From a virus: a stretch of DNA of 30,050 nt. The position numbers and the translations under genes are program-made. The first letter of the stretch is position 1. Each line of letters opens with the position of its first letter. Of this stretch, positions 1 through 30,050 are shown piece after piece. The stretch spans positions 1 through 30,050 of IMG/VR virus record IMGVR_UViG_3300047564_000999. The stretch is one strand, 5' to 3'. The notes beneath the pieces were generated by a model. The model was not told where the DNA came from, did not search any database, and saw nothing but the letters and a program-made list of their open reading frames with translations.

Positions 1-2
1 AA

Positions 3-263
3 TTTAGCCAATTTGTCAAGGATAACCACTTAAATAATTATATAGGATCTAATACGCAAGCAGTCATTATCAGCAAAAACAGAATACCTAAACCGTTGGT
101 GACAGCAGACTGGCACCCTAAAACTGCTGTGATAACATCAGCACATGATCACGGAAAAATGTCAACATATCTCAATGATTTTGAAACTGTTTTTTACTAT
201 AACAAATCACTACAAATGAGACACAGTAGAGCAAAGGGGGCAAAGAAAATTGCCGAGTTGTAA
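3..263 (+). CDS. 3' end of an unknown protein (partial, start outside window)
   Basis: An open frame enters from the left edge and ends with TAA at 261-263, giving 86 residues of a basic, hydrophilic C-terminus (ends KGAKKIAEL). It overlaps the helicase start by 14 bases, which fits a translationally coupled operon. I do not recognise the family. In T4 the genes upstream of uvsW include head and inhibitor genes, but nothing here lets me assign it to them. Confidence 0.6.
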   Translation, partial: FSQFVKDNHLNNYIGSNTQAVIISKNRIPKPLVTADWHPKTAVITSAHDHGKMSTYLNDFETVFYYNKSLQMRHSRAKGAKKIAEL

Positions 264-1728
264 AATAATAATTAGAGATGAAGTTAACATCAAGGTAGAG
301 AGACTTTCAGTAGAGATACGTAGAAAGATTTCTAATGCACTTAAATTTGAGCTTCCATATGCTCGTCATATGCCTCAATATAAGTTAGGTCGATGGGACG
401 GTACCACAACCTTTTTTGGACTAGGCGGAAATGGTTATCTCAACCATTTAGATGTTGTGTTGCAGATATTAGAAGACAATGATATTGTAGTAGAAGAAGT
501 AGAAGATCTACGGCATCCTCATAAATTTAAGTTCGAACAAATTACAGAAAACTATTGGGCAGACAAAGGTAAGACATGGCCTAAAGGCCATCCTAAAGAA
601 GGTGAACCCATTGTCCTTCGAGACTATCAGTTGGATGCTATTAATGGCTTCATGCAAAATCCTCAGGGATTACAGGAGCTTGCCACAGGCGCTGGCAAGA
701 CCATTATTACAGCAACTCTGAGTGCTCTTTGCGAGCCCTATGGTAGAACATTAGTTATTGTTCCTAACAAAGGTCTTGTTGTACAAACAGAAGAAGATTA
801 TATAAACGTTGGGCTAGATGTAGGTGTATATTTTGGCGATAGAAAAGATTTAAACAAAACGCATACTATTTGCACATGGCAAAGTTTAAACATCCTTGAT
901 AAGAAATCTAAAGGCGTCACTGACGAAGAAGTGTTAACGCTTGCAGAATTATTAGACGGTGTGACCTGTGTTATCGTCGACGAAGTCCACATGGCCAAGG
1001 CCGATGTATTAAAAAATTTACTAAGTCAAAACTTGTCAAATGCTCCTATTCGATGGGGATTAACTGGTACTGTTCCTAAAGAAGATATCAATTTTCACAG
1101 TATTCTTGCAACAATTGGTCCAGTAATCAATAGAATTTCTGCACACGCCTTGCAAGAAAAAGGTGTACTAAGTCAGTGTCATGTTAACGTTATGCAACTG
1201 ATTGACATTAGGGAATTTAGATCCTATCAAGAAGAATTAAAATATCTTGTATCCGATACTGAACGAATGAATTATATTTCAAAAGTCTGCATGGCTATTA
1301 AAGAGTCCGGAAACACTTTAATATTAGTCGATAGATTAGATGCCGGAAAACATCTTGCGGCGGCAATCCCCGATTCTGTATTCATAAGCGGAGAAGTCAA
1401 ATTAAATGAAAGAAAAGAAGAATATGATGAAATTCGGACAAGTACTAATAAAGTTATTGTGGCGACTTATGGTGTGGCCGCTGTGGGTCTTAATATTCCT
1501 AGGATCTTTAACTTGGTTCTTCTGGAACCCGGAAAGAGCTTTGTCCGCGTTATCCAATCTATTGGACGAGGTATTAGAAAAGCAGAAGACAAAGACTTCG
1601 TACAAATCTGGGATATGACCAGTACCTGTAAGTATGCCAAGAGGCATTTAACTGAGCGAAAAAAGTTCTACAAAGAAGCTAAGTATCCTTTTACTATAGA
1701 AAAGGTACAATGGGATAATAACAATTAA
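250..1728 (+). CDS. uvsW: UvsW-type superfamily 2 DNA/RNA helicase
   Basis: Probable homologue of T4 UvsW, the ATP-dependent helicase that unwinds R-loops and branch-migrates recombination intermediates, switching the phage from origin-dependent to recombination-dependent replication. An N-terminal substrate-recognition domain (about residues 1-110, with a LGRWDG stretch like T4 RYGNWDG) precedes the core: Walker A ATGAGKT (145-151), DEVH box (244-247), LTGTV (about 272-276) and motif VI QSIGRGIRK (about 437-445). The 492-residue length is close to T4 UvsW (about 500). The start is TTG, chosen because AGGGGG lies 9 bases upstream and no in-frame ATG precedes the conserved N-terminus. It overlaps the upstream frame by 14 bases. 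Family assignment is secure; the exact start is inferred. Confidence 0.93.
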   Translation: MPSCKIIIRDEVNIKVERLSVEIRRKISNALKFELPYARHMPQYKLGRWDGTTTFFGLGGNGYLNHLDVVLQILEDNDIVVEEVEDLRHPHKFKFEQITENYWADKGKTWPKGHPKEGEPIVLRDYQLDAINGFMQNPQGLQELATGAGKTIITATLSALCEPYGRTLVIVPNKGLVVQTEEDYINVGLDVGVYFGDRKDLNKTHTICTWQSLNILDKKSKGVTDEEVLTLAELLDGVTCVIVDEVHMAKADVLKNLLSQNLSNAPIRWGLTGTVPKEDINFHSILATIGPVINRISAHALQEKGVLSQCHVNVMQLIDIREFRSYQEELKYLVSDTERMNYISKVCMAIKESGNTLILVDRLDAGKHLAAAIPDSVFISGEVKLNERKEEYDEIRTSTNKVIVATYGVAAVGLNIPRIFNLVLLEPGKSFVRVIQSIGRGIRKAEDKDFVQIWDMTSTCKYAKRHLTERKKFYKEAKYPFTIEKVQWDNNN

Positions 1729-1738
1729 GAGAGGAACT

Positions 1739-2245
1739 ATGTTTATTTTGACCCTAGATGATCAAGCATTTGATCTAAGTAAGATACCAGATGATTTAGA
1801 GGAGGATATTAGGTTTGCTGTATTAGATAATAATACACCAAGCGATCCTGATTTTTATTTCCTTCCACTGATCTTTTTGGAAAGTTTTAACAGTCCTGCA
1901 ATGGTCTTAGATATCGGAGGTCACGAAATTACTATGCCTATTGATTGGTCAATAGCAGTGGGTTGTAGTGATGTTGGTACAGATGTTGAAGTTCTACCGC
2001 TGACTAGTCTAAATGATCGAGGTTTTGAAGCGTTTTGTTTTAATCCGCTTAGTGGATTTAGACACGGATATAAATCAATTGAGATTGTTAATGTCTACAA
2101 TGACGTCAAATGGTATTTTCCTAAAGTGAAAAACAATCAATTATTAACAGTACCATTAACTCGCGGTGAAAAACCTGAATGCGTTTATTTTGTCAAAGAT
2201 ATTGGACGCCAAAGCGAAGTCATTGACATTTATAAGTTACTATAA
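1739..2245 (+). CDS. Unknown acidic phage protein, 168 aa
   Basis: An acidic protein with no motif I can name. It starts 10 bases after uvsW with GAGAGGAAC as ribosome site. Several short hydrophobic strands alternate with turns (for example VLDIGGHEITMPIDW), suggesting a mainly beta fold rather than a membrane protein. Its stop shares one base with the next start (TAATG), so it belongs to the replication operon that follows. The position between uvsW and a clamp-loader-like gene hints at an accessory replication or regulatory role, but that is context only. Confidence 0.75.
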   Translation: MFILTLDDQAFDLSKIPDDLEEDIRFAVLDNNTPSDPDFYFLPLIFLESFNSPAMVLDIGGHEITMPIDWSIAVGCSDVGTDVEVLPLTSLNDRGFEAFCFNPLSGFRHGYKSIEIVNVYNDVKWYFPKVKNNQLLTVPLTRGEKPECVYFVKDIGRQSEVIDIYKLL

Positions 2246-2499
2246 TGCCATTAGACAGTCTAGTGCAACAATCACCCCGAACTGAAGATTGGGGATTATC
2301 CAAAGTTCAAACATGGACGTTAAAACGTTGCTGGCGCCCGCAAACTTGTTTTCTAACCGGTAAACAGTTGTGGGGCAAAAAAGCCTACTACGGTGTTAGA
2401 ATGATAACAGGCCCCGGAACACCTATAATGGAACCATACTGGATCGACAAAAAGGAATATCTATTTTGGCAAATAAAAGGCAACAAATGGGGTCGTTGA
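2245..2499 (+). CDS. Unknown small basic protein, 84 aa
   Basis: A small Trp/Lys-rich protein (TWTLKRCWRPQTCFLTGKQLWGKKAYYG) that opens on the TAATG overlap with the previous gene and overlaps the next by 13 bases. Two cysteines (CWRPQTC) do not make a full metal site. The family is not recognised. Tight coupling on both sides supports expression. Confidence 0.7.
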   Translation: MPLDSLVQQSPRTEDWGLSKVQTWTLKRCWRPQTCFLTGKQLWGKKAYYGVRMITGPGTPIMEPYWIDKKEYLFWQIKGNKWGR

Positions 2500-2750
2500 C
2501 ACCCGGTGCAACTTATGTTTATGAACGAGCTAACGGCGTCGTTTATGCTAGAGAAATCGGATCAACCGAACGCCGAGCAATAGGATGGGACTACGGTGCT
2601 TCTCCTGATGAAGCCTATCAACGGATGGTCAAAGAAAGTGTTTCTTGGAGGGAAATTTTAACAGCAGCAAAAACCAATCCCTCTTTACAAAAAGCACTAG
2701 ATCGTGCTATACTAATATATCAAACTATTAAAGAAGAAGACAATGAATGA
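2487..2750 (+). CDS. Unknown small protein, 87 aa
   Basis: Starts at ATG 2487 with AAAAGG about 6 bases upstream; a TTG at 2466 is a less likely alternative. It contains a conserved-looking TPGATYVYERANGVVYAREIG strand pair followed by a helical C-terminus rich in Lys and Glu. No family recognised. It overlaps both neighbours (13 and 8 bases). Confidence 0.7.
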   Translation: MGSLTPGATYVYERANGVVYAREIGSTERRAIGWDYGASPDEAYQRMVKESVSWREILTAAKTNPSLQKALDRAILIYQTIKEEDNE

Positions 2751-3210
2751 TAAATTATCGATAAAAGACGAAACGGCTGCAATTGATCTCGGTGCCAGGG
2801 ATCTATGGGATAATTTTACAGAAGAACAGCGAAAACAAATTAGCTTTTATCTATTGAATCGTTATGCTAGCTCCATCAAGACCACAGATAGAGAAGCACA
2901 AGAACTGGCGATATTTAAAACCAACGAATATTTTAACAAGCATTTTTTCAGTCTTAGTAAGCATCCTAAACTTCTTTGGTATCTAATTTGCATGACAGGA
3001 AACGCAGAAAAGAAAATATACTTCCATGAATGGATAGGTTTTAAAAAGAAAGACGGCGACAATAAGATAATTAAAGTATTAGAGCAATTATTTCCGTACC
3101 TCAAAGACGACGAACTAGAGCTAATGGCTTCTATCACCGACAAACGTGATATCAAAGAATATGCTAGGGAACTAGGTATGTCAGACGATGAGATTAAAAA
3201 GTTACTATGA
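2743..3210 (+). CDS. 62: Probable clamp-loader small subunit (gp62-like)
   Basis: In T4, gp62 is the single small subunit that works with four gp44 ATPases to load the gp45 sliding clamp. This 155-residue helical protein has the layout of the shorter aquatic-phage gp62 proteins: a central HPKLLWYLICMTGNAEKKIYFHEWI block, where other phages have FPDTVLFANEMN followed by an RPRKRFSKW-type stretch, then two helices near KIIKVLEQLFPYLKDDELELM and a Lys-rich end. The match is by pattern, not by identity, so the call is moderate. It lies in a replication operon, overlapping neighbours by 8 and 4 bases (ATGA). No gp44 or gp45 gene lies in this window. Confidence 0.5.
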   Translation: MNDKLSIKDETAAIDLGARDLWDNFTEEQRKQISFYLLNRYASSIKTTDREAQELAIFKTNEYFNKHFFSLSKHPKLLWYLICMTGNAEKKIYFHEWIGFKKKDGDNKIIKVLEQLFPYLKDDELELMASITDKRDIKEYARELGMSDDEIKKLL

Positions 3211-3941
3211 ATTTGGATATTTTTGACAAGTACAAAAAGATGAAAGTAAAAGTGACAGCAGTTGTAAAACCATATGTGTGTCAATACTGCGATAGTGCCT
3301 ATGTCAAAGAATCTACTTTGGCTGTACACATGTGCGAGCAAAAGCGACGTCATTTAGCTAAAACTGAAAAACACGTTCAACTAGGCTATCAAGCCTATGT
3401 TAGATTTTTTCAAATTACACAAAAGGTTAAAAATCAAAAAACTTATGAAGATTTTGCTAAAAGTCCTTACTATAATGCTTTTGTTAAGTTTGGTAGTTTC
3501 CTCAGTAATGTCAATCCTCTCTATTTGGATCGGTACGTAGACTATGTTGTTACTAGTGGAGTTAAGTTAGATCATTGGTGTAGAGAAGAACTCTACTATA
3601 AATATGTTCTAGATTTAATAAAGAAAGAACCAGTAGAAGTTGCATTGCAGAGGTCTATATCTACAATGATAGATTGGGCTGAAAAGAACAGTAGTCAATG
3701 GAATCATTATTTTAAATACGCTAGTCTTAACAGAGTAGTATATGATATTAAAGACGGCAAAATTAGTCCTTGGATAGTATTAAACTCTAAAACAGGAAGA
3801 GACACCCTATCTAGATTCAACGACGAGCAATTAGGAATAATCTTTGAAGTAGTAAATCCGGAATTCTGGGCACGAAGATTTAAAACATATGCAGCTGATT
3901 TAGACATTGTAAAACGTGTAGTAGAAGAAGGTGATTTATAA
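3207..3941 (+). CDS. Zinc-finger protein of unknown function, 244 aa
   Basis: The N-terminus carries one zinc-finger-like site: C25-x2-C28-x12-H41 with C43 or H49 as fourth ligand, in the context YVCQYCDSAYVKESTLAVH, which is close to a classical C2H2 finger. The remaining 190 residues are mostly alpha-helical with many aromatic residues. The start lies on an ATGA overlap with the gp62-like gene, and the stop (TAATG) overlaps the DnaE-like gene, so it is translated with replication proteins. Nucleic-acid binding is a reasonable inference, but the exact role is unknown. Confidence 0.8.
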   Translation: MNLDIFDKYKKMKVKVTAVVKPYVCQYCDSAYVKESTLAVHMCEQKRRHLAKTEKHVQLGYQAYVRFFQITQKVKNQKTYEDFAKSPYYNAFVKFGSFLSNVNPLYLDRYVDYVVTSGVKLDHWCREELYYKYVLDLIKKEPVEVALQRSISTMIDWAEKNSSQWNHYFKYASLNRVVYDIKDGKISPWIVLNSKTGRDTLSRFNDEQLGIIFEVVNPEFWARRFKTYAADLDIVKRVVEEGDL

Positions 3942-4519
3942 TGCCAGACATTGACATTGATTTCGCTGATAGGACACAAGCACTAAAACTGTTTGATCAT
4001 GTAGTTGCATCTAGAAAAGATGGACAAGATCTCAAACCACACAATACAGGAGTGTATGTCACTTCTATACCTGCCACCGTTGAAAATAATTTGTCAACCT
4101 TAGATTATAAAGCAGCAGAAGAACGCGGATATTTTAAAATAGATTTCCTTAATGTCAGTGTTTATAATGGTGTAAAAAACGAAGAGCATCTCAAACAACT
4201 TATGGAGCAAGAACCGCTATGGGACCTACTAGAAGACAGCAGTTTCACAGATTTACTATTTCACCTAAATGGGTATGGGCCGATGTTGAAACAAATGAAG
4301 CCGCGTACTATAGACGAATTGGCAATGTTCTTAGGTTTGATCCGCCCTGCAAAGAGGCACCTAATTGGGAAGACTTGGACAGAGATTGGGATGGAGATAT
4401 GGACGAAGCCGGTGAACGGTGAATATTACTTTAAGAAGAGCCACGCAGTGGCCTATGCTATGGCTATTGTAGTTCAGATGAATTTAATTTGTGAGCAGAT
4501 AAGTTACGGCTATAGTTAA
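3941..4519 (+). CDS. Miniature DNA polymerase III alpha (DnaE)-like palm protein
   Basis: A 192-residue protein that reads as a condensed bacterial C-family polymerase palm. In order: PDIDIDF at 2-8 (DnaE PDFDIDF with catalytic Asps); PHNTGVYVTS at 33-42 (DnaE HAAGVVI); FKIDFLNV at 65-72 (DnaE KFDFLGL with the third catalytic Asp, here D68); KPRTIDELAMFLGLIRP near 120-136 (DnaE family block ending RPGP); and YYFKKSHAVAYA near 165-176 (DnaE FNKSHAAAYA). DnaE is normally about 1,000-1,160 residues. PHP, fingers, thumb and OB domains are all missing. Overlaps its upstream partner by one base and the convergent downstream gene by four. Polymerase activity is doubtful; a regulatory or primase-assisting role is possible. 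Confidence 0.8.
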   Translation: MPDIDIDFADRTQALKLFDHVVASRKDGQDLKPHNTGVYVTSIPATVENNLSTLDYKAAEERGYFKIDFLNVSVYNGVKNEEHLKQLMEQEPLWDLLEDSSFTDLLFHLNGYGPMLKQMKPRTIDELAMFLGLIRPAKRHLIGKTWTEIGMEIWTKPVNGEYYFKKSHAVAYAMAIVVQMNLICEQISYGYS

Positions 4520-4887
4520 CGTTTTCGCACCATTTGAATTAATTTACGTTTAGCTCTTTTGGCAGTCATATTATGTAAATTGACAGTTGGTCCGAGTACC
4601 ACTTCTACATCTTTAGTATTCATGGTAAAAATACAGTAACGAAACTCGACCATCTCTTGTCTAAGAAAAATACTAATAGGAATTAGTCTGTTGCTTTCCC
4701 ACCACCAAATTTCGCCAAGCTCTAATAGGCGTCGTTTTTCTTCCTCTGTACGTAATAATTCAAAATCGTACATGGAAGTTACCCACTGATCTTGATTGAT
4801 CAGTACCCCTACATATTCCTGATCTCCGTAGTGTACTACTGATATAAAAGGAAAGTTTTCTCTGATGTCTTCTGTTAATTTTACCAT
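4516..4887 (-). CDS. Conserved-looking phage protein with WWWESNR motif
   Basis: A 123-residue protein on the minus strand, convergent with the DnaE-like gene. The start is taken at MVKLTED (4887) rather than an upstream Met because the longer N-terminus reads like leader sequence. It contains YVGVLINQDQ, SMYDFELL and LGEIWWWESNRLIPISIFL, which I recall as typical of a hypothetical family in aquatic T4-like phages. A basic C-terminus (RAKRKLIQMVRKR) suggests nucleic-acid contact. No function is assigned. Confidence 0.7.
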   Translation of the reverse strand: MVKLTEDIRENFPFISVVHYGDQEYVGVLINQDQWVTSMYDFELLRTEEEKRRLLELGEIWWWESNRLIPISIFLRQEMVEFRYCIFTMNTKDVEVVLGPTVNLHNMTAKRAKRKLIQMVRKR

Positions 4888-4892
4888 AAATA
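4885..4892 (+). promoter_or_regulatory. Late promoter box CATAAATA
   Basis: Matches the T4-type late -10 consensus TATAAATA with a variable first base. It ends 22 bases before the next plus-strand gene, so transcription would start about 17 bases ahead of the ATG at 4915. The first three bases are also the start codon of the divergent gene. Confidence 0.6.
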
Positions 4893-4914
4893 TACTTATA
4901 CAATAAGATTCCAA

Positions 4915-5697
4915 ATGCAAAAAATTTCATTATATTTATTGAAGAATAGGATAACTGTTTCGACAGATTCAACTGGATTCACTACGGAGTTAAGGACTGT
5001 GTACACTAGAAAATTAAAACTATATAGAGGTATTGATAATACCATAGAGTTCGATGTTAGAAATAGCGAATCTAGAAAAGAAAGTATTGTGGGCAAGACT
5101 CCTAGAGTTATATTATTTGACACCGAGCAACAGAAATTATTAGAAAAAACCGGTGAACTAGTCTACGGTACCACACACTTATTTAAGATAACATTTTCTA
5201 AAGAAGAGCTCAATCAAATAGACAAACAAATACTTACCTTAGCAGCATACTTAGATTCCGAAGCTGGCCAAGAAATTATATATGGCGGAGCACAGTTCGA
5301 CATGCACGTTAGTGTCGATCTGTTAGATGGAACTATAGATCGAACAGACTTTATACCAGAATACGAAATTAAAATCTTTAATAGGGTATATTCATTTGTG
5401 GCACAAGCAGGAGAATACGTCAGTGAACTAGCAGCTTTTGCTCCTAAGATCAACGACGACAGTACATTCTCAACCGTAATATCTATCCATCCGGGTGCAT
5501 TTAGAGGTCTAGTGACCATCGAAGGTACTACAGATGTTAGTACAGCATCTAGTAATTTTTGGACCACGGCAGCTACGATCAATATAGTCGATGGTGCTAC
5601 TCAAACAATAACATTGTCTGGGCCTTATACTTACATTCGAGCAAGATTTCCAGAAAATTCTACCGGAATAATTGACAAAATTACTGTAAGAAACTAA
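4915..5697 (+). CDS. Probable virion structural protein, 260 aa
   Basis: A beta-rich, Thr/Ser-rich protein opening MQKISLYLLKNRITVSTDSTGF and continuing with a LKLYRGIDNTIEF stretch, a layout I associate with structural proteins of T4-like cyanophages. The C-terminal third (TVISIHPGAFRGLVTIEGT to TYIRARFP) looks like a beta-sandwich carbohydrate-binding or tail module. It has its own late promoter box 22 bases upstream, which supports a virion role. The ribosome site is weak (AAGATTCC). Confidence 0.65.
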   Translation: MQKISLYLLKNRITVSTDSTGFTTELRTVYTRKLKLYRGIDNTIEFDVRNSESRKESIVGKTPRVILFDTEQQKLLEKTGELVYGTTHLFKITFSKEELNQIDKQILTLAAYLDSEAGQEIIYGGAQFDMHVSVDLLDGTIDRTDFIPEYEIKIFNRVYSFVAQAGEYVSELAAFAPKINDDSTFSTVISIHPGAFRGLVTIEGTTDVSTASSNFWTTAATINIVDGATQTITLSGPYTYIRARFPENSTGIIDKITVRN

Positions 5698-5706
5698 AAT
5701 ATCTAC

Positions 5707-6711
5707 ATGGATATTGTAGATGCAATCTATTCGTACCTTCCAGCTAAACGTCGTCAAACCCCAAGTGGGTGGACTAAGTTTAATGCTGTCTGCTGTATAC
5801 ACAACAATAATACTCCAGACACTAGACAACGTGCAGGTATAATTAGAAACGGCGATGGTTGTAGCTATCACTGTTTTAACTGTGGATTTAAATCTAGCTA
5901 TGTTCTAGGCAGGCACTTGTCTAGAAAAATGCGTCAACTGCTAGGCTGGTTAGGTGCACCAGACGATTTAGTAAACAAACTAACTCTTGAAGCCTTAAAG
6001 ATTGAAGCAGATCAGAAAATAGCCGAAGCTGTAGCTTTGCCAGTGTTTGAAGACAAACCGCTACCAGAAGATGCTAGAAGCTTCGAAGAATGGACTACTT
6101 TCTTAAGTCTAACTGATGACACTTACATAACTCCGGATGGTTTAACCCAAGCAGTTGAATACATTGACAGTAGAAAGGTAGGTATGTTTAGCTATCCCTT
6201 CTATTGGTCGAAAGAAATGCCGGATCGTGTTATAATTCCCTTTCTCTATCAAGGAAGAAATGTAGGCTATACAGCTAGAAAACTAACTGAAGGTAAACCA
6301 AAGTATCTTAGCGATCAAACTCCTGGATACGTGTTTAATCTAGATGCTCAGTTAGAAACATCGAAGTTTGTTATAGTAGTAGAAGGACCGATGGATGCGC
6401 TCAGCATCGGTGGTGTTGCTATATTAGGGGCAGACATCATGGACAAGCAGGCTATGCTGATCAATCGATTGGGTAAGCAGGTGATAGTGTTAGCTGATAG
6501 AGATAACAACGGACGCAGAACTGTTAATCGTGCATTAGAGTTAGGCTGGGGAGTCAGTATGCCTGAATGGTCATATGATATCAAAGATGCTAATGATGCC
6601 CTCAGACGGTACGGTAGACTATATACAATATACTCGATAATTAGAGCAGCAGAATTTAACAATTTAAAAATTCAACTAAGGATTAAATCATGGTTTGGCG
6701 AAACTTATTAA
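5707..6711 (+). CDS. 61: DNA primase, gp61 type
   Basis: Synthesises RNA primers for lagging-strand replication with the gp41 helicase. The N-terminal zinc site has C29/C30, H32, C56 and C59 (CCIHNN and CFNC). A TOPRIM-type catalytic core follows: VVEGPMDALS (about 224-233) supplies the catalytic Glu, and VLADRDNNG (about 257-265) supplies the metal-binding Asps. The length of 334 residues equals the T4 gp61 class (342). It lies 9 bases after the virion protein, with the helicase four genes downstream. The 3' end overlaps a small ORF by 22 bases. Confidence 0.9.
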   Translation: MDIVDAIYSYLPAKRRQTPSGWTKFNAVCCIHNNNTPDTRQRAGIIRNGDGCSYHCFNCGFKSSYVLGRHLSRKMRQLLGWLGAPDDLVNKLTLEALKIEADQKIAEAVALPVFEDKPLPEDARSFEEWTTFLSLTDDTYITPDGLTQAVEYIDSRKVGMFSYPFYWSKEMPDRVIIPFLYQGRNVGYTARKLTEGKPKYLSDQTPGYVFNLDAQLETSKFVIVVEGPMDALSIGGVAILGADIMDKQAMLINRLGKQVIVLADRDNNGRRTVNRALELGWGVSMPEWSYDIKDANDALRRYGRLYTIYSIIRAAEFNNLKIQLRIKSWFGETY

Positions 6712-6809
6712 AGTGGATTTTACATCCAGTAAGGTCTTGGAAAGAAAAGAAACAATTCGAAGCACGACTAAGAGAGTTAAGAAAACAGGATCCTTTTATC
6801 TATAAATGA
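6690..6809 (+). CDS. Small basic protein, 39 aa
   Basis: A short frame (MVWRNLLKWILHP then a Lys/Arg/Glu-rich helix) that starts inside the primase 3' end and overlaps the next gene by four bases (ATGA). AAGGATT lies 7-9 bases upstream of the ATG. The amphipathic N-terminus followed by a charged helix could associate with membrane or partner protein. No family is recognised. Support comes from the ribosome site and the overlaps on both sides. Confidence 0.55.
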   Translation: MVWRNLLKWILHPVRSWKEKKQFEARLRELRKQDPFIYK

Positions 6810-6958
6810 TTAAGAGTCCATGTACAAATATCTGTAAAATAAATCCGACTACTCAGTTTTGTGAAGGATGCAAAAGGACCATAGAAGAAATTGCAGCATG
6901 GACTCATTACAGTGATAAAGAAAAGATACAAATATTAGAAGATATTAAAAAAAGATGA
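6806..6958 (+). CDS. DUF1289 family small cysteine protein
   Basis: 50 residues that match the DUF1289 (YdhL-like) pattern closely: CTNICKINPTTQFCEGCKRT, then EEIAAW and a helix ending at the stop. The four cysteines (C-x3-C-x8-C-x2-C) are predicted to bind a metal or an iron-sulphur cluster. The biochemical role of the family is unknown. ATGA overlaps on both sides couple it to the small ORF before it and the carbamoyltransferase after it. Confidence 0.8.
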   Translation: MIKSPCTNICKINPTTQFCEGCKRTIEEIAAWTHYSDKEKIQILEDIKKR

Positions 6959-7905
6959 TCACCTGGGGAATAAACGCACTTAATCACGGTAGCAGTCTAG
7001 CAGTTTTTGAAAATGGCCGGTTAATAAATTGGTCATCGTGCTCTTCAGATAAGCTAGATAGGTCAATTATTCTAGAAGGAATTAAGAACGGTGGACCTGG
7101 TCAAGTATTTTGGTACGAGAAGCCTTTGCTAAAAAAGGTTAGACAACTACGAGCAGGACAGTGGAATAGGGCAATTGATTTTTCTGTCATGCCTAAAAAC
7201 TATCTTAAACAGGCTGGACTAGGATACGCTCAACTACGATATACTCCGCATCATGCTAGCCATGCTGCTGCAGGATATTACACAAGTCCTTTTAATAATT
7301 GTGCAGTAGTTGTACTAGATGCAATTGGAGAATTTGAATGTGCTAGTATATGGCAAGGGCAATACGGAGAATTAAAACGGTTGTGGTCTAGCAGTTATCC
7401 AAATAGCCTAGGTTTGTTTTATTCTGCATTTACACAATTGATAAACTTAAAGCCTGTTGAGCAGGAACATCTACTACAACAGATGGCAGAGCAAGGGGAT
7501 CCTGACAGATTCTATACAACAGTTAAAGATTACTTTGATTATTCGAGACCTGTTAAGTTAACTAAGAATCTTCATAGGGGTGTGTTAGATTGGCCATACA
7601 CTATTAACACTCTGTCAGATCAATGTGATATTGCAGCCGCAGTACAAAGGGTGTTTGAAGAACAAGTGATCAAGGTAATGACACTAGCCAAACAGCTAAC
7701 AGGCAGTGATAGCCTAGTCTACATGGGAGGTTGTGCTATGAACAGCAGAGCCAATCAAAAAATTTCTTCCATGTGGAAATATCAATGGAGTTTGGCTGAT
7801 CCGGGCGATCCTAGCAGTGCTGTCGGCGCCGTTTTGTATCACACCAAACATCGAGAGTGGAATTATAAATTTGGCACTGTAAAACATTTAGAAATTCGTG
7901 TATAA
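6955..7905 (+). CDS. Carbamoyltransferase, NodU/CmcH family N-terminal (Kae1-like) domain
   Basis: Family members form carbamoyl-adenylate from carbamoyl phosphate and ATP and transfer the carbamoyl group to a hydroxyl. Visible motifs: opening MITWGINALNHGSSLAVF; metal-binding HHASHAAAGYY (H99/H100 and H103); VLDAIGEFE (about 120-128); and YMGGCAMNSRANQKI (about 257-271) near the nucleotide site. It ends at 316 residues, so the usual C-terminal domain of the roughly 550-residue enzymes is absent. Phage members are known to act on hydroxymethylated DNA bases, so a DNA modification role is plausible but not shown. Starts on an ATGA overlap with the DUF1289 gene. Confidence 0.85.
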   Translation: MITWGINALNHGSSLAVFENGRLINWSSCSSDKLDRSIILEGIKNGGPGQVFWYEKPLLKKVRQLRAGQWNRAIDFSVMPKNYLKQAGLGYAQLRYTPHHASHAAAGYYTSPFNNCAVVVLDAIGEFECASIWQGQYGELKRLWSSSYPNSLGLFYSAFTQLINLKPVEQEHLLQQMAEQGDPDRFYTTVKDYFDYSRPVKLTKNLHRGVLDWPYTINTLSDQCDIAAAVQRVFEEQVIKVMTLAKQLTGSDSLVYMGGCAMNSRANQKISSMWKYQWSLADPGDPSSAVGAVLYHTKHREWNYKFGTVKHLEIRV

Positions 7906-7911
7906 TAAACT

Positions 7912-9363
7912 ATGACAACAAGACAAAACACAGACTACGGTTATGACATTCAAAAACTCTATCTTGAAATGATGATGAGTGATGCAGAAACATTTGTAAG
8001 ATGCCAAAGCATTTTTGATCATACACTATTTGACAAGAGACTACAAGCACCTGCAGAATTTGTCAATAATTATGTAGCAGAGCACAATGCTATTCCTACA
8101 TTTGATATTGTTAACGCAGCCACTAAGACAGAACTTAAAGATCCAGGGGTACTCAAAGATGAACACTTAGATTGGTTGTTGGTTGATTTTGAAACATTTA
8201 CTCGACATAAGGGATTGGAACGAGCCATTCTCAAGGCTGCAGATATGTTGGAAGAGGGTGACTATGGCCCTGTAGAAGACATGATCAAACAGGCAGTGCA
8301 AGTAGGTCTACAAAAAGACCTAGGCACCGACTATTGGGCAGATCCCAAAGGCAGACTGTTAGGTCTTAAAGATAAAAATGGACAGGTCAAGACAGGTTGG
8401 GAAACTCTTGACAAGAGACTGTTTGGAGGTATGAACCGTGGAGAACTTAATATTTTCGCAGGAGGATCTGGAGCAGGCAAGAGTCTGTTTCTAGCTAATC
8501 TCGGAGTTAACTGGGCTCTGCAGGGACTTAATGTAGTCTACTTGACCCTAGAACTCAGTGAAGCATTGGTCAGTATGCGAGTGGATAGCATGACTACAGG
8601 TGTGTCCACTAAAGAGATTTTTAAAGATCTCGACGGCATTGAAATGAAGGTTAAGATCTTAGGCAAGAAGAGCGGAGCATTCCAAGTCAAGTACATGCCC
8701 TCGGGCAAAACTACTAACGACATTCGAGCCTATTTGAAAGAGTATGAAATCAAGATGGGTAAAAAGGTAGATGTTCTGCTGGTAGACTACATGGACCTAT
8801 TACTGCCTATAAGCAAGAAGATTTCAGCAGAAAATCTATTTGTCAAAGACAAATATGTGGCAGAAGAATTGCGTAACTTGGCAATGGAAAAACAATGTGT
8901 GTTTGTCACAGCAGCTCAGTTAAATCGTGGTGCTGTAGAAGAAGTAGAGTTTGATCACAGCCATATCTCGGGAGGCCTCAGTAAGATTCAAACAGCAGAC
9001 AACGTCATAGGTATCTTTACATCGAGAGCCATGCGTGAGCGCGGCAAGTATCAAATCCAGTTGATGAAAACTCGCTCAAGTTCGGGCGTAGGCATGAAAA
9101 TTGATCTAGACTTTGACATTGATACCCTACGCATCACTGATCCCGGACTGGACAGCGCAGATGAATATCGTCCCAAGAGTTCGGCAATCTTAGACGATAT
9201 CAAACGCAAAAGCACCACAGCAACAGTTGATCAAGACACAGGAGAAGTAATCACTGATCCCACACAAGGTACACCTGTACCTAAAGTTCGAGCACAAACA
9301 GATAGTACTAAACTACGCCAATTTCTCAACAACATAGGATCTGGCACAACTGACCCGTTTTGA
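7912..9363 (+). CDS. 41: Replicative DNA helicase, gp41 / DnaB family
   Basis: The hexameric 5'-3' helicase that drives the fork and partners the gp61 primase. The N-terminal domain (about 1-140) is followed by the RecA-like core: Walker A GGSGAGKS (184-191), Walker B VDVLLVDYMDLL (about 284-295), and an AAQLNRGAVEEVEFDHSHISGG segment with the DnaB-type Gln sensor and following loop. MKTRSSSG near the end matches the arginine-finger region. The length of 483 residues suits the T4 gp41 class (475). Six bases separate it from the carbamoyltransferase, and no clear Shine-Dalgarno is seen. Confidence 0.95.
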   Translation: MTTRQNTDYGYDIQKLYLEMMMSDAETFVRCQSIFDHTLFDKRLQAPAEFVNNYVAEHNAIPTFDIVNAATKTELKDPGVLKDEHLDWLLVDFETFTRHKGLERAILKAADMLEEGDYGPVEDMIKQAVQVGLQKDLGTDYWADPKGRLLGLKDKNGQVKTGWETLDKRLFGGMNRGELNIFAGGSGAGKSLFLANLGVNWALQGLNVVYLTLELSEALVSMRVDSMTTGVSTKEIFKDLDGIEMKVKILGKKSGAFQVKYMPSGKTTNDIRAYLKEYEIKMGKKVDVLLVDYMDLLLPISKKISAENLFVKDKYVAEELRNLAMEKQCVFVTAAQLNRGAVEEVEFDHSHISGGLSKIQTADNVIGIFTSRAMRERGKYQIQLMKTRSSSGVGMKIDLDFDIDTLRITDPGLDSADEYRPKSSAILDDIKRKSTTATVDQDTGEVITDPTQGTPVPKVRAQTDSTKLRQFLNNIGSGTTDPF

Positions 9364-9396
9364 AGGTAAATATAATTCTAAGCAAGGATTTAGATA

Positions 9397-10056
9397 ATGG
9401 CCGAGTTACCTCGTAGATCAATAAGACTACAAAAGAAAACCTCAGAGAGTTTAGACAGACTAGGCGGAAGCAGCGGAGAAATTTTTTACGATGCAGATAA
9501 TCGTGCTCTACGACTGTATACCGGTGACGGTGCTGACCGTATTATTTTTGCCAGTAGAACCTGGGTACTTAACAACACTTTCAGCGGCAATTATAACAAT
9601 CTAACCAACAGACCTGTTATACCTGCTGACACAGCGGATCTAACTAATTCTGCAGGATTTATAGTTGCCGCTGATTTACCCAACGAAAATTTAGCAATAA
9701 TTGCCAACTGGGGAGATGTGGTCAATTTAGACACTCCTACAGAACTAGGGCAGCAGTACATAGTTCAAGTTCCCGTAACTGCTATAGAATCAGAAGCTTC
9801 GATCCAGATCACTGTGCCTACTGTTGACGACATTGCAGGGCTAATCATTGGACAGATAGTTAAAATAGACAGCGTATCCGGAACACAGCATCAGTTAGCA
9901 GGAGGTATTGACAACAGCTACACTATAACAGCCACAGTTTCCGGCCAGGCCTGGGCAACGGTGAAAGTTATCTATTCGGGGATTAGAACACTCACCGACA
10001 GCACAACTGCTGCAGTCTATCACCTAGATGCTAGTTTGTATCAACAACAGTCTTAG
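9397..10056 (+). CDS. Probable tail/baseplate fibre-type structural protein
   Basis: The N-terminus SIRLQKKTSESLDRLGGSSGEIFYDADNRALRLYTGDG resembles the N-terminal attachment segments of phage fibre and tropism proteins (GEIFYDxxxxxLRLYTGDG). It is followed by a Thr/Asn-rich beta region, NLTNRPVIPADTADLTNSAGFI, also typical of fibres. The rest is beta-rich without a named domain. AAGGA lies about 15 bases before the ATG. It lies downstream of the helicase and probably shares its transcript, with late expression possible. Confidence 0.65.
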   Translation: MAELPRRSIRLQKKTSESLDRLGGSSGEIFYDADNRALRLYTGDGADRIIFASRTWVLNNTFSGNYNNLTNRPVIPADTADLTNSAGFIVAADLPNENLAIIANWGDVVNLDTPTELGQQYIVQVPVTAIESEASIQITVPTVDDIAGLIIGQIVKIDSVSGTQHQLAGGIDNSYTITATVSGQAWATVKVIYSGIRTLTDSTTAAVYHLDASLYQQQS

Positions 10057-10136
10057 ATCTGATTTATTTAACCAACATCGTTGCAGCAGTCAGCAACATC
10101 AAATATATATAATATACTGTAAAAGAGGATATACGC

Positions 10137-10856
10137 ATGAATCAACAACTGGCACCATTCAAGCTCACAGATGATCAAGAACTGAGAGAAAGCGCAGACT
10201 ATCAGACCGTGATAGAGATAGTCAAAGAACTTTGGAACACAGATGTCATTGCTCGAGCCGCGGGCTACTGCTTTTCGATCTCTGACATGATCAGCACACT
10301 GTTAAAACATCAGGGCATAGATTCGGAGATCGTAGAATGCCAACTGATGGTAAAAAGGGCAGATCCGCCCGTGATGATCGCCCTGGGCTATGATCATCGC
10401 CGTGACACACCTCAGCAGATCACCACGCATGTGGTAGTGATCACACGCACTGAAATACCCATGATCATAGATCTCAGCATAGCTAATCTACAGCCCGATC
10501 AGGTCAGATTGATCGTGGAACGGGCCAACGGACGCAACGGTACCATGGCCACACTAGAACTGGGCAAGACCACTTGGATCTATACGGCCAAACGAGATCA
10601 GAAATTCCCACATTTCTATCAAAAGAGCATCGTAGACCGCATTGAAACAGATCAACGTGTGAAACGAGAAATCTCCTGGTTAAAGATCCTGATCATAGTG
10701 GCTATCACTATCAGCTCATTAAACGCACTGCGAGGGGGCTATGACTTTTACCAGACCTACTGGGTAGACGGCAACTTCTGGGGCCCAGATCACAACGAAA
10801 AGGTCATCAAACGCTTGGACGAACTGGAGCGTAGGATTCCCAAGGCCCCAGAGTAA
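10137..10856 (+). CDS. Transglutaminase/NlpC-like fold protein with a C-terminal membrane anchor
   Basis: A possible Cys-His-Asp triad: C45 in AAGYCFSISDMISTLL at the start of a helix, H98 in THVVVI and D112 in MIIDLSIAN, in the order expected for transglutaminase-like proteins. Residues about 178-198 (WLKILIIVAITISSLNALRGG) form one membrane helix, leaving a charged tail. AGAGGA precedes the ATG. A TATAAT/TATACT pair sits just upstream (about 10093-10102). The enzyme class is inferred from the motif order and the substrate is unknown. Confidence 0.5.
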   Translation: MNQQLAPFKLTDDQELRESADYQTVIEIVKELWNTDVIARAAGYCFSISDMISTLLKHQGIDSEIVECQLMVKRADPPVMIALGYDHRRDTPQQITTHVVVITRTEIPMIIDLSIANLQPDQVRLIVERANGRNGTMATLELGKTTWIYTAKRDQKFPHFYQKSIVDRIETDQRVKREISWLKILIIVAITISSLNALRGGYDFYQTYWVDGNFWGPDHNEKVIKRLDELERRIPKAPE

Positions 10857-10894
10857 CTAGCGGCGAAGCCGCGCAGCGGTCAGCGCAAAAATTC

Positions 10895-10924
10895 AGGCAT
10901 TAACTGCAGAGTTAATGCCTTTTT
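10895..10924. terminator. Intrinsic terminator hairpin
   Basis: AGGCATTAAC pairs with GTTAATGCCT (10-bp perfect stem, 6-base loop TGCAGA), followed by TTTT on the plus strand and preceded by A-rich sequence. It lies between a plus-strand gene and a convergent minus-strand gene and could serve both. Confidence 0.85.
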
Positions 10925-11183
10925 AATGTATGGTATGTTCGTCCCAGGGTTCTTCCAGGGCCATCTCTAGCAGTTCTTCAAAGTCCTGCCTATGACCTAG
11001 ATCAGCCATGCGTTCACAGAACACACGCAGTAGTACAGCATTAAGCAGAGATGGATCTAGAGCTTTCTGCTCAAGATTCTCACAGAATTCTAACAGTGCT
11101 TGTGCTATAGCATCGGCTTGCTGTTCTAACTCTAGATCGGATATGGAGTCTAGAGTAGTGTCTTCAACTTTAGTTTTCTTCAT
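10923..11183 (-). CDS. Unknown acidic helical protein, 86 aa
   Basis: An acidic protein read from ATG 11183 (MKKTKVEDTT). The upstream Met would place the start inside the divergent promoter region. The sequence is nearly all helix (LEQQADAIAQALLEFCENLEQKALDPSLLNAVLLRVF) with a Trp-Asp-Glu-rich end, which may suit a small DNA-mimic or partner-binding protein. No family is recognised and the ribosome site is poor. It is convergent with the membrane-anchored gene and shares its terminator. Confidence 0.6.
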   Translation of the reverse strand: MKKTKVEDTTLDSISDLELEQQADAIAQALLEFCENLEQKALDPSLLNAVLLRVFCERMADLGHRQDFEELLEMALEEPWDEHTIH

Positions 11184-11198
11184 TGAGTATTTATGGCT

Positions 11199-11206
11199 GA
11201 TAAATA
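11199..11206 (+). promoter_or_regulatory. Late promoter box GATAAATA
   Basis: T4-type late -10 element with a variable first base, 20 bases upstream of the virion-like gene at 11227. The predicted start leaves a leader of about 14 bases containing AAAGGA. Confidence 0.6.
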
Positions 11207-11226
11207 ACACTAAAGGATATTATACT

Positions 11227-11799
11227 ATGAGTGACATCAATACTGCGAGCTTGAATACTGCCTATCCACAAGCTGGCAAGGACAATTCAACACAGGGTTT
11301 CCGTGACAATTATCTAGTGATCAAAACTGCACTAGATATAGCACACGATGAAATCACCGATCTAGAGACTACCGCTGCTAGATTGAATAATGACAATGAT
11401 TTTGGCGGTCTTAAACTCATAGACGGTGAACTAACCAAATGTACAGTATCAGCGATACTGTCAGAATCAGCACAAACGGATGACTTTACAGTAGATTGGC
11501 AGCAGGGCCAGGTTCAGCAATGGCTGGTATACGAGCATGTGATAATAACATTAACAGGATGGCCGGAATCAGAAGATCCTAGAGCCGCTGAACTACGCTT
11601 ATACTTGACCAGTAACAAGGATGACAGCACTCGTGTTAACTTAGAATTTGCCACTGTAGGCGGCACCATTTTGTACAATGACAGTAGTAATTGGAATAAT
11701 GAAGTTGAAGAAGGAACTACGCACTGCTATGTGTTTAACACACTAGATGGCGGCGCTACAGTATACGCTAGGCTAGAAGGGGTCTACAGCCCAAGATAA
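11227..11799 (+). CDS. Probable virion structural protein, 190 aa
   Basis: The N-terminus (NTAYPQAGKDNSTQGFRDNYLVIKTALDIAHDEITDLE) has the G-DN-S-QGFRDN-x-I pattern I associate with repeated structural proteins in T4-like aquatic phages. A beta-rich C-terminal region with Thr/Asn/Asp follows. Start at ATG 11227 with AAAGGA about 10 bases upstream, rather than an earlier in-frame Met inside the opposite gene. A late promoter box lies 20 bases upstream and an intrinsic terminator 40 bases downstream, so this appears to be a single late gene. Confidence 0.7.
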   Translation: MSDINTASLNTAYPQAGKDNSTQGFRDNYLVIKTALDIAHDEITDLETTAARLNNDNDFGGLKLIDGELTKCTVSAILSESAQTDDFTVDWQQGQVQQWLVYEHVIITLTGWPESEDPRAAELRLYLTSNKDDSTRVNLEFATVGGTILYNDSSNWNNEVEEGTTHCYVFNTLDGGATVYARLEGVYSPR

Positions 11800-11837
11800 A
11801 AATTCTGCGCAAAAAAAATTTGTGGAGTACTTAGGGG

Positions 11838-11872
11838 AGCCCCGGGGTAGTTTTTACTTCGGGGCTTTCTTA
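11838..11872 (+). terminator. Intrinsic terminator after virion gene
   Basis: AGCCCCG pairs with CGGGGCT (7 bp) across a 15-base loop, followed by TTCTT. It lies 39 bases after the stop at 11799. Confidence 0.7.
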
Positions 11873-12094
11873 CCAGTGTGCGCTAGGGTCCGAGGCAGGA
11901 TTTTCTAAATGAAAAAATAAAAATACAAAAAATTAAATACCCGGGTATTTTTCCCCACCCCTGGTGATTTTGCACCAGTATAGGTGAAAAAAACAGGTGT
12001 TACAGTTGTTGTTTTTTTACAACAGTTTTTGTTTTATATACCCCGACCCCTCGAGAAATTATTTTTTTTCATCGCCGACCGATGGTCAAAAAAA
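11873..12094. other. Gene-free convergent junction with short inverted repeats
   Basis: No credible gene is seen between convergent transcripts. It holds a perfect 16-bp palindrome at 11935-11950 (AAATACCCGGGTATTT) flanked by A/T runs, a CTGGTG/CACCAG hairpin at 11961-11978, and a CATCG/CGATG hairpin at 12070-12084 flanked by T8 and A8 runs. The A/T-rich palindrome could end transcription on either strand. Short open frames across the region have no ribosome site and low-complexity sequence. Confidence 0.6.
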
Positions 12095-12135
12095 ATCCCC
12101 AGCAACCGGGAGCGAATCGGATTTATGCTGGGGAT
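12095..12135 (-). terminator. Terminator of AAA+ gene whose loop carries an anti-RBS hairpin
   Basis: On the minus strand, ATCCCCAGCA pairs with TGCTGGGGAT (10 bp) and is followed by eight T residues. The apical part is a nested CCG/CGG hairpin whose 9-base loop is ATTCGCTCC, the exact complement of the GGAGCGAAT ribosome-site word used by the early genes. It lies 112 bases past the stop at 12247. Confidence 0.75.
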
Positions 12136-12140
12136 CGGAT

Positions 12141-12196
12141 GTCCGGAACTCCCTCCGGACTGGGCCTGTATTTCGGGAGCGAATCTACTCTACAGG
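12141..12196 (-). ncRNA. Structured 3' region with a second anti-RBS loop (candidate regulatory RNA)
   Basis: Two more hairpins precede the terminator on the minus strand: CCTGTA/TACAGG (12165-12196), enclosing another GATTCGCTCCC, and a perfect GTCCGGA/TCCGGAC hairpin (12141-12160) with loop GGGAGT. Together with the terminator they form a compact structured tail downstream of the AAA+ gene, possibly released as a 3' UTR-derived small RNA. Structure is read by eye, and the RNA is a hypothesis. Confidence 0.45.
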
Positions 12197-12246
12197 TTAC
12201 TCTATGCTAGAGCTGTATACGCTACAGCCCTAGCACTACATGCAAG

Positions 12247-13104
12247 TTAACGCATCAAGCTGATCTGTGCTACACGCTGCCACTTGTTGCCTGGGAATGT
12301 ACGCATCAAGTCTGCTGTCTTAAGTACTGTACGCAGGCTCAGTTCACGCAAACGCTTCTTGTTGGCATCAATAAAGTCAATGAGCTCAGCTTGAGCTTGG
12401 TCAGTAAACTCGTACTCCTCAAGCATGCCATCGCTGACAATCTGCTTGATCCTCAGCATCTTCTCGCGCTCGCCGTGTACAGTGAGATCAATGTAGTGGC
12501 AACGGCTTTCCAATGCTGCCAAGTGATCCTGTAGCTTCTTGCTCTTGATGTTTTGGAAATTAATATTAGTGATAAAGATAGCACCGCCCTTGAACTCAAA
12601 TGAGTTAGGCACACCTTCTGAACGCAGGAGCCTGCTGTCGGTGTTCCAATGGATCATACGGCGCTTACTTGTATCCAAAGCTGCCTTGAGAATGTTCAAG
12701 CTCAAGTCGTCAAGCAGTACTGAGTCACAGTCATCAAACACCAGGATACACTTTTCAGCTGAGTATTCGTAGAGCTTTGAGTAGAGTCCAATAGCTGACA
12801 TTGCACCCTTAACGATCTCAAACTTCTTGAGCTTCTCGTCCCCTGCTACATCTGCCATCAGTGTATGCTTAGCCAGAACTTTCTCAACACCGTAGCTCTT
12901 GCCTACACCGGGCGCACCCGAAACGATCATAGCACGTACATCGCCCTTCTTGACAGCACGGGTCATGTCTTCTAGGATCTCAAAGCGCTCACGCAGACGT
13001 TCAATGATTTCTGCATCAGTTTCTTTTGATTGCTGTGGAGTGTCTTGCTCCAGGCTGATAACACGATAGCCCTGGGGCTTAGTGTCTAGTTTGGATTTTG
13101 CCAT
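12247..13104 (-). CDS. AAA+ ATPase
   Basis: A 285-residue single-domain ATPase: Walker A GAPGVGKS (63-70), Walker B LVFDDCD (121-127), sensor-1-like FITNIN (about 181-186), and an arginine-rich segment near LESRCHYIDL. The N-terminal 50 residues are charged, and the C-terminus is helical with a Lys/Arg-rich lid (KKRLRELSLRTVLK). It may act in remodelling, packaging control or loading; the specific role is unknown. It has its own promoter and AAGGAGCGACAA ribosome site, and ends at a structured terminator with unusual loops. Confidence 0.85.
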   Translation of the reverse strand: MAKSKLDTKPQGYRVISLEQDTPQQSKETDAEIIERLRERFEILEDMTRAVKKGDVRAMIVSGAPGVGKSYGVEKVLAKHTLMADVAGDEKLKKFEIVKGAMSAIGLYSKLYEYSAEKCILVFDDCDSVLLDDLSLNILKAALDTSKRRMIHWNTDSRLLRSEGVPNSFEFKGGAIFITNINFQNIKSKKLQDHLAALESRCHYIDLTVHGEREKMLRIKQIVSDGMLEEYEFTDQAQAELIDFIDANKKRLRELSLRTVLKTADLMRTFPGNKWQRVAQISLMR

Positions 13105-13135
13105 TTGTCGCTCCTTGTTAATTGTTCAAGTGTCT

Positions 13136-13164
13136 ATTATAACAGAGGACTGAGCCTCTGTCAA
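13136..13164 (-). promoter_or_regulatory. Early sigma-70 promoter for AAA+ gene
   Basis: TTGACA, 17-base spacer, TATAAT on the minus strand. The spacer is an inverted repeat (ACAGAGG/CCTCTGT, 13142-13161), a possible operator. Confidence 0.9.
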
Positions 13165-13171
13165 TGATCTG

Positions 13172-13531
13172 TCAGTCCAAACGTGAACCAGCGTAGGCTT
13201 CGAAGCCATACTTCTTGAACACGTCAGCGGCCGCTTCAGCACCTGCTTCCAGGGTATCTACGTTCTGGCAACCGTAGCCTGAAGGGTTCCAAATCTGGAA
13301 TGCCTTGGTGTAGTCCTGGCGGATACCTGCGGCCTTCATAGCACGGCCCACCTTAGTGTTACCTTTGATCTTTTCACCCCGGAAACTGTAGATGTTGACC
13401 CAAGCAAAGCCACAGGCGTACTGATCACGTCCACCCAGCTTGGTTTTGAAGAACTGATCAGCGGCTTCATAGGCAGCTTCTTTGGCTTCGCGTACAGCGG
13501 CTTGGATTTGGCTTACAGTAAGTTCTTGCAT
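13172..13531 (-). CDS. Conserved phage protein, 119 aa (unknown)
   Basis: A helical N-terminus (QELTVSQIQAAVREAKEAAYEAADQFF), then a Gly/Tyr-rich core (GGRDQYACGFAWVNIYSF) and QIWNPSGYGCQNVDTLEAGAEAAADVFKKYG. The pattern looks like a conserved family of aquatic T4-like phages, but no function is known to me. Ribosome site AGGAGCGAAACT. It is a single-gene unit with its own promoter. Confidence 0.8.
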   Translation of the reverse strand: MQELTVSQIQAAVREAKEAAYEAADQFFKTKLGGRDQYACGFAWVNIYSFRGEKIKGNTKVGRAMKAAGIRQDYTKAFQIWNPSGYGCQNVDTLEAGAEAAADVFKKYGFEAYAGSRLD

Positions 13532-13563
13532 AGTTTCGCTCCTATTGCGTTGTTGATGTTAGT

Positions 13564-13592
13564 ATTATACCTTCAAACAGCCAGGCTGTCAA
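13564..13592 (-). promoter_or_regulatory. Early sigma-70 promoter
   Basis: TTGACA-N17-TATAAT for the 119-aa gene. A short palindrome ACAGCCAGGCTGT (13577-13589) overlaps the -35 and the spacer. Confidence 0.9.
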
Positions 13593-13596
13593 CCCC

Positions 13597-13881
13597 TTAG
13601 ATCTCGCCCAGGGCGATGGCAAAACGGATGTCGTGGATGCCACCGAAGACTTCAGTAGCGATCCTACGACCGTTTTCAGTGAGGTTGTAGCGATCGTTGA
13701 AACGGGCGGGCTTCTTGGCCTTGATCACTCTGGAACCAAACTTCAGTGTGATGGTCTCACCATTCTTGGTCATAGTGACCTTCTGGAGTTCACTGAGTCG
13801 TGCTTCTGCGAATTTAGCCTCAAGCTCTGCTACACGAGCACGGGCATTCTGTAGTTGGGTTTGGATTACTGTCGCTTTCAT
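13597..13881 (-). CDS. Unknown small protein, 94 aa
   Basis: Starts at ATG 13881 after AAGGAGCGAACT; longer upstream reading crosses the promoter. An N-terminal coiled-coil-like helix (QLQNARARVAELEAKFAEARLSELQ) leads into a basic beta region (GETITLKFGSRVIKAKKPARFNDRYNL) and a C-terminal RIATEVFGGIHDIRFAIALGEI. Possibly nucleic-acid binding from its charge. The family is not recognised. Confidence 0.75.
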   Translation of the reverse strand: MKATVIQTQLQNARARVAELEAKFAEARLSELQKVTMTKNGETITLKFGSRVIKAKKPARFNDRYNLTENGRRIATEVFGGIHDIRFAIALGEI

Positions 13882-13915
13882 AGTTCGCTCCTTAGTTCGT
13901 TGTCCCAGTTTCATT

Positions 13916-13944
13916 AGTATACTACCAGACCGGCCCTTTGTCAA
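13916..13944 (-). promoter_or_regulatory. Early sigma-70 promoter with 7-bp inverted repeat
   Basis: TTGACA-N17-TATACT. AGACCGG and CCGGTCT (13927-13951) flank the -35 as an inverted repeat related to, but not the same as, the ACCGGT palindromes further right. Confidence 0.85.
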
Positions 13945-13961
13945 CCGGTCTGTTGTGGTAT

Positions 13962-14237
13962 TTACGCCACGATTTCCAACATGTTCGCAGGCACTTTCCA
14001 CAGGCCTTGATCTGTGCGGACCGTGGCATACTTCTGGGCCATCTTGGTCACTACGCCCTCTACGGTCATGTTCCGCTTGGTGGAATGGAACCGGATCTTG
14101 GTGCCCTCGCGTACCTGGAACTTCATGGTCTGGGCTAGCCGGTTGCGGGCGAACTTCACAGCGTCGATGATCGAGCTGAGTTCTTCGTTGGTGAATGAAC
14201 CTGTTACGATCGCAGAGTTGATTTGGCTTACGTTCAT
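13962..14237 (-). CDS. Conserved small phage protein, 91 aa
   Basis: MNVSQINSAIVTGSFTNEEL, a helix with DAVKFARNRLAQ, then a small beta-barrel-like half (KIRFHSTKRNMTVEGVVTKMAQKYATVRTDQGLWKVPANML), which reads like a KOW/SH3-type fold. I recall near-identical proteins from aquatic phage genomes without a known role; RNA or ribosome binding would fit the barrel. AGGAGCGAAACT ribosome site. Confidence 0.8.
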   Translation of the reverse strand: MNVSQINSAIVTGSFTNEELSSIIDAVKFARNRLAQTMKFQVREGTKIRFHSTKRNMTVEGVVTKMAQKYATVRTDQGLWKVPANMLEIVA

Positions 14238-14270
14238 AGTTTCGCTCCTATTTGCGTTGTTGAAGTGTTT

Positions 14271-14299
14271 ATTATACTATCAAAATCAATCTATGTCAA
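14271..14299 (-). promoter_or_regulatory. Early sigma-70 promoter
   Basis: TTGACA-N17-TATAAT upstream of the 91-aa gene. Confidence 0.9.
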
Positions 14300-14480
14300 C
14301 CACCCATTGCAGGCAGTCGTTGTAGAAGTTGTACTCTGCACGTAGACTCTCGCCGGGGAAAAATGGATTGCTAACGATGCAATAGGGTGCATTGTCATGG
14401 TCCAACTTGAAGGCTTCTACGTTGACTTCTCTAAAACCAAAGTCCTCTTTGGTTCCTGTGTTGATAAAGTGTACTTGCAT
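14286..14480 (-). CDS. Unknown small protein, 64 aa
   Basis: Short mixed alpha/beta protein (MQVHFINTGTKEDFGFREVNVEAF) with a Trp-Asp-rich C-terminus. Its last codons lie within the next gene's promoter spacer. Ribosome site AAGGAGCGAACC and its own promoter support expression. No family recognised. Confidence 0.75.
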   Translation of the reverse strand: MQVHFINTGTKEDFGFREVNVEAFKLDHDNAPYCIVSNPFFPGESLRAEYNFYNDCLQWVVDID

Positions 14481-14508
14481 GGTTCGCTCCTTGCTTGTCT
14501 ATGTATGT

Positions 14509-14537
14509 ATTATACAGCCATTAGATCCAGCTGTCAA
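14509..14537 (-). promoter_or_regulatory. Early sigma-70 promoter
   Basis: TTGACA-N17-TATAAT for the 64-aa gene. ACAGC/GCTGT half-sites lie at its two edges. Confidence 0.9.
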
Positions 14538-14904
14538 CCATTAATACAGGCTTCTTCAGCACTCGTTTGACAAAGTCTTCTGGCTCATCGTCACAGCGCA
14601 CTAACATAAAGCCCATGCTCTCTACCAGGTCCACTTCGCATACCTGTAGGTCTACGCCTGCTGCCTCAAAGGCCTCGTTCATCTTGGTAAGCGCATATTT
14701 AACACCTGCTTCAAAGGCCGCATACTCGCTGTCTGTAGTGTCCTCAAAGTCGAACTCTTTCTCCATGACATTCACATACTCTTGTCCATCTGCTACAATG
14801 AACTTGCCAATCTTCTTCCAGTTAGCCTGCTTCTCGCAGTCAAAGTGGTCACAGGCTTCGTTCATGTCAAAGCCAGCAAAGTTGTCATATTTAGATTTAG
14901 CCAT
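14521..14904 (-). CDS. Unknown acidic protein, 127 aa
   Basis: An acidic protein (many Asp/Glu, for example VMEKEFDFEDTTDSEYAAFEAGVKYAL) with no cleavable signal or membrane span. The AFEAGVKYALTKMNEAF helix is a common shape in phage early proteins that bind host targets. The ribosome site is GGGAGCGACC. Transcribed from its own promoter and possibly also from one 134 bases further upstream. Confidence 0.75.
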   Translation of the reverse strand: MAKSKYDNFAGFDMNEACDHFDCEKQANWKKIGKFIVADGQEYVNVMEKEFDFEDTTDSEYAAFEAGVKYALTKMNEAFEAAGVDLQVCEVDLVESMGFMLVRCDDEPEDFVKRVLKKPVLMVDSWI

Positions 14905-14937
14905 TTGGGTCGCTCCCTTTTGTGTTACTATGTGTTA

Positions 14938-14966
14938 ATTATACTGCCAATTTACTGCTCTGTCAA
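14938..14966 (-). promoter_or_regulatory. Early sigma-70 promoter (proximal)
   Basis: TTGACA-N17-TATAAT directly ahead of the 127-aa gene. Confidence 0.9.
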
Positions 14967-15065
14967 CCGTTGCCCCACCTAAGTGCCCCAGTTCCTCTAG
15001 GGCGTTAACACTGTTCCTCAGCGTCCTTATGTGCTCTTTACTTCAGCAACCTTATTTCTTATTAT
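14967..15065 (-). ncRNA. Candidate small RNA or long leader
   Basis: About 100 bases between a perfect promoter (15072-15100) and the next promoter hold no open frame with a usable ribosome site. GUUGC near the 5' end can pair with GCAAC near the 3' end, closing the region into one domain. No terminator is visible, so it may instead be an extended leader of the 127-aa gene. Confidence 0.35.
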
Positions 15066-15071
15066 GTGTTA

Positions 15072-15100
15072 ATTATAGCATCAATCAATAACCCTGTCAA
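15072..15100 (-). promoter_or_regulatory. Early sigma-70 promoter without an adjacent gene
   Basis: TTGACA-N17-TATAAT; transcription would start near 15065 and enter a 100-base stretch without an ORF. Confidence 0.85.
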
Positions 15101-15108
15101 TCGATGGG

Positions 15109-15336
15109 TTATTCGTAGTTCTTCTTGTCGCCAGCTTCTTCGTTGTCATCGTAGCCTGCATTATAGGCAACAACCTCATCGGGCGTCATGTCTTTGCCGC
15201 TGATGCGTGGCTCGTTGTAGGTGCCATTTGGGTAGTAGTGAGGCTGACGTTTGCGACCGTAGTAGCTGTCTGCCATGCCGCGATCATATGGATAACCGTG
15301 TCGGGTATCAATCTCAATGTGTTCTCTAACGCTCAT
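15109..15336 (-). CDS. Unknown small polar protein, 75 aa
   Basis: Tyr/Asp/Arg-rich, probably weakly structured protein (HGYPYDRGMADSYYGRKRQPHYYPNGTY) with a DMTPDEVVAYNAGYDDNEEAGDKK end. Two adjacent Met codons are possible; the second (15336) has the usual 6-base distance from GGAG of GGAGCGAATG. No family recognised. Confidence 0.7.
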   Translation of the reverse strand: MSVREHIEIDTRHGYPYDRGMADSYYGRKRQPHYYPNGTYNEPRISGKDMTPDEVVAYNAGYDDNEEAGDKKNYE

Positions 15337-15365
15337 CATTCGCTCCTTTGTGTGTCTATGTGTTA

Positions 15366-15394
15366 ATTATACAGCCAAATCAAACGGCTGTCAA
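15366..15394 (-). promoter_or_regulatory. Early sigma-70 promoter with inverted repeat
   Basis: TTGACA-N17-TATAAT. ACAGCC and GGCTGT (15371-15391) form a 6-bp inverted repeat across the spacer. The upstream gene's stop codon (15380-15382) lies inside the spacer. Confidence 0.9.
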
Positions 15395-15706
15395 TCGATA
15401 AATCACACCCTGTCGGCTGACTTTTTTGGTGAATCCTTTGGTGTTCCATTCAGCTTCCAGAGCTTGCAGATTGCTACGATCCTTTACAATCGCACCGTCA
15501 ACTTTAATTGACACACCCTTTTTACCGTAGGCTTCGTAGACGCCCTTAGCGGCATAGACCATGTCCATAACCATCATCATACGATCAATCTGACGCTGGA
15601 TAGCTTCTGGGTATCGACTCTTGTTTGCGATATTACGCATACGAGCATCCTGCGCGGCAAACCATTTAGTTGGGGCTTCTTGTGTGTTAAGTTCTCTAGC
15701 TTGCAT
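15380..15706 (-). CDS. Unknown basic protein, 108 aa
   Basis: Start at ATG 15706 after AAGGAGCGAACC. A helical, basic first half (RMRNIANKSRYPEAIQRQIDRMMMVMDMVYAAKGVYEAY) precedes a small beta half with KVDGAIVKDRSNLQALEAEW. The basic surface would allow nucleic-acid binding. The C-terminal codons overlap the -35 of the next promoter. Family not recognised. Confidence 0.75.
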   Translation of the reverse strand: MQARELNTQEAPTKWFAAQDARMRNIANKSRYPEAIQRQIDRMMMVMDMVYAAKGVYEAYGKKGVSIKVDGAIVKDRSNLQALEAEWNTKGFTKKVSRQGVIYRLTAV

Positions 15707-15736
15707 GGTTCGCTCCTTGTTGCTGTCTATGTGTCT

Positions 15737-15765
15737 ATTATACTGCCATACTGCCAAACTGTCAA
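15737..15765 (-). promoter_or_regulatory. Early sigma-70 promoter
   Basis: TTGACA-N17-TATAAT for the 108-aa gene. The stop codon of the upstream gene (15762-15764) is part of the -35 TTGACA. Confidence 0.9.
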
Positions 15766-16157
15766 CCTTCTATGCAGACATAATCTTGATCCCACTTGCC
15801 AATGCTCAAGTGTGTGTAGAAGGCAGTGTGGAAGTAATCGGTCATTGCATCGCTGTGATCAAAATACTTACGGCTAGGATCGGCACGACCCGGAGCATTA
15901 TGCATGATCTCATTGATCATCTCAATAGCCTTACACTCACCTGCGTCTTTGAAATGGTCTTTGATCCAGTACTGGTTAACCTGTGCATAACGACGTCCAT
16001 TACTGAAATGATCATCGAAGCTTTCGGTACCCTGCATGATGTTAACATCAACTGACAGGCTACCTGAGCCCTTGCGTACCGCGAACTTCCACTTAGGGAA
16101 CTTCTGCTTGAGTTCTGTACGGATTGCTTTGACGTCTGTTGCGGAAATATAAGCCAT
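15762..16157 (-). CDS. LPD29-like domain protein, 131 aa
   Basis: The opening MAYISATDVKAIRTELKQKFPKWKFAVRKGSGSLSVDVNIMQG resembles the large polyvalent-protein-associated domain 29 (AYVS... LK...FP.WKFSV... S..V.I..G), a small alpha/beta domain common in phage and plasmid proteins of unknown function. The second half (HFSNGRRYAQVNQYWIKDHF to YFHTAFYTHLSIGKWDQDYV) also fits that family. Ribosome site AGGAGCGAAAC. Confidence 0.65.
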   Translation of the reverse strand: MAYISATDVKAIRTELKQKFPKWKFAVRKGSGSLSVDVNIMQGTESFDDHFSNGRRYAQVNQYWIKDHFKDAGECKAIEMINEIMHNAPGRADPSRKYFDHSDAMTDYFHTAFYTHLSIGKWDQDYVCIEG

Positions 16158-16192
16158 TTAGTTTCGCTCCTAATTTGCTAGTGTATGTGTCT

Positions 16193-16221
16193 ATTATATA
16201 CTCAAACCAAGACTTTGTCAA
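16193..16221 (-). promoter_or_regulatory. Early sigma-70 promoter
   Basis: TTGACA-N17-TATAAT upstream of the LPD29-like gene. Confidence 0.9.
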
Positions 16222-16531
16222 CCACTTCCAATACCTGAGTTGGATAAAAAATCTCACCGTCGTATTCGAGCTGACTGCGCTCAAACTCTGTGAGGTAGTC
16301 ATCAGCCACCAGCTTGTAGCCTAAGATGTACTCGCGGAAGCCCACGTTGTCGCACTCAACCTGCCCACGCACACGATCCACGATCACATCGATCATGTCG
16401 CATTCATCAACGTTCAATACCGCATAGTCATGCCCACCTTTGAACTTCCAGTACTGGGGGCACTCACCAACTCCGTCCCAATCGTGGGCACCGTAGTTTT
16501 CCTGGACCTGCGTAGTGATTAGTAGTTTCAT
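16202..16531 (-). CDS. Conserved phage protein, 109 aa (unknown)
   Basis: MKLLITTQVQENYGAHDWDGVGECPQYWKFKGGHDYAV gives a compact N-terminus rich in Trp, Gly and His; the rest is acidic and helical with YLTEFERSQLEYDGEIF. I recall similar openings in other phage early proteins, without an assigned role. Ribosome site AGGAGCCGAAC. Confidence 0.8.
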   Translation of the reverse strand: MKLLITTQVQENYGAHDWDGVGECPQYWKFKGGHDYAVLNVDECDMIDVIVDRVRGQVECDNVGFREYILGYKLVADDYLTEFERSQLEYDGEIFYPTQVLEVVDKVLV

Positions 16532-16563
16532 GTTCGGCTCCTGTTTTGCTAGTGTATGTGTAT

Positions 16564-16592
16564 ATTATAGCACCAAAATTCCAATCTGTCAA
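16564..16592 (-). promoter_or_regulatory. Early sigma-70 promoter
   Basis: TTGACA-N17-TATAAT for the 109-aa gene. Confidence 0.9.
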
Positions 16593-16768
16593 CTACCTAA
16601 GCGAACAGCGTCATCCACTTGGGCCCGGAATTCCTGGAAGAAAGCTTCGTAGGCTTGGACAACGTCATCCGGAGCCCCCTCGTCGAAAAAGTTCCAGTAT
16701 TCTACCAGTTGGAACAGGGTTAGGTTGTTTTTAGCGGCAAACTCAGCTAGCAGGACTTGGTTGTACAT
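16589..16768 (-). CDS. Unknown small acidic protein, 59 aa
   Basis: Start at ATG 16768 with AGGAGCTGTT; the earlier Met would lie in the promoter. All helical (VLLAEFAAKNNLTLFQLVEYWNFF), acidic, with many aromatic residues. Its end overlaps the neighbouring promoter. No family recognised. Confidence 0.7.
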   Translation of the reverse strand: MYNQVLLAEFAAKNNLTLFQLVEYWNFFDEGAPDDVVQAYEAFFQEFRAQVDDAVRLGS

Positions 16769-16789
16769 AACAGCTCCTAGTAAAAACAT

Positions 16790-16818
16790 ACTATAGCGCA
16801 TCTAGCCCAAAATGTCAA
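16790..16818 (-). promoter_or_regulatory. Early sigma-70 promoter
   Basis: TTGACA-N17-TATAGT for the 59-aa gene, placed just after the terminator of the tRNA transcript. Confidence 0.85.
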
Positions 16819-16833
16819 CCAAAATCCATGGAA

Positions 16834-16861
16834 AAAGGTGTTGTAGAAATACAACACCTTT
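16834..16861 (-). terminator. Terminator after the tRNA cluster
   Basis: Perfect 12-bp stem AAAGGTGTTGTA/TACAACACCTTT with a TTTC loop, followed by further T residues on the minus strand, 4 bases past the tRNA-Arg CCA end. Confidence 0.85.
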
Positions 16862-16864
16862 GAT

Positions 16865-16941
16865 TGGCCTGACCGGAGGGACTCGAACCCCCGACCTACA
16901 GCTTAGAAGGCTGTTGCTCTATCCAGTTGAGCTACGGTCAG
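16865..16941 (-). tRNA. tRNA-Arg (TCT)
   Basis: Acceptor CTGACCG/CGGTCAG, D-arm GCTC..GAGC, anticodon loop CTTCTAA (anticodon TCT), T-loop TTCGAGT; the CCA end is encoded. It is the last of three tandem tRNAs and supplies AGA/AGG decoding. Confidence 0.95.
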
Positions 16942-16945
16942 AAAG

Positions 16946-17023
16946 TGGTGGGCCCCCGGAGAGTCGAACTCCGCACCAATGGATTATGAGTCCACTGCTC
17001 TAACCAACATGAGCTAGAGGCCC
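16946..17023 (-). tRNA. tRNA with CAT anticodon (elongator Met or Ile2)
   Basis: Acceptor GGGCCTC pairs with GGGGCCC (one G-T), anticodon loop CTCATAA (CAT), T-loop TTCGACT, encoded CCA. The first acceptor pair is a normal G-C, so it is not an initiator tRNA. Met or lysidine-modified Ile cannot be told apart by eye. Confidence 0.93.
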
Positions 17024-17030
17024 TAAAACT

Positions 17031-17115
17031 TGGTGCGACTGGCCGGAATCGAACCGGCACGCCTTGCGGCGAGAGATTTTAAGTCTCTTGTGTCTACCTA
17101 TTTCACCACAGTCGC
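17031..17115 (-). tRNA. tRNA-Leu (TAA)
   Basis: Acceptor GCGACTG/CAGTCGC, anticodon loop CTTAAAA (TAA), long variable arm (CGCCGCAAGGCG), T-loop TTCGATT, encoded CCA. First of the three tRNAs on the transcript. Confidence 0.95.
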
Positions 17116-17124
17116 GATTGTCTT

Positions 17125-17253
17125 TTACTTAGTAGCCTGTCTTACGGTTTCTTGTAATTTCTGAACACCCGTGTCAGCAACTTGCGCCATGGGCACAATG
17201 CCTATGGTGGCTACTACAATGCCCAGTGCGAATGCAAATAGATGTGATATCAT
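17125..17253 (-). CDS. Small membrane peptide, 42 aa
   Basis: A short frame with an N-terminal hydrophobic span (MISHLFAFALGIVVATIGIV) and a polar C-terminal helix (ADTGVQKLQETVRQATK). AAGGAGCGCATCA precedes the ATG and a perfect promoter lies 30 bases upstream. The stop lies 9 bases before the tRNA-Leu gene, so the tRNAs are probably cut from this mRNA. It could be an uncleaved inner-membrane peptide or a secreted one. Confidence 0.7.
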   Translation of the reverse strand: MISHLFAFALGIVVATIGIVPMAQVADTGVQKLQETVRQATK

Positions 17254-17282
17254 TGATGCGCTCCTTCTGTGTGTATGTGTAA

Positions 17283-17311
17283 ATTATAGCACCAAAAGGG
17301 CCTGTTGTCAA
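17283..17311 (-). promoter_or_regulatory. Early sigma-70 promoter for peptide-tRNA unit
   Basis: TTGACA-N17-TATAAT; the only promoter seen ahead of the three tRNA genes. Confidence 0.9.
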
Positions 17312-17329
17312 GCCCCTATGATCCCTAAC

Positions 17330-17695
17330 TTAGAACGGGGCGTCTTCCATGTCGTCGAGGTCAACTTTAGGAGAAGAGACCTTAGCAGTCTTAGTCTTAG
17401 GAACCTTGACACTGGCTACTGCCTTCTTGACCTGTGATTTAGGTTGCTTGTCATGCTTAGCCAAATACTCGGCGATCGCACCCTGTGCTTCGTCACCTGC
17501 GAACTCTGGTAACGTTGCCAGGAACTTAGCAGCTTCTACCTTGGTCATTGCCTCGGGCAGCTCTGCCAGTTGGATGTCGGTATGACCGTTCTTAGCCAAG
17601 ACTTTGATACGCATGGTATCGTTAGCGAAGCGAGTCTTAGTCTCACCATTGAGAGTAGAAGTGCCTGCTACAGTGTACAGTTTATCGGTTGCCAT
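17330..17695 (-). CDS. Protein with SSB-like acidic C-terminal tip, 121 aa
   Basis: A beta-strand-rich N-terminus (KLYTVAGTSTLNGETKTRFANDTMRIKVL) is followed by an Ala/Glu-rich helical middle, a Lys/Pro/Ser/Thr-rich flexible linker (about 85-110) and an acidic end, DLDDMEDAPF. Bacterial SSB proteins end in an acidic tail closing with a Pro-Phe pair that recruits repair proteins, and this tail looks like it. No OB fold can be confirmed by eye. Its leader carries a 5' terminal hairpin, unlike its neighbours, and its ribosome site is AAAGGCAC. Confidence 0.75.
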   Translation of the reverse strand: MATDKLYTVAGTSTLNGETKTRFANDTMRIKVLAKNGHTDIQLAELPEAMTKVEAAKFLATLPEFAGDEAQGAIAEYLAKHDKQPKSQVKKAVASVKVPKTKTAKVSSPKVDLDDMEDAPF

Positions 17696-17727
17696 ATGTG
17701 TGTGCCTTTCTGTGTGATTTAAAAAGT

Positions 17728-17744
17728 CTGCGAACCTTTCGCAG
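17728..17744 (-). other. 5' leader hairpin
   Basis: Seven-base-pair stem CTGCGAA/TTCGCAG with loop AGG at the predicted 5' end of the mRNA, followed by ACTTTTTAAA. It could stabilise the transcript or act as an attenuator. Confidence 0.5.
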
Positions 17745-17751
17745 TATCAAT

Positions 17752-17780
17752 ATTTTAACACCAAACTAGTTTAGTGTCAA
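17752..17780 (-). promoter_or_regulatory. Early sigma-70 promoter
   Basis: TTGACA-N17-TAAAAT upstream of the acidic-tip protein gene. Confidence 0.8.
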
Positions 17781-17803
17781 CCAATATTATTCTATTTTGG
17801 ATG

Positions 17804-17980
17804 TCAAATTTTGTCGTTGAGCATCCAAACTCCTACCTGCATGAGCATGAGGCTAGTAACAGTTACCCCAGCAACAATAACCCATTCCTGGACTGTTTGG
17901 GCATTCTCAACCCCACCAACAGCAAACATCGCACCTAACAGTCCAACTACGAATCCAACAGCGCCAAGATTTTGTTTCAT
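17804..17980 (-). CDS. Small two-helix membrane protein, 58 aa
   Basis: Two hydrophobic helices (NLGAVGFVVGLLGAMFAVGGV and EWVIVAGVTVTSLMLMQVGVWML) with a short linker; probably an inner-membrane hairpin. AAGGAGCTCGAA precedes the ATG and a perfect promoter lies upstream. Phage membrane peptides of this type include lysis regulators and superinfection-exclusion proteins, but nothing specific can be said. Confidence 0.75.
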   Translation of the reverse strand: MKQNLGAVGFVVGLLGAMFAVGGVENAQTVQEWVIVAGVTVTSLMLMQVGVWMLNDKI

Positions 17981-18010
17981 TTCGAGCTCCTTTTGTTTCA
18001 GTATGTATCT

Positions 18011-18039
18011 ATTATAAGACCAAATTGCTACAGTGTCAA
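18011..18039 (-). promoter_or_regulatory. Early sigma-70 promoter
   Basis: TTGACA-N17-TATAAT for the 58-aa membrane protein. The stop of the next upstream gene overlaps its -35. Confidence 0.9.
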
Positions 18040-18266
18040 GCCAAACCTTTGAATAACCCTACAACGCATAGGACTATTGCTACACCGTTGATGATCATCT
18101 GTTGTTTATTTGCCACACGATACGACCATGTAAAGAAGCAAGCCGCACCCACTAGGGCCACTGAATTACGCAGGTTATCGTATCCCGGAAAGAAGTTGCT
18201 GATCACGTACATGGATAGAATAAACGCTGTTCCTAGCCACTGAATTGTTTCATTTGTTTTGTTCAT
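18036..18266 (-). CDS. Two-helix membrane protein, 76 aa, probably leaderless
   Basis: Hydrophobic spans near residues 9-26 (WLGTAFILSMYVISNFF), 35-50 and 58-73 (MIINGVAIVLCVVGLF) make it a small polytopic membrane protein. The ATG lies only 6 bases past the -10 box, so the predicted transcription start is at or next to the start codon and there is no room for a Shine-Dalgarno. All neighbouring genes have leaders of about 20-30 bases. Function unknown. Confidence 0.75.
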   Translation of the reverse strand: MNKTNETIQWLGTAFILSMYVISNFFPGYDNLRNSVALVGAACFFTWSYRVANKQQMIINGVAIVLCVVGLFKGLA

Positions 18267-18272
18267 GTGTTA

Positions 18273-18301
18273 ATTATAGCGCCAAATTGCCAATCTGTCA
18301 A
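18273..18301 (-). promoter_or_regulatory. Early sigma-70 promoter giving a leaderless mRNA
   Basis: TTGACA-N17-TATAAT; the start codon follows the -10 by 6 bases. Confidence 0.9.
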
Positions 18302-18309
18302 CCAAAAGA

Positions 18310-18359
18310 ACGCCCCAGCGAGGATCCCAAGCGAGTTGCAGGGCCAGTGGCTGGAGCGT
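18310..18359 (-). terminator. Long-loop terminator
   Basis: On the minus strand, ACGCTCCAGC pairs with GCTGGGGCGT (10 bp with one G-U) across a 30-base loop, followed by TCTTTT. It ends the transcript of the Api92-like gene just before the next promoter. Confidence 0.6.
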
Positions 18360-18375
18360 CAAACTAAAGTATTAC

Positions 18376-18987
18376 TTATTCGTTGATAGCACTTAGACCG
18401 CCGTCGAGATCGATCTCTTGATTCTCTTCTTCCTCGTATTCGGCCATAGACTCTGAGATCCCAAACATATCGTCTAATTCCTCGCCGATCACATCTCGAA
18501 CAGTTGCAGAGGTCTCACCTCCATATTCGTAGAACTCGTCGTCACCATCTTCCCACTTGCCTACGAACACCATTCCCGGCTCATTGTAGTATGCACGAAC
18601 CGAAAAACCCTGCTCAACTAATTCCTCGTAGATTCCTATGGGTGGGCTCCATGCAGAGTCAAACCCAAACTCAAGGACACCGTTTTCCACCTTAACATTT
18701 TCACCTTCGTAGGCATCAACATCCCACTTAGTGCCCCAGCGACTAACGCAGAAGTCATACCAGTTGCCTGCCCCATACTTCTGAACATTTTCAGCAGTCT
18801 TGCGTTCAAGTTCAATCTGTTCAGCGTTATCGTCTGCACCCACTCGACCTGCTACAATCTGCAGATCCTCTGGAACTGGAATAACATGATTACAGAACTT
18901 ACCTTCACGCACTGCTTGAGCCAGGGCTTCAAGTTTTGTAGGGTCCTCGTGGCTGATACTGATGTTGTTATTGCACCAATTTGGCAT
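18376..18987 (-). CDS. Api92-like / YubB ferredoxin-fold domain protein, 203 aa
   Basis: MPNWCNNNISISHEDPTKLEAL is the signature opening of Api92/YubB-like proteins, which carry a ferredoxin-like domain and are widespread on phages and conjugative plasmids. The conserved middle (NWYDFCVSRWGTKWDVDAY, then LEFGFDSAWSPPIGIYEELVEQGFSVRAYYNEPGMVFVGKW) is intact. The C-terminal 60 residues are strongly acidic. Family function is unknown. Ribosome site AAGGAGCGAAACT. Confidence 0.88.
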   Translation of the reverse strand: MPNWCNNNISISHEDPTKLEALAQAVREGKFCNHVIPVPEDLQIVAGRVGADDNAEQIELERKTAENVQKYGAGNWYDFCVSRWGTKWDVDAYEGENVKVENGVLEFGFDSAWSPPIGIYEELVEQGFSVRAYYNEPGMVFVGKWEDGDDEFYEYGGETSATVRDVIGEELDDMFGISESMAEYEEEENQEIDLDGGLSAINE

Positions 18988-19016
18988 AGTTTCGCTCCTT
19001 TGCTGTTGATATGTAT

Positions 19017-19045
19017 ATTATACTACCAAAAATCCTGCTTGTCAA
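19017..19045 (-). promoter_or_regulatory. Early sigma-70 promoter
   Basis: TTGACA-N17-TATAAT for the Api92-like gene; its -35 overlaps the 3' end of the upstream gene. Confidence 0.9.
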
Positions 19046-19254
19046 TCCTTTTTTACCGTGACATTGGCCCTAAGGAACGCACCCAGGACTATCACTGCCA
19101 GCCAGTTCCAAAAGGTATAGGGAATAGCCACAATAGGAAAAAGGGTATTGATCGCCCAGATCGTTGCCAGAGGTCCTAAGATGATCAGTAGAACCACAAG
19201 GACTACAAGACCTAGGATAGCCATATATTCGTTCTTTCTATTTGAAATTTTCAT
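19042..19254 (-). CDS. Conserved two-helix membrane protein, 70 aa
   Basis: Two membrane spans (MAILGLVVLVVLLIILGPLATIWAI and IPYTFWNWLAVIVLGAFLRANV) separated by a proline-rich turn. The layout LGPLATIWxxNTLFP..IPYTFW.WLAV is one I recall as recurrent in unrelated phages. It starts on a TAATG overlap with the previous gene. Function unknown; possibly a holin-like or envelope-modifying protein. Confidence 0.8.
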   Translation of the reverse strand: MKISNRKNEYMAILGLVVLVVLLIILGPLATIWAINTLFPIVAIPYTFWNWLAVIVLGAFLRANVTVKKD

Positions 19255-19454
19255 TACCCCATCTCCATTAAACCATACATCTGAAGAGCTTCGTCGTGTC
19301 CAAGATAGAAGTCAGTTCGCGGATCCCAGTAGCGACCCTCTTTAGGATCGTAGTAGACCACACGCCCACCAAAGTTGAAAGGTCCTTCGAGGCCCTTGCG
19401 AGTCTCGTAACCCTGCATAATATCTTGCGATTTACCCAGTACCTTGTAGCCCAT
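19254..19454 (-). CDS. Unknown small protein, 66 aa
   Basis: Start at MGYKVLGK (19454) after AAAGGATTGTGAA; the longer reading runs through the promoter. The mixed sequence with GGRVVYYDPKEGRYWDPRTDFYLGHDEALQMYG looks like a folded small beta domain. First gene of a two-gene unit with the membrane protein. No family recognised. Confidence 0.75.
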   Translation of the reverse strand: MGYKVLGKSQDIMQGYETRKGLEGPFNFGGRVVYYDPKEGRYWDPRTDFYLGHDEALQMYGLMEMG

Positions 19455-19485
19455 TTCACAATCCTTTCGCTCTCTTAGTGTCTTT

Positions 19486-19514
19486 ATTATAGCATCAAAC
19501 TGCCAGGTTGTCAA
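19486..19514 (-). promoter_or_regulatory. Early sigma-70 promoter
   Basis: TTGACA-N17-TATAAT. The upstream gene's stop TGA (19511-19513) is part of the -35. Confidence 0.9.
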
Positions 19515-19693
19515 CGGCAATATGTCCTACGAGCAGGATCTATGCACATCATACGGTTACGGAGTTCTTCTTGTAGACCTGTGGCAGAAATGCCACGAGC
19601 GTTCTTGACCGTATTATAGCCTACGATCATATCACGGCTGGTAGCACAACCAGTGAGTGCCGCTAGGACTAGGCTAATAAGAACTAGTCGCAT
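19511..19693 (-). CDS. Small lipoprotein, 60 aa
   Basis: A classic lipoprotein signal: MRLVLISLVLAALTGC with lipobox LTGC (Cys16), followed by a 44-residue polar domain with two further cysteines. Expected to be processed by signal peptidase II and anchored in the periplasmic membrane leaflet. Small phage lipoproteins include outer-membrane spanins, but in those the partner i-spanin overlaps, and none is seen here. TGATG overlap with the preceding gene. Confidence 0.8.
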   Translation of the reverse strand: MRLVLISLVLAALTGCATSRDMIVGYNTVKNARGISATGLQEELRNRMMCIDPARRTYCR

Positions 19694-19896
19694 CAGCGCA
19701 CCGCCAGTCGACGAAAAACAGCTTGGATCTCGGGTTTGTTCATCATACGATCAAAAGCCTCTTGAGGTTTGTAGTATTCGCCAGTCTTGCGATCACGCAC
19801 GTAACCTTCAGCTTCTAGGTTGTTGGCCACACGCCCGGCGCTCTTCTTAGCTTCTTGATCTTGCCACTTAGCGATCTGCTTCTTTGAAACTTTCAT
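19693..19896 (-). CDS. Unknown basic helical protein, 67 aa
   Basis: Highly charged helical protein (MKVSKKQIAKWQDQEAKKSAGRVANNLEAEGYVRDRKTGEYY) with a C-terminal RRLAVR. Possibly nucleic-acid binding. Own promoter, ribosome site AAGGAGCGGAAG, and translationally coupled to the lipoprotein. Confidence 0.75.
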   Translation of the reverse strand: MKVSKKQIAKWQDQEAKKSAGRVANNLEAEGYVRDRKTGEYYKPQEAFDRMMNKPEIQAVFRRLAVR

Positions 19897-19919
19897 CTTC
19901 CGCTCCTTACTATGCTTCT

Positions 19920-19948
19920 ATTATAAGCTCAATCTATCTGGATGTCAA
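19920..19948 (-). promoter_or_regulatory. Early sigma-70 promoter
   Basis: TTGACA-N17-TATAAT for the basic-protein/lipoprotein unit. Confidence 0.9.
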
Positions 19949-20114
19949 CCAAACGGCCCTCACGGAAAATGTAGTACCAATTCTGGTTACCCCAGTAGGC
20001 CCAGACGCAGTCGTTGCCCGGAGTCAGTGTAGCATACTGGATGCCCTTCTTCTGCAGATCGTCCATGACTACGATTGCTTCGAACTCGTTTACACCCGGT
20101 CTTACTTCAATCAT
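19929..20114 (-). CDS. Unknown small protein, 61 aa
   Basis: Mixed alpha/beta: MIEVRPGVNEFEAIVVMDDLQKKGIQYATLTPG, then an aromatic region CVWAYWGNQNWYYIFREGRLVDIQID. AAGGAGAGCGAG precedes the ATG. This is the leftmost gene whose promoter carries the ACCGGT-type operator. Its 3' end overlaps the next promoter. Confidence 0.75.
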   Translation of the reverse strand: MIEVRPGVNEFEAIVVMDDLQKKGIQYATLTPGNDCVWAYWGNQNWYYIFREGRLVDIQID

Positions 20115-20137
20115 CTCGCTCTCCTTACTATGTCTCT

Positions 20138-20167
20138 ATTATAGCATCGGTCACTACCGGTTGTCAA
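20138..20167 (-). promoter_or_regulatory. Operator-bearing early promoter
   Basis: TTGACA-N18-TATAAT. The spacer is filled by ATCGGTCACTACCGGT (20146-20161), one base off the ACCGGT-N4-ACCGGT pattern. Confidence 0.88.
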
Positions 20168-20200
20168 CCCCTGACCTGTTGTATTTGTGCCACAAAAGGT

Positions 20201-20223
20201 GGAAGGCCCTTAAAGGGCCTTCC
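20201..20223 (-). terminator. Terminator-like hairpin
   Basis: GGAAGGCCC/GGGCCTTCC (9 bp) with loop TTTAA; CUUUUG follows on the minus strand. It would end the transcript of the gene starting at 20583. Confidence 0.6.
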
Positions 20224-20233
20224 GGTGGCTTCC

Positions 20234-20301
20234 CCGGGAGCGAATCGGTTCTGCCTTTTGCCTAGGGGAGCGAATCCTAGGACTATCAGCGCCTCGCGGC
20301 G
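20234..20301 (-). ncRNA. Structured 3' region with two anti-RBS loops (candidate regulatory RNA)
   Basis: On the minus strand the region reads: CGCC-GCGA-GGCG with a GNRA tetraloop (20290-20301); CCTAGG-ATTCGCTCC-CCTAGG (20261-20281); and CCG-ATTCGCTCC-CGG (20234-20248); then the terminator-like hairpin. Two loops expose the complement of the shared early ribosome-site word. The same pair of loops occurs ahead of the 12095 terminator. A 3' UTR-derived RNA is inferred, not proven. Confidence 0.45.
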
Positions 20302-20310
20302 TGGATTTCT

Positions 20311-20583
20311 TTACAGACTCAAGCCTAAGCTCTTTGCCATATAGCCAAGAGCAACAATCTCACGGCTTGGACGACCTAATGCGTACTCGGTAACAGTAAC
20401 ACCATTACCTGCCTTGCGGGTATTTGCATAGACTGCATAACCATTCTGACGGATACGACTAGCTTCAGCGGCTAGATTACCGACGCCAAAACGCTTGCGA
20501 GCTTCAGCAGCAGTTAACTTCTCACCGTTGTACAATGCGTTGAAGACCTTAAAGGTCTTAGTTTCTGGATTCATGCGTTTCAT
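20311..20583 (-). CDS. Unknown basic protein, possible winged-helix, 90 aa
   Basis: Start at ATG 20583 (MKRMNPETK) with AAAGGAAAT upstream; the longer reading crosses the promoter. TKTFKVFNALYNGEKLTAAEARKRFGVGNLAAEASRIRQNGYAVYANTRKAGNGVTVTEYALG reads as a small helix-turn-helix/winged-helix DNA-binding domain (helix, TAAEARKRFG turn, recognition helix, then beta wing). A possible phage regulator. It has its own weaker promoter. Confidence 0.7.
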   Translation of the reverse strand: MKRMNPETKTFKVFNALYNGEKLTAAEARKRFGVGNLAAEASRIRQNGYAVYANTRKAGNGVTVTEYALGRPSREIVALGYMAKSLGLSL

Positions 20584-20631
20584 AATTTTATTTCCTTTAG
20601 TATTAGTGTTGATTATCATCAACGTGTTACT

Positions 20632-20660
20632 AGTATACATAATCTTAGCTATAAGGTCAA
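20632..20660 (-). promoter_or_regulatory. Early promoter (weaker -35)
   Basis: TTGACC-N17-TATACT for the winged-helix-like gene; no operator palindrome. Confidence 0.7.
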
Positions 20661-20664
20661 CAGT

Positions 20665-20898
20665 TTACTTCATCGATTCAATCACTGATTTCGCCAAACT
20701 TAGATCCTCTAGTTCCATTTCGGCATCCATAGCCTCAATCAACATAGTGTGATAGAGTCCAATAGCCCTAGCCCGCATGAACTTAGTAGGCAGAGCAGCG
20801 ATAAACTTTTGGACGTCTTCTTTGGTATCGCAGGCCCAAATAGCGTCTGCCAATTCAACTTCTAGAGCACTCAGTCCATGGATTTCTATCACAGTCAT
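20665..20898 (-). CDS. Unknown helical acidic protein, 77 aa
   Basis: Read from ATG 20898 (MTVIEIHGLSALEVELADAIWACDTKEDVQKFIAALPTKFMRARAI). GTG two codons on is equally possible because AAGGAG sits very close to the ATG. Mostly helical and acidic, ending VIESMK. Last gene of a four-gene unit; a CAGCGGGGCC repeat lies just before its ribosome site. Confidence 0.7.
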   Translation of the reverse strand: MTVIEIHGLSALEVELADAIWACDTKEDVQKFIAALPTKFMRARAIGLYHTMLIEAMDAEMELEDLSLAKSVIESMK

Positions 20899-20917
20899 TC
20901 TCCTTAACAGCGGGGCC

Positions 20918-21097
20918 TTAGCTATTGATCGTATCGTAGGGATCGTAAGCATCTTCGCCAGCATACAGCGAGTTTTCTTCAATCCACGCACTCACTACAT
21001 CCAACGGACACTCTAAGATCAAAGCGATCGTCTTTGGACTGTGCCCTTCGATGTACAGTTGCTCAATGTCGTAGGCTAGTTCACTCATCTTACTCAT
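20918..21097 (-). CDS. Small helix-turn-helix-like protein, 59 aa
   Basis: Start at the second Met codon (21097), spaced from GGAGGTAACG. YDIEQLYIEGHSPKTIALILECPLDVVSAWIEE matches a homeodomain-like/sigma-r4-type helix-turn-helix (helix, glycine turn, SPKTIALILE, CPLDVVSAWI recognition helix). A plausible phage DNA-binding regulator, and in principle a candidate reader of the ACCGGT palindromes, but nothing links them directly. Acidic C-terminal tail. Confidence 0.7.
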   Translation of the reverse strand: MSKMSELAYDIEQLYIEGHSPKTIALILECPLDVVSAWIEENSLYAGEDAYDPYDTINS

Positions 21098-21239
21098 CAA
21101 TCGTTACCTCCGGTAGATATGCTTCAAGGGTTTTATTGGGCAGTGACAATAGCAGTTCTTGGATGGCTGTGAGATCGCCGTTATTAACATCAATGACTAC
21201 CTGAGCCAAAACAGCATCGATCAATTGTTCTTTTGTCAT
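21090..21239 (-). CDS. Small acidic protein, 49 aa
   Basis: MTKEQLIDAVLAQVVIDVNNGDLTAIQELLLSLPNKTLEAYLPEVTIDE: a short helical protein of a type (AIxELLxxLP...L..YLPE) often seen next to phage early genes. Its first base overlaps the previous stop (TAATG) and its end overlaps the HTH gene by 8 bases, which supports real translation although it is short. Confidence 0.75.
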   Translation of the reverse strand: MTKEQLIDAVLAQVVIDVNNGDLTAIQELLLSLPNKTLEAYLPEVTIDE

Positions 21240-21637
21240 TATGCGTCCTCCGCTTCACGCTCTGCTTCACGGATTTCTACTGCTTCCGCGTAGGACACTA
21301 GCTTCTTGCTGAGACCAGTGCCGCTGTAAGTGTCACCGCAGTACCAAACACCGTCTTTGAAGATGTAGTAGTATTCACCCCAGCAGCCTTCGACATAGTC
21401 GTAGAACTCAGCAAACGAATCAAACTCTTTGGGATCAACACCAGTCTCGCCGCGCTCGCTGTAATAAGGGCCGTCTAAGGAACTACGATCGCCTGGAGCG
21501 ATCAAGGCCTCAACAGCCGCCTGTGTAGTATAGTCCTGCAGAGCAGCACCAACACCGTCCAAATAGCCATCCCAATGCACGTAGACGGCACGGACTTTGT
21601 TACCAACCATCACACCAACGAAAGATCGTGTACCCAT
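21239..21637 (-). CDS. Conserved phage protein, 132 aa (unknown)
   Basis: Opening MGTRSFVGVMVGNKVRAVYVHWDGYLDGVGAAL is characteristic of a family I recall from many T4-like phages; the middle has GEYYYIFKDGVWYCGDTYSG and the end is a charged helix. No established function is known to me. Ribosome site AAGGAGCGAGC, own promoter, first gene of a four-gene unit. Confidence 0.85.
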   Translation of the reverse strand: MGTRSFVGVMVGNKVRAVYVHWDGYLDGVGAALQDYTTQAAVEALIAPGDRSSLDGPYYSERGETGVDPKEFDSFAEFYDYVEGCWGEYYYIFKDGVWYCGDTYSGTGLSKKLVSYAEAVEIREAEREAEDA

Positions 21638-21670
21638 TTTGCTCGCTCCTTTGTGTTAAACAATACGTCT

Positions 21671-21699
21671 ATTATACGATCTCAGCTGCCCGTTGTCAA
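21671..21699 (-). promoter_or_regulatory. Early sigma-70 promoter
   Basis: TTGACA-N17-TATAAT without the ACCGGT operator, although its neighbours on the right have one. Confidence 0.9.
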
Positions 21700-22173
21700 C
21701 CGAAGCACTCCGGGCTGTGGCTGATCTGCTACAAACTGTTCGATAAAAATATGGTGATCGTCGCCTGAATCACGGATACAGGCATTAGCGGCTACATAGA
21801 GCGCGGCCCATGTGCTGCCAACGACGGGCTTGGAAATAGCCCGTTGTCCCCAATGATCTTTGTACAGGACTTCTGTAGCACCCTCAAACGGATGGCGCTC
21901 ATTGAGATTCTTTACATCGTAGACCGACCAAATGGTGGTCAAGCCCAGCTGTTCCCTGACTTCGTTGTAGTGGTCGTGCTTGGCGTCGAATGCCGCATTG
22001 TCTTGTTGATATGCGTCAGCTAGCCCGTGCTCAAACCCCTTGACCACACTATGTAGTCGATCCGCTAGATCATTGCTGATCACACCCGTGAGCCTTTCTT
22101 GGATCGAACGCAGCTCGCAGAGGGTGTTGTGTACAGTTTTAAAGTCCTGACCACGAAGGGTTACGGTTTCCAT
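21682..22173 (-). CDS. Conserved phage early protein, 163 aa (unknown)
   Basis: METVTLRGQDFKTVHNTLCELRSIQERLTGVISNDLADRL, then HDHYNEVREQLGLTTIWSVYDVKNLNERHPFEGATEVLYKDHWG and a C-terminal DSGDDHHIFIEQF. The sequence pattern is one I recall across aquatic phage early regions, without a function. GAGGAGATTGAATA precedes the ATG. The start overlaps the previous gene's stop by one base. Confidence 0.82.
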   Translation of the reverse strand: METVTLRGQDFKTVHNTLCELRSIQERLTGVISNDLADRLHSVVKGFEHGLADAYQQDNAAFDAKHDHYNEVREQLGLTTIWSVYDVKNLNERHPFEGATEVLYKDHWGQRAISKPVVGSTWAALYVAANACIRDSGDDHHIFIEQFVADQPQPGVLRLTTGS

Positions 22174-22502
22174 TATTCAATCTCCTCGCTGGAGCAGAGA
22201 CCCTGCTTTTCAAAATAAGTTTCGATATGATCGCGCACACGATCGTCATCGGCGAAATAGAACTTCCAATCACCTACCACACGCACATATTCCTTGTCTA
22301 CATACTCGAAGCCACCGTAGTAGTCCAGGGCATGGCCATCGCCTTCTACAGCGATACAGTCTTCGTTGACAAACAGCGCATAGCCAGCACGGCTATCCAA
22401 GCCCAAGTCAGAGGCCTTACAGGGCTCCATAGTCTCACGAACGGTGCGCAGAGCCATGTCGTTCATCTCGTCAACCATGTCATAAATGCTGGTAAATTTC
22501 AT
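22173..22502 (-). CDS. Unknown early protein, 109 aa
   Basis: Start at MKFTSIYD (22502) after AAGGAGCGAAAG; the longer reading includes operator sequence translated as TTGHDR and is an artefact. Mixed sequence with LGLDSRAGYALFVNEDCIAVEGDGHALDYYGGFEYVDKEYVRVVGDWKFYFADDD, acidic, probably alpha/beta. First of two genes. Confidence 0.78.
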   Translation of the reverse strand: MKFTSIYDMVDEMNDMALRTVRETMEPCKASDLGLDSRAGYALFVNEDCIAVEGDGHALDYYGGFEYVDKEYVRVVGDWKFYFADDDRVRDHIETYFEKQGLCSSEEIE

Positions 22503-22532
22503 CTTTCGCTCCTTTTCTTTCACTGTAATGCT

Positions 22533-22562
22533 ATTATAGCACCGGTCATGACCGGTTGTCAA
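22533..22562 (-). promoter_or_regulatory. Operator-bearing early promoter
   Basis: TTGACA-N18-TATAAT with perfect palindrome ACCGGTCATGACCGGT (22541-22556) filling the spacer directly after the -35. Confidence 0.92.
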
Positions 22563-22598
22563 CCACTATTTTCAAAGACCCTACAGGGCGTACGGGTA

Positions 22599-22841
22599 TT
22601 AAAAATCCGCGGTCATAGCATGGGTCGCGTGATCGTACTTGACAAAGACCTTGCCCACAGCCTCGCCAGTGCCCGCATCGTCGTGGTACGTAACCTTGTA
22701 GCAGAAGTCTCCACCGTTGGTTATGCCCAGGAACTCTGACCGCTTGAAGAAGCAGCCGGGATATCCACTGGCCTTAAGAATCTGTGTAAGCCCAGTGGGC
22801 GTCTGGGTTGTCAACAGTTTAAGGGTGTCTGCTAAAATCAT
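22599..22841 (-). CDS. Unknown small protein, 80 aa
   Basis: Helical start (ADTLKLLTTQTPTGLTQILKASG) then beta region with FFKRSEFLGITNGGDFCYKVTYHDDAGTGEAVGKVFVKYD. Good GAGGAGG ribosome site inside the preceding gene, with a 4-base overlap (ATGA-type). Family not recognised. Confidence 0.75.
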   Translation of the reverse strand: MILADTLKLLTTQTPTGLTQILKASGYPGCFFKRSEFLGITNGGDFCYKVTYHDDAGTGEAVGKVFVKYDHATHAMTADF

Positions 22842-23008
22842 ACCAGTCCAGCCTCCTCTTCAAGGTCCATGATCTTGCCCTCAATCCTCTCAGCAGCGCC
22901 CATCACAGCGTTGCCCTCAGCAGTGTAGCCCAGTTCAAACAGAGTGTGGTAAGCGGCATCCAAGTCGTCCAGCACCTTCTCCAGGGCAGCAATTCGTTCT
23001 ACGCTCAC
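22838..23008 (-). CDS. Small acidic helical protein, 56 aa (GTG start)
   Basis: SVERIAALEKVLDDLDAAYHTLFELGYTAEGNAVMGAAERIEGKIMDLEEEAGLV: two acidic helices, probably a coiled-coil hairpin. The start is GTG at 23008 with AAGGAGG 8 bases upstream. It overlaps the stop of the gene before by 4 bases and the start of the gene after by 4. Confidence 0.75.
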   Translation of the reverse strand: MSVERIAALEKVLDDLDAAYHTLFELGYTAEGNAVMGAAERIEGKIMDLEEEAGLV

Positions 23009-23202
23009 AGCACACCTCCTTCAGCACGGGCTTCCAAGTCCTCTATATCTGCTTGTAGATCGTCAATTAATTCCTCAATACCACAGTGAGTGTCATAGCA
23101 GCTATCAGTGGCACCCAGTGCTTCTTGGACCCAAGCATCTGCGTTATGCAGAGCTTCAATGGCCATACGCAGGCGAGCTGCTCGTTGTGCGTTTGTTAAC
23201 AT
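23005..23202 (-). CDS. Small acidic helical protein, 65 aa
   Basis: MLTNAQRAARLRMAIEALHNADAWVQEALG followed by CYDTHCGIEELIDDLQADIEDLEARAEGG: two helices like its downstream neighbour, which may be a distant duplicate. Ribosome site AGGAGCGAAACA; transcribed from the operator-bearing promoter at 23236. Confidence 0.75.
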   Translation of the reverse strand: MLTNAQRAARLRMAIEALHNADAWVQEALGATDSCYDTHCGIEELIDDLQADIEDLEARAEGGVL

Positions 23203-23235
23203 TGTTTCGCTCCTGTTTTGTTACGCTATACAAGT

Positions 23236-23265
23236 ATTATAGCACCGGTCATGACCGGTTGTCAA
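23236..23265 (-). promoter_or_regulatory. Operator-bearing early promoter
   Basis: TTGACA-N18-TATAAT with ACCGGTCATGACCGGT (23244-23259) in the spacer. Confidence 0.92.
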
Positions 23266-23492
23266 CCACTGTTTTTCTGTGGCTTTTTTGCCACAAACTC
23301 GCGATCAATGTAGTACTCTAGGAGCTGCCGTTGGATACGGGCCTGTAGATCACCCGCGACATCGTTGATCACGTAACGGACATCAGTGTGCCGCCACGCC
23401 CCAGTGCTGAGGAACTGCCCATAGTCTCTGCGGTGCTGTTTATTACTAGGGTCGAACAATACTACGGGCCTGCGAAACAAATCCAATTTCAT
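23262..23492 (-). CDS. Unknown basic protein, 76 aa
   Basis: MKLDLFRRPVVLFDPSNKQHRRDYGQFLSTGAWRHTDVRYVIND, then a helix and AKKPQKNSG tail. Basic overall. Starts directly after the previous stop with GGAG about 9 bases upstream. No family recognised. Confidence 0.72.
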   Translation of the reverse strand: MKLDLFRRPVVLFDPSNKQHRRDYGQFLSTGAWRHTDVRYVINDVAGDLQARIQRQLLEYYIDREFVAKKPQKNSG

Positions 23493-23783
23493 TTAATCAA
23501 TCTCCGGAAACACGCTGCGGATATGCTGCTGTACCTTTACTAGGTCTTCTCTGCTCACTGTCTGTGGTACGTTCTGCAGGGCAGTGTCCTTGCCATAGCT
23601 TTGGACATTGGCGCGAGCCAGGGCAAAGATCTCGCGTTTGTTAGCACCCAAGATGATGCCCACGGGATCGGTTTCCCCTTTGACCATATCCAATGCGTAG
23701 AGGGTCAGTGTTTCAACATCCACTGCCACTTCCATCTTCATTGTGATACGTCTAACACCATCTGGATGCGTCACTGATTTCAT
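23493..23783 (-). CDS. Unknown protein, 96 aa
   Basis: KMEVAVDVETLTLYALDMVKGETDPVGIILGANKREIFALARANVQSYG suggests an alpha/beta domain; C-terminus is helical. Start at 23783 (MKSVTHPDG) after AAGAAG; a later Met (MKMEVAVD) is an alternative. Second gene of a three-gene unit. Confidence 0.7.
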   Translation of the reverse strand: MKSVTHPDGVRRITMKMEVAVDVETLTLYALDMVKGETDPVGIILGANKREIFALARANVQSYGKDTALQNVPQTVSREDLVKVQQHIRSVFPEID

Positions 23784-23792
23784 GCTGTCTTC

Positions 23793-24050
23793 TTAATAGT
23801 ACTCGTGTATCTCTACACTAGGATCTAACTTCATCAACTGCTCTGCAGCCTTAGTGAGGAAGCGGAACTTGCGATTTACTTCAGCGGCGCTGATCTCGCC
23901 GTCACAACTCAAGTTCTCTGGGCTCAAGCAAGAGTCAATCTTTCCAGCGATTGCCTTGCGGTCTTTAGCGCTCGACAAGCTCAGTGCAGGGCTACCGAAG
24001 ATAGCGGACCACTTGTTCTCACGCTCTACAAACTCTTTCAGCTCTTTCAT
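23793..24050 (-). CDS. Unknown charged protein, 85 aa
   Basis: Start at MKELKEFVE (24050) after AAAGGAGCAGAA; the longer reading includes operator and promoter. Charged, helical, with SPALSLSSAKDRKAIAGKIDSCLSPENLSCDGEISAAEVNRKFRFLTKAAEQL. First gene of a three-gene unit. Confidence 0.75.
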   Translation of the reverse strand: MKELKEFVERENKWSAIFGSPALSLSSAKDRKAIAGKIDSCLSPENLSCDGEISAAEVNRKFRFLTKAAEQLMKLDPSVEIHEYY

Positions 24051-24080
24051 TTCTGCTCCTTTGTGTTTCAATATATGTAT

Positions 24081-24110
24081 ATTATACAACCGGTCATGAC
24101 CGGTTGTCAA
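24081..24110 (-). promoter_or_regulatory. Operator-bearing early promoter
   Basis: TTGACA-N18-TATAAT with ACCGGTCATGACCGGT (24089-24104) in the spacer. Confidence 0.92.
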
Positions 24111-24277
24111 CCGAAGAGCCAAAATAACCCTATGATCGCTAGGGCTATTACAAGCCAGCTGATCAAGGTCATTTTCAGGTTCCACGCCCATAATTCGCCC
24201 AAAGTGAACTCTGTGACGCACTCGGGACAACGAGTGGCTGCAAATGGTATCTTGCTAGTACAATGAGGACACATCAT
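24107..24277 (-). CDS. Zinc-ribbon membrane protein, 56 aa
   Basis: MMCPHCTSKIPFAATRCPECVTEF gives a zinc ribbon (C3-x2-C6 and C17-x2-C20), then one membrane helix (MTLISWLVIALAIIGLFWLFG) to the C-terminus. The start is the Met pair at 24277 spaced from GGAG. Such short zinc-ribbon/TM proteins are common in bacteria and phage but unassigned. Overlaps end of the previous gene region. Confidence 0.78.
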   Translation of the reverse strand: MMCPHCTSKIPFAATRCPECVTEFTLGELWAWNLKMTLISWLVIALAIIGLFWLFG

Positions 24278-24278
24278 A

Positions 24279-24542
24279 TCACATACTCCAATACGATTCT
24301 GAACTAGGACTGCAATAGTAGGGTGTATCGTAACGCTCTCGGAATTCAGCCCCACCCATCATATTCTTACGGGTTACCCAAGTTTCGTGGATCTCGAAAC
24401 GATAGCCCTCTGAAGGGAAGTAAGTGGTTTTGTACAGGTGCTCCAAGAGGTTGCGATCATGCGAGCTATGATCCGTCTTGCGCACCAAGCGCTCACCTGA
24501 CTTAACACGACGATCTCGCTTGTAGACTTCTACTGTATACAT
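24279..24542 (-). CDS. Unknown basic protein, 87 aa
   Basis: MYTVEVYKRDRRVKSGERLVRKTDHSSHDRNLLEHLYKTTYFPSEGYRFEIHETWVTRKNMMGGAEFRERY: a strand-helix-strand small domain with many charges. Ribosome site AAGGAGCGAAA. First gene of a two-gene unit with the zinc-ribbon protein. Confidence 0.78.
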   Translation of the reverse strand: MYTVEVYKRDRRVKSGERLVRKTDHSSHDRNLLEHLYKTTYFPSEGYRFEIHETWVTRKNMMGGAEFRERYDTPYYCSPSSESYWSM

Positions 24543-24571
24543 TTTCGCTCCTTTTCTTTCACTGTAATGCT

Positions 24572-24601
24572 AGTATAACACCGGTCATGACCGGTTGTCA
24601 A
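24572..24601 (-). promoter_or_regulatory. Operator-bearing early promoter
   Basis: TTGACA-N18-TATACT with ACCGGTCATGACCGGT (24580-24595) in the spacer. Confidence 0.92.
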
Positions 24602-24621
24602 CCACTATTTGGCTGTTGTTT

Positions 24622-25347
24622 TTATGCCACAGCAATGGGTATTGTGCGGCGCACGAATCCCGAAGTGTCCTTCTTAGCACGACCTTTGGCCTTGAGCCCA
24701 AGCACCACACCCTTAGGATCCAGGAAGCGCAGGTCTGTGTCGTCGGCATTGAACACGGACTTGCCCATGTAAGACTCAGGGAGCTTGTCAAACACCACAG
24801 CCACGTTCATGCCCGCACTCACAGCCTTCTGCACATCTGCATCGTTGCCGTCTGCGGCACTGAACGTCAAGTGGTAGTTAGGGATGTCTGAGACCTTACG
24901 GCCCAGGACCTTGGTGTAGTCGTAGAACTGTAGTGTACTGAAAGCGTCAAAGATGTTCTTGCCATGCATCGGAACAGGGTACTTCTCCCAGGCAAGATCA
25001 CTAGTACCATTTAGTCGGAACACGGGCGTCAAGCCCTTGCGGCGAGCGAAGTTCACAGCTCGCATGATGTCTTCTACGAGATCGCTCATGAAAGCATCGC
25101 GGTTCTCGAAGAAGTATTGTGTCTTGCGGATGCGAGCTTTTTGGATCACATTGGTGTTCTCACCACGTTTGAACATACCACCACGACCTGCGGTGTTAAG
25201 GCAGGCTGAAGTACAACCGGCAGTTCGCTTAGGGCAAGTCTCCCGACCACTCAAGTCAGCTGGCGCAAGGTGCAGGATAAAGCTGAGATAGCCCAACTTG
25301 GTGCCCTTTTGGATCTTAGGATTAGCCGTTGACAATAGTTTAAACAT
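24622..25347 (-). CDS. GP88 family protein
   Basis: Matches the phage GP88 family pattern: LSTANPKIQKGTKLGYLSFILHLAPADLSGRETCP, the cysteine cluster CPKRTAGCTSACLNTAGRG, RKTQYFFENRDAFMSDLVEDI, and VFRLNGTSDLAWE followed by QFYDYTK. GP88 proteins occur in many mycobacteriophage and other phage genomes; their biochemical function has not been established. 241 residues. The cysteine arrangement suggests metal binding. Ribosome site AAGGAGCGAACG, single-gene unit with an operator-bearing promoter. Confidence 0.88.
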   Translation of the reverse strand: MFKLLSTANPKIQKGTKLGYLSFILHLAPADLSGRETCPKRTAGCTSACLNTAGRGGMFKRGENTNVIQKARIRKTQYFFENRDAFMSDLVEDIMRAVNFARRKGLTPVFRLNGTSDLAWEKYPVPMHGKNIFDAFSTLQFYDYTKVLGRKVSDIPNYHLTFSAADGNDADVQKAVSAGMNVAVVFDKLPESYMGKSVFNADDTDLRFLDPKGVVLGLKAKGRAKKDTSGFVRRTIPIAVA

Positions 25348-25379
25348 CGTTCGCTCCTTGTTCGTTCACTGTAGCCTTA

Positions 25380-25409
25380 ATTATACAACCGGTCATGACC
25401 GGTTGTCAA
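25380..25409 (-). promoter_or_regulatory. Operator-bearing early promoter
   Basis: TTGACA-N18-TATAAT with ACCGGTCATGACCGGT (25388-25403) in the spacer. Confidence 0.92.
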
Positions 25410-25414
25410 CCTCT

Positions 25415-25609
25415 TTATGCGGGTTCGAACATCTTGCGCCCTGCGGCCATGAACATCGTATAGGCAACCCTGTCCTCTTTGTCCAGGTCATCGTAGCAGA
25501 ACTCCATGTCCTTGAGCGCGGCCAAGACATCGCCCCCAGTGTGGATTTCACTGTATTCCTGCACGATACGGCAAGCATCTCCCAATTCCATGTATAGTGG
25601 TGTTCCCAT
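25415..25609 (-). CDS. Unknown acidic protein, 64 aa
   Basis: Start at MGTPLYMELGDACRIVQEYSEIHTGG (25609) after AAGGAGAAAACT. Acidic helices with DVLAALKDMEFCYDDLDKEDRVAYTMFMAAGRKMF. Second gene behind the nuclease-like gene. No family recognised. Confidence 0.72.
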   Translation of the reverse strand: MGTPLYMELGDACRIVQEYSEIHTGGDVLAALKDMEFCYDDLDKEDRVAYTMFMAAGRKMFEPA

Positions 25610-25619
25610 AGTTTTCTCC

Positions 25620-25946
25620 TTATAAGTACTGATCATTGAGTGTAGGCTCAAGCTCTTTGACAAGCTCGCGCTCACGAGCATAGGCTTCCTTGCGCCCACG
25701 CACGATCTCTAGAACACGGTGTTCCCATGCTAGATCAAGCCCGCCAGTCTTCAAGTAGACATACAAGGCCCACAATCGGTTCTCGTTACGAGCACGGCTC
25801 TTATGCTTACGCCAACGTTCTAGAACACTCTTTGCGACTGTAGACTGTGACTTACGTGTGAGTCCAATGTAGTTCTCGCCCCGCTCATCTACCGCTTCGT
25901 AGATGATGTAGTTACAGTCCGATCTAATTTTACGAGTTCTTGCCAC
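25620..25946 (-). CDS. GIY-YIG-like nuclease domain protein (GTG start)
   Basis: Read from GTG 25946, placed 8 bases after GGAGCGAATC; the longer reading crosses the operator. The first half is GIY-YIG-like: YIIYEAVDERGENYIGLTRK (strand, turn, YIG at about 26-28), then a Lys/Arg-rich helix with LERWRKHKSRARNENRLWALY and a C-terminal REYELV..LEPTLND-like stretch ending as GIY-YIG domains do (LNDQYL). 108 residues, no second domain. Free-standing phage GIY-YIG genes act in homing or in restriction of rival DNA. Metal-binding Glu position not verified. Confidence 0.75.
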   Translation of the reverse strand: MARTRKIRSDCNYIIYEAVDERGENYIGLTRKSQSTVAKSVLERWRKHKSRARNENRLWALYVYLKTGGLDLAWEHRVLEIVRGRKEAYARERELVKELEPTLNDQYL

Positions 25947-25970
25947 GATTCGCTCCTTCACTATGCTTAT

Positions 25971-26000
25971 AGTATAGCACCGGTAGTGACCGGTTGTCAA
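25971..26000 (-). promoter_or_regulatory. Operator-bearing early promoter
   Basis: TTGACA-N18-TATACT with ACCGGTAGTGACCGGT on the plus strand (25979-25994) in the spacer. Confidence 0.92.
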
Positions 26001-26038
26001 CCAAAGACCCTATACTGGACAGGGCCTTTGATTAATTA

Positions 26039-26287
26039 TTAGATAAACTCAATAAGATCAGTGCTTAATTGCTGTTTTGCCTGAGAGATAATACGCTGTT
26101 TATCTGACTCAAATGTTTCATAATTAAAATCTCCCGAGACAAAGTCGCATTTATTAGGCAGTTTAAACTCACCATTTTTCTTACGCTCTGTGACATTAAA
26201 AGCGATTTTAATTACATAAGTCTCTTTGCGTTTATTATAAATGACTTTTGCTCGTGCAATATTAGCAGAGTAAATTGCAGTAGACAT
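26039..26287 (-). CDS. Unknown basic protein, 82 aa
   Basis: MSTAIYSANIARAKVIYNKRKETYVIKIAFNVTERKKNGEFKLPNKCDF: beta-strand-rich, Lys-rich start and a helical end (SQAKQQLSTDLIEFI). Codon use is more A/T-rich than its neighbours, which may mean a different origin. Ribosome site AAGGAGCGCACT; last gene of the minus-strand block. Confidence 0.75.
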   Translation of the reverse strand: MSTAIYSANIARAKVIYNKRKETYVIKIAFNVTERKKNGEFKLPNKCDFVSGDFNYETFESDKQRIISQAKQQLSTDLIEFI

Positions 26288-26317
26288 AGTGCGCTCCTTT
26301 TTGTTTACTATATGTCT

Positions 26318-26346
26318 ATTGTATGCTCAAAAGCTCAATCCGTCAA
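26318..26346 (-). promoter_or_regulatory. Early promoter next to the operator array
   Basis: TTGACG-N17-TACAAT. No operator in the spacer, but the first array palindrome begins at 26346, touching the -35. Confidence 0.75.
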
Positions 26347-26424
26347 CCGGTCGCGACCGGCCGGCCGCACTCGCCTGTGGCAGAAATACAACACCGGTCA
26401 TGACCGAAAACCGGTACAGACCGG

Positions 26425-26453
26425 TTGACAATCTAGAGCTTTGGCAGTATAAT
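26425..26453 (+). promoter_or_regulatory. Plus-strand consensus promoter in the array
   Basis: TTGACA-N17-TATAAT on the plus strand. The operator at 26410-26425 shares its last T with the -35. Transcription would begin near 26460 toward the tandem units. Confidence 0.88.
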
Positions 26454-26459
26454 AAAGAC

Positions 26460-26579
26460 ACTGAGAGAGCGAAAACAACAAGAAAAAACTCCAGGACAGA
26501 TAGCTTCGAAGGACTACAATTCCGGGATGGACGTCGACTGCCACCACCCAGACCTAAGTTAGTTGGTGCTAACTAACTG
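26460..26579 (+). ncRNA. Candidate non-coding transcript
   Basis: About 120 bases run from the predicted start of the plus-strand promoter to an AGTTAGTT/AACTAACT hairpin (8-bp stem, loop GGTGCT, near 26558-26579). The first ATG (26527) opens only 11 codons and there is no ribosome site at a start codon. There is no U-tract after the hairpin, so the 3' end is uncertain. Confidence 0.4.
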
Positions 26580-26629
26580 ACCGGTAGTGACCGGTGTGGC
26601 TTTTGAGCCACAGAGATCCCCCACCTAAA

Positions 26630-26785
26630 TGCGAATCATTCTTATCTAGGTCTTCCCTAAATGCGAATCGTTCTTATTACGATCACCGGTAGCGACCGGT
26701 TATTGCGAATAGTTCTTAATTGTATTACCGGTACTGACCGGTTATTGCGAACTATTCTTGTCTAGGGCCACCGGTCAGTACCGGT
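26630..26785. repeat. 42-bp tandem units combining TGCGAAYNNTTCTT and ACCGGT palindromes
   Basis: TGCGAAY-NN-TTCTT starts at 26630, 26662, 26704 and 26746 (spacing 32, 42, 42). Each of the last three is followed at +23 or +24 by an ACCGGT-N4-ACCGGT palindrome. The 14-base word itself has an imperfect dyad (GAAYNRTTC). The period is four turns of B-DNA, so all sites face the same side. Confidence 0.85.
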
Positions 26786-26885
26786 TTTAGGTCTCCGGTC
26801 GTGACCGAAATCGTGGATTTTCAGCCACAAAAAGTGGTCAACACCGGTTTTTTACTGTCAAAAAGGTTGACCGGTCCACACCGGC

Positions 26886-27104
26886 GAGAGGCATAGTTCA
26901 AATACTTTTCTGTGCTTTTCCCTGCTTTTCCGGGGTTTTCAACGCTATCCCTGCTTTTCAATACCCATACCCAAGACTCTTTTTCTCTGCAGGTTCTTTG
27001 CTGTACAGTTCGAACTGTCAACATTCCACTGTGTTCACAGCTTCCGGACTGCCCTAACAGTTCACTCACTTTTTCTTATGCTTACGCTTAGACCGTTATA
27101 TGAT
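26886..27104. other. Gene-free tail of the control region
   Basis: Four TTTTC runs end at 26910, 26920, 26930 and 26940, exactly 10 bases apart (phased A/T tracts), with a further CTGCTTTTC near 26951-26959. A 14-bp palindrome ACAGTTCGAACTGT lies at 27005-27018. No gene with a ribosome site is seen; a GTG-started frame on the minus strand here is judged chance. Confidence 0.6.
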
Positions 27105-27329
27105 TCACTGTCTCTGATCCTGCTGCCATAATTCTACACGTCGGTCGTGATCTGTTATGTCATAGTGTACGCGATGCTCACAGAGGTCTACACGCCTAGC
27201 CCAGTATTCAGCCACTGATCTACTGGTAGTGATTAGCACTATTGACTCTGACCATAGATCTAAGACCTTGTATTGATCTCTTGATCTTAACACTAGACTT
27301 CTCTTAGCAGCGGATTGGTTGTTGATCAT
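27105..27329 (-). CDS. Unknown basic protein, 74 aa
   Basis: MINNQSAAKRSLVLRSRDQYKVLDLWSESIVLITTSRSVAEYWARRVDLCEHRVHYDITDHDRRVELWQQDQRQ. A strand-helix-strand small domain with many Arg. It has the early-type ribosome site AGGAGCGAACCA but no sigma-70 promoter; GTTAAATAT upstream may be a weak late-type box. First gene to the right of the control region. Confidence 0.75.
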   Translation of the reverse strand: MINNQSAAKRSLVLRSRDQYKVLDLWSESIVLITTSRSVAEYWARRVDLCEHRVHYDITDHDRRVELWQQDQRQ

Positions 27330-27528
27330 TGGTTCGCTCCTGGATCACTGATATTTAACGGTTTAGTGTCAGCTGTTCTTGCTGCCGATCTAAAGCCAAG
27401 GGAAAAATTTTTGTGCCGCTGACCGCTTCGCGGCTATGTCTAGACTCACGCAGCGGGGCCTGATCGTTGGCTAGTTGTTGTAGCTATTGTTGGGAGCCTG
27501 CAGCGGGGCCAATGGTTAAATACACTGT
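27330..27528. other. Intergenic region between divergent genes
   Basis: About 200 bases without a gene. It holds GTTAAATA near each end (facing each neighbour; possible weak late-type boxes), two CAGCGGGGCC words (27451, 27501) and a GCTGACCGCT..CGCGGCT segment (27408-27437) that recurs inverted at 10858-10892. Confidence 0.5.
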
Positions 27529-27756
27529 ATGGAGCGAAATTACTATCTCGTAGAGAGCCACTCGGACAGTGTCATTGAGCGCCTGTGGCAATACTGTCAA
27601 TATTCAGGCTATGATATCCCTATGTATCGAACTCGCATCACTGAATACACTGTGGGTTGGGTCGTAGAATTGGCGCCTTCAGACCCCCGTTCTACACTGT
27701 TCCTCATCAACTTTTCACAGCATGTGACCGGTATTTCAGGTCCCTATTATCTATGA
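27529..27756 (+). CDS. Unknown protein, 75 aa
   Basis: MERNYYLVESHSDSVIERLWQYCQYSGYDIPMYRTRITEYTVGWVVELAPSDPRSTLFLINFSQHVTGISGPYYL: compact alpha/beta with many aromatics. There is no usual ribosome site upstream; GGAGCGAA falls just inside the coding start. Convergent with the virion-like gene 4 bases downstream. No family recognised. Confidence 0.65.
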   Translation: MERNYYLVESHSDSVIERLWQYCQYSGYDIPMYRTRITEYTVGWVVELAPSDPRSTLFLINFSQHVTGISGPYYL

Positions 27757-27759
27757 TCT

Positions 27760-28122
27760 TTATGGGTTCGCTTGTTCTTCGCTGACTATCACGGTGTCCT
27801 GTAAGAATCCATAGACTGTGACTGCTACTACGTTGGCTTCTGTGGTCTGTACTAGGATCTTGCGCCCTGCCTGTAGGAACAACTGTGTGCGCTCTAGGAT
27901 ACCCCGGGGAGTTATAGTTGTGTTCCATTCTATGTATTCTTCATCACCGGGTGTGATAGAATCAGAGATGGCGATCTTGATCACGGGCGCTAGGCTGGAG
28001 CTTCGATTGGTCAGTGTGACATTGGCAATGCCCCAGTAGTCAATGGGCACCGAGTATACTTCAGTTAGGTCTGTGGTAGCTAGGATCTGTGGAGTGCCTA
28101 GTCGTCCGCCGTATATGGTCAT
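27760..28122 (-). CDS. Probable virion protein, 120 aa
   Basis: A beta-sandwich-like sequence: TDLTEVYSVPIDYWGIANVTLTNRSSSLAPVIKIAISDSITPGDEEYIEWNTTITPRGILERTQLFLQAGRKILVQTTEANVVAVTVYGFLQ. The YxxPxDYWGIANVxLxNRS layout is one I recall from small structural proteins of T4-like aquatic phages. A consensus late box TATAAATA precedes it, and AAAGGACGGAAATT is its ribosome site. Late expression is inferred. Confidence 0.75.
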   Translation of the reverse strand: MTIYGGRLGTPQILATTDLTEVYSVPIDYWGIANVTLTNRSSSLAPVIKIAISDSITPGDEEYIEWNTTITPRGILERTQLFLQAGRKILVQTTEANVVAVTVYGFLQDTVIVSEEQANP

Positions 28123-28142
28123 AATTTCCGTCCTTTTGGTTC

Positions 28143-28150
28143 AATAAATA
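28143..28150 (+). promoter_or_regulatory. Late promoter box AATAAATA
   Basis: T4-type late box 23 bases before the 57-aa gene on the plus strand. Confidence 0.5.
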
Positions 28151-28156
28151 TTCATA

Positions 28157-28164
28157 TATTTATA
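28157..28164 (-). promoter_or_regulatory. Consensus late promoter TATAAATA
   Basis: Perfect T4 late -10 on the minus strand, 35 bases ahead of the virion-like gene's ATG. It faces the plus-strand late box across 6 bases. Confidence 0.7.
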
Positions 28165-28173
28165 GGCAGTGTC

Positions 28174-28347
28174 ATGGGTAGACTACAGTGTTTTGACGTT
28201 GATCTTAGGACTCTAGAATGGCTACACGATCTCGATTCTGCTAGCATAGTCTGTATCTGGCACATTGTCTGGGATGATCTCACGGATCGATATGTGGTCC
28301 TAGCCCAGTGTACTGAGCAGACTGCGACCTGGATAAGGCTACAGTGA
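28174..28347 (+). CDS. Unknown small protein, 57 aa
   Basis: MGRLQCFDVDLRTLEWLHDLDSASIVCIWHIVWDDLTDRYVVLAQCTEQTATWIRLQ. Acidic, Trp-rich, with a strand-helix-strand look. The frame exactly fills the gap between a late-type box and the convergent gene (one base apart), which supports it despite its size. No ribosome site is obvious and no family is recognised. Confidence 0.6.
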   Translation: MGRLQCFDVDLRTLEWLHDLDSASIVCIWHIVWDDLTDRYVVLAQCTEQTATWIRLQ

Positions 28348-28348
28348 C

Positions 28349-28615
28349 TCAGTCTGAGCTGGTGTCTTTGCGTACCAAAAAACGACCCTGATCAGTGATC
28401 AGCTGTGTGCGAGGCTGCCAATCTTGGGCGCCTAGCCTACGTTCTTGGTTCAATCTCTGGGCGAAAGCCTGGCTCTGCTGAGTGGCCCTGCTGAGGTCAG
28501 TGAGTCTTATCTTGTAGCGCAGTTCTGCTTCATTGAACTCGCGCAGAAGCCTGTTGCGGCTAGGGCTCCAGGCTAAGACAGCGTAAAATGGTCGGAATTC
28601 CTGTTTCTGTGGCAT
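28349..28615 (-). CDS. Unknown basic protein, 88 aa
   Basis: MPQKQEFRPFYAVLAWSPSRNRLLREFNEAELRYKIRLTDLSRATQQSQAFAQRLNQERR: a basic, helical protein with an Arg-rich middle, possibly DNA-binding or structural. A GATAAATA box (28624-28631) is very close to the start and also encodes the end of the previous gene, so its use as promoter is doubtful. No family recognised. Confidence 0.7.
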   Translation of the reverse strand: MPQKQEFRPFYAVLAWSPSRNRLLREFNEAELRYKIRLTDLSRATQQSQAFAQRLNQERRLGAQDWQPRTQLITDQGRFLVRKDTSSD

Positions 28616-28622
28616 AGTACAG

Positions 28623-28874
28623 TTATTTATCAGCTTGCCGCTGTTCCCATTGTGCCAAGAGTCGGGTCACCGGCTCCATCTGGCTTTGGAACACATCTGG
28701 CCTAGCTTCTGCGACGCGATCCAGATCCCAGGTAGAGGGATAATGTCTAAGGCATCCGAGGGCTCGTTGTCTGACGATTTTAGGAACTCTGGGAGTCAGG
28801 TTAGGGTCGCAGAGTTCTCGAAGTAATTGTTCAGCCATTTTAACGGCACGATATCGTTCGTCGGGTAGGGTCAT
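28623..28874 (-). CDS. BPSL0761-like protein, 83 aa
   Basis: MTLPDERYRAVKMAEQLLRELCDPNLTPRVPKIVRQRALGCLRHYPSTWDLDRVAEARPDVFQSQ closely follows the BPSL0761 family pattern (opening DERYRAV, PRVPKxVRQRAxxxLRHYP, then D.DRAxE..PDVF). The family is known mainly from proteobacterial chromosomes and has no assigned function. It overlaps the previous gene by 4 bases (ATGA). Its presence here suggests host-derived or exchanged sequence. Confidence 0.75.
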   Translation of the reverse strand: MTLPDERYRAVKMAEQLLRELCDPNLTPRVPKIVRQRALGCLRHYPSTWDLDRVAEARPDVFQSQMEPVTRLLAQWEQRQADK

Positions 28875-29050
28875 TTTTGATTGGTATTTTCTCTAAAACG
28901 ATATAGGAAACTGACTTCTAGGCAACTGTACTCTATCAGTGAGCGGGTGTTGATATACTGTACCCAAATCTCACCTTGGACTTCGACCCGTGCTATGACA
29001 CGGAAATGATCTCCATTTGACGCCCACCAAATCGAACCAGGTTTAACCAT
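28871..29050 (-). CDS. Unknown small protein, 59 aa
   Basis: Start at MVKPGSIWWASNGDHFRVIARVEVQGEIWVQYINT (29050) with GGAGAG upstream. The W-G-x-H-F-x-V-IxRVE pattern is that of a small SH3-like beta barrel. Function unknown. Overlaps the genes on both sides (4 and 8 bases), so the unit from 29462 to 28349 is a coupled operon. Confidence 0.75.
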   Translation of the reverse strand: MVKPGSIWWASNGDHFRVIARVEVQGEIWVQYINTRSLIEYSCLEVSFLYRFRENTNQK

Positions 29051-29462
29051 GTTTCTCTCCAAATACACGGAAGATGCTCTGGGTCATACGTCCAGCCTCT
29101 TCTGCTGAGAAGCCCTGGGGTGTGCTAGGCACACGGAAGTTCCTGTTAGGGAATCGATCACGTATGTCAGCAAACAGTTGATCAAAGTCCTCGCCCTGTG
29201 CTAGGAACTGCCCTTGATCTTCATAGACATAGTACTTTGAGTCCACACGCTCTATGACCAATGGTGTTTCTTTGCTCTGACTGGGATCCGTTACGGACCC
29301 TTCAACGTCCATCAATAGCTGATCCAAGGTCTGTCCTTGTTCAGCAGCCACACGGGTCAACACACGCTGTATGGGCATGAGTATGCTGAGCTGACCCACT
29401 CGATAAGCAGCCCAGATCACAGCAGCCCAAAGTACCAGTTCTAACAACATTGATGATTCCAT
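29043..29462 (-). CDS. Membrane-anchored protein, 139 aa
   Basis: An N-terminal membrane helix (LLELVLWAAVIWAAYRVGQLSILM) is followed by a soluble, acidic domain with LVIERVDSKYYVYEDQGQFLAQGEDFDQLFADIRDRFPNRNFRV. Type II-like or signal-anchor orientation; no signal-peptidase site is obvious. AGGAGCCGATATG gives the start. First gene of the operon after a strong early-type promoter. Confidence 0.75.
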   Translation of the reverse strand: MESSMLLELVLWAAVIWAAYRVGQLSILMPIQRVLTRVAAEQGQTLDQLLMDVEGSVTDPSQSKETPLVIERVDSKYYVYEDQGQFLAQGEDFDQLFADIRDRFPNRNFRVPSTPQGFSAEEAGRMTQSIFRVFGEKHG

Positions 29463-29497
29463 ATCGGCTCCTAGGTTTTGGTGATTGATAATAGAAT

Positions 29498-29526
29498 ATT
29501 ATACAGTTATTTACAGGATTTGTCAA
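29498..29526 (-). promoter_or_regulatory. Sigma-70 promoter
   Basis: TTGACA-N17-TATAAT for the membrane-anchored protein. The upstream stop TGA (29523-29525) is part of the -35. Confidence 0.88.
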
Positions 29527-29792
29527 CTGTATTTGAGTATGAACCAATCTCGTTTGGCCGCCGATTTCCAACTGTAAAGTCCATCTTCCCGTAGGTAAGC
29601 GCCCGATTCGCGGGCAAAATCAGCTAGAGCCTGGGCTTCCTGTTCTGAGTATTGGTTAAGGTCAACTTTGACTCCGGGCAGTCGGAATGGACCCACTTCC
29701 ACGGTCTTGATCTTAGGTTCTTTTTGTACGTTTAGGGTACCTGGCTGTGGCAAATTAACGTTGGTAACTGCGGTTGTGGTGTTCTGTGTCAT
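29523..29792 (-). CDS. Unknown protein, 89 aa
   Basis: Start at MTQNTTTAVTNVNLPQPGTLNVQKEPKIKTVEVGPFRLPGVKVDLNQYSEQEAQALADFARESGAYL (29792); a TTG six codons upstream is an alternative. A disordered Thr/Asn/Pro-rich start precedes a helix (QEAQALADFARESGAYL) and a basic end (SAAKRDWFILKYS). Four-base overlap with the upstream gene. No family recognised. Confidence 0.68.
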   Translation of the reverse strand: MTQNTTTAVTNVNLPQPGTLNVQKEPKIKTVEVGPFRLPGVKVDLNQYSEQEAQALADFARESGAYLREDGLYSWKSAAKRDWFILKYS

Positions 29793-30049
29793 CTTTGAAA
29801 TCTCATCCAAAATTCTGTAATTAACTGTGTTGTAGGCTCATGATCGAACAGCACATGACAGCGGGGCCTGTTCCAATGTTCTAGCATGTTCCAATCTGCT
29901 ACTATGATCCATCCCAGGCCGTTGAGCATCTCTCTAGGTTCTCTAGGGTAGTTCAGTGGTCCTACTTTTTGATGTAGCCAACGCACTACAGGCAGTGTCA
30001 GTAGATCGTCATAGCTGGGATCACGACCCTCTATGACTATGTCGCCATA
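29789..30049 (-). CDS. Unknown protein, C-terminal 86 aa (start outside window)
   Basis: The frame is open from the right edge of the window to the stop at 29789, so a GTG at 29986 is probably internal. DIVIEGRDPSYDDLLTLPVVRWLHQKVGPL and LGWIIVADWNMLEHWNRPRCHVLFDHEPTTQLITEFWMRF are mixed alpha/beta with several Trp. No family recognised. Confidence 0.6.
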   Translation of the reverse strand, partial: YGDIVIEGRDPSYDDLLTLPVVRWLHQKVGPLNYPREPREMLNGLGWIIVADWNMLEHWNRPRCHVLFDHEPTTQLITEFWMRFQR

Positions 30050-30050
30050 G

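Follow-up and report, generated by a model that had tools for sequence, protein, structure and literature searches.

Loops in the 3' UTRs of phage early genes complement, and co-vary with, an extended ribosome binding site: a candidate RNA regulator of early translation

In T4-type phages early-gene translation is controlled by the protein repressor RegA, and in phages P1 and P7 the c4 antisense RNA arises by processing of the leader of the operon that it targets, ant. The c4 RNA places complements of ribosome binding sites (RBSs) in its loops, blocks translation and differs in specificity between related phages (PMC12197685). The T4 RNase RegB silences early mRNAs by cutting the GGAG of their Shine-Dalgarno (SD) sites (PMC9409239). 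Small RNAs (sRNAs) of the LhrC type have redundant C-rich loops, one of which is the terminator loop, and these pair with SD sites (PMC4132741). In S. aureus, the icaR 3' UTR is reported to pair with the 5' UTR, which controls translation (PMC3868564). Here we describe a locus which, as judged by sequence comparison, probably encodes a 3'-UTR-derived phage sRNA that prevents translation of early mRNAs by pairing with their extended SD site.

The DNA analysed, referred to here as the window, comprises the 30,050 nucleotides (30 kb) of the virus record IMG/VR IMGVR_UViG_3300047564_000999. From approximately 27.3 to 12.2 kb its minus strand encodes mostly small early-type genes, many of them preceded by near-perfect TTGACA-17-TATAAT promoters, and the window's plus-strand genes include those for a helicase, a primase and a DnaB-like helicase. 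The two minus-strand genes with anti-RBS loops in their 3' UTRs, and the structures found there, are as follows.

12247 to 13104, minus strand: AAA+ ATPase gene, T4 nrdC.10-like (phrog_1250), preceded by an early promoter of its own and the RBS GGAGCGAC; the element lies in its 3' UTR
12205 to 12235, minus strand: 13-bp hairpin just 3' of the AAA+ stop codon
12165 to 12196, minus strand: proximal hairpin CCUGUA...UACAGG, displaying the second anti-RBS loop
12176 to 12184, minus strand: proximal anti-RBS loop AUUCGCUCC
12141 to 12160, minus strand: middle hairpin GTCCGGA-GGGAGT-TCCGGAC, whose GGGAGU loop is not conserved
12088 to 12135, minus strand: distal hairpin, an intrinsic terminator with stem CCCCAGC/GCTGGGG, an anti-RBS loop at its apex and T8 at 12088-12095
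12109 to 12117, minus strand: distal anti-RBS loop AUUCGCUCC, closed by CCG/CGG; GATTCGCTCCC is kept in relatives
20311 to 20583, minus strand: winged-HTH (HTH_39) early gene, with the second loop cluster in its 3' UTR
20267 to 20275, minus strand: second-cluster anti-RBS loop in a 6-bp stem, CCUAGG/CCUAGG
20237 to 20245, minus strand: second-cluster anti-RBS loop, CCG-AUUCGCUCC-CGG
20201 to 20223, minus strand: terminator-like hairpin GGAAGGCCC...GGGCCUUCC, 3' of the second cluster

All of the features described in an earlier, sequence-only reading are present in the window. That reading had reported two copies of GATTCGCTCC near the AAA+ gene, one of them in the apex of a terminator followed by T8, and both lie on the minus strand (12109-12118 and 12176-12185), the 12109 copy forming a 9-nt loop closed by CCG/CGG. 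It had placed the element at one terminator; the AAA+ site is real, but it is not the single site, at least two, and probably three, early genes carrying the element in their 3' UTRs. The minus strand carries four copies of GATTCGCTCC in two pairs, and the second pair, which had been missed, lies in the winged-HTH 3' UTR at 20237-20275 (copies at 20237-20246 and 20267-20276). It had further suggested that the middle hairpin could switch an anti-RBS loop off through its GGGAGT loop. The hairpin is there, but as a conserved part it did not stand, with GGGAG or GGAGC in only 13 of 67 relatives, and the self-pairing GGGAGU off-switch was dropped.

The whole AAA+ 3' tail has a much more stable fold than its shuffles (z -5.8). 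In the predicted fold of the window the unpaired probability of the distal loop is 0.93 or higher; the minimum-energy fold has part of the proximal 12176 loop paired (4 of 9 bases less than 0.1 unpaired), and the comparative structure shows it as a loop. No sigma70-like promoter was found in the window directly upstream of the RNA, and we therefore assume that processing would free it from the mRNA; the 12205-12235 hairpin may possibly form the 5' end of the RNA or a processing structure. Only tRNAs scored above the Rfam gathering score in the window, and a known RNA family was dropped as an explanation, there being only chance-level matches. A tRNA trio (Arg-TCT, Met-CAT, Leu-TAA) lies within the early region at 16865-17115. 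We also note that the nrdC.10-like AAA+ protein is labelled thioredoxin in PP408249.1 (234037-235191; our locus L202) and in MK797984.1, a label that seems to have been carried over in error from T4 nrdC.

The counterpart of the loops is the early RBS. In the window GGAGCGAA/TTCGCTCC occurs 19 times against 0.68 expected from shuffles, a number reached by none of 100 shuffles. The loops had been said to match at least 14 early ribosome sites, and there are indeed 14 minus-strand copies of GGAGCGAA, every one located before a start codon and within 10 nt of it, as listed here.

13535 to 13542, minus strand: target RBS GGAGCGAA
13884 to 13891, minus strand: target RBS GGAGCGAA
14241 to 14248, minus strand: target RBS GGAGCGAA
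14483 to 14490, minus strand: target RBS GGAGCGAA
15339 to 15346, minus strand: target RBS GGAGCGAA
15709 to 15716, minus strand: target RBS GGAGCGAA
16163 to 16170, minus strand: target RBS GGAGCGAA
18991 to 18998, minus strand: target RBS GGAGCGAA
22505 to 22512, minus strand: target RBS GGAGCGAA
23206 to 23213, minus strand: target RBS GGAGCGAA
24544 to 24551, minus strand: target RBS GGAGCGAA
25350 to 25357, minus strand: target RBS GGAGCGAA
25949 to 25956, minus strand: target RBS GGAGCGAA
27333 to 27340, minus strand: target RBS GGAGCGAA

The GGAGCGAA ribosome site is absent from the plus-strand genes of the window, and on long contigs GGAGCGAA-ATG sites are clustered near the AAA+ gene on one strand. 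Among 1,043 promoter-driven GGAG-ATG sites from 149 non-redundant loci, 40% read GGAGCGAA, 90% GGAGC and approximately 0% GGAGG, and of the GGAG sites without a promoter in the same 149 loci 5% read GGAGCGAA. As the CGAA extension is unneeded for 16S pairing, another constraint on this site is likely. Predicted duplexes of the loop with GGAGCGAA sites have about -13 kcal/mol, compared with -6.5 to -9 kcal/mol for the 16S tail with the RBS, and those with plus-strand genes mostly have 0 to -5 kcal/mol, with one at -7.7.

Other sequence features of the early region are recorded here in their own right. Exactly in the -35/-10 spacer of several early promoters is the palindrome ACCGGTCATGACCGGT or a close variant, which is likely to be an operator common to these promoters, for a repressor of either the phage or the host.

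Near 22540, 23260, 24100, 24590, 25400 and 25990, minus strand: promoters with the spacer palindrome

The gene-poor stretch at 26390-26880 has dense ACCGGT repeats and four AAGAA(C/T)(G/A)(A/G)TTCGCA-like units, and is perhaps a replication origin or a repressor array; ATTCGC is common to some of these units and the anti-RBS loop.

Conservation was examined in IMG/VR relatives of the window (clade A), in 80 viral loci gathered via the AAA+ protein and not via the motif; these yielded 67 distinct 3' UTRs, which are metagenomic and not independent of one another. GATTCGCTCCC is present in 66 of the 67, two loops in 63 (spacing 43-88 nt) and a T tract after the distal loop in 55, and the next commonest 9-mers are shifted copies of the loop block or terminator T runs. 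The loops are invariant, and the stems that flank them vary between phages with compensatory pairs. In the distal hairpin 10 of 11 pairs are changed on both sides, including pairs of the outer stem and a bulged A-U/G-C pair, and the proximal hairpin has a covariation score of 0.56, compared with 0.21 when shuffled and at most 0.16 when slid. When 280 anagrams of the loop were tested, the best other one occurred in 2 of 65 UTRs. The pattern TAARTCCGATTNHNTCCCGGY, used to search for variant loops within the clade A hairpin frame, gave no matches, and loop variants were found instead in more distant clades. A raw count of at least 120 15-mer matches was kept out of the evidence, as tens of chance matches are expected in a collection of that size; 17 singleton 15-mer matches share no context and resemble chance matches.

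A second sample, anchored on the winged-HTH protein and likewise independent of the motif, gave 45 distinct 3' UTRs, of which 38 carried the loop; the seven loci without the loop were also without GGAGCGAA-ATG. Overall, loops follow the AAA+ gene in 75 clusters, the winged-HTH gene in 46 and a gene for a third small protein in 14, the latter two counts coming mostly from loci fetched with the motif itself. Each 3' UTR exposes one to five loops, usually two to four. In the 14 loci of the third family the anti-RBS loop comes right after the stop codon; the window has a homologue of this family (17330-17695, minus strand) without the loop.

The strongest evidence for loop-RBS pairing comes from comparison between clades. 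A MAG contig, L361, whose AAA+ protein is 61% identical to that of the window, has no TTCGCTCC; it has four GCCCTC loops, with AGGGCAA/GAGGGCA in its leaders. It also carries, near 790-1040, a tRNA-like trio resembling that of the window. L361 and 42 viral relatives form clade B, in which AGGGCAA (181) and GAGGGCA (162) are the top 7-mers of 400 promoter-driven leaders, and GCCCTCA (32) and TGCCCTC (31) are found in 35 distinct AAA+ 3' UTRs. TGCCCTC (UGCCCUC in RNA) is the exact reverse complement of the clade B RBS GAGGGCA. In more distant relatives (clade C) the RBS is GGAGCCAA and the loops are UUGGCUCC, with the hairpin loop TTGGCTCC in 18 of 18 and compensated stems; clade C was selected by its leader motif, and only its loop side is an independent result. 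Leaders match their own clade's loop in 27.6% (A), 38.5% (B) and 12.7% (C) of cases and the loops of other clades in 0-1.3%, and 3' UTRs carry their own loop in 98.5%, 88.6% and 100% of cases and those of other clades in 0%. The clade loops are predicted to be mostly unpaired.

In the AAA+ tree clades A and B are sisters, each on one side of a branch, and group A2, which has GGAGCGAA and the clade A loop in winged-HTH context, branches outside both, so that the simplest course of events is a joint switch of loop and RBS in the line leading to B; this tree comes from a quick search with long outgroup branches, and its deep joins are unsure. Within clade B, L384 has lost both the loops and the GAGGGCA RBS. 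Several of its leaders have CTCC, about 6 nt and GGAG, a small hairpin over the RBS, as if cis hairpins stood in place of trans control. The AAA+ 3' UTRs of group D (L228, L233-L235, L239, L242, L256 and L261) have a single large loop with TCCTCTGT and TCTCACTC, which the group D leaders ACAGAGGA and GAGTGAGA match; this is a possible but unproven fourth loop/RBS pair, from few distinct loci of low complexity.

The sequence-only reading had proposed that the loops of an RNA pair with the RBSs of early genes. Conservation and compensatory stems lend this pairing strong support, and the fact that loop and RBS have changed together in three clades does so most of all. We propose that the AAA+ 3' UTR, and in the window also the winged-HTH 3' UTR, would give rise to a structured, terminator-ended small RNA whose loops are the exact complement of the extended SD site common to promoter-driven early genes. 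Each loop would pair in trans with GGAGCGAA and keep the 30S subunit off. Being made from early operons, the RNA would accumulate with early transcription and then stop translation of the early set, which it very probably silences as a whole. The AAA+ mRNA itself would be among the targets, with feedback, its RBS GGAGCGAC matching the loop at 7 of 8 bases, and ribosomes would be freed for replication and late genes, which lack the site. Expression, release of a discrete RNA, repression and timing are what we infer from this arrangement, and complementarity alone would be compatible with repression, protection or activation. We hold more tentatively the broader view that each lineage has a private translation code, in which an extended RBS word marks the early regulon and a 3'-UTR loop word reads and silences it, rewritten as a pair at least twice. 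Such a code may serve as a global early-to-late switch, and perhaps as an immunity determinant, taking the place of repressor proteins in many environmental phages, possibly with the AAA+ protein as partner.

The same pairing could be read in other ways. The match of loop and RBS codes within clades and their difference between clades would also be expected if the clade codes were immunity groups and the RNA mainly silenced early genes of incoming related phages, as a c4 RNA with RBS complements in its loops underlies P1/P7 heteroimmunity (PMC12197685). We consider this unlikely as the main role, since the RNA equally matches the phage's own early RBSs and these phages appear lytic, although it is compatible with our main reading. 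It is considerably less probable that the 3' UTR loops control the same mRNA (AAA+ or winged-HTH) alone. The site is found in 14 genes of the window and is dominant in hundreds of unlinked leaders, and the 3' loop of the winged-HTH gene has no match in the RBS of that gene (-2.3 kcal/mol), against which stand the 7 of 8 match of the AAA+ RBS and the 5'-3' UTR pairing known for icaR (PMC3868564).

Equally improbable, in our estimation, is an RNA with a protective or activating effect on early mRNAs, for instance one that shields GGAG against nuclease attack or opens leaders. This reading shares the well-supported pairing and could call on T4 RegB, which targets GGAG (PMC9409239), but RegB was not found in 15 large contigs of relatives, and a duplex on the SD core predicted to be approximately 5 kcal/mol stronger than that of 16S should block the 30S subunit. 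The least credible account is that of ordinary terminators, with an RBS match due to chance, to copying of promoter-RBS cassettes or to a protein-binding loop. The distal hairpin is indeed a normal intrinsic terminator and early cassettes appear to have been copied, but three loop/RBS codes match exactly within and not across clades, a co-variation that already contradicts this account; the loops are moreover invariant inside varying stems, and other anagrams of the loop are nearly absent from these UTRs. Repression in trans by the loops is the reading we prefer.

Queries with the AAA+ protein, the winged-HTH protein and DNA brought up no cultured carrier. PAC2 (PA5oct-like) has no GGAGCGAA-ATG and PM2 has one, and the PA5oct-like AAA+ protein alone as a viral query gave no matches. 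Clade B is carried on a Porticoccaceae MAG contig, which may be a binned phage contig.

If correct, our reading would, as far as searches of the open PMC literature go, make this the first phage RNA to control a whole temporal gene class via one RBS word, which coevolves with its anti-word from lineage to lineage. The avoidance of GGAGG would mean that the RBS, besides binding ribosomes, can act as a regulatory address. The shut-off of early genes in large uncultured phages is made directly testable, and these natural orthogonal RBS/anti-RBS pairs could be of use in translation control. As in trans-acting anti-SD sRNAs, there is a conserved single-stranded seed complementary to target RBSs and an intrinsic terminator with a U tract. 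The likeness to c4 RNA lies in the placement of an RBS complement in RNA loops; c4 acts on one operon (ant) from a leader origin, in contrast to the 3' UTR location here and to one RBS code shared by many early genes, with 14 target sites in the window. The Gram-positive UCCC sRNAs (LhrC, RNAIII, RsaE, SprD) direct CU-rich loops against SD sites, and clade A loops have a CUCC core, but the Rfam search of the window gave no sequence homology or shared RNA family, and LhrC-type RNAs act on individual host genes via UCCC, unlike the 8-nt extended RBS matched here, both sides of which co-evolve in phages. CsrB/RsmZ sponges present GGA motifs in their loops, whereas the conserved loops here are the complement of GGAG. 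RegB is a protein that cleaves RNA, in contrast to a base-pairing RNA. A search of 15 large contigs from these phages and their relatives, contigs which may be incomplete, detected neither regA nor regB, and PAC2 also lacks both, whereas both are present in the T4-type control PM2; this absence is only consistent with replacement by RNA. The icaR mRNA shares the pairing of 3' UTR sequence with a 5' UTR, but in a single gene and in cis, where the proposed phage RNA would act in trans on a whole regulon. The phage RNA would work like the c4 and UCCC sRNAs and differ from them in addressing a whole regulon via one coevolving RBS word.
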